Assembly (NCBI RefSeq): GCF_025698545.1 | Contig: NC_068576.1 | Location: 50,936,390 to 51,000,389 of the forward strand | Direction: 5' to 3' | Origin: Gossypium raimondii | Lineage: Eukaryota > Streptophyta > Magnoliopsida > Malvales > Malvaceae | Length of the DNA stretch: 64,000 nt | Part shown: positions 1-64,000 of the stretch, one piece after another | How the letters are laid out: every line of letters starts with the position of its first letter | How positions within the stretch are numbered: the first letter of the stretch is position 1 | Notes under the pieces: model-generated | Databases searched by the model: none | What the model saw: the letters and a program-made list of their open reading frames with translations, nothing else | Told to the model about the DNA's origin: nothing | Made by a program: the position numbers and the translations under genes

Positions 1-1725
1 CTTAAGTTTTATATTTTGTTTGTTTGTTTTTCGATTGTTTTATAAGTCTTCAATTTTAAAATTTTTTGTCTTCTTTTGTAGCACATTTTTTAGTCTTATT
101 TATGCATATAATTTTCCTTTTACAAGTGATTTTAAAAATGATTTTGTTCTCGTCCTCTCTAGTTTAACAAATGCTTAATTCTTTAGTCGATTTTTACCCG
201 TCGATTTGAACCATCCGGAACTAATTTTCTTATTGTAAAAATATCGTGCTTAAGTTGTAACAAAGCCAATTGCACTGTGTCATAATATCATATTGATGCT
301 GGGGCTAAAACCTTTGTTGTGTTGATAAAATTTATCTTTCACCATCTACAATAAATGTTATTATTATTTTCCTTAAATTATATAATTTAATTCGTTAAAT
401 GAATTAATAAATTTTCCTTACAGATATTAATATTTCATCACCGAAAATATACCGATTTAAACTATTTTAACAACAAACGAAACCGAATCAATTATCATAA
501 CCGACTTAATTGAAGATTATCGGGTAAATCAACTAAAGTCGAATTGAACTGAATTTAATCACCCCAAATTCATCAGTAACAACAAATTAGGAAAAGTATG
601 ATGAGAATCTAATTTGAGATTAGGCAGAAGGAAGATTCAAGTAGCTATGAAATTGCTCAACATACACACAACTTGAATGTCAAGATACTGTACGCATAGA
701 CTAGAAGCATTATTGCCTACCAGTTTCTCTGTCTAACGTAATAATAGCAGGAAGAAAGGTCTCAGAAACAATGCCTAGTACCATGAAAGTTTCAGATTAC
801 ATAATGCTCCTCCAACTAAAAAAGACAAAATAATTCTTATATAATAGATTAAAAGGTAAATTTCTTTTTCTTATTAAACATTTCTTCCATTTTTATTAAA
901 AATTAGTGTCATATCTAGATATTTTGTAAATCACGCCATTAACATTAAAAATAGATAAAATTAAAAAAAAACAGTTTACCTTTTTATTTAACATAAAGAA
1001 ATTATTTTATCTATTTTTTAATAAAAGAGTCAAAATTCAACCCCTACTGCACGAGCCTCCAACGGAGAAGCTATAGTTCACCAGTAACATCAAATAAAGT
1101 TAAAATCTCCTTCAAATTCAATTAAAGCAGCGGAAGGAACAAAATATATACAGCCATTGAAAGAGTCAAAAAAACAAACTCATCACCCGTTATTAAATTT
1201 AATACTACTTAGAACTGAAGAAATTTCATATGAAAACTAGAGATAGCTCCATCATTCAACAACATGTTCAACTAAAGCCTGCCATTGTTTTGAAGTCAAG
1301 TTAATGGTAAACTACTAAACTGTCATTTTCTCAATATCTGAAAACAACAAACGCTGAGTAGATTAGCGCCATCATATTTATTCCTCAACAACGAACAATC
1401 CAATTTCAACATAGTGCCCCCCAAAAATACAATTAAATAAAATTTCAATTGCAAGTTATAATTAACAACAAAATTTATCTTGGTTTCTGTTTTCAAATCC
1501 TAATATCGCCAGAAAAAAATATTGGGTAAGCTATTTTGTTGGCACCCAAAGATCAAGGTTCCCCTCCCCCAATTTGTAAAATGTACACAAAAAAAAAAAA
1601 AACCTCAATATCGTATTTAATCCAAAAAGATAACTTCCTTTTTTTTTTTCCATAATTAAAGAAGAGAAAACAACATTGGACCTGTTGAGTCTATTGATTC
1701 TTGGCAACAGCATGGTATTTAGGAT
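1..1725. other. AT-rich intergenic stretch, no gene seen
   Basis: No reading frame on either strand resembles a known protein, and the short frames present begin at non-ATG codons or lie in low-complexity A/T runs. The right end (about 1450-1725) would be the 3' UTR of the small minus-strand gene that ends at 1726. I see no clear inverted ends or target duplications. Confidence 0.5.
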
Positions 1726-1896
1726 CTAGTCGTCGTCCTTGTTCTTGGGCTTGCGGTACTTCTCTTCAACATGCTTGGCTACGAAGAAGGCGGAGTCAAC
1801 CAGCTTTTTTATGTTGGGGACGTTGTAGTTTTGGGCAACGTAAATCCCGCAAGCTGTGCCTGCGATGAACGAAAAGCTGCTTCTTATTATGCCCAT
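1726..1896 (-). CDS. STMP1-like short transmembrane mitochondrial protein (56 aa)
   Basis: This single-exon minus-strand frame runs from ATG at 1896 to TAG at 1726. The peptide starts MGIIRSSFSF, has a short hydrophobic segment at about residues 6-20, then GIYVAQNYNVPN (residues 17-28), a helical stretch, and a lysine- and aspartate-rich tail ending KNKDDD. The block G-x-Y-x-AQNY-x-(I/V)-PN matches the signature of animal STMP1 (GMYLAQNYDIPN), a roughly 47-aa inner mitochondrial membrane micropeptide linked to respiratory complexes. In sequence I see the motif, a one-pass membrane segment and a charged soluble tail. Mitochondrial location and respiratory role are inferred from the animal family. 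A telo-box lies upstream in the likely leader (1991-2001). The gene is below the size cut-off of most ORF scans, and a longer overlapping frame (1796-2059) is a shadow. The start is secure because an ATG opens exactly at the hydrophobic segment. Confidence 0.82.
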   Translation of the reverse strand: MGIIRSSFSFIAGTACGIYVAQNYNVPNIKKLVDSAFFVAKHVEEKYRKPKNKDDD

Positions 1897-1990
1897 GATT
1901 TAACGTAATAGCTCGAAAAATTGGATGGAGTTTTAGGATCAGAAATCGGAGAATTGGGTTCCAATTTGGGGATCGGGGTTTTTTTAGGGA

Positions 1991-2001
1991 TTTAGGGTTT
2001 T
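1991..2001 (-). promoter_or_regulatory. Telo-box upstream of the STMP1-like gene
   Basis: On the minus strand the motif reads AAAACCCTAAA, about 95-105 nt upstream of the ATG at 1896. Telo-boxes (AAACCCTAA) are common near the transcription starts of plant genes for ribosome, translation and mitochondrial functions. Its position fits a leader or core-promoter element; function here is inferred. Confidence 0.45.
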
Positions 2002-2099
2002 GTGAAAGATTCAAATGGCTTATGCGAGATCGGAATTTTGACGGAAAATAAGTTTGCACTCAGAGGGCCTAATTGTCATTTCATAAACGGCCACACTTT

Positions 2100-3437
2100 A
2101 AGCTTTTTCGAGCAAAACAATCCGAAGAAACTAAAAGGTTAAAAGGCATATTAGGTCCCTCCCAATTTCTATATAGACTAAATTAGTCCTTCAGGTAAAA
2201 TTGGAGCAATTTAATCCTATTAATTTCAAATGTGATTAATTAAGGTCAATGAAGTTCAATTAATCACAATTTTAAATGATTTTTTCAATTATTCGTAATT
2301 TTGGCTAGTATAATAATAAATTTAACCCTTAATATTTACATATTCTATCAATTTAGTCATAATTCTAAAAATTCAATAGATTTAACTTCAACAATTATAT
2401 ATTCTATCAATTTATTAATTATTGATTCTTAAACACCATTTGAAAATTAAAAAAAAACGTATACCATTTTGTAAAAATTCAAAAATAAAAAATAAAACAG
2501 TAGCTTGAGAAACATAAGCACATGAGTTTACAAAATGTAGAGATCCAACATGAATCATAATGAATCTACTATTTTGCAATCAATGAAATAAATATGATTC
2601 AAGAGTACATTAGAAGCAGCAAATTTAATCTTTTTATTTCAAACTTTACATCAACTTATATCCAAGTATACAACTTATAATATTTTAAATATCTTCCAAA
2701 TACATAAAATTTAGAAAAATAATAAAACATATTTACATTAGCGAATCCGAATAAACATAACGAGATGTTTTCTAAAGTTTAAATGTTACGCATTAATCTT
2801 TAGTGTTAGTTTTCTAAAGTTTCATATTTTAATTTTGAGAATTTTGTAAATATATATTTCAACCTTAAGTGTTTATATATATTATTTTATTTTTAATTTT
2901 TTATACATTTTCTATATTTAGATAAATTTTCATGATCAAGACTAAATTAATAAAATGTATAAATATTGCAGCCTATTTTTTAAAGCAAAACTAAAATGAT
3001 AAAATGAATAAATCTTAAAGACTAAATTTATTAACATGTCAGTTAAAATTGAAATTTAGAAAAGTTAGTTACAAAATATTTGAAGAAATACAAGAAATAT
3101 CAAAAGAAAATGTAAAACCCTAAAAAAAAATATCTAAGCTAAAACAAGAAAAAAAATAGCTATCAGCCTCATCTTTTCTAAATTGCTACACATTTACCTT
3201 CCATGAATCATAATTTCTTTTTAGAGAGTGGGGACTTATAAAGTTAAGGTCACCAACCTACCTAAAAATTTATTAGGTTACACTTTATAACGGCTTCAGA
3301 TATTAAAAAGTGTTGCAACATTGAAAAAAAAAATTATTACGATATTCTATTAACTAGTCATGTTCTCATATTGATTACTTATCGTAACTTAAATACAATA
3401 TAACGTTATGAAGCAATAGAAAACATTCAAAGACCAT
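2100..3437. other. AT-rich intergenic stretch, no gene seen
   Basis: The region is dominated by A/T-rich low-complexity sequence. No protein-like frame, RNA gene or clear transposon ends are visible. Confidence 0.45.
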
Positions 3438-3640
3438 GTGGTTTTGGAGCGAGGGACTAAACCCATGCTAATTTCGATTAAGATTAATTGCAATACTTAT
3501 TGGGAGATGACTTCAAATTTGTCAGGCATTGTAGCAATTGCAAGAGATTATTATAGGTGTCTGGTGGATGAAATCAATGAACTGATAAGCGCAAGTGCCA
3601 AAAGTCTTGGCTTTAAGGCTTGATTATATGCTTGTTAAAA
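3438..3640 (+). mobile_element. LINE relic, RNase H domain fragment
   Basis: A 61-aa frame contains a stretch resembling the start of the plant LINE/RVT_3-type RNase H domain: a beta strand with N-C-N-T, then S-G-I-V-A-I-A-R-D-Y, then C-L-V-D-x-I-N. Intact copies usually read 'DGAxxxxxxGIGVVARD...GxLVDG'. The expected catalytic Asp of the first strand is not visible and the frame ends soon after, so this is an old 5'- and 3'-truncated piece. No poly-A tail or target duplication could be recognised. Confidence 0.5.
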
Positions 3641-4550
3641 AATAGCGATGGCAAATCGGTGATCCTCATATTGGGAAACAAAGACCTGCATCCTCTATTT
3701 GTCTGAGATATATAAAAATTGGCGAGGTTGGATTGAATTTTAGTTCGATTGGTATTGATATTGTTGACAGTATAAGAAGACGTAAGTTTGAGTGCATTAA
3801 AACGTATTATCTTCCCATTTAAGGGTTGGATAGTGACTATGAATAATTTTAGACATTATATAAAAAAGAACAGATATAATAAGAACTTATAATGAAATTA
3901 ATATTAAAAAAAAAAAAGACTAGTGAGGTTGAGTCGAGTGAGAAATGAGATGTTTTTGTTGAATGAGTAGTATTGTTGTTTTCGTTATGTTTGCTAGGAC
4001 CGTAATGGGTTTGCCAACTGCATTGCTAAAGGTGCCCAAATTGGGATTTGCCCTTCCAATTAGTGTTGTAACTTGTAACCACCCCATGCCCTTCTGTGAA
4101 AAGATCCATCTTATTATAATATCCTTCAAAATAAAAATAACAATGGTTTGGTTAAAATTAAAATACGATAAAATATGTTTCAAAGTTTTTACAGTTTTTT
4201 AAAATTAAAATTTAATCTTTATATTTTATTTTCAAAATTTATTTTATATATTATTTAGATTTTAAAATTTAAACTCAATTATTAATGCCACCTTAAATTC
4301 TTTTTATCAAATTAGTGGTGTGATATTTTGAAATTAAAAAAATTTATTCGATAATTATGTAACCAAAAAATTGTAATGAGCATGAATTTTAAAATTAAAA
4401 TTTTATTTTAAAATTAAAAGGTAAAATGACTAAATTCTTTAAAATTGAAGTTGATAGACTAAATTTTAAATGTACAAAAAATATAGAGATTTAGAGCACA
4501 TTTTAACTTTAAAAATATCAATATTTGATGAGTTAAGTAAATAAAACAGA
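3641..4550. other. AT-rich intergenic stretch, no gene seen
   Basis: Short frames on both strands (for example around 3920-4200) are mirror images of each other and lack protein-like composition. I see no supported feature. Confidence 0.4.
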
Positions 4551-4599
4551 CATTTTTATTTTAAATAAACTAAAAAATAGTCTTTGGTTAAATTTACAT

Positions 4600-4661
4600 T
4601 TTAATCATTGATATTTAACTCTTGTTACGATTTAATCATTGATATTTAACTCTTGTTACGA
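4600..4661 (+). repeat. Exact 31-bp tandem duplication
   Basis: Positions 4600-4630 and 4631-4661 are identical; the unit begins TTTAATCATTG and ends TTGTTACGA. A third, diverged start follows at 4662. Confidence 0.85.
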
Positions 4662-4780
4662 TTTGATCATTAACGTTTTGTAAGTGAGATGTTATTTGAC
4701 ATTAGAGGTGTTACAAAAAGTATGATGTGGCATAAAATAACATCGTTAAATACAACGTGACTTCCATGTCCCGTCCTCAT

Positions 4781-4880
4781 AATCTGAACACTTCTTTTAA
4801 AATTTTTTAACCTTTTTCACTTTTTTATATAATCTGAACACTTCTTTTAAAATTTTTTAACCTTTTTCACTTTTTTATAT
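4781..4880 (+). repeat. Exact 50-bp tandem duplication
   Basis: Positions 4781-4830 and 4831-4880 are the same 50-bp unit, beginning AATCTGAACACTTC. The lack of differences suggests a recent slippage or replication event. Confidence 0.88.
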
Positions 4881-6222
4881 TACTTTATTTCATTTTTATT
4901 TATTTTTCATTTTCTTCTTATTTAGTCCTTTCTCCACAAAGCTCCCAAACACCAACCATCTCTACCGACCGCATCATTACCACCCCAAGCCATCTCACCA
5001 CGGTTCACCTCTCTCACCATCACCTTTTCCTTAGCTCTCTCTCGAACCCTCAACAACCATCATCAAGCTAAGCTACTCTCAACTGTTAGAACCATTTCAC
5101 CACTTACAATCAGCCCTTCCTTAAAAAAACTACACTTAGACCCTAAAATCTAAGCTTTCTCACCACCACCTTCATTTTAGCTCCTCATCACCCCAAATAA
5201 ACCATCACCAAGCCCCACTTCAACTATTCTCACCACCACTGTAAATCTTTTTATAGAACCAATCCCCATTACCAACCCCAAAACAAATTACTTGTATAAC
5301 CTGTAAAATTAATAAATGCAATCAAATTAAAAAAGAAAGTAAAGGATAAACCCCTTTGTTCAAACAACGACCTGCAAATCAATGAAAGGATAAAAAAAGA
5401 AGCAAAATAAAGTAAAAAAGAAAGAAAGAAAGAGGAGACTTATCTTAAATCTACCATGCATGACGCTCCGGGCATTTATCTTCCAATCCGGATGGTGGAA
5501 GGAACGAGCCGAACAAAAGGAGCAACTTACCATAAAAACAATCCAATCTAACGGTTGACGACGACATAGTGGCAGGAAGTTAAGCCGCTATGTTTATTTT
5601 ATATCTAGGAAAATCCATGATGATTTTGATGAAATGGAAGACATATTCAAAAAGAGCATGAGAAAACGAGTTTAGAGTGTGAAGTTTGGGCTCCACTGAC
5701 CACCGTGATGACGGCCGACTCGGTGACCCAACGTTGGAGTTGATGGATTCTGGGTTTGGGGTTTGGCTTTTACAGAGAGTAGAAAGCATTTAAGTTACAG
5801 AGAAATGAGGAAAGAAGAGAAAAATGAAAAAGGGGTAAAAGGGGGAGAGAAAAAAATTAATAAAGTGGTAGAGCCCGTTATATTAATATTAATATATATT
5901 ATTTTTAAGGGTTAAATGGAGATAACATGGAAATTATGTTAGCATTTAACAGTATAATTTGTGTCATGTTAGATTTTTGTAGTAATTTTAATGTGGATTA
6001 ATGTTTTAGTAATTAAAATGTTATAAATCAATTATGTTAATAATTAATTATTAATAAAATTAGATATTAATGACTAAAACATAAATTTAATCAAACATAA
6101 ATGGTTATTTTTGTAGTTAACCCTTTTATTTTTTTAAAATTTAGTATTTTAGGATATAGCTTTCGCTTCCCCGCAAAATCAAACAGACCCCGCCTGCCTG
6201 GATACCCTTTTTTCTATCTACT

Positions 6223-6229
6223 ATAAATA
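6223..6229 (+). promoter_or_regulatory. TATA box of the RIN-like gene
   Basis: TATAAAT lies about 70 nt before the first leader ATG at 6298 and upstream of a pyrimidine-rich stretch. This is a plausible core promoter for the E3 ligase gene, with transcription expected from about 6255. Confidence 0.45.
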
Positions 6230-6297
6230 TTATTTTATCAATTTTTTTCTTCTAATTTCTCTATTAAAAAAAAAGGGGGAAAAAAAAGGAGAAGAGC

Positions 6298-6947
6298 ATG
6301 CAATTGCCGGTGAATATTTGTAGACACCTCCACCGACTCGTGACAACTTCCTTTTCATCTCCTCAGATGAGATCGAATCAGGTTTTTGATTCTTTCGATC
6401 TTTTTTTCTCTTTTCTCTATTACTTACTTAAAAAGTTATTCCAGAATTATTAAATTTAGCATGACGAATCCATGAATTCATCTGCCCCCCTTTTTTTTTT
6501 CTATATCTCCAATTCCCTAAATGTTTTTTTTTGTAACATTTCCGTTCAATTTCCTGATTTTATTTGTTCTTCAATGTTTTGAAATTTTCGTCTTAGGGTT
6601 TAACTTCTATTGTTCTTTGTAGTTGTTGAGTGTTTTCAAATTCTGCTTGAATTCCTTCTATAATTAAATCGTTCAATATGATTATGCTTATTGTGGATTC
6701 CATTGGTGTTTTACATTTTATCGGTAGCTGTTTTTTTAATCAATCCCTGTCTGTTATATCTCAAAGAAACCGATTGATTAGATCTGAAAAAGGACGCGAT
6801 TATTTAGAAGCTGAAAGATGACATCAATAAATTTATTAACCGCTAATACTTCTTCTTCTTCTTCTTCTTCTAAATGCTGCCATGCTGGTATTTTTAATGC
6901 TGTTTATTTTTGGGCTTGATTTTCAGGTTCTTATGATTGCGAAATAA
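6298..6947 (+). other. Probable 5' leader with intron and 34-codon uORF (RIN-like gene)
   Basis: An ATG at 6298 opens a frame that runs 28 codons to a good donor at 6381/6382. An acceptor (TTTTCAG) before 6927 gives an in-frame continuation of six codons to a stop ending at 6947. The splice would form a 34-aa upstream frame ahead of the main start at 7109. This rests on splice-site inspection only; the leader structure needs transcript data. The intron has a CTT microsatellite at about 6850-6872. Confidence 0.4.
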
Positions 6948-7108
6948 CTGCAGTTGTTCAATTTTTATCATTGACCGTGCCAGTTTTGAAGCCTGAGCTA
7001 CTTTTATTATCCGAAAATTGTTATTATTACCTGTGATTAGTGATGATCATTTAGCTCTAATGAAAATTTGGAAGTTCGTTTTTGGTGGAAAATTTGTATT
7101 TGTTACCG

Positions 7109-10100
7109 ATGGCTGTGAGCTACTTGGCAATCTCAGCAGCGTCCACAGCTTTAAGCTTCATAGGTCTTCAAGTTTGGGCAGAATTTTCACTTGATAAACT
7201 TCAGAATGATGGGTTAATTAGCGAGAATTTCATTCATACGGAAAATGTTGACCGTGCACTTGAGCTTCTTTTAGGTTCTTATGCCTCCTTGGCTCTGCTG
7301 GCAAATTTTGTGCTCAATGTATTTATTCTACTCATCCTTTCTCTGAAGGTCAGTTTTCTCTTTTTCCACGAGCCTTAAGGTATTTGAAAATTTGACTTTA
7401 CAATGAGATAAATTCCATGCTATGGTTAAAAAGGCAGGTTAAATGAAGTTTGCATATATATAAAATTATATATATTAATGACTATTGACTGTTGATGTAC
7501 ATTTGTTCTATTTTATTTTTACAGAACCTTGTCCCATTATTGTGGTTTCTTTTTTGCTGTGCAGACTGTATTTTTTGGCGACTTATACCCCTTAGAAACT
7601 CGAAAGTTAGTAGAACGTCTTATCAACTATGTTATCTACAAGGTAAATGTTTTAAATGATTTAAACAGTTTGTTTGCTTGTAGAAACCTTTCACTTCTTC
7701 CTGGAATATATCCAGGAAGTAACTACACCATCCCCAAGTTTTCTTTTGAGTACGGGTTTTGCATTTGTAGAGAACAAGGGGTACTACTGTATTGGTAGCA
7801 CTGAATTAAGTACTTGAGCTAAATATATTGCTTAGCAAAAAATAAAAACAAAAACAGCTAAATATCTTGTGTCAGTTGGCATACGTTGCCTCTTACGGTG
7901 AAAACAAGTCAGGTTTGAAATTGCTATGCATTTCTGATCATTTTAATCTTAAGTTATCTTGACATGTTTCCAAGGTTATTTTCTTGTTGAGGTTCATGTT
8001 CTTTTTTTTTCCCTTCACAAATGCTGATATTAGTTGATGATTTTTGAAACAGGGGACCTTTCTACCATTAGTAATTCCACCAACAGTATTCCAAGCAGGT
8101 CTCTGGTCAATTTGGTTGATTGTTATATGTTGTCTAAAGGTATATTATGTAATTTGTGATGGAGGTATTGTTTTTAGCCCACATTGGAAGAAATTGAATT
8201 GCATTTTGTGCATCCTAACATTTTGTTGAGCAAATGACACAGATGTTTCAAGCTTTGGCCAGGGATAGATTTGAGCGTTTGAATGCGTCTCCTTCTGCTA
8301 CACCATGGGCATACTTTCGAGTCTTTTCTGTGTTTCTGTTTGCCCTCACTTTCAATATATTCTGGTATTGCTCTATTTCTTACCTTTTTTTTGAATTAGG
8401 GAAAATTTCGACAAAAACCCTTTCTTTTGAATTTGCAAGCAGTGTACTACAAAACAATTTTCTCTTAGCAGCTTACCTAGCCTCTACCAGTGAATATATG
8501 ATTTATGGATTTTATTACTTTCTGGATATCCTTTCAAATGTAGTGACTGATGGAAGTAGTGTACCTCTTTTTTGAAATCCTGCTTTAGCAATTCCTCATT
8601 TCAAGCAGGCAATTCAACTTTTAACATCTTAATTATTTAAGTTACTTTGTGGCTGTATTTCAGGATATGGCTGAGCCTTATGTTATACAAACAAGTGAAT
8701 TCATCCATGTTTTTGCTGTTGTTTTTTGAACCTCTGAGTATCGCTTTTGAGACTGTGCAGGTATCCTTCTTGAATGCTTCTTTTTCTGATAAATGTTCAA
8801 TCGGGAAGTTCTGTAACACTATTATTCTGTGAAAGTTATTGGATCATGGTTTGATGAGGTAGTCTGTTCTATCTACTATTCTATGTAGGCTATACTGGTT
8901 CATGGGTTTCAGCTGCTTGAAATATTGCTCCATTCAGTGGGGAACAGTGCAGATTGCCAAAGAGCAAAACTCTTTGATTTATCGGCTGCTGGTATTTACT
9001 TTTTCATTTGATGCATGAATGTGATTATTTAGTTTTTAGATAGGTTGGCTGGGTGTTTTCAGTGGTTCTCTAATTGAGAAGGTCATGCCTTGTAAAGTCT
9101 TGTTTTAAGCTGCAAATCAAAGGGATTTTATCATCTCATCATCATTATCTTCATCCTCATCCTCATTTAAACTATTTTAGCCTGTCTGAGAGGAAGATCG
9201 TATGAATAAATTGAAAAGGCATCTTTCTTTCTTATGTGTCTGAGTCTGATCCAATATCCAAGTCTTTCAGATAGGAATGTTCGTATCTTTTGGTTCTTTG
9301 TAATTGCTAAAATTTCTAAGCTTGAAGATTATTTCACTGTTTCACGAGTTTCTTTCCTCAGTAACTCATAAGTTCTTTGCATTCCTTTACTCCGCAACTT
9401 TTTCTTCTTTTAGAATGGTTGTTTCTTATTTGGTCATATGGCTGAAAAGACAAGGTTCTATCTTGTTGTTTTTTTCTAGTTGTTCTCTGCTCTATCTGCC
9501 TCCACTTCTTTTCTTTTAACAATTGCACATGACTGCAGGTTCATTTTGGGAATGGAAGGGCATTCTTATTCGCAATTTAGGTTTCTTCCTTGACATGGCA
9601 ACACTGTTAATGGCACTTGGGCATTATGTTCTTATTTGGTGGCTCCATGGCATGGCATTCCATCTTGTGGATGCAGTTCTTTTCTTGAATATACGTGTAA
9701 ATATTTCTGTTTCTTTAGGTTATTCTGCAGCTTATTACATCTATAATTTGGCATCTCAATGCACGTTACTTTTATTCACCAATTCAATAAATTTTTCATC
9801 AGGCTTTGCTAAGTGCAATTGTGAAACGTGTAAAGGGATTTATTAAATTGAGAATGGCATTTGGGGCTCTTCATGGAGCACTACCTGATGCAACATCCGA
9901 AGAGATACGAGCATATGATGATGAATGTGCAATATGTCGGGTATGCTTTGGTTTTTATTGTGCCTTTTTCAGTTTTTACTTATTTTTGAAGGTCTAACTA
10001 ACCTCACAAAGCTCAGGAACCTATGGCCAAAGCTAAAAAGCTTCACTGTAATCACCTTTTTCATCTTGCATGCTTGAGATCCTGGTATGGCTATATGATA

Positions 10101-11608
10101 TTATGAAACTTGGTTTGTGTATTTGCTAGTGTGTGTGGCAGAACCTAATGCTGGATTTAATGTACCATGGCAGGTTGGACCAAGGCTTAAATGAAGTTTA
10201 CTCATGTCCCACTTGTAGAAAGCCACTTTTCCTTGGAAGAAGTGAAAATGAGGCAAATTCTCGCACTGCAGAAGCTTTAAGTGATGAGCAGTTGGCCCGT
10301 CAGATAAATTCTGGACTAAATCGGCCAAATATGCCTGGTCATGCCCTACCTGCCGGAGTATTCCCAAATCAAATGCAGAATGCAGTAGAAGGCAGCCCTT
10401 GGAGGTTTGATTCCTTCGAATTATACTTCCTAGCTTGGCTTGGAATAAAAGCCGATTATACCTTTTCATTTGAACAATCATTTAATTGAGAAGCTAGTAA
10501 TATAACATGAAACATTTACACTTAATGTCTTGATTATAACCTTGACGTTTAGTAGTTCACCCTTTGTTAGTGAGAATACGAAAGGTGGTGTCCTAGCTTG
10601 TGGGAAATAGCTGTGTGCTGTACCTTCTATTTGAACAATCACTTAATTAAGTCCATATTGAGATTGGAAACATTTACTCTCATTGATTATCAACAGAATT
10701 CCTGTTTTATGTTGGGTAATAAATAATGGTTCATGGTCAGCTAGGTTTGACGGAATGATATGGAGGGTTCCTGAAAGAGAAAGGTTCCTCCAGTTTGTGG
10801 AAAGGACTAAATGGGATCGTGTGCATTATTTCTTCCGTTGGTGTAGACAAGAGAAAAGAGTTTATAAGTTTCAGATGCCTTCATAATTTATTCTGATTTT
10901 ATCGCAAACCAATAAGTCATTCAGCTATTTATAATTGTAAATTGTTGTACTAATTATTGTTGTTCAGTGTGCTCATTATCATATATACATATCATTTGCT
11001 CTTTGCAGGAGTGGAGGACTGGATTCTGAATGGTTGCATTCTTGGCCAAACCAGAATGTTGATGGAGCCGGTCCTTCTACTGATACCAGATCAGTTGGAC
11101 TTGGGAGAGTTCATATGATGATGAGGCACCTTGCATCTGTTGGAGAAACTTATGCCCAAACTGCTCTAGAAGATACTGCTTGGAGCCTTTGGCCCATGAA
11201 CCCATCTCAGGCTGCTGCATCTGCTTCATCTGTTCCTCCAAATGTTGGAGGAAGGTTTCCCACAAATACCGGTAGTTTACATATTAGGACTGCTTCACGC
11301 ACTGCAAATGAGGGTGTAGCAAATATACTTGCCATGGCTGAGACTGTACGGGAGGTTTTGCCGCATGTCCCGGATGAGGTGATTTTTCAGGTATTGTTAG
11401 GATTTACTACAGTATATCAAGCTTTTCAATACACAGCTTTAAATTGTTTTTATTTTGCTGGTTCATTTCCCTTCCTTTTGAGAAAAAGAAAAACAAATTT
11501 CTTTGATTTTTCCCTCCCTATTAAGTCATATACAACGAATGGAATTTGCAGGACTTGCAGAGAACAAATTCTGTTACAGTTACTGTGAATAATCTTCTCC
11601 AAATGTGA
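7109..11608 (+). CDS. RIN2/RIN3-type membrane-bound RING E3 ubiquitin ligase (586 aa)
   Basis: Twelve exons join in frame: 7109-7348, 7565-7642, 8053-8139, 8243-8364, 8664-8760, 8889-8991, 9539-9696, 9803-9940, 10017-10084, 10174-10404, 11009-11390, 11552-11608. The 586-aa product has a multi-pass membrane N-terminus (about residues 1-300) and a RING finger with C337, C340, C352, H354, H357, C360, C375 and C378. A Ser/Pro-rich linker follows, then a CUE-like ubiquitin-binding tail (about 543-586) ending VTVTVNNLLQM. Length and sequence match Arabidopsis RIN2 and RIN3 (about 578 aa). These are plasma-membrane E3 ligases that bind the NLR immune receptors RPM1 and RPS2 and promote the hypersensitive response; that role is transferred from the family. 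ATG 7109 matches the family start MxVSYLA; upstream in-frame codons lack an ATG. No damage is visible. Confidence 0.95.
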
Positions 11609-12690
11609 GGATGCATGGAATTTTGTTGGACACATTGGGGTCGAGTTCAGTAGGCAAAGGTGTTGAATTAAAACAGATGATTGTTTCCTCTTATAACGTT
11701 TTATGTCTTGCTACAAATTTATTGAAGAAGGATGGTTCTTTCTGTATATACATAAAAAGGCAAGTTTTGCCGAGAATCAGATGGTATTATGGCAAAAGAG
11801 AAGGGTGAAAAGATATATATAATAGGTAATGTTGTTTTGGTGTGAAAAATAAAGCTGCTAAGTGCTAAGTTAAATATTGGTGGTCACTGCTTGCCATTTC
11901 TAGCCAGAGAAGGAGAGACGGGTGATAGGAGTGTGTAGATCTATTCCCTGCTGGTAATGGTACATCTGCCCCCACTCAAACTGAAATCCTTATCCTTCCC
12001 CTTCCCCTTGTAGTATTATTATGTAACTATTCACATTTTTTTCCCTTCATTCACTGAAATTTAATTGGATTTCATTTCAATTTCTCTTTTCTCGACTGTA
12101 TAAATTACATATTTTCAATTTTAACTTTTAAGTAGCTGCTATTCTTTTGTCTTGCACTTCTAAATAAAATTCGACTAGTTTTCTCTGAACACATGAATTT
12201 AAAAGTCAAGTATGATCAAATTAGTAATTAGATTAATTATTATATAAAGTATGATCAAATTAGTAATTGGGTTTTAAACCAGAATAAATTAACACATAGT
12301 AGTGAAAAAAACTGTATTGAGAATGTACCCACGGTATTTACACATGAGATATCAAAATCTTTGTGCTAAAAGTTCTCATCACCGGCATTACAGTAATCTT
12401 GTCCCGCGTAGATAAGGAGACATTTTACTCATATTATTTAGAGAATGTTTTTGTCTTTTCGTATTTTATATAAAAATTAATTTAAAACACATGTTAAAAT
12501 TGGAACATCATCAATTTTAGCAATTCTGAGCAAACTCTTGTTTGTTTTTAATTTTTAAAATTTTTATAAATATATTTGTTATAAATTTTTTCCACCCATG
12601 CCATGGTTGGTATACTTGAATACGGTTTTTCTCGTTTTTGTTTCGTTTGGTACCGTTAACAGCCACCAAAGTCTTTTTAACTTCTCGTCC
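11609..12690. other. 3' UTR of the RIN-like gene and intergenic space
   Basis: About the first 450 nt are likely 3' UTR, with AATAAA-like signals around 11850 and 12165. The rest is AT-rich, with a short direct repeat ('AGTATGATCAAATTAGTAATT' type) at about 12208-12270. No coding frame is seen. Confidence 0.4.
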
Positions 12691-12696
12691 ATGTAA
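12691..12696 (+). promoter_or_regulatory. Minimal AUG-stop element (ATGTAA) before the next start
   Basis: ATGTAA lies 12 nt before the ATG at 12709. An AUG followed directly by a stop in a 5' leader can stall ribosomes; in Arabidopsis NIP5;1 this gives boron-dependent control. Here only the sequence and its position are seen, and the leader itself is not proven. Confidence 0.35.
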
Positions 12697-12708
12697 ACGA
12701 CGCATCCC

Positions 12709-13506
12709 ATGAACACCAAAAATATAATTAACCCCAAACCCTTTCGCTTGATCCTTCATTTCCTCGGTGTTCATTGCAACAAACATAACCATACAGCCGC
12801 AAACATGACGAAGAGATGCACAATTTTGCAGAAGAAACTGAAAGAACTTGAATCCCAACTGAAGCAAGTGAATTCTCTTCCACTCGATACTCCCCATCAC
12901 CACCGCTTCTCCCAAGACATCCAACAACGCTTCCTGTTTTTGAACAATCTTTTGTCTGCCGAAATCTCTTGTCGCCCAAAAAGGCCTTTCCACTTGCAAC
13001 CTATCGCCAAAAGGTTGCATGAACTGGAAGCCGCTTTTCGGGATTGGGACAGCTTCCGATCTCCACCATCCGACCATGTTGAAAAGGGTCCGCCCTGTTC
13101 TTGCACAGGGTCGTGCTTCAATGATGAGGGCGAGGCGGCTTCTGAGTTGATCAGTTTGTCTGATTTGGAACAAGCAGCCGAGGCTTCTACAGAGTTGAGT
13201 TTGGCGGCTGGGTTGGAATGCGATGGTTTTAATGACCAGATTAAGGTGGTGGAACATGTGCCTGTGCATGAGGCTGTGGAGAACCATAAGAGCACTGCCA
13301 CTGCCACTACTAGTGTTGTTGAGATGAGTTTGGCAGAAAATAGAAAAGAAGAGACAAAAGGGGTTTGGTTGGGGAAGTGTTTGGCGACAATGGCAAGCGG
13401 GGTACTGATGGGTATGGCTTTGATGGGTTTTCTTATGGTGAGATTTTTGGGCTGCTTTCACTGTTTTGACAGTACTGATTATACTTTCTGTCCTAGTCCT
13501 ACTTAG
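12709..13506 (+). CDS. Unknown plant protein with N-terminal coiled coil and C-terminal membrane segment (265 aa)
   Basis: This single-exon frame starts at ATG 12709; a second in-frame ATG at 12805 (Met33, MTKRCTILQKKLKELESQL) may be the true start because the helical part begins there. In order: a Leu/Lys/Glu-rich coiled coil (about residues 35-60), a conserved-looking block around LLSAEISCRPKRPFHLQPIA and KRLHELEAAFRDWD (about 80-115), a Cys-containing CSCTGSCF (130-137), an acidic low-complexity middle, and a C-terminal hydrophobic segment (about 228-247) followed by CFHCF. This would give a tail-anchored type membrane protein. I do not recognise the family; it resembles small uncharacterised plant proteins. 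Codon use and sense composition are gene-like, while the 314-aa antisense frame is not. Function unknown. Confidence 0.7.
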   Translation: MNTKNIINPKPFRLILHFLGVHCNKHNHTAANMTKRCTILQKKLKELESQLKQVNSLPLDTPHHHRFSQDIQQRFLFLNNLLSAEISCRPKRPFHLQPIAKRLHELEAAFRDWDSFRSPPSDHVEKGPPCSCTGSCFNDEGEAASELISLSDLEQAAEASTELSLAAGLECDGFNDQIKVVEHVPVHEAVENHKSTATATTSVVEMSLAENRKEETKGVWLGKCLATMASGVLMGMALMGFLMVRFLGCFHCFDSTDYTFCPSPT

Positions 13507-13962
13507 ATTTTTATATTGCGGTCTGTAAACCTAACTTGGGAGGGTGATTTACATATGACTTGATGATGATGTCGGAGTATAATTTGTCATTCCTTAGAAC
13601 AACCATTATTTCTAGCACAGAGTTATAACTGATATTATAATATTAAGATACTACGAAGGTAACACAGGCTTTATCTTAAATTCTCTTTTGTTGACAATCT
13701 ATTTGTGTACAACTTTCAATTGAAATTAATTATCCACTAAATTGAATACTCAAGAATTAATTAAATTAAAATAATTTTTTTGGAAAATTTCTTAAGCCTT
13801 TTAACATTATCATTTAACTAAATCATCATCAGGAATGCTGCTACATTTATTAATTGTGATTTTAATTATCTAACATTGGATTGATTATTAAATGTATATA
13901 CTTTATATAGGAAAAGTAATCTTATAATTCTGAAATCATATACAAAAATAATGATAGATAAA
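13507..13962. other. Intergenic, flank of the Mutator-like element
   Basis: No gene. It carries the left member of a flanking direct repeat (13834-13900) and the left 9-bp target copy ATAGATAAA at 13954-13962. Confidence 0.5.
13834..13900 (+). repeat. Left member of a direct repeat flanking the Mutator-like element
   Basis: This stretch, starting AATGCTGCTACA and ending AAATGTATATA, recurs with a few changes at 15516-15590, just past the other end of the transposon. Both copies include TTTAATTATCTAACAT. They lie outside the 9-bp target duplication and are therefore not transposon ends. Confidence 0.7.
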
Positions 13963-15483
13963 GGGTTTTTTAATCAAAATATTACAAAAAAATAATAAAA
14001 ACACCAAAATAATATACAAAAAAGATTATTTACCAAAATAATACAAAAAAAAGACGGCTGAATGGAGGGCACATACAGTGCAAAGACTTTCTTTGTTCAG
14101 ATTTCAACCTTTGTTCGTATTTTTTCCCCGAATTTTATTACTTTTAAAAAATATACTAATTTTTAATTTATTATTTTATATTATTTTAGTACATTATGTT
14201 TGAAATGTATTCATTTAGTGTGTTTTTTTATTGAAAGTAATAAAATTCGGGGAAAAATACAAACAAAGGGCCGAAATAAGGGTTTTTTAAATTTATTTAA
14301 AAACACACTAAATGAATACATTTCAAACATAATGTACTAAAATAATGTAAAATAATAAAATTAGAAATTATTATATTTTTTAAAAGTAATAAAATCTGAG
14401 AAAAAAATACAAACAAATGGCTGAAATACGAACATGTTGGTGCCGCCTCTCATGTTGTTAATATGAGGATAAATGCTCAATTTTGTTTTTATTTTAGTTT
14501 TTCAAATATGCTTAGAGTCCTAGAGATACGTGCTATTGTATTACTCTATTATATGTAGCCTTCATTTTTCACCAATAATTTAAAATAATTACAAATTTCT
14601 TTTATCATTAATATTCATTTTACAATTTATATTCAAAATTCATAATTATCTCTTTTAATCATATTATCTTCAATATTTCAGTGTTGTTTCTCGGAAATGC
14701 AATTTACTTCAACTAATGCCACTGAATATTTACTATTACTTCAGCTAAAGGCTTGAACAGAAGTTAAGTCATAATCAACACGTACTGACATTTCTTTAAA
14801 AAAAGTTTTGTTTCGTCACATCAATTTTGAGTTGTTTCTGATAAAAGAATAGGATAAATCACTTAGTTGGTCACCGATTTTTTAAATGTTTTTATTTTGA
14901 TCACCCAAATAATTACAGCTACCACATTCTTCTTCTTCCTTTGCTCCCTAGTTCCAGCTACCACATCCTTTATTGTGTTTTTTAAATAAATTTAAAAAAA
15001 CCCTTATTTCGGCCATTTGTTCGTATTTTTCCCTGGATTTTATTATTTTTAAAAAATATAATATTTTCTATTTTTATTATTTTACATTATTTTAGTACAT
15101 TATGTTTGAAATGTATTCATTTAGTGTGTTTTTTAAATAAATTTTTAAAAAAAACCCTTATTTCGACCCTTTGTTCGTATTTTTCCCGGATTTTATTACT
15201 TTCAATAAAACACACTAAATGAATACATTTTAGGCATAATGTACTAAAATAATATAAAATAATAAATTAGAAAATAGTATATTTTTTAAAAGTAATAAAA
15301 TCCGGGGAAAAAAATACGAACAAAGGGCTGAAATATGAACAAAGAAGTGCCATCTCACCACAGCACCATTGGTGCCGCTGTGATGTGCCCTCCATTCATT
15401 GTCTTTTTTTGTATTATTTTGGTAAATAATATTTTTGTATATTATTTTGGTTTTTTTTTTTTGTAATATTTTGGTAAAAACCC
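13963..15483. mobile_element. Non-autonomous Mutator-like element (MULE) with long inverted ends
   Basis: The element starts GGGTTTTTTAATC and ends GGTAAAAACCC. It is flanked by a perfect 9-bp direct repeat, ATAGATAAA (13954-13962 and 15484-15492), the target size typical of Mutator-like elements. Over 100 bp of terminal inverted repeat is clear: both ends, read inward, carry ACCAAAATAATA blocks and then GAATGGAGGGCACAT. Each end is itself folded: 14099-14266 is inverted against 14285-14430, and 14993-15180 against 15185-15335, sharing AATGAATACATTTCA and its complement. There is no transposase frame; the central 14440-14985 is AT-rich and non-coding. Movement would need a transposase supplied elsewhere. 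Confidence 0.85.
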
Positions 15484-15515
15484 ATAGATAAATAAGATTC
15501 CAAAGTTTGTACAGT

Positions 15516-15590
15516 AATGCTGCTACAGTTATTAGTTGTTATTTAATTATCTAACATGGTTTGATTAATGATTATTAAATGTATGTATTA
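15516..15590 (+). repeat. Right member of the direct repeat flanking the Mutator-like element
   Basis: This is the diverged copy of 13834-13900, beginning AATGCTGCTACAG and ending AAATGTATGTATTA. It starts 24 bases past the right target duplication. Confidence 0.7.
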
Positions 15591-15639
15591 TAAATAGTTG
15601 TAAATATTATTTGTGAATTGAGATTATTGAATATCTTAA

Positions 15640-16270
15640 ATTGTTGAATAGAAGTAATGAATATGAGTCGAGAAAGTAATTAAATGGATTGTTCGATATA
15701 TATATTTGAGTCGATGAACGTAGGATAGGATATAATTGGCATGTCAATAGCTTATATCGCGCACTGTATAGGAGTGATTGGTGGTGAAATGATGATTTCT
15801 GATTTATTATTGTCTATTGAATATATCAAACTCTAGCATTTGTTACAGACTATCATGTTATATTACAGTGATTCAGGTGTGTTATCTGGGGCGAATGTAA
15901 AGCTTTTGGGTTTGGCACTCAGTGCCTAGGTGTGTTTCGGAGGGATGTTAGCCTATGGGCTTGGCACTTGATGTCCAGGTGTGTCCTCGGTTGATTAGCT
16001 AATTTGAGTGTTCTGTTGTGTTCTAGATGGTTAACCGTGTATCCGGATCTGTTATATTGTTCATCGGGTATACTTTCAATGGTTATATGATTTGTAATTA
16101 GTACTTTAAGTGGTTATATGATTTTCTAATTAGTTAATATGAATTGATAATGTATGATCTAGTTCAATTGAGTTGATTATCTATAATGAGTATTGATAGT
16201 AGGACTCACATGTTAAATGATTGTGATTAACAGCATTTTAGTTTAACTAATAGTGTGTGATTTCCTGACA
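15640..16270. mobile_element. Possible LTR-retroelement terminal repeat fossil
   Basis: Repeated 'TTGGCACT..TG..CAGGTGTG' motifs at about 15910-15990 resemble those seen in the long terminal repeats of plant Ty3/gypsy elements. The piece is non-coding and old. Ends could not be fixed and no partner repeat was found in the window, so the assignment is tentative. Confidence 0.3.
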
Positions 16271-16715
16271 TATATTGATGACCCCCCACTCAACTTTCTC
16301 TTATTTGGTAAGGGTGAACAAATTGGATATCCCCAAAAGTCCTCATTTCTTGTCCTCCATCCAACTCCATCTTTATCCTAATCTCATCCCTCGAATCATC
16401 CCTCAGCCATCTACTAGCAACCGGCGTCGCTTTTCATGGTGGAGCTCTTAGAGAATATCCCAACCAAACACCACCTCCTGTGATCCCTCCGTCAATCTAA
16501 CTGGACAAAAACCTTCTCTCTAACCCAACCTACCACATAAAAAACAAAACAAAGTGATCTTCTCATATTGAAACATTGCGTACGTTGATCTATTCCGCTA
16601 AAAAAACAACACGCTTCTTCCTCTTCAACGAAATCTGAGCATCCAGTCTAACCTTAATAAACATAAACTTCTTCACACCTTTCATCACTAACGCATCATC
16701 ATATTTCATGAATTA
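16270..16715. other. Unassigned stretch
   Basis: This mixed-composition sequence has no frame I recognise. It sits between two LTR-type fossil pieces and may belong to the same old element, but nothing in it proves this. Confidence 0.3.
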
Positions 16716-17165
16716 GCTAATGATGGTCCAGTAGCATACGAGCTCGATCTGCCCTCCACGGCTCGTATCCATGTATTTCACGTTTCTATGCTCAAGAAAT
16801 GCCTCGGATACCCTGACCAGCAAGTCACTCCTTTGGACTTGGTCGACTCCACCAGCTTTATTAATTTGCACCTTGTTGCAGTCTTAGATCATAGGCAAGT
16901 GCAACGAGGGTCTGCCACCATGAACTAGTGTTTAATCCAATGGAATGGCCTAACCATTGACGATGCTACTTGGGAAGATAAAGAGAAGTTGCACCAGCTT
17001 TATCTTGCTTTCAACCTTGAGGATAAGGTTTATCTCGATGAGGTGGGTAGCTGCTGAGGGCTCTGCTTGGGAATACGCAACCCAAAGGACCCAAGAGGTG
17101 AGAAGAAGCTCTCGCATGAGGCACTTGCCTAAGCAATATAATGACTTTATAATAGTATGACACGT
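16716..17165 (+). mobile_element. Ty3/gypsy pol fossil: integrase C-terminal and chromodomain region
   Basis: Plus-strand sequence resembles the end of a Ty3/gypsy pol: a stretch like 'YELDLP..[14 protein letters not shown]' followed further on by a chromodomain-like 'WNGL..DDATWED' and a tail. It is a broken fragment without gag, protease or reverse transcriptase nearby, and is clearly old. It differs in sequence from the chromovirus at 46-53 kb, so it is a separate insertion. Confidence 0.7.
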
Positions 17166-17380
17166 GGGCAAATGATGGGCGAACAGAGAATATTGGTGCA
17201 CACACTCGGAGGAAGATTTTCTACAAAATGATTGCCTTGGCAGGGAATGGGGGATTATTGTTTTTCTGTTATGAAAATCGTTGTTCTTTCTCTCATCTCA
17301 ACCTCTTCTCTCTGAGCTTCTTCATATTTTTCCTTTTTCTTTTAAAAGAACTTGTACGTTCCATTCATTAAATACCGAAT

Positions 17381-17660
17381 CTACTCTATTTTTACCTTCA
17401 GAACTGTCATTTGAGAATTTATAATTCCCCTGCTATAATCCTCCTCAACCACATCTTCATTTCCTAGAGCTTGTACCGGTTCTTCCTCTTCGTCGACTAT
17501 ATTGAGATTTGTCATTTCTTCTTCCATCATTCCACACAGCAAAACCTCCACGCCCCCACTAAACTCTAGAAAAACCTTAACTAGTAGAAACACCACATAA
17601 ACGTGCTATCAAGCAGACAGAGAGAACAACCAGACGTGCTACAAGACAGAGAGAATAGTG
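17381..17660 (-). mobile_element. LINE 5' fragment with ORF1 start
   Basis: The minus strand carries a frame with MEEEMTNLNIVDEEEEPVQ, the acidic N-terminus typical of plant LINE ORF1 proteins that continue into a DUF4283 RNA-binding domain. The frame here leaves that family after about 35 residues (D-Y-S-R) and ends at 17381, so only the 5' part of the element is present. The preceding non-coding sequence (to about 17660) may be LINE 5' UTR. Confidence 0.5.
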
Positions 17661-17699
17661 TATAAAACAGTAGTGTCTGTGGGCTGTCCAAAGTCCGAA

Positions 17700-20190
17700 A
17701 AATGGACAATTAAGGTAATATTTGGGCCAATTAAGTGGAAATAAAGCCCAAACTAATCGAAACATTATTTACTTACCAATACGCCCACTCAAAGAGCCCT
17801 TGCATTGCATGGCTGAATTTTTCATAAAAGTCATGCCCACTTCCGCCGTCTCAATGAAACAAACCTTTATTCCTTCGTTATTCAATGAAATCATAATTAA
17901 TTTCTTTTTCAGTAAAAAAGAAAAATCTTAGAAGATAAACTAATTGGTTCAATCAATATTTGAGATGGCAGTCTCAGTGGAGCTCATTTCAGATTTCGCT
18001 TTACAAATGGTCCTACCTAACTCCCAGATTCCTAATAAAATGAATCCAGTTCCATTCATCTCCCACTATTATAATTAATGTTTCAGGGACGACCAGACTT
18101 GTAACAGGACTTATTTACGTTGACCAAACACTTTAATCTCCTGACTTTTCTATAACACACATGTTCTACAATGGTTCTGTGTCTCTCGACATGTTTACAC
18201 AACAATATTTCGAGGACCCGAACCTTCCCCGAAAGGCCCTCCGCATTGCAATTTTTCCAACCCAAAGACTTTTCATCAAATGTACCAGGGAATTATGGGT
18301 GCTGTTTTTTTTAATTGAAACCAACCTCACACCGCGTGTTGTGTAACCTATTTTCCATCAACTTCTTTGTTTAGGGTTGGAAGATTCAGTTCAGATTCTT
18401 CCTTACTAAATAAAACCCTAGTTTGTTCGTCAAAATAAGACGCTTCACTTTCAAGCATGGGGAATTATTTTTTATTTTTTAGTTAAGTTTTCGTTAAAAT
18501 TCAACCAATTTAATCATTAAATAATTATTAGAATAAGGTGGCGCAGTCGTGGGATTTTAAAGGAGTTGATTGGTTAAACATTATAGCATGTACCAACCAG
18601 CTGATTTGATTGTTCTTCCAGCAATTTATTAATGCCGATTGGTTAGCGTGAAAGGCCAATTATGTTTATTTTTTGCAGAATTGATGATGTTGATGGTGAC
18701 GGTGACGGTGACGGTAAATAAATATGACCGCAACTGCAAGAAATTGACTGATAATAATAATAAATTTGAAAGGTATTCGATGGGATTTTAATTTATAGTC
18801 TCTTGAATTCTAGGGTTTTTTTTTTTTTACTAAAATAATTTGAATTCTGAATTATTTATCGAGGTGAAAGAGATTTTCAGTCTTGTATTATTTAAGTCAA
18901 TAATTTATTTTTAATAATATTCAGGTAAAAAGCTTGAATTATGAAAATGTTTAGTTTTTATTAAAATTTAAAACAATAATTACGTAAAAAAAAAAAGGAT
19001 GTCCTTGTGTGAGTCTCCCACTGCCCTTGATCTTACTTCCTTTTTTAACTTTTACAGTTTAACTTCTTTTTAATTAGAGTTATAAAATAGGAAAAGTCTA
19101 CAATTTGCAGTAAAAAAACAAGTGAGCTTTGCTAGAAACTAAAATAAAAATGCTTATAATAATAGTGCAGTAAGTAAAAAGGGGCTTTGGGTTCACATGT
19201 TGACCATACACATCTGCGTTGAAATCGAAGATTCCATTTCTTAATGATGCAAATTGCAAATATTAATACTGCTTCAGAACCAATCAATTCTCTGTTTAGA
19301 TTTTACTTTCCCTTTTTGAACTGTCGGCATCTTTGACTGCTCTGGGTAAAGTCATTAATACCTAAATTCCCGGCTCCCACTGCTACCTTCCTTTCTTAGC
19401 CTCCCCGACCAACAATTATTCAATTAAATTTTTTTATACAAAGTTTAAAATTATTTTTTTTTAATTTTTAATTAGAAAAATAAAAAAATTTTAATGCCTC
19501 TGTACCCATCAATTAAGTTAAAATTCAATTAATTTGTAAATTACAAAATAAAATAAATCCATAAATTTAATACGTCTAAGTTTCTATTTTTGGGAAATTT
19601 TATCACTTTTTTGAATTTTTAAACAATATTTTAATTTTTTTAATTTTTTCCAAAACCTTGGAGGTTTAATTAACTTATTGACATTTATATAATTTCCAAA
19701 ATCAATCTTTTTTTGTTAACAATAAATAATTATTTGTAGTTTTAATGGATGCTGTATTGAATAAAAGACATTTAGGCCATGCTCCCGTAATCGGGAGGCG
19801 AATAAATGTTACACGGTCGTTGATGCTTCCATTATGTAGAATGACAACACAATAATCGGGTATTACACTACCGGACTTCGCTAGACCACCTCTACCACAA
19901 TAAATATGAATTATAGTAAAGCAAAATCAAAATTTATCTATATTTAAGATATAAACTTATTTTTTTTACAACTGAATCTCATATGATAATGAAAAACTTA
20001 ATTATTATTTGTTGAGACAAATGTGGAACCTTAATTGTTATAACTTGAAAATTTAACATTTTATATATTACTGTTTTAATCCTTTTCCTATATTTATAAA
20101 CTTCAATTCTCAATATAGTATAGTTAAAGAAAAAATTGATAAATGTGATTTGAAATAATATAAAATATTTAGGGAATATTGTTGCAACTG
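17700..20190. other. AT-rich intergenic stretch, no gene seen
   Basis: No protein-like frame. A short GGTGAC microsatellite lies at about 18694-18714, and long A/T-rich tracts fill 18780-19760. No RNA gene or transposon ends could be supported. Confidence 0.45.
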
Positions 20191-20590
20191 TAGGAGTTGA
20201 CTCGTTTGTTGCTGCGGTGGGAGGAATGGCCAGGAACAATGGGGGATGTTGGTTCTAGGGGTGAAGTTGAGTTATGGGGGGCTTTTGAGGGAGTTAAACT
20301 AGCATGGGAGAAGGGAATTAAGAAAATTGTCTTGGAGATAGGCTGTATAGAGGCAATTAACCTATTGAGTGGTCAGACTCGAGATCAAAACTTGTTAGGG
20401 GGAAGAGTGAGGGATTTATTGAAGTAGATGGAAGAGTTTCGTGTGATACATATATCAATATAGAAGAACAATATAGCGGATGGTATGGCCAAACTTGCTA
20501 TGAGAATGAATGTTAAACGAAAAATCTTTGATGAATCTTGTTGGACGGTGCATGACATTGTCGTGGTGGTAACTGAGACTTCCAATCAAA
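20190..20590 (+). mobile_element. LINE relic, RNase H domain
   Basis: Plus-strand frames carry an RVT_3-type RNase H domain of the plant LINE class: L-W-G-A-F-E-G-V-K-L-A-W, then K-K-I-V-L-E-I-G-C-I-E-A-I-N-L-L, then V-I-H-I, and N-I-A-D-G-M-A-K-L-A. In intact copies the third block reads 'ETDxxxA'; here the Asp position is Gly, and in-frame stops and a frameshift separate the parts. It is a degraded fragment of about 0.4 kb. No tail or target repeat was recognised. Confidence 0.7.
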
Positions 20591-20599
20591 TGATAAGAT

Positions 20600-21480
20600 A
20601 AAAAGAACAAATTTATGTTTATAACAAAAAAAATAAAAATATTTAATTCCATTCAAATAAATTAAATATGTAACCAGCCCAATAATATAATAAATAATAT
20701 TACATTATAATATTAACCAGCCAAAAAAAATGCACCGAATCAAGTTGATTGGTGCAACGTATCCTGATGGATTTCATCATTCACCGGTCTTATTCCAAAA
20801 ACCATGCGTGTAATTTCTTAATTATTTCCCAAAAGCTTCTCCCACGTAATTGCTGCGTGGATTACCGTTCTGGGTCGAAGATGGTAATATGAGTGGGCCC
20901 ACCGTCAAATTGCAACGTGGGACCACATGTTTGGCCCAAATTAAAGCCACGACCGACGCCCTACCCCAGCAGTGATTGAAAGTGACGGCACGCTGACAAC
21001 ATGTCCAGCACATCCGTGCCCAGGGCCCGCTCTCCAACGCGGCCACGTCAGACACAAGTCGATCACAGGTGTCCACACGCGTATTGGCTGCAAAGTCTTC
21101 CACCACGTGTCCCCCCGGCGTTCCGTCAAGAATCAAAGATCCCCTGTGGGCCCCCTCTTTATCCTTTTCTTTCGCCCCAAAACTCAAAACCACCTCCATT
21201 GTTACTTACCAAACTCGCATTATATAATACCAAATACATCAACAAAACCAGCTTCTAAACTAAAACCTCGACTATAATTACGCGCTTCTCACCCCTTATT
21301 TTCCCATCTACTCGCTCCTCTCATTTTACATTTCCAAACAACAAAAGTGGGGAAACACAAACCAGTTACAAGGTATTTTCTCGTCTGCTTTTCCATTTTT
21401 GGTTCCTAATTCTGCCAACTCATCGCTCAGAGTTTTGCTTTTAATTGCACTCCCTCGAACTCCGAACCTAACCGAAGCTC
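20600..21480 (+). promoter_or_regulatory. Upstream region of the trehalose-6-phosphate phosphatase gene
   Basis: The part from about 20860 to 21130 is unusually G/C-rich and dense in ACGT cores: CAACGTGGGACC, GGCCACGTCA (21041-21050), ACACGCG and a G-box CCACGTGTCC (21103-21112). Such ACGT motifs bind bZIP and bHLH factors, including ABA-response factors. Short frames here on both strands are by-products of the base composition. Confidence 0.5.
21104..21109. promoter_or_regulatory. G-box / ABRE (CACGTG) in the TPP promoter
   Basis: CACGTG inside CCACGTGTCC lies about 375 nt upstream of the TATA box at 21481. This core with flanking GTC is the standard ABA-response / G-box sequence; a regulatory role is inferred. 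Confidence 0.5.
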
Positions 21481-21488
21481 TATAAATA
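21481..21488 (+). promoter_or_regulatory. TATA box of the trehalose-6-phosphate phosphatase gene
   Basis: TATAAATA sits just before CCCAAACGGCC and a pyrimidine-rich leader. Transcription would start near 21512, giving a leader that spans about 2.8 kb of genomic DNA with one or more introns before the ATG at 24342. Confidence 0.5.
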
Positions 21489-21509
21489 CCCAAACGGCCA
21501 TAACGCATC

Positions 21510-24341
21510 TCTTTTTCTTTCTTCATTTCTTTTAAATTCTTTTGATCTCTTATCTGAGTTAAACATCGATTCGGTATTATACGATTTTTTTTTAGTTTGA
21601 TTCTCCTTCTCTGCGATTCCTTCTCCTGTTCAGGTGATTATAATCTGACATTTTCTTTGTTTCGTTTTGGCCGTCGAGAAGATAGACTAAGGCAGTGGTT
21701 TACTTCATTACGGCGTCGCAAATTTATTCTTTTGTTTGTACATTATAATATCATCACGGCTTTTCTTTCGTTCTTGAACAAGTAAAATGGTGCATTTGTA
21801 GATTAGTTTTCTTTCTTTCTTTCTTTCCAAGTTTTCTCTTTTCGCTCCTTTTGCCCTCAAAGCTTCCTGCATTTCTCGAGCGGCCTTTCTGAACGCGTTT
21901 TCTTTTTCGTTGTCGAGTTTTTAAAATTAGGTGTGGTTTTGACTTTTTTTTCTTTTTTTTTGCCTCTCAGAAAGCTGTTTTGATTTTGTTAAAAATTACC
22001 GTACCGTTGACTGACTTTTTGTTCGCTGCTCAGTTTCCGCTTCTTAATCTGACGAGTTTTAAAATCTCTGCTTTCCAGAGTATTTCTTCAATGCCGTTGT
22101 CTAATGGTAACCAAAGGAAAAAGATTGTTTCCAATTTAAAGATTTTATGTGCATTCCTTACATTTTCAAATTAAATTCTTTTTCTCTGTTTTTCGAATTG
22201 ACTTGGTTTGTGCTCTGTTTTCTTCAAGATTTTTTTTTTTGGTCAAAAGAATCAATTCCTTAATTTTCTGATTGGTTCGTTGTTTTTTCTTTGAATTGCT
22301 CGTTACATGATTGACCGTTCAGTTTGTTTTTTCCTAACCGCAAAGCGGAAGCTGTCAATGTCTATTCCAATTTGTCTATCTCTTCTACCTGTGTTTGCTT
22401 GCAATGATGTTATAATATATTCATTTTGTTTTCGCCTCAAAGATATTTTTCAACAGTTGAATTTTCAAAGAAGAAAAAAGAAAAGACAATAAAAATCTGT
22501 TTAACGTAGCGCAGTCGATTAATTAGCCGGTAAGATGCTTAACCGTACTGATTAAACAATGACAGCAAGTTACTGATCTTGGAAAAAAATAAACTATAAG
22601 TCTTGCATACTTTTAGTGGTAATTTTGATGCTGATGGATGGAATGTATGATAGCAACACGAGTATGGTGAAACCTGAAGTTTCTGTTTTGGGTTTTCCAA
22701 TAATGATTTTAATTCAATTGATGGATCTTTTATGTGCTTGGGGGTCCATTGTGTGTTTTCCCCATTTTCACTGTAGGCCCGTAATGTGTGGTTGCCTTTA
22801 ACTTGGTTCCCTCTCCCTGAGTGGGGGCAAGGCGTCATTTTTATCAAGCAACTACCATTTACTTATATTTTGCTGTACCAGATATCATTTTTTTCACGTG
22901 GGCCAGCTTTATTTATGAATGAATGCTGCTCTTCACTTCTTTGGGTTTCATGTAATTTCAGGCTTTGCTACCTTTTGCATGCTTATGGGGATGATGTAGG
23001 TGATTGTGATTGTGATTGTTTTTGTCTTGTTTTTTTCCCCTTACAGTTACTGTTTGAGTTATTTTGGGTGGTGCTATTATTTGTTTACTTTTTCTGTTCA
23101 TGATGTCAATTATCTAATGTATGTGAAATCTGTAATTCTGCATAGTAATGAAGTCATCAATTAGCCTTTTTTCCTAAATATTGAGAATGTTTATGGGCTT
23201 TTAGTTTATCTTGCTTTTGCTTTCAAAAAATATTCCCTGTATGTTTTGTTTAGCGCTCAAGTTTGCTTCTATTTGTTTTTAGGTTCTGCAATTTTGATTT
23301 TTTTTATATCCCAGGAAAGGTTGTTGAGCTATGGAATATAAATCATTGTGATACTGAACAAGAAAAACTATTCATTGGCAACAATGATATTTTAGAGGAA
23401 TTTCATGTAAAATTGCAGTCTAGTTGCTTAAAAGGAGGATAAGGACACAAGTTATTGTCAAGTGCAAACCTTTTGCCCTTGCAAATTAACTGTCTGGTAA
23501 GAAAAGGACTGAACTTTAAAAGGAATCTGAGGCTGTGAAGGGCCATAGAAAGTAGAATTTACTATATTTTTCAGTAATGTCTCGATGCGTTTTTTAGGAA
23601 ATTTTCATGCTTATAAAGTCCCTTTCCTTGCAAGTTGTGTGGTTGCTTGCCAGTTCTGACTGATAAGATGTTTGTCTTCTACCCAATCTGAGCTGTCCAT
23701 TTTCATCTGTATGTCATCTTTGTGCATTTTCATCTTTCAACTGAATTGCACTACATATATTCGACACCGATATATCTTTTGTTTTCCTGCACCTCTTCTG
23801 CCCCCAACCTTTTGGTTTTCTGAAGTTAATTGTTTATATTTGTTTCGTGAGGCATGTTTTGTATCATTGTCCTCCAATAATGAATTTGTCAAATTTGTTT
23901 ACTGTTTCTTCTTGGCCTTTATTCATTGTTCATTTTCAGTTTTGAAGGATGTTATTCTGGATCTGTACATTAATCATAGTTCTTAAATCAATTCCCTGCA
24001 GATAGTGTTCGCTTACATAAGCTTTAAGCAGAGTAACCAAAGGATACGAACAGGTTCAGTTCCTATATCTGGTTCTTTTGAAAAACAGTGATGGTCTTTA
24101 GCTTCATTTGTCTCTTTTGACACATGAAATCCGTTTTCAGGTCCCTTATGCTTGATGAACTGCTTGCTTAAGAGCATTGACAAGAAAACTTTAAAGAGGT
24201 GGTTCTTCAATGATAAAAGGGTTGGCTGAGTAGAATATCTGAGGTTGAATATTAAGGTTTGCTTCTTTGCACTTGAGTGGAAAGTTTGCTGAGGAGTCTG
24301 TTAGCTTTGACTTTATAAGTAGTGTTACAAAGCTGGATCAA
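21510..24341 (+). other. Long 5' leader and leader intron(s) of the TPP gene
   Basis: Pyrimidine-rich sequence follows the TATA box and no protein-like frame appears until 24342. An acceptor (CCCTGCAG) precedes 24002, so a leader exon of about 340 nt (24002-24341) is likely; the first leader exon would lie near 21510-21630. The second leader exon holds three short upstream frames: 24091-24120 (9 aa), 24124-24171 (15 aa) and 24210-24233 (7 aa). Exact exon limits need transcript reads. Confidence 0.45.
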
Positions 24342-26613
24342 ATGGACCTGAAATCCAATCACACTGCTCCTGTTCTGGCTGATCCTGCACCGATAAGCAA
24401 GTCAAGATTAGTAGCTTCCAGTCTGTTTCCATACTCATCCCCAGCACCAGTGTTTTCTCCAAATCTACTTCTAACTGTTCCCAGGAAGAAAACTGGAATT
24501 CTCGATGATGTTCGTGCCAGCAGCTGGCTGGATGCTATGAAATCCTCATCCCCTCGTCAAACAAGCACGAGGGATTACAACCATGAGATTGTATCAACTG
24601 ATACAGATGTTGCGTATCGCACATGGATGGTATTGTTTCTCTTTTACTTCTACCCGAGTTTAATTTTGATACAAGTGGATGAGTTATTGATCTGCTCTAT
24701 GTACTTTACTCTCTGATTTTACAGGTTAAGTATCCCTCTGCACTATCATCTTTTGAGCAAATTACAAATTTTGCCAAAGGCAAGAGAATAGCATTGTTTT
24801 TGGATTATGATGGGACTCTTTCACCAATTGTGGACAACCCAGATTTTGCCTTTATGTCTATTGATGTAAGAATAAATGGTTTGCCTGACAAAACCATATG
24901 TAAAATCTTTTAGTCAAAATTCCTCTCTCTTTTTGGTTGCTCATGATAGACTAACCAAAGCCATTTATTCAGATGCGAGCTGCTGTAGCAAAAGTGGCAA
25001 AATACTTCCCAACAGCAATAATTAGTGGAAGAAGCCGTGACAAGGTGATTTAAAGATCAAGTTTTTTAATAATTTTTTGATCAAAAAGCATTTTAGTAAT
25101 TCTGACATCTTCCTTGGCACTGTTTTTCATGCGTACTTATCCAACCGCCACCTTCAATATATTTAGTTTAATTTATGTGTTTGATTGCCTCTTTGTTGGG
25201 TTTTAGTTTTGACCATATCTTGTTCTATGCCTTTGTATATTCAGGTATATGGTTTTGTAGGACTAACAGATCTCTATTACGCGGGAAGTCATGGAATGGA
25301 CATCATGGGTCCTGTTAGGGAATCGTCCGATGATCCTCCTAACTGCATTAGATCTACTGATAAGCAGGTTTGGGGCTTGAAATCTCGTATCTTTTTATTC
25401 CCTGTGACTCTACATTCTCTCTTAAATTATATCTTAATCTTGTTTCTCTTTAATGCACAGGGCAAAGGAGTAAAGTTATTCCAGCCTGCTAGTGAATTCC
25501 TACCTATGATTGACGAGGTATGTATGGCTCCCGGGTGCCATACTTTGAGCCCTTCAGCTTTTCCTCTTTGTTCTAACGTGGAGTTTCATTCATCACAGGT
25601 TTTTAACTCACTTGTTAACAGCACCAAAGAAATTAAAGGAGCAAAAGTTGAAAACAATAAGTTCTGTGTCTCTGTCCATTACCGTAATGTAGACGAGAAG
25701 GTAGATACTTTCCTTGGTATAAGAAATATTTATCTTTTGGAAGTGATGCTCAGTGGCATGTCCATTTTCCTTGCGTACTTTATTAACTTCTGCGCACATT
25801 CTTATATTTGTTTCCAGAATTGGAAAACAGTTGCACAATGTGTTCATGATGTCATCAGAAACTACCCTCGTCTGCGATTGTCTCATGGGCGGAAGGTGAT
25901 CTTTAAAGACAATATGATTCTCCTATTTTTGACTCATTTTCTGCTTGTGGCTTGTGCTAGATATGGATGTTGTGATTTCTGGTTGTGTTATTTTATAATA
26001 TTATTCATTTATGTTTTTTAAAATTTATGCAATTAGGTTTTAGAGGTACGGCCTGTGATCAACTGGGATAAGGGGAAAGCTCTCACATTTCTACTTGAAT
26101 CACTTGGTAAGTATGTTTTCTAGACTGTCTTCTTATTATTTATTATTTTCACTGTCATGGCATATGTTGTTTTTCATGCATAATAATGAATTAATTGTGA
26201 GCAAAATCAAATGCTTTAGGGCTTAGTAATCATGATGATGTGCTTCCCATTTATGTTGGAGATGACCGGACAGACGAAGATGCATTTAAGGTAAGATATA
26301 AATCACAACACCATTGACACTCTTGAGAGTTGTGTATGCGTTCAAAAATAATTAACAGAAACAAGTTCATTGGTTTAAAAACAGGTTCTGAGAGAGGGAA
26401 ATCTGGGATATGGCATTTTAGTATCATCCGCTCCAAAGGAGAGCAATGCATTTTTCTCCCTTAGGGACCCTCAAGAGGTATAAAAACAAATCTGTTTGTT
26501 CTCATACTGGAATTGTTGGTGTTTGAAATTAATTATGCCTCTGCCTGTGAATGATGCAGGTGATGGAGTTTCTTAAATCACTGGTGAATTGGAAGAAGAC
26601 AAGTGTTCTCTGA
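24342..26613 (+). CDS. Trehalose-6-phosphate phosphatase (382 aa)
   Basis: Eleven exons join in frame: 24342-24629, 24725-24865, 24973-25044, 25245-25367, 25461-25517, 25599-25700, 25818-25895, 26037-26106, 26220-26290, 26385-26477, 26560-26613. The 382-aa product is a HAD-family phosphatase that removes phosphate from trehalose 6-phosphate, the plant sucrose signal. Visible motifs are the DYDGTL nucleophile loop (D123, D125), SGRSRDK (161-167), the family-specific blocks [17 protein letters not shown] and [11 protein letters not shown], and the metal-binding GDDRTDED (324-331). A variable N-terminal extension of about 95 residues has [20 protein letters not shown], as in Arabidopsis TPPA-type proteins. 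All catalytic motifs are intact. It is followed at about 1.7 kb by vacuolar invertase in the same orientation, another sugar gene. Confidence 0.95.
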
Positions 26614-28362
26614 ATACAACAAATAACATAGAGAAGAAAAATACACTGATAAAAGCATAGAATAAAGATAAAATTTTACTATATCTAGTTAACACTGGGA
26701 GGCTTTGGAGTGGACGTGGTGGCGTTTCTCCAGGCCTGGTGGCCTACCATTGCTGCTCATTGCTTCTTGTCTTAACTGTATATTCCTGCTTCAGTTATCT
26801 TTCTCACTGGTAACCGGTGATGAATGCTTCCATTTAATATTCATGTTTCCCATTCTTGGCATTCAGTTTCGGAAAGCAGCCCTCTTCCATTGGACAACAC
26901 TAAATATTTTTTTCATTCTTTTAAGCATGGATATTCTTTTATATGTATTTTTACAGACTCCTGATGGAATGTTATTTTTCATGCATTCTTCTCTCTCATT
27001 TTGCATATTTCTTTTAATTGAAATACGCTCAACTGATTTTAAGATAGAAATTAGTCATTTGATGTATCAAAAGTTGAGTGAACCAACTTGGGGAATTTTT
27101 TTCTGCTCATTATTATTATTCACAGCATAACATGAAAATTTAATTAATCTTGTGATGTAGAGCAGTTAGTCGCTGAAATGAAGCTTAGTGACAGTAAATC
27201 ACCATTTAAAAAAGCTGCTTCAATACAATGATCACAAAACAGGGGATTGAACTAGCTACTAGTGTAACAATAAGTAACATATGGTAGCTGGTTTTCTTTC
27301 ATTTTACTTTTTGTCAGTCTATAGTTAGTAGTTACCATGTGGAGTATTATTTGAAGTAGCATAGCATTTAAATCGAATTAAGGAAGCAGCTCCTTTAATT
27401 TAGTTTTGTTGGTTGTCAATGCTAATAAAAAGGAGACAGGGTTTGAATAATGCAATGCAATTCAAGACCCAATGATACTAACAAACATTCAAGGAGTACA
27501 CTCAAATCCCAACAACCATTCCATCCTGATGGATGTGGAAAAACAAATTTAATTAAGGAGCCTCTCAAACTTAGAGCTCTAGCCACAGCACATGATGCAT
27601 TTTTCAACAGATCAGAACAAGTACAAGGACAATTAATCCTAGATTATCTCAACAGCATGCCACATGACCCATGTTCCATTTCGTATACATATGTCTGCCA
27701 TTTAATTTAAAGGTAAAGATTTGTGATGCCAATGCCAATGCCTTATACACCTCACAAATCAGTTTCCATAAACTAGCTGTTTTCAGGCCAGGAGGACCAA
27801 CATGCTCAAGACTTGGCATTCCCTAATGCTGTGTGTCCATTGGTCATTGCACGTAAATTGGCTGTCTTCATGCTTCCAAATTATTATTATTAATGAAGAA
27901 AAATAATTTACTCTCTGAAATCTTGCAACGCAAGCAACAACCCAAAAGCTAGAGAAGACAAGTAATACGATGATAATTTATAACTATATGTATAGTAGTA
28001 TAGTATGCTGCTGTAAATGGCAATATATATTAATATAAAATCCTAACCCCCAAAAAGCAAGTAAATGAGTTTGACTACCAGGTGCAGCTGCATGCATGCA
28101 TTGCATGGGATGCCCTTACCTTTTCAACTGTCCCTCTTTGTTTCACTGTATAGCATTCACCAGATCTGATCTAATGGGACCACCTCTCTCTCCCCAGCTA
28201 AATTGGACAACCACCAATCCAAGCTCAAGACATATAAATCTCTTCTCTTTCTCTCTATGTTGTTCTCTCTTTAATTTTACCTACCATTACCCTTTTCTAC
28301 TTAATCTCTCATTGCTTACTTATATTGTAAGTGTGACCAAGTAAACCAAGTACAGAAGCTCA
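26614..28362. other. 3' UTR of TPP, intergenic space and invertase promoter
   Basis: No coding frame is supported. The right half is the likely invertase promoter. RY-type CATGCATGCA lies at 28091-28100, and a TATA-like TATAAAT at 28233-28239 would start transcription near 28265, leaving a leader of about 100 nt. Confidence 0.45.
28233..28239 (+). promoter_or_regulatory. TATA-like box of the vacuolar invertase gene
   Basis: TATAAAT within CATATAAATCTC, about 125 nt before the ATG at 28363 and followed by a CT-rich leader typical of plant promoters. Confidence 0.45.
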
Positions 28363-31300
28363 ATGCCCAAGATGGAGGCCAGCAGCAGCACCTCCCATGA
28401 CCCGGCATTGTTCCATGCTCCCTTGCTACACCACCCTCGGAGAAGGAGCAGCAGACCCTTAAAGGGTTTCGCAGTGATAATTGGGTCCGTCGTTTTCCTA
28501 CTCTCACTGGTCATATTAATCGTTAACCAAAGCCCGGAGCCATTAGCAAGTAACCCCAGTAGTGTAACGGAGGCAGGGTCGTATTCAATGGCGGCGCAGC
28601 CAAGAGGGATAGCTGAAGGTGTTTCAGCCAAGTCAAACCCATCACTTTTTGACAAAGTTGGGTTTAATTGGACAAACGCTATGTTTTACTGGCAAAGAAC
28701 TGCCTACCACTTTCAGCCTCAAAAGAATTGGATGAATGGTAGGTTACCTAATTACAATTTAAGTTGCTTCTTTTGATTTTCGTCACTAAACCTTTCATTT
28801 TAGTTTACTATTTTTAAACTTAAATATGATTTCCTTTTAATAATCGAATTTAATTTGTTGTCTTTTTCTTATTATGCTTGCACGTTGGTTCGGCAACTTA
28901 CGTATCTTGCTTCAGATCCTGACGGTGAGTTCTCATCATCTAAATTCTTGTTGTTAGTCAACCATTTCATCAATCAATGCGTAAAACACAAAAATATCGA
29001 ATCAGAAAATTGTGACCAACCCAATCTGCCAGTTCTTCCAAATTTGAGCATTTCAACCTTGATTTGCAATTAAAGTTGGCTTCTACATTGAATTGAATCA
29101 CATCTTACCCTTTTTCTTCTACTAGATCCACTTATAAAATTATTTTTCAATACTCATTTAATTAAATTTAAAAAATTTACATAATTTGTTTCATATAAAA
29201 ATTCAATTCTTTAATATATAAAAAATATATATTCTACATCAATAAGATACTAATATCGAATCCACCATTTGTGGTATAATAAATGCAATTATATTACAAA
29301 ATTTTAATAAAATATTAATAGCATAAAATTAATTAATTTAAAAAATATATGATTTTTTAACAGGATTAAATAGGAAAAATATCTTATTAAAAAAATAAAT
29401 ATTAAAAGGAAAAAGACATGATAACCCTTAGTTTACAATCAATGGTTACTTGACCGTATGGTTTGCTTACCTGTCGTTCTAACGTTTAAGTCCTAACTAA
29501 CTAGTTTTGCAAAACCTTGCTTCTGTGCATACACCATGTAATAGCATGTGATTTTTTTAGTAATTATATTAAACTCTAATAGTTTAATTAAAGTAGCACG
29601 TGACATAATGGAACAAAAATACGATGGTCGCAGGTCCGTTATATCACAAGGGATGGTACCATCTTTTCTATCAATACAACCCCGATTCAGCCATATGGGG
29701 CAACATCACTTGGGGCCACGCTGTATCAAAGGACCTCATTCACTGGTTCTATCTTCCACTCGCCATGGTCCCTGATCAATGGTACGATATCAACGGTTGT
29801 TGGACGGGGTCGGCCACTCTCCTGCCAGATGGCCGAATCGTAATGCTTTACACCGGCAGCACCAATGACTCCGTGCAAGTCCAAAACCTTGCATATCCCG
29901 CCAACCTATCTGATCCCCTCCTCCTTCAGTGGTTAAAATACCCGGGTAACCCGGTTGTTGTTCCCCCAACCGGGATCGAAGACGAAGAGTTCCGAGACCC
30001 GACAACAGCTTGGCTTGGACCCGATGGTTCCTGGCGGATTGCTGTTGGTACAAGGTTTAATACCACCATAGGAACAGCCCTTGTTTTTCAAACGACAAAC
30101 TTTTCTGACTATGAATTATTGGATGGGGTCTTACATGCTGTTCCGGGTACGGGTATGTGGGAATGTGTAGATTTTTACCCCGTTGCAATAAACGGGTCGG
30201 TCGGACTGGACACGACGGCACTTGGGCCTGGAATTAAGCATGTCCTGAAGGCTAGTTTGGATGATACGAAAGTTGATCATTATGCAATAGGGACCTACGA
30301 CATGATAACGGATAAATGGACACCTGATAACCCGGAAGAAGATGTAGGCATCGGGTTGAAAGTGGATTATGGGAGATACTATGCCTCCAAGACATTTTTT
30401 GATCAGAGTAAACAAAGGAGGATTCTTTATGGTTGGGTTAATGAAACTGATTCTGAAGCTGATGACCTCGAAAAAGGATGGGCTTCCATTCAGGTAAATT
30501 ACATACATACATACATACATTACCACTACGAGTACTACAACATACATAACATACTTTTCTACACGATCGTATTTTGTTTTCGTAATTTACAGACAATTCC
30601 CAGGAGTGTGTTGTATGACAACAAGACCGGAACCCATTTACTACAGTGGCCTGTGGAAGAAGTGGAGAGCTTGAGACTGAATGCTACAGTGTTTAAGGAT
30701 GTTGTAGTTGAAGCAGGATCAGTTGTGCCCCTCGACATAGGCACCGCTACTCAGGTTTTGTAACTTTACCACCTCTAATAACGACTCACCCCACCAGCAC
30801 TAATTTATACTGACAACATAAAATTATTAAATGCAGTTGGATATATTAGCAGAGTTTGAAATAGAGACGTTGGTATTGAACAGCACGGAGGATGAAGTCA
30901 GTGATTGCGGTGATGGGGCGGTTGATAGGAGCACTTACGGGCCATTTGGGGTCCTGGTTATTGCTGATGATTCACTTTCTGAGCTCACTCCTATATATTT
31001 CCGTCCACTTAATACATCCGATGGGAGTCTTGAAACTTACTTTTGCGCTGACGAAACAAGGTTTGCTTTGTTCTACATATGTATCTAATTGCGAGTTTCA
31101 GTTAACAAGTGAAAGAACAATATATAAATGGTTTGATGCAGGTCTTCTAAAGCTCCCGATGTCACGAAACGAGTGTATGGAGGCAAAATTCCAGTCCTTG
31201 ACGATGAAAACTACAATATGAGGGTATTGGTAAGTCATAAATAATGTTGTCTGCTTGAAGATATGATTTTGGTGAAATTACAAAAAATGTATGCTACTAG

Positions 31301-31589
31301 TAGTCTTAATTAGTTAATTCGATAAAAGATTATTGTAAATTAAAAAGTTGAATGAAAACAGGTGGATCATTCAGTAGTGGAAAGTTTTGGAGAAGGAGGG
31401 AGGACGGTGATAACATCAAGAGTGTATCCAACGGAAGCCATATATGGAGCAGCACGGCTGTTCTTGTTCAACAATGCAAGTGGAGTGAATGTGAAGGCCA
31501 CACTCAAAATATGGGAGATGAATTCTGCCTTTATTCGTCCTTTCCCATTTGAAGAAACATTATTTCAGGAAATGGTTGCTTCCACATGA
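28363..31589 (+). CDS. Vacuolar acid invertase (beta-fructofuranosidase, GH32, 648 aa)
   Basis: Seven exons join in frame: 28363-28738, 28916-28924, 29634-30493, 30593-30754, 30837-31060, 31142-31229, 31362-31589. The enzyme hydrolyses sucrose to glucose and fructose in the vacuole. The 648-aa pre-protein has a cytosolic basic N-terminus, one membrane anchor (about residues 36-54) and a propeptide, as vacuolar (not cell-wall) invertases do. Catalytic motifs are WMNDPDG (nucleophile D126), FRDP (248-251, stabiliser D250) and MWECVDF (303-309, acid/base E305). Valine after WEC marks the vacuolar/acidic class; cell-wall types have proline. NxT/NxS glycosylation sites are frequent. The second exon is the 9-nt mini-exon typical of plant acid invertases. 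A start at Met4 (28372) is possible. In cotton, a vacuolar invertase of this type acts in fibre growth; identity with that gene is only inferred. Confidence 0.95.
28916..28924 (+). other. 9-nt mini-exon of the invertase gene
   Basis: ATCCTGACG between a TTCAG acceptor and a GTGAG donor supplies the centre of the NDPDG active-site motif. It is among the smallest known plant exons and conserved in acid invertases; skipping would remove the catalytic Asp environment. Confidence 0.92.
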
Positions 31590-32784
31590 TTATCATTTGG
31601 GAAGGGTGGATGCCCCCAGTCTACAAAACATATTAGTATTATGTTTTCAGTGCATAATTTTTTTTATTTGTTGGGCATATCCATTCATTTTGTTTTGTCG
31701 CCTGGTATTTGGTTGAGAATAAATCGATAAAATTTTGAGATTCTTATATTTTTCGTCTTTACCTTACCTAATAATATAGGAGATTACCTAATAATATACG
31801 AAAAAAGGGATTTTATGATATTATGATTTCACATCATCTTTTATATCTTTTAATAGGAGAATGATAAATTAGATTTTTCTCTTGATTTTAAATTTTTTCC
31901 TTCTAAAAAGTTCAAATCTAACTAAAATCGCATTAACTTAAGATTAATATCCAATTAACCCAAGAAAACAATAAAAGATCGTCACTACTTATAACTACAT
32001 GATAAGAATTACGGACATCAAATCCTAAAAAAAAAAAGTATCATAGAGGCCTTATATTAATCTGTACACATTAGATTAAAAGTAAATTAGTTTTATTAAA
32101 ATTCCATCCATTTCTACTATTAAAATTTAGTCATTGTATGTCAAAGATAAAGTACACATAGCACATTAGGTGTCACTGTTTAGTTATTCGTTAGCTATTC
32201 TAATTTTTAACAGAGAAATAGATAAAATTTTAACAAAATGACCAATTTGCTCATTAAACTAATGTACAAAACTAATTTATTCATTTTTTTAATACAAGAA
32301 CAAAATGCAATTTGACTCTTAATACAAAAGCTTTCATGGTATTTTTACCAATCAACATTAGTTCATCTATCTTTAATTAAGCAACAACGAGTAGACATAT
32401 TTCTTTATGAGCATTCATGCATTCACAACCAACAAGGCTTTCATTATTAAGCAATTGATAGTTTTGAATATTAACAGTACACAATTTATACCAATCAACC
32501 CTTAAAGTTATTCTGTAACAGTTAAAGCCAGATACTCTACTACTTGCATGTTACCTATGTTAGGAACCTTCCACACCATTATTGTACAAATCAAATGTTT
32601 TTTTTAGAGGATGTACAAATCAAATGTTGATATATAATGGTAGCCAAAAAAATCTCTGTAACCACATCCACAAGCCCCACACTGATTTGCTTTTAAGGCC
32701 CTCCGGCACAAAAGCTTTACCAATCAAATTTCTTGAGGTGAGCTTTCCACCTTTAACTATTTACCACTAGCAGACAAGTCTATA
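31590..32784. other. Intergenic space between convergent genes
   Basis: It holds the 3' UTRs of the invertase (left) and the PPR gene (right), which converge. AT-rich, with a tandem 'ACCTAATAATATA' repeat at about 31765-31800. A 19-nt stretch around TGTACAAATCAAATGTT is repeated at about 32582-32628. No gene seen. Confidence 0.45.
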
Positions 32785-34353
32785 CTATAATCCTCTATCC
32801 AACATCAATTTTCTAACTCTTTCCGCATCCTCCACCCTCCCTGCATTGCTATATATCTTCATCAATAACTCAAAATTATGTTGGTTATCCGGCTCCAGCT
32901 CGAAAAGTTTTTGACCTGCAATCTCTCCTATTTGTATGTTTCCATGAACCGAACAGGCATACAGCATTGCTCCCCACACGGTTGGCCCTGCCTCAAACTC
33001 CATTCTCTCCACTATCATGTTGAAAGCCTCATCTATCAGCCCTGCTCTCCCGTAAAGATTTATCATGCAAGCGTAGTGCTCCATTCTTGGATCAATCCCG
33101 TACTTCTTTCTCATCAACCAAAACAGCCGCTCTCCGTCCTTAACCAAACCTAAATGAGCACAAGCCGATAGTATTGCTACAAACGTGATGCTATCAGGTG
33201 AAGTACAGCTCCTCACCATCTGTTCGAAGTACAGCAGAGCGTCTGGGTTTTTACTATGACCAGAGATTATTGAATTCCATGACACAATATCCCGCTCGGG
33301 CATTCGTTGAAACAACCAACTTGCTCCATCTAACTTGCCAAGATTAGAATACACAACGATCATAGCATTAACGACAGATGTATTCCACTCAATTCCTCGC
33401 CGGAGAACCCATCCGTGTATCTGTGCCGCAGTCTTCAATGAACAAAAACTAGACAGAATAGTGGATATAGTAACAGAGTCAGGCTCAAATCCCTCTTGAA
33501 TCATCCCACGGAATACCTGCAATGCCCCAGCCAATAACCCCTGACGAATATAACCCGTCAACATGGAATTCCAAGAAATGTTATCCTTACAAGCAATGCT
33601 ATCAAAAACCCGCCTAGCCTTAACTATGTCTCCACATTTTGCGTACATATCAATAAGAGCATTAAGCACAAACAAGTCATTTCCAAAACCCTTACGCACC
33701 ACATCGCGGTGAACAGCCTGCCCAACATGAATCGACCCAATTCCCGCGCAAGCCTTCAATGCGCGAGGAAATGTGAATCGATCAGGTTCAACACCCTCTT
33801 CCTCCATTTGAAAGTAAAGGGCTAAGGCATCTTCATATTGTCCCAGTTCTGCGTATCCTGAGATAAGAGAATTCCAGGGAAAAGCGTACTCGTTTCGTTT
33901 AGACATTTGATCAAACACTTGATGGGCACTTTCCATGCGTCCAGCCGTAGCATACAGCCTTAACAGTTTTGAAGAGATGCCCGTGTTTTTACGTAATAAG
34001 TTCTGGGGAACAAGACGATGAATTGCGATGCCGTGGTCGATGGATTTTAGTTGGTAACATGTTTCTAACAGAGAAGAGAATATCTCTGAATCTATTATTA
34101 TGCCTTTTTTGACAGAGGCTTCGAGGTCTTTAACGATAGAGTCTACGGCTTGGAGTTTAGTTTGGGGGAAGGGTTTGTTGTTGATAAAGAGTGGGGTTGG
34201 CGAGGATCTTGGGAATGGGAGGGCAGGGGCAGTGTTTTTATTATGCTCAAACTGTCTTCGCTTTTGCTTCTGGTTCTTCTTGCCTTTAGAAGAGCAGTGA
34301 AAATGGAGAGTCAATGGTATAGCGTGTGGCTGCGCTTGTAAAAGAGCAACCAT
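32785..34353 (-). CDS. OTP70-like chloroplast PPR protein (522 aa)
   Basis: This intronless minus-strand frame runs from ATG at 34353; in-frame codons before it contain no ATG. The 522-aa product has a basic, Ser/Pro-rich presequence (about residues 1-60), then KPFPQTKLQAVDSIVKDLE and a run of PLS-class pentatricopeptide repeats. Blocks such as PWNSLISGYAELGQYEDAL, VLNALIDMYAKCGDIVKA and SWNSMLTGYIRQGLL repeat at about 35-residue spacing, ending in an E-type tail (YGRAGLIDEAF, GPTVWGAMLYAC, LFELEPDN). No DYW domain is present. The sequence closely follows Arabidopsis At4g25270 (OTP70), which is needed for splicing of the plastid rpoC1 intron; the function here is inferred from that. It lies head-to-tail with the kinase gene to its right, the same neighbour as in Arabidopsis (At4g25280). 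Confidence 0.92.
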   Translation of the reverse strand: MVALLQAQPHAIPLTLHFHCSSKGKKNQKQKRRQFEHNKNTAPALPFPRSSPTPLFINNKPFPQTKLQAVDSIVKDLEASVKKGIIIDSEIFSSLLETCYQLKSIDHGIAIHRLVPQNLLRKNTGISSKLLRLYATAGRMESAHQVFDQMSKRNEYAFPWNSLISGYAELGQYEDALALYFQMEEEGVEPDRFTFPRALKACAGIGSIHVGQAVHRDVVRKGFGNDLFVLNALIDMYAKCGDIVKARRVFDSIACKDNISWNSMLTGYIRQGLLAGALQVFRGMIQEGFEPDSVTISTILSSFCSLKTAAQIHGWVLRRGIEWNTSVVNAMIVVYSNLGKLDGASWLFQRMPERDIVSWNSIISGHSKNPDALLYFEQMVRSCTSPDSITFVAILSACAHLGLVKDGERLFWLMRKKYGIDPRMEHYACMINLYGRAGLIDEAFNMIVERMEFEAGPTVWGAMLYACSVHGNIQIGEIAGQKLFELEPDNQHNFELLMKIYSNAGRVEDAERVRKLMLDRGL

Positions 34354-35116
34354 TTTCAGAGAACGAAGACCGTTATTAGCAACACCCAAAGTCCCGATAA
34401 GAATTTTTACGCATGCAGTGGTTTTTAAAGTCTTTATTTACAATTTGGACCCTGAATTATACATTTTCTTTATATTGGTACTTAATAAACTTTGTTTTGT
34501 CCACTTTCACAATTGAACCATCATTTTCATCCCAATTTACCCAAAAAAAACAAAGTTGGCAATAAAAACATGACTTACGTCCACGTTAATAACTTTTAGA
34601 GTAAAATAGGAGGAAAATTATAATTCAGGTACTAAAGTGAAAAACGAAAAGTTTACATTCCAACGTGAAAAAACAACTACATTTCAAGAGCCTCTTGAAA
34701 TCATGAATAAAGCCATTTTTAAATCATAGAACAACTTTGAAAACCTAATTGAGATAGACTACCGCAAGAGGGGGTTTGATTTATTCTGCACTTGAAAGCT
34801 TCAATAAGTATTGAAGCTCATATATTTATTTGCATGTTATTTAAGTAAACTGAGCTTTAAGGTAGCAATCGTTCAAACTATCATGTATATATGAAAGTAA
34901 TGAAAAGCATCTGTTTTCAAGACATTATTTTAGTACATCATGGGCACCCTTCCTTTTTTTACCTCAACCAGATTTACATCCTTCTTTTCTTTTCATTTCC
35001 TCATCTTGCTAGAAACTTTTGAAGGTCCTGTGACCCTCAGCTGGCCTTGACTTTGCCCTAAAAACAAGGTAAAAAGGATACTCCTGTTTTTGTGATGCTC
35101 TTGTTTCACAAGAATC
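34354..35116. other. Intergenic space between PPR and kinase genes
   Basis: It contains the PPR promoter and the 3' UTR of the kinase, both on the minus strand. No frame or repeat worth naming is seen. Confidence 0.45.
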
Positions 35117-38215
<3,099 letters not shown>

Positions 38216-39258
38216 CTCTGTCAGACTTGGTCTTCGTCTTTAGTTGCTATTTCTCTCTTATTCGTTGTTTATTCAGGTATAATAAAAGTTTTGAGGAATG
38301 AAGATGAGATGGGGTTTGGGGGGTTGTTACTGCTATGGAGACATTATGTCGAACAAATAACGTGCACCATGTGAGATGTGTCGTGCGGAGGAACGCTAAG
38401 CGGCGAGGCAGCAATTGTAGTAATGAGAGAGTGTATAGTGCAGTGTGTTGTCTTGTTATGGGGGCCTGGCGAACGAATCAAATTCCCCTTGTTTGTTTGA
38501 AAATTGATTGATGCCTCACTCCCTCCCTCGTTTCTTTTTCGAGGAAGAATGATTTGAGATTTCGGGATTCGTCTTCTAACTAACAACTTGACTCATTCTT
38601 AGATCATAATATGAATATAATTATGAATAGAAATTACGCAAATAAGATGCTATTTTATTCCTACAACGTCTAAAATTTGATCACGAAACGGAACTAACTA
38701 CTTTATCAAAACTGGAATTACCCACCAAACCCAATAATCAACGCAAGCAACACAAGAATCGAGTGTTTTATATGTTACGATATTTGATTTGTAAATTAAT
38801 GTAGGTAAATGCGTCTAAACAAGCATTTCAATTTTTAACAAAAAATTGATAAAAAAAAACAATAATTTACTAGAAAATTGTTGGAAATTTTATAATTTTT
38901 GGAAATTTTGAAATATATTATCGATTGGTAAAGGTAGAGAGTTGAATCATAAAATTACGGTTTTATATTTTACTCCATGAGACTTTTACAACTGTATATC
39001 ATATGCTCAAAATAGTTGAGTGATGAATGAGAAATTAATACTTAAAGTAAGTTACTTGTGAATATTTGTTGAGGAGAAGAGAAGTTTAGATCCTACATTG
39101 TTTAAATATAAGTGTAAGATTTGTCTATATATGAAAACCCACTTGAAAAGTGATTTAATGATTAAATTTGAAATCTTGCCTTGCACCCAAGATGGGGGTG
39201 CAAATCTAAATCCATCGGGGTTGGGGGCACTTATACGACATGAAATGTTGGGCTCAGC
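38216..39258. other. Kinase promoter and intergenic space
   Basis: The first 350 nt contain the kinase leader and promoter on the minus strand. The remainder is AT-rich with no gene. Confidence 0.4.
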
Positions 39259-39259
39259 C

Positions 39260-39680
39260 TAGACCTGTCCATGGGCCGGGCGGCTCGGCCCGGCCCGACA
39301 GCCCGCCCGAAATATGGGAGAGTTCGGGTAAAAATATAGGCCCGAAATATGGGCTTGGGCAAAAATTGAGGCCTGTTTAAAAATGGGTCTGCCTCGGGCT
39401 CAACTTTTTGGCCCAGTGCCGGCCCGAATATAATAAATATATATTTTATTTTTATTTTTTAATTTTAAAATACTTTAAAAATATTTTAATTTTAATTTTT
39501 TTATTTTTAAAATATTTTTTTTGTGTTTATTAAAAATCGGGCCGGGCCGGGCCGGTCGAGCTCGGGCTTATTATTTTTTCCCAGTGGCTGCTGGGCAAAA
39601 TTCAGCCCATATTTCGGGCGGGCCGCTCGGCCTAAGAGTCAGCCAAAAATTTTCCTGCTGGCCTACCATGGACGACTCTA
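39260..39680. mobile_element. hAT-like MITE with GC-rich inverted ends (copy A)
   Basis: The left end reads TAGACCTGTCCATGGGCCGG; the right end on the opposite strand reads TAGAGTCGTCCATGGTAGGC. Both arms continue with GGCCCGAAATATGGGC-type sequence around an AT-rich centre. The short TAGRxxTG ends and non-coding body match hAT-type MITEs. Flanks share GCTCA only, so the target duplication has decayed. A related element with an exact duplication lies at 44566-45893. Confidence 0.65.
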
Positions 39681-39762
39681 GCTCATTTCAACACAAAATT
39701 TATTTTTTTCTCTACAAATATACATAATTTATTTTAAAAGTACATATATCTTGATTTTATTT

Positions 39763-41997
39763 TTTCTTTTTTTTTTTAATGAGTAAAGGAGGGGAGACCC
39801 TAAGCACTCAAGCCCTAATCCACAGATGGAATTCTGATGGGGCGAATTCTGGGAACACGCGAGGCGTCATCATCGAAGACCTGCTTTAATAACTCTGGGC
39901 ATTCCTCCAATGTTTGGAGGCCTCTGATATTGACATCAGCCATACGAGCTGGACCATCCGCAAGCATGTTTTCCTCTCTAGTTCCATGAGAAAAAGTAAC
40001 ACGCCAATCACGATTGATAAGCTCCATAATATTCTGGAATAGACGGTTGGCCTGACGAAACTTAGATCTTCCAGTAATGCTACGGATGATGTCAGAATTA
40101 TCACTCACAACCTCCAATCTACGGAAACCTTGGTTCCAAGCAAGGACCAAACCATCATATAAGGCCCAAAGCTCCGACATGAAAACAGAGCTAATACCCA
40201 CATAATGATGAAAACCGATAATCCATGCACCATTCTCACTACGGATAACACCTCCAGCTTTCCCAAGCCTTGTTGCCGAATCCCAAGCACCGTCAACGTT
40301 GAGTTTCCTCCAATCCCTTGCAGGGGGTTGCCATCGGAAAACTCTCTGCTCAGTCCTTGTCATCTGGTGACGCCGGATAGGCCCTCCTACATCTGCATGT
40401 CTTGCCCAAGACAAACTAGATTCATATATGCCCCAAGATTCCTGCGTAACATCATTAAAAACAAAATCATTTCTTTGTTTCCAAGCAAACCAACACACTA
40501 TACTAAAAATGGTGTTCCAATTAAAAGTTTCATTGTTGAATTTGCTATTCTTATTGATATTAGCTAAGAACCAATTAACAAAGTCATAAGCAAAGAAGAC
40601 TTCCTGATTATCCGGCGGTATAAGCCGTTTCCACACCAAAATAATCGCCTTACAATCACGGAGGATGTGGAGTATACTCTCCTGAGGAGCATGACATATC
40701 TAGCACAATTCATCCTTTGTCAAAGTCCTCCGTTTCCTCTCCACGTTAGTTAAGAGTTTTTCCTTACATACCAGCCAAAGAAAACTCCTAACACGCTGCG
40801 GGCACTTTAGAGTCCAAATCTGCTGCCAAACCGGATCCTTATCGTCCCAAGTAGATTCCATCCTCCTAGCGTAAGCCTCAGAGATAGTCAGGACCCCATC
40901 TTTCGCCCCTTTCCAAGCTATGGAATCCGCACCTGCAAAAGGATTAGGCGGGCAGACATTTGAAATATAAAGGAGGCCAAATGAGAGAGATACATATCAA
41001 GCCTACGCCAGTCCCACTCATAATTTTGGTTAATGGCATCCACAACTTTCCACACATGAGGAATCATGACTTCGGGTTTTTTATGTTGCACAAGGGGGCC
41101 CAGCTCAGGGATCCAGTTAGCATACCAAAAACTCGTCTCCTTCCCATCACCAATGGTAGGATAGATGTCAGGGCGAAGATCATCCCAAATTTTGGCGAGG
41201 GATCGCCAGAAGAAAGAAGCGCTACCCTTAATCACACTATCCGGAATTATATCACCAACATGATACTTCTCTCTAAGGATTCTAACCCACAAATCATTTC
41301 TATTAGCTAGAACGCAAAACCCTAGCTTCGAGAGGAACGATTTGTTATAATCCTTCAGACGACGGAACCCCAGACCCCCATTGCTTAAAGGCTGACAAAC
41401 AGACTTCTATTTAACCAGAGAAGTCTTAGCATCTCCATCTTTCGTTCCCCAAATGAATCGCCGAATAAGTTTCTCAATTTCCTTTATGATGCTGACAGGA
41501 AGCATAGCAGTTTGCATAATGTAGTTTGGGATAGCTGCAACCACCGACTTGGCCAGAGTAATGCGCCCCGCAAGGGAGAGAGAATTAGCATTCCACCCTG
41601 AAAGTTTACTTCTGACCCTATCAATTAAAAATTGGAAAGTCGCATTCGTGACTCTCTCATGGAACAAAGGCATTCCCAAATAAAGACCAAGATCATCCAC
41701 TTTAGAGAAACCCAGCCTGTTACTAATAGCAGAAGCCACCTTCGATCTCGTATTAGGAGAAAAGTAAATATGCGTCTTAGAAGCATTAACCTTATGACCT
41801 GAGGCTATACAAAAGCGATCAAGGATATCCGCAATCACCTCCGCTTGACCAACCTTCGCCTGGCAGAAAAGGATAAGATCATCAGTAAAGAAAAGATGAG
41901 ATAACGGAGTGCCATTCTTAGTAAGCACAATAGGTTCCCAGCTTCCACCCGCAACGGCTTGCAAAATACTGTGACCAAGTCTTTCCATTCCTAACAC
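39763..41997 (-). mobile_element. 5'-truncated LINE with reverse transcriptase end, zf-RVT and RNase H
   Basis: On the minus strand the element opens inside the reverse transcriptase (41997-41407: PLSHLFFTDDLILFCQA, with FTDD replacing the usual YADD, then the LGLYLGMPL and SLAGRITLAKSVVAAIP blocks). It continues through a zf-RVT region (about 41300-40650) and ends with an RNase H domain (40639-39815: LNVDGAW, SELWALYDGL, VVSDNSDII, LADGPARM). A poly-A tail (plus-strand T-run at about 39763-39779) closes it. A 17-bp target duplication, ATATCTTGATTTTATTT, lies at 39746-39762 and 41998-42014. A TAG after 'TSLVK', another after 'DELC', and at least one frameshift make it inactive. The 5' half is missing, as usual for target-primed insertion. 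Confidence 0.9.
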
Positions 41998-42014
41998 ATA
42001 TCTTGATTTTATTT

Positions 42015-42390
42015 GATTCCAATGAATTTGATTTGATTTTATTCAAATTATTTTAAATGCTCATTAAATGCAAATTTTGTATCTTTATTCATGGAATTTT
42101 TCAAAATTCCACCATATTGAATGTCTATAAAAGCTTAAAGAATTCTTCAGAATTTTTTACACACACAACAAATTTATTTTACTCTTGAAAATTCTTCTCT
42201 TTTTTCTCTCCATATTTTCCAACGTTTCAGTGATACAATAAAGTAAGGTCTGTTTGTTGATCACTGCAGAAGTGTTATTGCTTCGATTATCTTGTTGTTG
42301 TATCCTAAGAGACAGTCGACCAACGTTTCTCCAAGTATCATAAGAGCAGTCAAATTTGTCTTAAGGAAACTATGTAAAACATGTCTTAAT
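42015..42390 (+). mobile_element. Possible LTR-element fossil, terminal repeat edge
   Basis: A TATA-like TCTATAAAAG at about 42122, a leader-like tract, and then a junction-like 'CCAAGTATCATAAGAGC' at about 42334-42350 resemble the end of an LTR followed by a Met-tRNA primer site. No coding part or second repeat is seen, so this is at best a small old remnant. The LINE at 39763-41997 inserted at its left side. Confidence 0.3.
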
Positions 42391-43144
42391 ATCTAGTAAA
42401 ACTCAATTATTTATTTAATTAATTTTTCATATTTGATATTTTAAATATAAATATTTATTTATTTATATTTATATTTGTTCGCTAACGTGTTTTGTCCAAC
42501 AATCTTAAGATGATTTTATTATTTTACAATTCTCTAATTTTAGACAAACTAGACACCAAGACGAAAAGAAAAAAAATTGTTGTATTTTATTTGAGAATAA
42601 AAATTAAAATTGAATAAAATTTGTTTCGTGATTTATTCTCGTGCGTTTAATATATTTTATTCTATTTTGATTTTGTTTCCAATTCGTAATTAAAATTAAA
42701 TAATTCTATTTCGAATTTATTCATGACGCTTAATGATTTTATTCCATTTTGATTTTGTTTTCGAATGAGAATTAAAAATTAAATAAAATTTATTTTGGAA
42801 TTTATTCCGCCATTTAATGATTTTATTTGATTTTGATTTTGTTTCTCATTTGAAAAAGTAAAATTCTTGTTTAAAACAAAATCAAAATGGAATAAAATCG
42901 GTTAAACAATGAAAATAAATTCAAACAGATTTTATTCAATTTTAATTTTTATTCTCAAATAAAATACAACAATTTTTTCTTTTCGCTTGGTCTCTCATTC
43001 GTCTCGGATTAGAGAATTGTAAAATAATAAAATATGTCTTAAAATTGTTGGACAAAACACGTTAATGAACAAATATTTATATTTATATTTAAAATATTAT
43101 ATATGAAAAGTAAATAAATAAATAAGATTATAAAAACTAGAAAT
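42391..43144. repeat. Large inverted repeat (hairpin-forming, MITE-like)
   Basis: About 42391-42690 is inverted against about 42850-43144. Clear paired blocks are AACGTGTTTTGTCCAACAAT (left) and its complement near 43050, TTACAATTCTCTAAT and its complement near 43010, and TTGTTGTATTTTATTTGAG with its complement near 42955. The arms are several hundred bp long and differ at perhaps 10-15 percent of positions. The centre has about three diverged tandem units of 95-100 bp (ATTTTGATTTTGTTT..). No protein is coded. It could be a MITE; no target duplication was found. Confidence 0.75.
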
Positions 43145-44557
43145 CAAATAAAATAATGGAGTTGAATTAGAGAACTCATTCCATCCAAATTGTAAGTGAA
43201 AATATTGCTACAAAATATTTTTTCCTGAGCTTGTCAATGCATCATTCTAGTTTAGAACAATCCAAAGAGTGCAACATACAAATTGTTCAGTTCAAGTAAA
43301 AACATTGTAATTTGAAAATTATATTTCTTAATTGTTTTGCATACGAAAGGGAAATAATTATTCTCAAAAAATTCTAGAGACAACCTTCGGTGGTGAATGT
43401 AGGGATATGCATTCAGTTGGTATGGTTTTTATATCGAAAATCGAATAAGTAGAATTATAATTTGGTTTGTAAGTTTTTTATGTTGTTTGAGTTGGACAAA
43501 AATATTTTCTAATTGAGGTACGTATTTTATTTCCTTTAAATTTCTTTTCACATAATTGGCTTCTTTCTTCCACTTTAATTGTAGTCCTTTTAGATTCCTT
43601 CTGTTTCTTTAGAATTTTATCGTATCACTTTTAAATTTTTTTAGGAAAAAGTCATAGAATAGATGACTTGAACTGAGCATTTGAAACAATGATTTCAAAT
43701 AATAATAAAATTTTTTATTGCTCAAGCCAAAATTTTTAACTTTTGGAAAATATTTTTCAATGAATTTACATTTTATCTCCTCATTAAATATTTTATTTTA
43801 TAACTTTATGTTTAAAATAGATATTTTATATTCTCATAAGCACTTTTGACAATAACAATAAATACTATAAAAAACACCTTTTCATGGCATTTTTAACCTT
43901 AATGTGTTTAGCTTTTAAGTTTTTTATATTGATAAAATGAATATCACAAAAAATTATCATTTCAAATTGGGTTTTAAATTTACTTGGATATTGAGTTATA
44001 AAGTTTTAATGGGTTTCGCTTTTAAGAATATTAAATTTTAATGTATATTTAAGTTTAAGATTTAAATTTGGATTTAAGTATATAAATAAGTTATGGTCTT
44101 ATGGGTTTAATAGCTAAAATTTTAATCGATTTATTAGATTTAAAATATCAAAACTGAAAATCAATCGAATAAACTAATTAAACTGAACTTTAAAATCAGT
44201 TAAATAAAAATTTGAAAAATTTGAATTTTCATTTCAGTTCACTTTAATTTTTAAATTTAAAAAAATTGTACACCCTAAATGAATGTAGCTAATGCCTATT
44301 TTTTGTATGAATCACCTTCTTTAATATATGAAAATTTTTGTTTTTGTTTTATTTTGGTGAAAACAAAACGAAGTTATTACATAAGTCTAATCAAATCTAA
44401 AGGAGTTTCTTCAATTAACTGAACAGTGTCATTCTTGTCAAAAGTCATCTTAATAATATAATCTGCTTCTAAGTTGTATTTGCTTCTTTCATTCTTTCTT
44501 TTGGCATGAGTAGACATGAAAATTAAGGTTTCTAAAAGAAGAAACGTTGATCTCATT
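43145..44557. other. AT-rich intergenic stretch, no gene seen
   Basis: No protein-like frame, RNA gene or transposon end could be supported. Confidence 0.45.
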
Positions 44558-44565
44558 ACTCAAGC

Positions 44566-45893
44566 TAGACCTGCCCATGGGTCGAGCCACCGGGTCCGAC
44601 TCTAAGGCCTGCTCGAAAATTGAGAGAATTTGAATAAAAATATATGCCGGAAAATGGGTTTGAGCAAAAAAAAAAAGACCCGTTTAGAAAACGGGTCAAA
44701 CATTGGGTAAGACATTTTTGGTCCAAGCTCGGCCTAGCCCAAATTCACAAAAGGATAAAAAAATGTTTTTTTTTTGTTTTAGTGTTATTTTCTTGTTGTT
44801 TTTTTCCCTATTTTACTACTATTTTACTATTATATTACTATTATTTTATTGTTATTTTTTTTAAAATTGCAACTGAGATATAATAAAAGAGCCAAATAGG
44901 CTTAGTAGTCCAGTTAAGCAGACCTAAAACAAAACTAAGAAAAAATAGAACAGGCCTCCAACGTATTGGCCCATAATTCAAAAAAACAAACTAAAAAAAG
45001 AAATAACCCTAATAAAATAAGAAAATACAAATAAATAAAATAATGCTTCTAGAAATCTTAGTTGATCAGAAACAGCTGGCCTCTATTATCTTTTCATTTC
45101 CCATCACCAATCCAGCCATTAATAGTAGCAGATTTCCCCAAATCTTTTGTCGTTTGCTACTCCTTCCACCAGTCACCTCTTTGCTCTTAATCTTAATATC
45201 TTGGATTTATCCTCTCCGCTGCTTATCGGACGGTATTCAGAATCGCCCCAGCCAGGTAATGTTCTTCTCCCTTCTTTAAAGCTTCTATTGCAACCAAATG
45301 GGCAAAAATATTATCAGTTCTCGGAATATAACAAAAACAGATACTATTAAAATTGATTTTAATCTCTTGAATATCTTTGATGACCAATATGTCTTGTTCT
45401 GAACTTTGACACTTTTTGATAATCGTTTTCGAATCTCCCATTATTTGTAAATCTTTAAGCCCCATAGATCTTCCTAACTCTAAGGCTTGTAACCCTGCAT
45501 GTGCTTCTGCCGCGAATGGAGTTGCAATGTTGGTATGTATATTGTATAACATTTGTTTTATTGTTAAATTTGTTATTGTTTTAGAGGCATTTACTTGTTA
45601 AGTTATATCTAGTTTACTGTTATTTAAGTATACATATTTTTTAAAATTTATTTTCAATTTGTTGAAAAATATTTATTTTAATGTTTTTAGTATTTTTTAT
45701 ATAATATATATTTAAAAATTAAATAAAAATATAAAAAAATACCTACGAGCTGGGTTTAGATTTTAGTATTTTTATTCAGGCCGGGCTTTGACAAAATTTT
45801 AAGCCCATTTTTTAGCCAGACCTAAACCTAACAAACATACCTAAATTTTTTATTGAGCCCGGCCCGAATCCAAACTCTCAATAACCACCTCTA
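44566..45893. mobile_element. hAT-like non-autonomous element with exact 8-bp target duplication (copy B)
   Basis: The left end reads TAGACCTGCCCATGGG; the right end on the opposite strand reads TAGAGGTGGTTATTGAG. An exact 8-bp direct repeat, ACTCAAGC, flanks it (44558-44565 and 45894-45901), the target size of hAT elements. The arms share GGCC/GGGC-rich sequence with copy A. A LINE tail (44855-45555) is nested inside, so this element landed first. Without the LINE it is about 0.6 kb and non-coding. Confidence 0.82.
44855..45555 (-). mobile_element. LINE 3' tail with RNase H, nested in the hAT-like element
   Basis: A minus-strand frame (45552-45223) encodes an RVT_3-type RNase H: AAEAHAGLQALELGRSMGL, IMGDSKTIIKKCQ, CYIPRTDNIFAHLVAIEAL. 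The D-S motif in the second block and the final A-H are the expected catalytic neighbourhood. A 3' UTR and poly-A tail (plus-strand T-run 44855-44862) follow. A probable 11-bp target duplication, TTTTATTGTTA, is at 44844-44854 and 45556-45566. It is strongly 5'-truncated: only the RNase H end was inserted. The RNase H frame itself is open. Confidence 0.75.
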
Positions 45894-45901
45894 ACTCAAG
45901 C

Positions 45902-46459
45902 CAGGCCTTACAAAATCATTGCAATAGTGAGCTGGTTTTATTTATAAAAATCATTTTGAATCAAATTCATAATTAAAAAATAAATACAGAATTTGTTAAG
46001 GACTACATATAATTAAGAATCATTTTTCTCTCATATATATTTTTTGAAAAAGACAAAATTATCACTTCATCATAGATGTAGCCAGACAATCTTTACATAA
46101 ATAATGATGTAATCTGCACTAACCAATTTTGAATCCGTTCGTTCCTCGTCAAAACACTATCCATACCCTTGTTTAAAGAAAAGTGTTGAGCAGGGAGGTT
46201 GGCAAAAATGGAAGTCTATTAAAATTTTTAAAATTTTAAATTAGTTACACTTTAATTCATTTAAAAATGATAAAAATTAATTTAATTCTTTAAAATTATA
46301 AATATATAAAGCATTAAAATAATAAAAATCTTAAAAATTATAATTTAATTTTCATCCACTAAAAAGATGTTAGGGAAAAATATGCTCTCACATCGGTTAA
46401 TTAAGGATATTAAATATATATTAAAAGAATTCTCTTTCATTCCCATTATTACGTGCATG
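45902..46459. other. AT-rich intergenic stretch
   Basis: No gene. This is the left flank of the chromovirus insertion, with CATG next to the terminal repeat. Confidence 0.45.
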
Positions 46460-47068
46460 TGTCACGGACTTAGAGTTTTCCCACGGATCCGTGTGGCCTT
46501 AGGCAGTTTCTTTGCTTAAAAACGCCTAAGTCAGCCTAACTTGCAGTGATAAAGGATTCAACAGTAAAAACGCCTAAGTCAGCTTAACTCGCAACGATAA
46601 AGGATTCAACATAATTCCCTTAAGGTTTCCACGAAGAACAGCAGAAGAACGAAGTAAGAACGAGCCTTGAAAGATGAACAAAAGCAAGAACACTTGAGAG
46701 AAAAGTTTGAGTGAATACTCTAAAAATTCTTATTAACAACTGAATGAATTACAATGAGTAAAGAGGTCTCTATTTATAGTTGAGCCTCCCTAAAATCAAC
46801 GGTGTAAATCACAGTACATCAATGGCTACAATTAAAAGCTGTATACAATTAGAACTCTAAGCTTACATAATCAGCTATATAAAATTAGAATTATAAGATT
46901 CCATAATTATATCTTCTAGATCACTTCACATTTTTACCGGGCTCTTAAGATGGGCTTTTAATCTCTCTAGGCACCGGGCCAGTTTGGTTGGGCCAAATGA
47001 CCTCCCTCGAATACGATGGATCGCACAAGTTTTTCATGGTTGCGTGCTCCCATGCGTAACCCATGGCA
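46460..47068 (-). repeat. 3' LTR of the chromovirus
   Basis: 609 bp, starting TGTCACGG and ending CATGGCA in plus orientation. It is preceded (inside the element) by a purine-rich tract, seen on the minus strand as AAGTGGGGGAGAA at 47069-47081. Confidence 0.9.
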
Positions 47069-50000
47069 TTCTCCCCCACTTGTTCTAGCGACACCCTCGT
47101 CGCATCCTCCTTATGGAACTGGTCAATCTTCCCTTGGAACTGCCACAATGCCTCGGCAGGTTCCCAACTTGCTTCGCTATCAGGAAGTCCTTTCCATCGA
47201 ACTAAGTATTCATGCCGTGGTCAGTGGTACTTTTGTCTAATTACCCGATCTGCATTAATGTTCTCGACTTCACGATCATACGACACCTTTACCCCCATCG
47301 GTGCTCGTTCGGACTTGCAGCGATTCAGATCCTCTTGATCCTCATGAAATGGCTTAAGCATGCTTACATGGAAGACTGGGTGGACTTTAAGTTTTGCTGG
47401 CAACTCAAGCTTGTAGGCCACCTTACCTACTCTCTTCACAACTTTGAACGACCCTTCATACCTTCGCACAAGACCCTTGTGCAAACCAGTATATTGTAAA
47501 ATTAAATGTAGTTTAGCAAGGACTGAGTCACCCATTTCAAATTGTACATCCCTTCGGTTCTGATCGGCCCACTTCTTGCTACGCTTACTTGCCTTGTGTA
47601 AACAAGCTCTAGCCAAGTCATTCTTCTCTTGCCAATCTTTTGCGAATCGATAGGCTGCTGGATTTGGTCCTGTATAATGGGTCACAACAGCGTTGGGTGT
47701 GAGTGGCTGTTAACCCGTCACTATTTCAAATGGACTTTGATTCGTCGCCCCACTTCTCTGTAAGTTGTATAAAAATTGGGCCACATCCAATAACTTTGGC
47801 CAATCTCTTTGTGTGGCACTCACATAGTGTCGAAGGTACGTCTCCAACAATACATTTACTCGTTCAGTTTGCCCATCAGTTTGTGGATGCATGCTCGTGG
47901 AGAAATTCAAATCTGAGCCCATTGACTTGACCAACTCCGTCCAGAACTAGCCCGTAAATCGCCCATCTCGATCACTGATAATAGACAGTGGCACTCCCCA
48001 ATATTTCACCACATGTTTAAAGACCAACAGAGCTGCTTCCCCAGCAGGGCACTCCTTGGTAGCCGGAATAAATGTTGCATATTTTAAAAACCTGTCCACC
48101 ACAACAAGAATACTCGCAAACCCGTCAGACTTAGGCAAACCAATAATAAAATCCATGGATAAACTCTCTCATGGCCTTTCCGGAACTGGCAAGGGTTGAA
48201 GCAAACCGGCTGGAGTCTTTAACTCAACATTGTCTTGTTGGCACACTAGACAAGTTTTCACATAGGTTTCTACATCAGCGCTCATGTGAGGCCAGTAATA
48301 ACGATCCTCCAAAAGTGCCAGCGTGCGATGCATCCCTGGATGGCCTGCCCATTCGAGTCATGACATTCCTTCATGACTTCCTTGCGGAGTTTCCCATAAT
48401 GGGGCACATAGAGGCGGTGCCCATGAGTATATAACAGCTCCCCATCAAGCCAAAATCTTCTCGTTTTTCCTTCTTTGGCAAGCTCAATCAAATTTTTGGC
48501 CGTGAGATCACGGGACAATCCCTCTCGAATGCGTTCCAACAAAGAACCCTCAGGTTGACTAATTGCTGCAAATTCCATCTTTCGACTGAGTGCATCAGCC
48601 GCAATGTTAGCACTTCCTGGTTTATACTCCACTGTAAAATGAAACTCCGCTAGTAAAACCTGCCAATGAGCTTGCTTGGGAGACAACTTTTTTTGGGTTA
48701 GAAAGTAACTATTGGAGACATTATCGGTAAGGGCCACGAACCTGGAACCCAATAAATAGTGTCTCTATATACGCAAGCAGTGTACTACCGCAGTCATCTC
48801 TTTCTCTTGGACCGTATATCTACGCTCCGTCTCATTAAGCTTTCGACTCTCGAAAGTAATTGGGTGTCCATCTTGTATCAGTACTCCCCCAATAGCATAA
48901 TCTGATGCATCCGTGCGTACCTCATACGGCTTCGCAAAATCTGGCAAGGCAAGTACTGGTTCCCTCGTCATTTCTTGCTTCAATTGATTGAAGGCTTTCT
49001 CACATTCTGGATTCCAATCCCATACCTTCCCCTTTTTCAACATGTCTGTCAAGGGAGTGGTAATTCTGGAGTAGCCTTCGACAAAGCGTCGATAGTAATT
49101 TGCCAACCCAAGGAAGGATCTCAACTCTGTTACCTTGGTTGGAGGCTCCCACTCTGAAATGGCTCGAACCTTGCTCTTATCTATTTGGATCTTACCACCT
49201 CTTACAATGTGGCCTAGGAATGACACCTCTTGTTGGGCAAATGAGCATTTCTCCTCCTTGATGAACAGCTTATTTTCCCTCAAAGTTTGGAACACCTCCC
49301 TCAAGTGTCCTATGTACTCTTCAAGAGACTTGTTATACACTACAATATCGTCAAGGTAAACAACCACAAAACGATCAAGAAAGGGTTGAAGTACCTGATT
49401 CATTAGGGTGAAGAATGTAGCTGGGGCATTCATGAGTCCGAAAGGTATCACAAGGAACTCATATGAACCGTACCGTGTCACACAAGCTGTCTTTGGTTCG
49501 TCCCCCTCGGCTATCCGAACTTGGTGATACCCCGATCTCAAATCTAACTTGGTAAACCATCTTACACTACCAAGCTGATCAAACAAATCTGTAATAAGAG
49601 GAATAGGGTACCTATTTTTCATAGTGATCTTGTTTAGAGCTCGATAATCGATGCACATTCTCAAGAACCCATCATGTTTCTTTTGGAACAACACTGGCGC
49701 ACCATATGGGGATTTAGATGGTCTAATGAATCTCGCATCCAAAAGGTCCTTCAATTGTTTCCGTAACTCTTCTAATTTTGGCGGAAACATACAATAGGGG
49801 GCTCTTGCTGGCGGCACCACATTGGACATTAACTCGATTTTGTGGTCCACCTCCCTCTTGGGTGGCAAACTTTTAGGCAACTGTGCAGGCATTACATCTC
49901 GGAATGATTGTAACAATTGACCCACTTCTTTCGGGGTTTCACTAACAGACTCAGTGGTCACTTCGATCTTCAAGGTGGCTAAATATGAAACTTCATTTCT

Positions 50001-52327
50001 ACGTACACCTTTAGCAAACTGAATTGCTGACAGTGTTTTTCCCTCAAAGCTTCTTTTTCTTATCACTTTCACCATGCATTGATGTTTTGCGTCTGAAATC
50101 ATCATATAATTGCTCGAAGGGGCAATAAGAGCATTAACCTGATCAAGGAAACTTAGTCCCACCATAAAATCATAATCATCAAGTGGTATTACCTTAATGG
50201 ATACCTTCCCGGACCATTTGCCGAGTTGAAGATCCACTCCCTTTGCAACCCTCTTAATTGGAACACTTTCTGAGTTCACTGTTTTGATCCAACCCACTTT
50301 ATTTTCTATCTTTAGGCCTAGTTTACAAGCAGCCTCCTCGGATATGAACAAATCAGAAGCGTCTATGTCAACGAGCGCATTCAATTTTCTGTCAGCCACA
50401 ACGATGTCTACAAACATCAAACCAGGGCTCATTCTATCTTCGACACCCCCTAGTATCGAACCAAGATTGTTATCCTCCACATCGGACTCCCCATTTACTT
50501 CCATGGCAATGAGAGCGGCCTTCTTTGGGCAGTCCTTGATCATATGAGGACCATCACAGTGAAAGCAACTTATAGGCCCACTTTCTCTTGTCCCAAGGTT
50601 TCTTACCATTCCCGTTCCTAGTGGGCCTTTCTTTATCTCCCCCACTATTACCCTTTTGATTAAATCTGGGCTTAGAAGAATTGGGATTATCTTTCTTCCC
50701 ACCAAATTCAGCAAGCGATTCTGCTACTGACATAGCCTTGGTGAGTTCTTGAACTCTTCGGCGCTGTAACTCTTGCTTCGCCCACGGTTTTAATCCATCC
50801 ATGAAGGAAAAGAATGCCTCTTTCTCCCCCATATCTGAGATTTGGAGCATAAGCTCGCTAAACTCCTACACATACTCCCTCACAGTACCTTGTTACGCAA
50901 GCCGACGCAACTTTGCCCGAGCCTCATCCTCGGCATACTCTGGGTAAAATTGTACTTTGAACTCACATCGAAACTCTTCCTATGTTTCGATTTCGGTCCC
51001 ACCACGTCTCACATCAGTGGACCTACGACGCCACCACAACAAAGCAACGTCAGATAAATACATTGCAGTAGTAGTTACCTTAGTGACATCCTCCGTGATG
51101 CCTTTGGCACAGAAGTATTGCTCGATTCCCCACAAAAAGTTGTCCACATCTCTTGCGGACCTTATTCCCTTAAACTCCTTGGGCTTGAGAACACTAATAT
51201 TGGGCTTGGGAACACCAATATTGGGCTTGGGTGCGACAGCTGCTAACCCACCATTGCCCAAAACAACCTTGTAGATTGTGAGTTCACCCTTGAGCTCCGC
51301 AATCTCTCCCTTCAAGGCCGCCACCATAGCCTCAATGGCATCATCTCTACCAGTCAACTGTTCCACATTATCTGTCACATACACTTTGAGCTGCTCCTGC
51401 ATGGACTGCAATCCATCATGGAGCCTATCGTCGACATAATCAATCCTCTCCTTGATATCCCCCGCGAAATTTTCGAGAGTGACGACACGATCCTCTAAAG
51501 CTGACAATATGTCCCTCGAGCGACTAACTTTCCTTGCCCTCCCACAAGTCTCCATTCCCTCACATATCTGAGATTTGGAGCATAAGCTCGCTAAACTCCT
51601 GCACATACTCCCTCACAGTACCTTGTTACGCAAGCCGACGTAACTTTGCCCGAGCCTCATCCTCGGCATACTCTGAGTAAAACTGTGCTTTGAACTCACA
51701 TCGAAACTCCTCCTATGTTTCGATTTCGGTCCCACCACGTCTCACATCAGTAGACCTACGATGCCACCACAACAAAGCAACATCAGATAAATACATTGCA
51801 GCAGTAGTTACCTTAGTGACATCCTCTGTGATGCCTTTGGCACAGAAGTATTGCTCGATTCCCCATAAAAAGTTGTCCACATCTCTTGCGGACCTTGTTC
51901 CCTTGAACTCCTTAGGCTTGGGAACATCAATATTGGGCTTGGGTGCGACAACTGCTAACCCACCATTGCCCAAAACAACCTTGTAGATTATGAGTTCACC
52001 CTTGAGCTCCGCAATCTCTCCCTTCAAGGCCGCCACCATAGCCTCAATGGTATCATCTCTACTAGTCAACTGTTCCACATTATCTGTCACATACACTTTG
52101 AGCTGCTCCTGCATGGACTGCAATCCATCATGGAACCTATCGTCGACATCATCAATCCTCTCCTTGATATCCCCCGCGAAATTTTCGAGAGTGACGACAC
52201 GATCCTCTAAAGCTGACAATATGTCCCTCGAGCGACTAGCTTTCCTTGCCCTCACACAGGTCTCCATTCCCTCAACTTCTTTCGACATCTTTCAACGATA
52301 GCTATGAACCTTAGCTCGGATACCAAC

Positions 52328-52935
52328 TGTCACGGACTTAGAGTTTTCCCACGGATCCGTGCGGCCTTAGGCAGTTTCTTTGCTTAAAAACGCCTAAGTC
52401 AGCCTAACTTGCAGTGATAAAGGATTCAACAGTAAAAACGCCTAAGTCAGCTTAACTCGCAACGATAAAGGATTCAACATAATTCCCTTAAGGTTTCCAT
52501 GAAGAACAGCTGAAGAACGAAGTAAGAACGAGCCTTGAAAAATGAACAAAAGCAAGAACACTTGAGAGAAAAGTTTGAGTGAATACTCTCAAAATTCTTA
52601 TTAACAACTGAATGAATTACAATGAGCAAAGAGGTCTCTATTTATAGTTGAGCCTCCCTAAAATCAACGGTGTAAATCACAGTACATTAATGGCTACAAT
52701 TAAAAGCTGTATACAATTAGAACTCTAAGCTTACATAATCAGCTATATACAATTAGAATTATAAGATTCCATAATTATATCTTCTAGATCACTTCCCTTT
52801 TTACCGGGCTCTTGAGATGGGCTTTTAATCTCTCTAGGCACCGGGCCAGTTTGGTTGGGCCAAATGACCTCCCTTGAATACAATGGATCACACAAGTTTG
52901 TCATGGTTGCGTGCTCCCATGCGCAACCCATGACA
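52328..52935 (-). repeat. 5' LTR of the chromovirus
   Basis: 608 bp, starting TGTCACGG and ending CATGACA in plus orientation. The primer site just inside reads, on the minus strand, TTGGTATCCGAGCT (about 52312-52326), close to the initiator Met-tRNA complement used by many plant gypsy elements. Confidence 0.9.
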
Positions 52936-53455
52936 CATGCATTGATTCGTTAGGTTGTCTATGACCATTTTTTTTGTTTAAAGGAAGCAAGGTATATAAT
53001 TATTATTTTTATTAATTATTCCATATAACATAAATAAGTAGAATTCTTTAGAAGTTGAGATATCTATAATGTAATATAAATATTGGTGGTACCATATGAA
53101 CTTCAAATGAGAAAGAGGAAAGTAGGATCAAATTCTTTCATTATTACACCAATAAACCTTATTATTTACGAGCATGGACAAACAATGGTTATCTATAGAA
53201 AATACAAACATCATTATGATTTTACAATTGCAGAAATCCCAGAGATATAAAATAAATAGTAAGATAAGAAATAATAATGCAGTCCTCCTCCTGAATTAAA
53301 CTAAAACATGGTAAACCAACCTAATGAATGTTATATTAGGACAAAACATTGAGTTTTAGGTGTGCAATAAAGATAGGATAATTATTTGGTTCATTCAGCT
53401 TTTTATTGCATAACCTAAGAAAAAGCTTATGCACACTGAATTAATGAAATATAAT
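52936..53455. other. Intergenic, downstream of the putative lncRNA
   Basis: No gene frame. AATAAA on the minus strand at about 53402-53407 and 53462-53467 could end a minus-strand transcript. Confidence 0.4.
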
Positions 53456-53638
53456 GCAAGTTTTATTACATTAACCACTTTCCACACATTTCTTACATTC
53501 TTTATGCTAATAAAACATGGTAAATTGGACAAAGAATATAATAAAAGAAAGGCAGGATGGGTAGGTAGAGGAGGCTAAACTGTGAACTCATTAAAGAGAG
53601 GGATAAAAACAGATAATCAATTATTTAATACATGTGGG

Positions 53639-53663
53639 TCGGACCAGGAGTGCTTGATTCCCC
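53639..53663 (-). promoter_or_regulatory. Bulged miR166-complementary site (endogenous target mimic candidate)
   Basis: In plus orientation the site reads TCGGACCAGG, then AGTG, then CTTGATTCCCC. miR166 is UCGGACCAGG plus CUUCAUUCCCC. On a minus-strand RNA, miRNA positions 1-10 pair perfectly and positions 11-21 pair with a single C:C mismatch (position 14). Four unpaired bases lie exactly between positions 10 and 11, where cleavage would occur. That is the design of an endogenous target mimic, though the classic bulge has three bases. No complementary arm lies nearby, so it is not a MIR166 hairpin. Confidence 0.65.
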
Positions 53664-54097
53664 TTTGCATGGATGAATGATATTGATCACCAATATTCCA
53701 TGTTCAAACAAATATTGCAACCTTCTTCACTGAACAAACAGTTGGCTCTCGTTCTTATAAACGAAACAGAAACTTAACCTGAAATCCTGCATGGATGCAA
53801 CCCGCAAGAATGATGATGAGAACTGAAAAACACCCATTTGATTATAGGGAGTTTACATGCTAGAAAGTATGATTAAGATGATGATGAAGAAACCAGAGAA
53901 AAGTATAAATAGGGATAGGTAAAGGGGGGGGGGGGGAGGTAAAGCTTTTGAGGTGAGTGGGCGAGGCCTGAAATATGATTTGCCGTGCAACAGCACCACT
54001 GCTGTGCTGTAGAGTTGAGGAAGCTTAGTGTAGACGTATGTAGAAAGGCTAATCTTAGATTCCCGCATGCACACGCATGTGCACGTTACTCTTTTAC

Positions 54098-54211
54098 TCA
54101 TGACTCAAATTGTGGGGGGCATTCTTTTGTTTTGATATTCCCACTATATCCACAAATTAAGAAAAAGAAAACACAGACAGTGAAAAGTAATATTGGCTTC
54201 TTAATTTTCAT
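54098..54211 (-). CDS. Possible small secreted peptide frame (37 aa)
   Basis: ATG at 54211 opens MKIKKPILLFTVCVFFFLIC, a good signal-peptide shape (basic start, long hydrophobic core, small residue after), followed by GYSGNIKTKECPPQFES and a stop at 54098. There is no known family match. It lies near the 5' end of the putative lncRNA, so it may be a short non-conserved frame of that RNA or the first exon of an unrecognised gene. Low support. Confidence 0.22.
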   Translation of the reverse strand: MKIKKPILLFTVCVFFFLICGYSGNIKTKECPPQFES

Positions 54212-54295
54212 GTTTTGCTGAATAAATCCACTTAAGTTTACAAATTGTGTTGCCGATGACCTTAAAGATACATGCACTCTGTTTAATGCCAATGG

Positions 54296-54303
54296 TATTT
54301 ATA
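54296..54303 (-). promoter_or_regulatory. TATA box for the putative minus-strand lncRNA
   Basis: On the minus strand CACATATAAATACC contains TATAAATA, about 640 nt upstream of the bulged miR166 site. A separate TATA-like TATAAATAG on the plus strand at about 53904 points the other way. Confidence 0.4.
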
Positions 54304-55043
54304 TGTGATTCACATGATTATAACTAAGCATACCATAATTCATATATATATTTTTGTTGATTATATATAACTAATCATTTCAAGGGGTCTTTTTAAGAGA
54401 AAAAGAAAATTGTATACAGGTTAGTTGGCAGTGGGCACGCCGGGGACAAAGGGGAGGTGGACGTTACAATCTTGGCGTGGAAGAGAGTGGGTCCAATTGT
54501 AACTGACAGGACAGGACAGAACAGAACAGTACAGGAGATGGCGTTAAGAATAAGCATTTTATTTATTGTTTTCTAAGGATTGCCTCTCCTCAGCTCCCCT
54601 ATTTTTGTCTTAATTTGCATGTATGCATGAATGTCAATGTTATCCCAATCCAACCAAGTTTAGAGTTGTAGCACAACCTCACCCGTACTATTTTAATATA
54701 TATATATACAACCAATAAAATAAAATAAAAAATCATAAATGAACGTGCCCGTCTGTAGCCAAATTCTGATATAAAAATTACTAAATGCAAAGGGTATCCA
54801 AAATTTATGGGGTGCCATTTAGGCCAGTGCGTACTACAAAGCATACACACTAATGATGATGGAAATAAATATTATAAATAAATAACAAGGTTTCTTCCCA
54901 ATTTATTTTCCTGCAATCGAGAATCTCAATCAGAAGAGGTAGAAAATTTGTTAGCTTTTCAACCATGGAAATGAAGCTTCGAGGAAAGCTGAGGAAAACT
55001 TGAATAATTGAAATTGGCAGCAAAAGTGAAGGTGAGAGTAAAA
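54304..55043. other. Intergenic space and 3' UTR of the PIRL gene
   Basis: The right part is the likely 3' UTR of the LRR gene. A repeated 'GGACAGGACAGAACAGAACAG' motif is at about 54508-54532. No gene seen. Confidence 0.4.
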
Positions 55044-57901
55044 TCATCGCTCCTCGTCCAGAATAGGGTCCGTAGGACCAGCAGTTCCAAGGTACCCTGA
55101 TACAGTCTCACCAACCACTGAAACAGAGCGCTTCAACCAAGTTGTACTGCGTGTCAACCACCCATTCTCTTCCTCTTCATTTACTTCTATCATGCTCTTT
55201 CTTTCTTCCTCCGCAAGCTTGTCGGCCCACCTCTTTGCCATGAAAAGCTTCACTGCATCAACCCCTTGCTCTACTACTTCCAGAGGAGGAATGACAAGAG
55301 GATTTTGTTCCAAATTCAGTTTCTTCAGGTTGTCAAGCCTGCCAAATGTATCAGGAAGAGCCTGGATTTGGTTGTTACTGAGATCAAGCTCTTTAAGGTT
55401 GGTTAATTCACCAAGCGTCTCAGGAAGTTCTGTTAGATCAGAGAAATTGCTGCACACATTGAGGACCTCGAGATTTGTCAATCTCCCGATTTCATTCGGA
55501 AGTCCACGAAGTTCATTGAAGTGGGCATCCAGAAAACGCAATGACCTCATCTTACAAATAGAATTTGGTAGGGATCGGAGCTTGTTCAAATAAATTGAAA
55601 GCCTTTCTAGATTTCCTAATTCATTCCCAAGATTAGTTGGCAAGTATGCCAGGGAGTTAAAGCTCAAATCCAACTCCACCAAAGACCTGAATTGATGAAA
55701 ATCATATTTTAGGACGAATAATGACCAAAAACAATTTTTTTTTTATAATAATAAAACTAAAATTACCTGCAGTAACAAATGGAATCAGGTAAGGCATTCA
55801 GTTTATTTCCCGAGACATCCAAGATTTTCAAGTTCTGAAGCAATCCAATAGAGTCTGGAAGAGATTCCAGAAGATTCGAGGAAACATTTAGCTCCTCGAG
55901 TTTTTCTAATCCAGCAAGTGAGTCAGGAATAACCTGTATCAACATGCAGGTATAGTCAGATGAAAGACAAAATCTTAAAAGGCTCAAGATCCAGATTTAA
56001 TAAGCCTATACAAGCACCAGTAAATTGCTAACTTATCACTTTTAATTACAGAAACAAGAAAACAGAGACAATCTTACACATCATTGAAGTTAATTTTTAT
56101 CTGACAAACATGTCTGAATTAAGTTTTCTTTCTTTTTTTGGTAACGAAACAAGCATACAAATTCCACTATGGGGGAACGGGAAGAGAGCTTACACCTCTG
56201 TCACCAAAAATCACTATCTACCCAACGATTTTCGAGTTGGTACATACATTCCCTACCGGGGAACACGAGTGATCTAATTCAGCAAAACTAACGATCCCAT
56301 TAGCTTATAGTTTATTACATAATTATTGAGTAAAACAAACAATTCAAAAACTTCGGAATTTATTTACTTACAATTACATGTTTATATAAGCACAAAAACT
56401 ATATATATAAGATCCAAAAAAATGTTTCATCTTACAATTAATTGTATTTCATTCCTGCTAAATAAACCGGAGAAGGCTACCCCTGTCGAATTACGTTTTA
56501 TAAAAGTAGCACATTGTGTTTTAGTTTTCATTTCTCATACCCAACCGATCAGTGTTCTAGGTAACAAAGGTTTACAAAAAGGGTTAGAACCTGGAACATG
56601 AAGCCAACAGACTTAGAACCCAGTCTGAGTCGAGTTCAAAGTTTCATCTCTAATGTCTACAGACTAATTGTCAAAACAAAAAAGTGTAGGATTGTTTCCT
56701 AAGAATACTGGATTCACAAGTCCAGATGATTTTTTACAAGGGACATGAACTAAAGTGTATATATCATGAGAAATAGAAGGCGATATAACACTTATGCCAG
56801 GATGCAACCTATTCACAGCATCAACAACAACATATGAACAATATATTAGGGAAACTGCAAAATAGAAACTACATAGTTCTTACACCATTGTAGTTCACTG
56901 ATCACTAAATAACCCCATCAGCATTGTAAGCACTACCAATTCATAGTACCAGGAGCTGACATGTTATGGCCATTCCTTAAAAACAATGTTATCAACTTTG
57001 TTTCCTTCTAAGTGAAAACAAATATCTAAAAATGACTGATTGTGATGCTGATTATGTTACTTTTGGGTTCACTCTTCAATTCATCCACAGCCTTATCCAA
57101 TCACTTTCTAAATTCAAATAACTATGATTGCAACAGCAAGATTAAGAGAAAACATACCTCAAACTGATTACCGGAAAGATTAAGGGAAAGCAAGCCGCTA
57201 ATCTTCCCAAAGGCTTCGGGCAAATACCTGAGCTTCCTTCCACACAAATCAACCCTTTCCAATCCTTTGCCTTGCGCTTCCTCCAGTATCCCAACAACCT
57301 CCGGATTGGTCTCCTCAACTGGCTCCGAATCGTCCGCCACTTCTCCCGCCTTCTCATAAATCTTAACCAACCTCTCCTCGGCTTGCTTCACGAGCTTCCC
57401 GTACGCCTCGTGCATTTCGTCCAATTGCAGTATCGACTTGCACATAGATTTTTCCTGCTCAGCTTGTTGTCGAATCTGTTGCTCTTTGTCGGCCAAGTTG
57501 GCACGCCATTCGGCTTGATCCACACCCTCGGGTCGAGGAGAGAGGACGAGTTCTTCCAGGGATTTGGAGAGGTTGGAATCGATCTCGGCGAGCTTGTGGT
57601 GAGCCATGTCGACGGACTCGTGGTCGGGTCGGGGGCCGAGGGTTTGGAGGACAGAGCGGGTTTGGGCGACGTCGTAGATGGCATGGGTCATGGAAGCGAG
57701 GACTTTGGGATGGGAAAGGTGGGGCATCTGGTCGACTATTGGTGGCGGAGCAGTGGAGGAAGAGGCGGCGTCGATAGGCGGTGGTTGTTCGAGGTCGAAG
57801 GGGGTATCAGAGGAGGGTGAGGACTGGAGCCTGGATGAGATGGAAGGAAGGCGGGACAAAACATAGGAGAGGAGCGGGTAGCTTTTCAGGTTTGGATCCA
57901 T
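55044..57901 (-). CDS. Plant intracellular Ras-group-related LRR protein, PIRL1/PIRL9 type (517 aa)
   Basis: Three exons on the minus strand: 57901-57158, 55933-55767, 55686-55044. The 517-aa product has a long N-terminal helical, coiled-coil region (about residues 60-215; [20 protein letters not shown], then [16 protein letters not shown] and EEMHEAYG-like blocks). About ten leucine-rich repeats of the L-x-x-L-P type follow (about 222-445: [38 protein letters not shown]), and a C-terminal tail with [11 protein letters not shown]. This is the architecture of PIRLs, plant relatives of animal SHOC2/Sur-8 Ras-binding LRR proteins. Arabidopsis PIRL1 and PIRL9 are redundantly needed for pollen development; that role is transferred. 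The in-frame stretch upstream of 57901 has no ATG, so [19 protein letters not shown] is the start, as in PIRL1/9. Intron 1 (1.2 kb) holds no recognised element. Confidence 0.93.
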
Positions 57902-59488
57902 TTTCAGGGCCGGAGGATTTCCAATGCTGATTCTGGTTTTCCAAAGCTTTTTACAAGCTTTACGGTAGAGATTGGAGGAGATTCCCAAGGTTTCACTTTT
58001 CAGCTGGTTGTTTTGTGGCTTTCGGTTAGTATTATTATAAATGTTAAAATGTGATCAGGTCCCTCCACTTTTTGTACATTTAAAATTTAGTCCATTTCCT
58101 TTTATTTTAAAGAATTTAAACTTTCTGGTTTTCTTTTCATGTTTAAAATTGTAAATGCAATTATTAAAAAATTAGAATTATTCTATTAAATTCAAATACA
58201 TTATAACATTTTTAGTTGTTATATAAATGCTAAGTAAAGATTTTTTTAATTTCAAATGTCAATAGAATAATTTCAACAATATTAACAATTTGACCTAACT
58301 TTTAAAATTTTCAAAAATAAGTAAATAAATTCCTAAAAAATAAATTTAAAATATAAAAATTTAAAATTTAAAGCATATTTTAACATATTTTCAATATATT
58401 AATTACATATGATTAAATAAAATGGGTTTGCCTCTTATTATTGGTTTAATCACAATATAATCATTATTTAATTTTAGTAATAACAATTAGTTTATTAAAA
58501 TAATTATACTCTATAAAATGATTGTTTAAAATATAAATATTTTACTATCAATTATTGTTTAAAATGCTTTTCCATCCAATTTAATTTATTAAAATAAATG
58601 AATGAAAACAATAATACCTTCTCCTTACCTTTTTAAGCAAATGCCTTTCCTTCGTTTATTTTATTGTAAAAGTAAATGTTTTTTTGTGAAAGTAAATGTC
58701 TATCTTTTATTAAGATAGTTAATATTGCACCGGTAATTATATTTTACTGGAAATTTATTGATATTTCTGAAAAATCTTAATATTTTTATATAAAATATTT
58801 ACAAATATCAAATGAATTATATTACATAAATTTTCAATATAAAACATTGATGCACAGATGAATGCTTAATGTTCCACTTTTTTTCACTCAAATATTTAAT
58901 TTTAACTAAATTAAGTTGGGAAATATTTAGGTTTTTGAGGTAGATGATATGACCAAATTGAACTAAACTAAAGAATCAAAAGATCCAATACTTAAACCAA
59001 AATTTTTAATAATTTATTGGATAAGAATGGATAACCTAATCAATTTCCTTTCGGGATGCTGAGATGTGCTGTTATAAAAAAGAATTTGACTACTTGAGGG
59101 AGATGAACAAACTGAGAATAGAAGATAAAAGCAAAAATACTTCGTTGCAAACAATCACCAATCTCCCTGCTTGTTTCTGTTTCTATAATTAATACCCTTC
59201 TTCAAATTACAAACATCTTTTTCCTCTTCATAGTTAAACAAACAATAACTACTCACCATGTTCATCACAATTCTTGTAAACCCTAAAAGAGAAGAAAAAA
59301 ACAGAGTGAAACACTCTTCCCTTTTCTCTTTCTTCCTCCTATCAAAACTTTCTTTTAGCCAGAAATGGTACAGAAGATCGTTTGTGGCAGTTGTTGCCTC
59401 CTCGAGTTTCATTCACTTTCAACATTAATCTATCCTGCACGCTATTTTGTTGATTATTTGATCGATTGATGCCACCGAGTCTTACAAC
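57902..59488. other. Intergenic space between PIRL and MAK16
   Basis: The left part is the PIRL promoter and leader; the right part (from about 59100) is the MAK16 3' UTR. The middle is AT-rich with no gene. A minus-strand 85-aa frame at 59155-59412 lies in the UTR and looks non-coding. Confidence 0.45.
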
Positions 59489-62400
59489 TCAGAAGGTTAC
59501 CTTCTGCCTTTCACCACCCTCATGTTCAACCTGTGATAAACAAATACAATACAAATGGCATATCTTAGTACACCCATATTCTGGAAAGAAGATGTTCAAC
59601 ATCACCAGTGATGGTAAATACTCAAAATTGAATGTAATTTTTTCGTAGAAGGGGGGAACTCCATAAAACGGTACACCAAATTAAGTCTTATTTCCGGAAC
59701 AGGTGGCAGAGAAAAGATGTAATAAGATGCTATATACATGTAAAAGAAGCATCTCAAGCTACAGAATTAGATAGTAATTTGACAACTAAAACCATGAATG
59801 ATTACCAAGCCATGAACCAAAATACTTGGCACTGGTGGTATATGGCTAATTCCAAGCACACCAGAAACCAGTACAATGTTTCTTTCCAGATGTGACAATT
59901 GACCTAATATTAATTAGACAACAAAGTTTGTCATTTGAATCTTCTGCCCAACGCTTGTAAGAAATTTTGCAAGCCATATAATGTATAGTCACCATCTTTT
60001 AAAAAGAAAAAAGGGTAAATTTTCACTTAATTGAGGTATTAATGCTGAGGACCATCACATGAATAAAACATTGTCTAAAAATCAAGGATATCCACATGTG
60101 AAAATGACAAAAAATACCTACATGATAGCAGAAAACAAAGTTGGATAATGATTAGGATTCTTACCTCAACATGGATTCTTGGTCGCTTTTTCAACTTTTT
60201 ACCAAATTCATCTTTCTCAGACTTTTCATGTGCAGACTTGGACTTTCTTCTGACTCTCTGTTCTTCAACTGCATTTACTTCATCATCATCATCATCATCA
60301 TCAACTTCCTCATCTGTACAGAAATTTCAACCTTAGCAGAACTAAATAAGCAGAATTTCTTATCAGGCACATGGCATGCAGTTTGCGTGATAAGAAAGTA
60401 TCTTTCTCAAACAAACTGCAATATGTTCACAAAAAAGTAACTTCATACCATTTTGAAAGTCAATTAGATAGGAAGAAGAACAAACATGGTGTAGTATACA
60501 TGCATTTGTAACATTAAGCATGCACATTGAATGCAATATTGCATCATGCAAAAGTACCGAGAACACAGAAAAGAGTCATACCATTACCGATATGATAATC
60601 CTTCATACCCAAATCTTCTATATCATCTTCCTCTTCAAGCTCAAAGTTATCCTCAACATATTCAACTTCAGATTCCTGCTTATTCGCAGAAAATAAGCAG
60701 TGAGAAAAAAGAAAAAGCCTCAGACTATATACAACAATATGTAGTATAAAACAAACCTCTTCATTTTCATCCTCGGCCTGCAGATCATCTGTGTCAAGAG
60801 TTTGGAGGAATTTATTGAAGGGGAGGTTGTATATGCCATCATAAATTCCATTTTCAAGCCTTGCAAGCAACTCTTTCTCAATTGCCTGTAGAGGTATTAG
60901 TTAAAACCGATTTAAAGATACTATAACAAAGGGTAAGCAATTAAGCAGATAATAACCTTATCCAGAACTGCAGCTTTTTCAGCCTTTTCCTCCCTTCTAG
61001 CCTCTCTTTTCTTCTCCTTTCTGGGTGTAGTCATTATCTTCTCCCTATGGGAAAAAAGAAAGTAAACAGCTGAGGATGGCAAAAAGAAAATCCAGCATAC
61101 AAAAAAAAATGTCAATTAAAAATAAGTTTAGGAATCAAGAACAAAATTGCCACTATTGACTATATCATGGATCAGAGCTGAACTTAATAATTGTACTTCA
61201 ATTTTATTAAATTTAGCCACTATACTTCTAATTTTGTTGATTTTTTAATCCAGAAAAAAAAGACAGAATTTATGAAAAATTGCCATTTACATTACTATTG
61301 TCCAAAAACCAACGAAATTAGAAGTATAGTGGAAAAATTGGCCTTAATCCCTTGAAATTTTCAAGAATGGTACAAAAATTGCAGGCTTACATCCTCACTG
61401 ACTTCAACTAAAATGCTCACAGTTAAGCCCAATGCAAAGTACAGCAAACATATAAACAAGACATGATGAATGAAAATGAAATTTAAGACAGAAGCTTTTA
61501 GCAAGCATCATTGTTCTAGGAAATAAAGTTCTTTTCTATGACTTTCATCTACTAAATTCAACACAAACATCAAAACCATATAAATAAATAAAGTGAAATC
61601 AGAAGGGAACCTTGTTTTCAAGGCAAGTTTCCTCATGCGGATACGCATTTGGGTCATTTTTGTGAGACGCTGCTTTATTTTGTGCACAAGGAGCTTAGGC
61701 CAATACATCTTAACGAAAAGAGAGAGAAGGCAGGTTAAGCAATAGAAAGCCGTGAGCCAAAGTTAAAAGAAAAGAATTAGGCATTAGTGAAAGTGTAAAA
61801 CATGAGAAGAGATGGAATACCAGATGCTTGTCAATAAGTTCAAGTGCTTTCTCATAATTTCTGGGCAATTTTACTCTTTCCCATAAATCATTGGGTTTAT
61901 GAGCTCTTTCTATAGTCTTCATATATAAGTAAAAGACCCCTGCATAAGAGCATGACAGTAAATCCACTAAAGTTAACCACATAACAAACACTTGAATATA
62001 AATATACAGCAATCAGACTACCCAGTTAGGCAGTTAACTCTCATTCTCTAGCAACCGATCATAAAGCCAAATTACAAAAAAAAAAAAAAAGATGCTTAAA
62101 TTTTGATTATCATAACTAATGAAACAGATATTTTAATGAATTTAACACATTTGTATGGTAACCGATGTAACTGAGACTAACACAGCAAAAAACATTACCA
62201 TTAATTACTGTCTAATCCAGTAACACCCTCTTCTCCTTTCTCTATTTTTCTAAGCAAGATAAGTGGCAGATAAAATTAATAAAGAATGAAGAGTAAATTG
62301 AGTTACCATCGTGGTCACGGATAGTGGCGTAGCGACTGTTAGCGAGAGGGCAGGAACTACGATTGCAGATCCCAGTGACGTTATAAGGGTTTCTACAGAA

Positions 62401-62570
62401 AATACCGGTAGTGATTCTGCGAAAAGCAAAAAAAAATCCATTAAAAAAGACGATCCCCAGAGCTTTAAGAAAAAAGGAAAATGGCGGCTTTGAAAGGGAG
62501 AATTATACTTGGACATGAAACTGCAGTGCTTGTGCCTGATGACTTGCCATATCACCTCGTCGTGCTGCAT
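59489..62570 (-). CDS. MAK16: MAK16 ribosome biogenesis factor (296 aa)
   Basis: Nine exons on the minus strand: 62570-62509, 62416-62307, 61939-61821, 61708-61611, 61044-60957, 60885-60757, 60675-60582, 60313-60165, 59530-59489. The 296-aa protein starts [18 protein letters not shown] and has the near-invariant MAK16 core: [56 protein letters not shown] and [19 protein letters not shown] basic helix ([19 protein letters not shown]), an acidic stretch (about residues 190-245, with a run of Asp) and a basic nuclear-type tail ([12 protein letters not shown]) follow. MAK16 is a nucleolar factor of early 60S subunit assembly. The Asp run lies over a GAT microsatellite (60281-60301) that may vary in length. 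A telo-box and TGGGCC motifs upstream agree with ribosome-biogenesis control. Confidence 0.95.
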
Positions 62571-62680
62571 CTCTTTTCTTTAACTAAGCAGAAAAGAAGA
62601 CCACAAAGACTTTGATATTTGGTTTTCAAAATACAGAACAAGAAATTTGGAAGGGTAAGGAAAAGAGATCCGTAATTTGG

Positions 62681-62693
62681 GGTTTAGGGTTTT
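62681..62693 (-). promoter_or_regulatory. Telo-box of the MAK16 gene
   Basis: The minus strand reads AAAACCCTAAACC, about 110-120 nt before the start codon. Together with TGGGCC/GGCCCA motifs at 62814-62819 and 62859-62864 (site II elements), this is the usual promoter signature of plant ribosomal and ribosome-biogenesis genes. Confidence 0.6.
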
Positions 62694-62813
62694 TGAAGTT
62701 TTATTTAGGTTAGCTTTGCTGCGGCTGGGCTGGTAGGAGGCGACACTTCTTCTTTTCGGGGTGAAATTTGGACTTGGTTTCCCTATAATTTTTTTTTTCT
62801 TCAGAAAAGAATT

Positions 62814-62864
62814 GGCCCAAACTAAAGTCAAATTTTCGATTAGATTTGTATCCTTAATTGGGCC
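62814..62864. promoter_or_regulatory. Pair of site II-type motifs upstream of MAK16
   Basis: GGCCCA at 62814-62819 and TGGGCC at 62859-62864. Site II motifs (TGGGCY) bind TCP-type factors and cooperate with telo-boxes in growth-linked plant genes. Binding is not shown here. Confidence 0.45.
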
Positions 62865-62969
62865 TTATGAGAGATGGGTTAAGTAACTATTTATAGTAAT
62901 TTCTAAATTAAAGGGAAATAATATAAAACATTTTTTAATTAAAAACTAACTTTTTGTACCTTTCTATCT

Positions 62970-63575
62970 TTGTGGGTTGAGCTGGGTTCGGGCAAGTCTA
63001 AGTAAAAAAATTAGGTCCATTTTCTAGACTTGGACTCGGGCCAAAAAATGGATTTAAAATTTTGTTCAAACTCAGTCCAGATAAAAATGCTAAACCTCGA
63101 GCCTGACTCACCCCACCCATATTAAAATTTTTTATACTATTTTTATATAAAAATAAATTTTAAAAACATAATACATCAAATGCACTAAAAATATTAAAAT
63201 AAATATTTCCTAACAAATGGATATACTTAAATAACAATAAGATAAGTGCAACTTAATAATCAAATACCTCTAAAATAATAGCAAAATTAATAATAAAACA
63301 AAAGTTATATAATATCCAAACAATAACAATAAAATAGTAGTAATATATAGTGAAATGATAGCATAATTATGAAAAGCAATGACAAAACAATAAAAAAACA
63401 ATAACAATTTTTTTTTTTTGTAAATTTAGATTAAGCCGAGTCTAAACTAAAAAAAGTTTACCCAAGGCCTGGCCTATTTAGAAAACGGGTATTACTTTTT
63501 GGTCCAAACCTATTTTTCGGGTCTATAATTTTGCTCAAACTCTCTTACTTTTCAAGTAAACTTTTAGATCAGACC
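62970..63575. mobile_element. hAT-like MITE relic (copy C)
   Basis: The left arm (GGGTTCGGGCAAGTCTAAG, ACTCGGGCCAAAAAATGG) and right arm (AAGGCCTGGCC, AAACGGGT, TTTTTCGGGTC) are related to copies A and B and face each other around an AT-rich centre with ATAATA-type repeats. Ends and target duplication could not be fixed; the copy looks older. Confidence 0.45.
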
Positions 63576-63579
63576 AAAT

Positions 63580-64000
63580 AATTCGACTCATGAACAAATC
63601 TAATTTCACGTATGCCTTTAAAGTAATTCGAAATTATACCAACCCCTTGATCAACCTCTTAAATTATTTAACAACAAAATTTTGGAAGAACAATTATGAA
63701 ATATTGACCCCTAAATTGATTAATATTTTGAACACCAAAATCCGAAATTCTCGGAGAACTTCAGAAAAACAATAACGAAATATTTCCCTGTGGTTAGAGA
63801 ACTAAAACAAATATTATAAAGGGTGGAACATAAACTCTTAATTATAGAAGAGCTAAAACCGTTATTATAAAATAATTAGAGATTATATGCAAAACACTCG
63901 GAATCATTGAAAAGTTGCAAAATAAATAAATAAATAATTTCTCTCAAATAATATTTCTCAAAATTCAATATGACAAGAGTAAAAATAAAGATAATTTCAA
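63580..64000. other. AT-rich edge of window, no gene seen
   Basis: No recognisable frame or repeat boundary. Features may continue outside the window. Confidence 0.4.

Follow-up and report, generated by a model that had tools for sequence, protein, structure and literature searches.

Bulged mimics hold a miRNA-loaded Argonaute without being sliced. IPS1 of Arabidopsis, the mimic for miR399, pairs nearly perfectly on both sides of a central target insertion, as does the site described here for cotton; it differs in leaving three bases unpaired instead of four and in serving another miRNA, and the cotton site is a candidate at the sequence level. FRILAIR of strawberry is named a noncanonical target mimic in the title of PMC8011760; going by that title, it would share with the cotton site a departure from the strict rule.

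For miR166 itself, the natural mimics ath-eTM-166-1 of Arabidopsis and slylnc0195 of tomato have been described (PMC4683531). Both concern the same miRNA family as the cotton site, and a central bulge is stated for ath-eTM-166-1 (PMC4683531). They differ from the cotton site in having been tested by over-expression (PMC4683531), while ours is a sequence-level observation. For Citrus sinensis, a review table lists csi-eTM166 as acting on csi-miR166c (PMC8215657), and the likeness to the cotton site is one of miRNA family. According to the first-pass annotation, functional miR166 mimics had been reported in Arabidopsis and rice; the Arabidopsis part stands (PMC4683531), whereas for rice the accessible sections of the literature yielded no tested miR166 mimic and name this species with eTM160.

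Artificial mimics are relevant as well. MIM165/166 plants have rounder, cup-shaped leaves (PMC2908682), and an artificial MIM165 worked poorly as a decoy before its flanking sequence was altered (PMC6508833); good pairing alone is therefore no guarantee of a working decoy. In cotton, lncRNA mimics have been named for miR399, miR156e and several gra-miRNAs (PMC5785843), and for miR171 and miR399 (PMC6888562). In the former source, stu-miR166d-5p is predicted to cleave lnc_174 (PMC5785843); the latter links TCONS_00327889 to gra-miR166d within a regulatory network and does not class it as a mimic (PMC6888562). PeTMbase is stated to cover 11 species, cotton not among them (PMC5148581). Among the matches listed for the literature on miR166 mimics and cotton lncRNAs, no report of a cotton miR166 mimic was found. 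We tentatively propose, at somewhat less than an even chance, that the intergenic Gossypium locus considered below may carry a working natural miR166 target mimic.

Geometry of the bulged miR166 site

The window, i.e., the whole stretch of 64,000 nucleotides that was analysed, contains on its minus strand at 53663-53639 the sequence GGGGAATCAAGCACTCCTGGTCCGA, read from the window sequence and divisible as GGGGAATCAAG-CACT-CCTGGTCCGA. Aligned with miR166 (UCGGACCAGGCUUCAUUCCCC), it leaves four target bases unpaired at the centre, and its parts are the following.

53639..53663, minus strand: bulged miR166 pairing site, 20 of the 21 miRNA bases paired, 4 target bases unpaired
53639..53648, minus strand: seed-side half CCTGGTCCGA, pairing with miR166 positions 1-10; sole exact copy in the window
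53649..53652, minus strand: four-base bulge CACT; in the alternative register, ACTC at 53648-53651
53653..53663, minus strand: other half GGGGAATCAAG, pairing with miR166 positions 11-21 save 14; sole exact copy in the window

Positions 1-10 of the miRNA are all paired, and so are positions 11-21 with the exception of a C:C mismatch at position 14. Since the bulge is bordered by a C at each end, it can be placed in two equally good registers, CACT between positions 10 and 11 or ACTC between 9 and 10. The pairing scan puts the break after position 9, and the minimum-energy duplex likewise bulges between 9 and 10. The first-pass description of a miR166 site with a four-base central gap, perfect pairing at positions 1-10 and one mismatch (position 14) is confirmed by this reading, with the qualification that the register is ambiguous (10/11 or 9/10).

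The computed energy of the duplex between the site and miR166 is -30.8 kcal/mol. This is near the value for an IPS1-type duplex with miR399 (-33.7 kcal/mol); an HD-ZIP III-type target gives -37.7 kcal/mol, both comparison duplexes being built from assumed sequences. The mature sequence of ghr-miR166a,b is identical to the miR166 used here (PMC11276106). We consider the site, its geometry and the identity of the cotton miR166 to be established.

The bulge of four bases, in place of the usual three, had been named as the main caveat, and this objection falls. When Ivashuta et al. 2011 compared decoys in a reporter assay, activity was greatest with one to four inserted bases, smaller with five, and low with six or seven (PMC3121747); therefore, a four-base bulge is inside the working range. 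The artificial decoys 1B-4B of that series, the most active ones, likewise carry 1-4 inserted bases, and they differ from the cotton site in being synthetic, made for miRMON1 and placed in a reporter 3' UTR (PMC3121747). The idea of a natural decoy with a bulge of other than three bases is not new, since 324 natural Arabidopsis decoy sites with 1-5 base bulges or central mismatches were predicted (PMC3121747). Elsewhere it is stated that a mimic needs a bulge, a single central mismatch being insufficient; bulge length was not varied in the mimic work as presented in the accessible sections of that source (PMC2908682). Our literature search on bulge length gave no relevant report of natural mimics with a four-base bulge. 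That a natural cotton miR166 decoy works with a bulge of this size seems to us rather unlikely.

Wu et al. 2013 is said to be the main eTM paper, and its rules are quoted here from PMC5148581. The eTM rules of PeTMbase ask for perfect pairing at positions 2-8, three unpaired bases between 9 and 12, and no more than three mismatches outside the bulge (PMC5148581). The site pairs perfectly at positions 2-8 and has one mismatch outside the bulge (position 14), but it has four unpaired bases where the rule has three, and it would therefore be left out of catalogues built on this rule. The rules of Ivashuta et al. 2011 allow 1-5 inserted bases at miRNA bases 10-11 and no other bulge, with at most two mismatches in a row and three in all (PMC3121747). 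The site, with its one mismatch, agrees with them in the 10/11 register, and the minimum-energy duplex prefers the equivalent 9/10 one.

Rarity, chance and the possible transcript

Both strands of the window were scanned with 33 query sequences, which we take to be those of conserved plant miRNAs, allowing a central bulge of 0-8 bases and a penalty of no more than 4 (mismatch 1, G:U 0.5), with perfect pairing required at positions 2-8. The scan gave nine rows. Two of them are the site under discussion (miR166 with penalty 1, miR165 with penalty 2), and the remaining seven have penalties from 3.0 to 4.0; no further miRNA sites were found near the locus by this 33-miRNA scan at a penalty of 4 or less. 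When miR166 was replaced by 1500 shuffled versions (half of them dinucleotide-preserving, half not; bulge 1-5), none reached penalty 1 in the window, and the best value, 3.0, was reached by 5 of the 1500.

For miR166, an order-2 Markov model derived from the window (bulge 1-5, break after position 9-11, penalty not above 1) predicts 5.2e-6 sites per window (0.06 per 0.75 Gb); for 32 miRNA sequences taken together, the sum amounts to 1.0e-3 per window (11.9 per 0.75 Gb). Wider limits (bulge 1-8, break after 8-12) raise the miR166 figure to 1.4e-5 per window, which corresponds to 0.16 sites in 0.75 Gb or 0.37 in 1.7 Gb, both genome sizes being round figures. We consider the rarity of the site to be established too: when a single window and a single miRNA are considered, chance would hardly produce such a site, whereas a search of a whole genome with many miRNAs could well do so. 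Chance is thus a poor explanation for miR166 in this window, but it has to be taken seriously where the most striking match is picked out of many windows and miRNAs.

The alternative that survives best is a chance resemblance in intergenic DNA, the minus strand being untranscribed or transcribed too weakly to matter; we give it close to an even chance. The roughly 12 such sites per 0.75 Gb expected over the 32 miRNA sequences speak in its favour, as does the fact that the site was picked for its striking look, with selection among many windows possible. The expectation for miR166 alone (0.06 per 0.75 Gb, 5e-6 per window) argues against it, together with the shuffled versions, 0 of 1500 of which match as well. 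The signals that a minus-strand RNA could use also bear on this alternative.

54296..54303, minus strand: motif TATAAATA, a weak putative transcript start for an RNA of ~0.85 kb
53904..53911, minus strand: motif TATTTATA, a weak putative start of a shorter RNA of ~0.47 kb
53402..53407 and 53462-53467, minus strand: AATAAA motifs, possible poly(A) signals

TATA-like octamers occur eight times in 1.7 kb of the minus strand, some of them overlapping. The bases of TATTTATA at 53911 (minus strand) also form a plus-strand TATAAATA at 53904, which faces away from the site. An A+T-rich stretch such as this one abounds in TATA-like and AATAAA motifs, which favours chance, and the hint of a transcript is therefore weak. 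The motifs would weakly permit the lncRNA of ~0.8 kb over the site that the first-pass annotation had supposed; a shorter transcript from TATTTATA at 53911 would be equally possible.

Folding of an assumed transcript 54270-53400 predicts that the 8-mers of the seed half are unpaired with a probability of ~0.01 vs a transcript median of 0.06; this predicted closure of the seed half speaks against the decoy reading. The best 8-mer of the whole site is predicted to be unpaired with a probability of 0.21, which is the 74th percentile of the assumed transcript. In-silico accessibility has been called unreliable (PMC6508833).

Neighbouring genes and the remaining alternatives

The minus strand also holds, upstream of the site, a small reading frame with a relative in another cotton species.

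53853..54101, minus strand: 82-codon ORF; no ATG-started ORF within 53200-54400 is longer

Along its whole length, the product shares 95% identity with an 83-aa hypothetical protein annotated in Gossypium anomalum, the one relative obtained at E <=1 among 3 candidates drawn from 5.8 billion proteins. Three substitutions and a single indel separate the two over 82 residues; these are too few to judge constraint, and the relative is therefore no support for a constrained gene; the divergence is proportionally above that of the LRR neighbour described below. The relative does mean that the locus is not unique to the studied genome, and the protein is annotated there on the same strand. An upstream minus-strand ORF that is protein-annotated in G. 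anomalum may be counted for the decoy reading.

Several details of these frames can be recorded separately. Thirteen consecutive G of the plus strand (53924-53936) lie inside the 82-codon minus-strand ORF, where they encode prolines, and the indel and a substitution of the G. anomalum protein are near this run. The 37-codon minus-strand ORF at 54098-54211 has a signal-peptide-like hydrophobic start (MKIKKPILLFTVCVFFFLI...), and its stop codon shares bases with the start codon of the 82-codon frame.

Farther upstream, the minus strand carries a gene for a plant intracellular Ras-group-related LRR protein, with reading frames at 57122-58054 and 55044-55742. Across ~80% of the frame 57122-58054, its product is 98% identical to protein clusters that carry the names of G. 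arboreum and G. australe. The miR166 site is 1.4 kb beyond the end of this gene, and AATAAA occurs in between, at 54567 and 54563 on the minus strand; judging by these motifs, the LRR transcript could end there, before the site.

The site could thus be pictured in the 3' untranslated part of an mRNA, either one for a small protein or a read-through product; a decoy would be possible there, but it would not be a dedicated lncRNA. We find this improbable. The annotated G. anomalum relative of the 82-codon ORF, the hydrophobic N-terminus of the 37-codon ORF ending at 54098 and the same-strand LRR gene ending near 55044, 1.4 kb upstream, are all in agreement with such an mRNA, and decoys do function in 3' UTRs (PMC3121747). 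However, Pfam gave no match above its cut-off for the nine small reading frames (NTF3_N was far below it, E 0.86), the 82-aa product has only the one relative at E <=1, and AATAAA at 54567/54563 could stop the LRR transcript ahead of the site.

A decayed MIR166 locus on the plus strand, where the same bases read as a miR166-like 21-mer split by four bases (TCGGACCAGG-AGTG-CTTGATTCCCC), is very hard to credit: the flanks within ~300 bases pair no better than shuffled ones (60 shuffles each; upstream -10.3 vs a shuffle mean of -16.3, downstream -19.7 vs -19.3), the three Rfam matches at E <=5 in 53200-54700 belong to other families, and the window is without a miR166 match at three mismatches or fewer. 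The Rfam matches across the window and around the site are all to other families, none to MIR166. A MIR166 precursor was rejected, no hairpin with an opposing star arm being found within ~300 bases.

A fragment of an HD-ZIP III gene is not supported either. The bases of the site agree more closely with the complement of the miRNA (CCGA, GGGGAAT) than with the assumed HD-ZIP III coding sequence, and a copied fragment of a target gene is therefore unlikely; the sole AAGCCTGG in the window is on the plus strand at 36682, far from the site.

On the other side of the site, the minus strand carries an LTR retrotransposon at 46460-52935 with reverse transcriptase, RNase H and aspartyl protease; its LTRs (46460-47068 and 52328-52935) are 97% identical, and the element is ~0.7 kb from the miR166 site. 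The site as a part of this element was rejected, since the element ends at 52935, ~0.7 kb off. The gag part of the element has a tandem duplication of ~0.74 kb (50822-51562 and 51555-52274, 93% alike). Each outer flank of the element carries CATG, a possible 4-bp target duplication.

Elsewhere in the window, 32093-32236 of the minus strand matches the MIR7502 precursor of Rfam with 78.4 bits (cut-off 71); a GH32 frame (29609-30763) lies on one side of this match and a PPR frame (32785-34437) on the other. Inverted and direct repeats at 13963-15483, with the main pairs 85% and 80% alike, are as in a small non-autonomous element. Non-LTR-like remains are found at 39815-42042 on the minus strand, with an RNase H-like frame (RVT_3) and a piece of reverse transcriptase below the Pfam cut-off.

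Proposed action of the candidate decoy and its possible significance

In plants, miR166 sets HD-ZIP III levels and, through them, leaf polarity, vasculature and meristem fate. A decoy mechanism at the cotton site is plausible, judging by the pairing. We infer transcription of the locus, binding of miR166, resistance to cleavage and an effect of the locus as its steps. A minus-strand RNA, non-coding or with short ORFs only, would offer the site for pairing with AGO-bound miR166. Both miRNA segments, 1-10 and 11-21, would pair with the site RNA, and the scissile position, where four target bases are unpaired, would be protected from slicing by Argonaute. The RNA would then sequester miR166, and a mild rise in HD-ZIP III transcripts might follow where the RNA is expressed.

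If this proposal is true, a Gossypium-wide search allowing bulges of 1-5 bases would find more decoys, and the locus would be a test of whether the three-base rule for cataloguing natural mimics is too narrow. A natural miR166 buffer in cotton, if true, would provide a handle on leaf polarity, vasculature and meristem traits.
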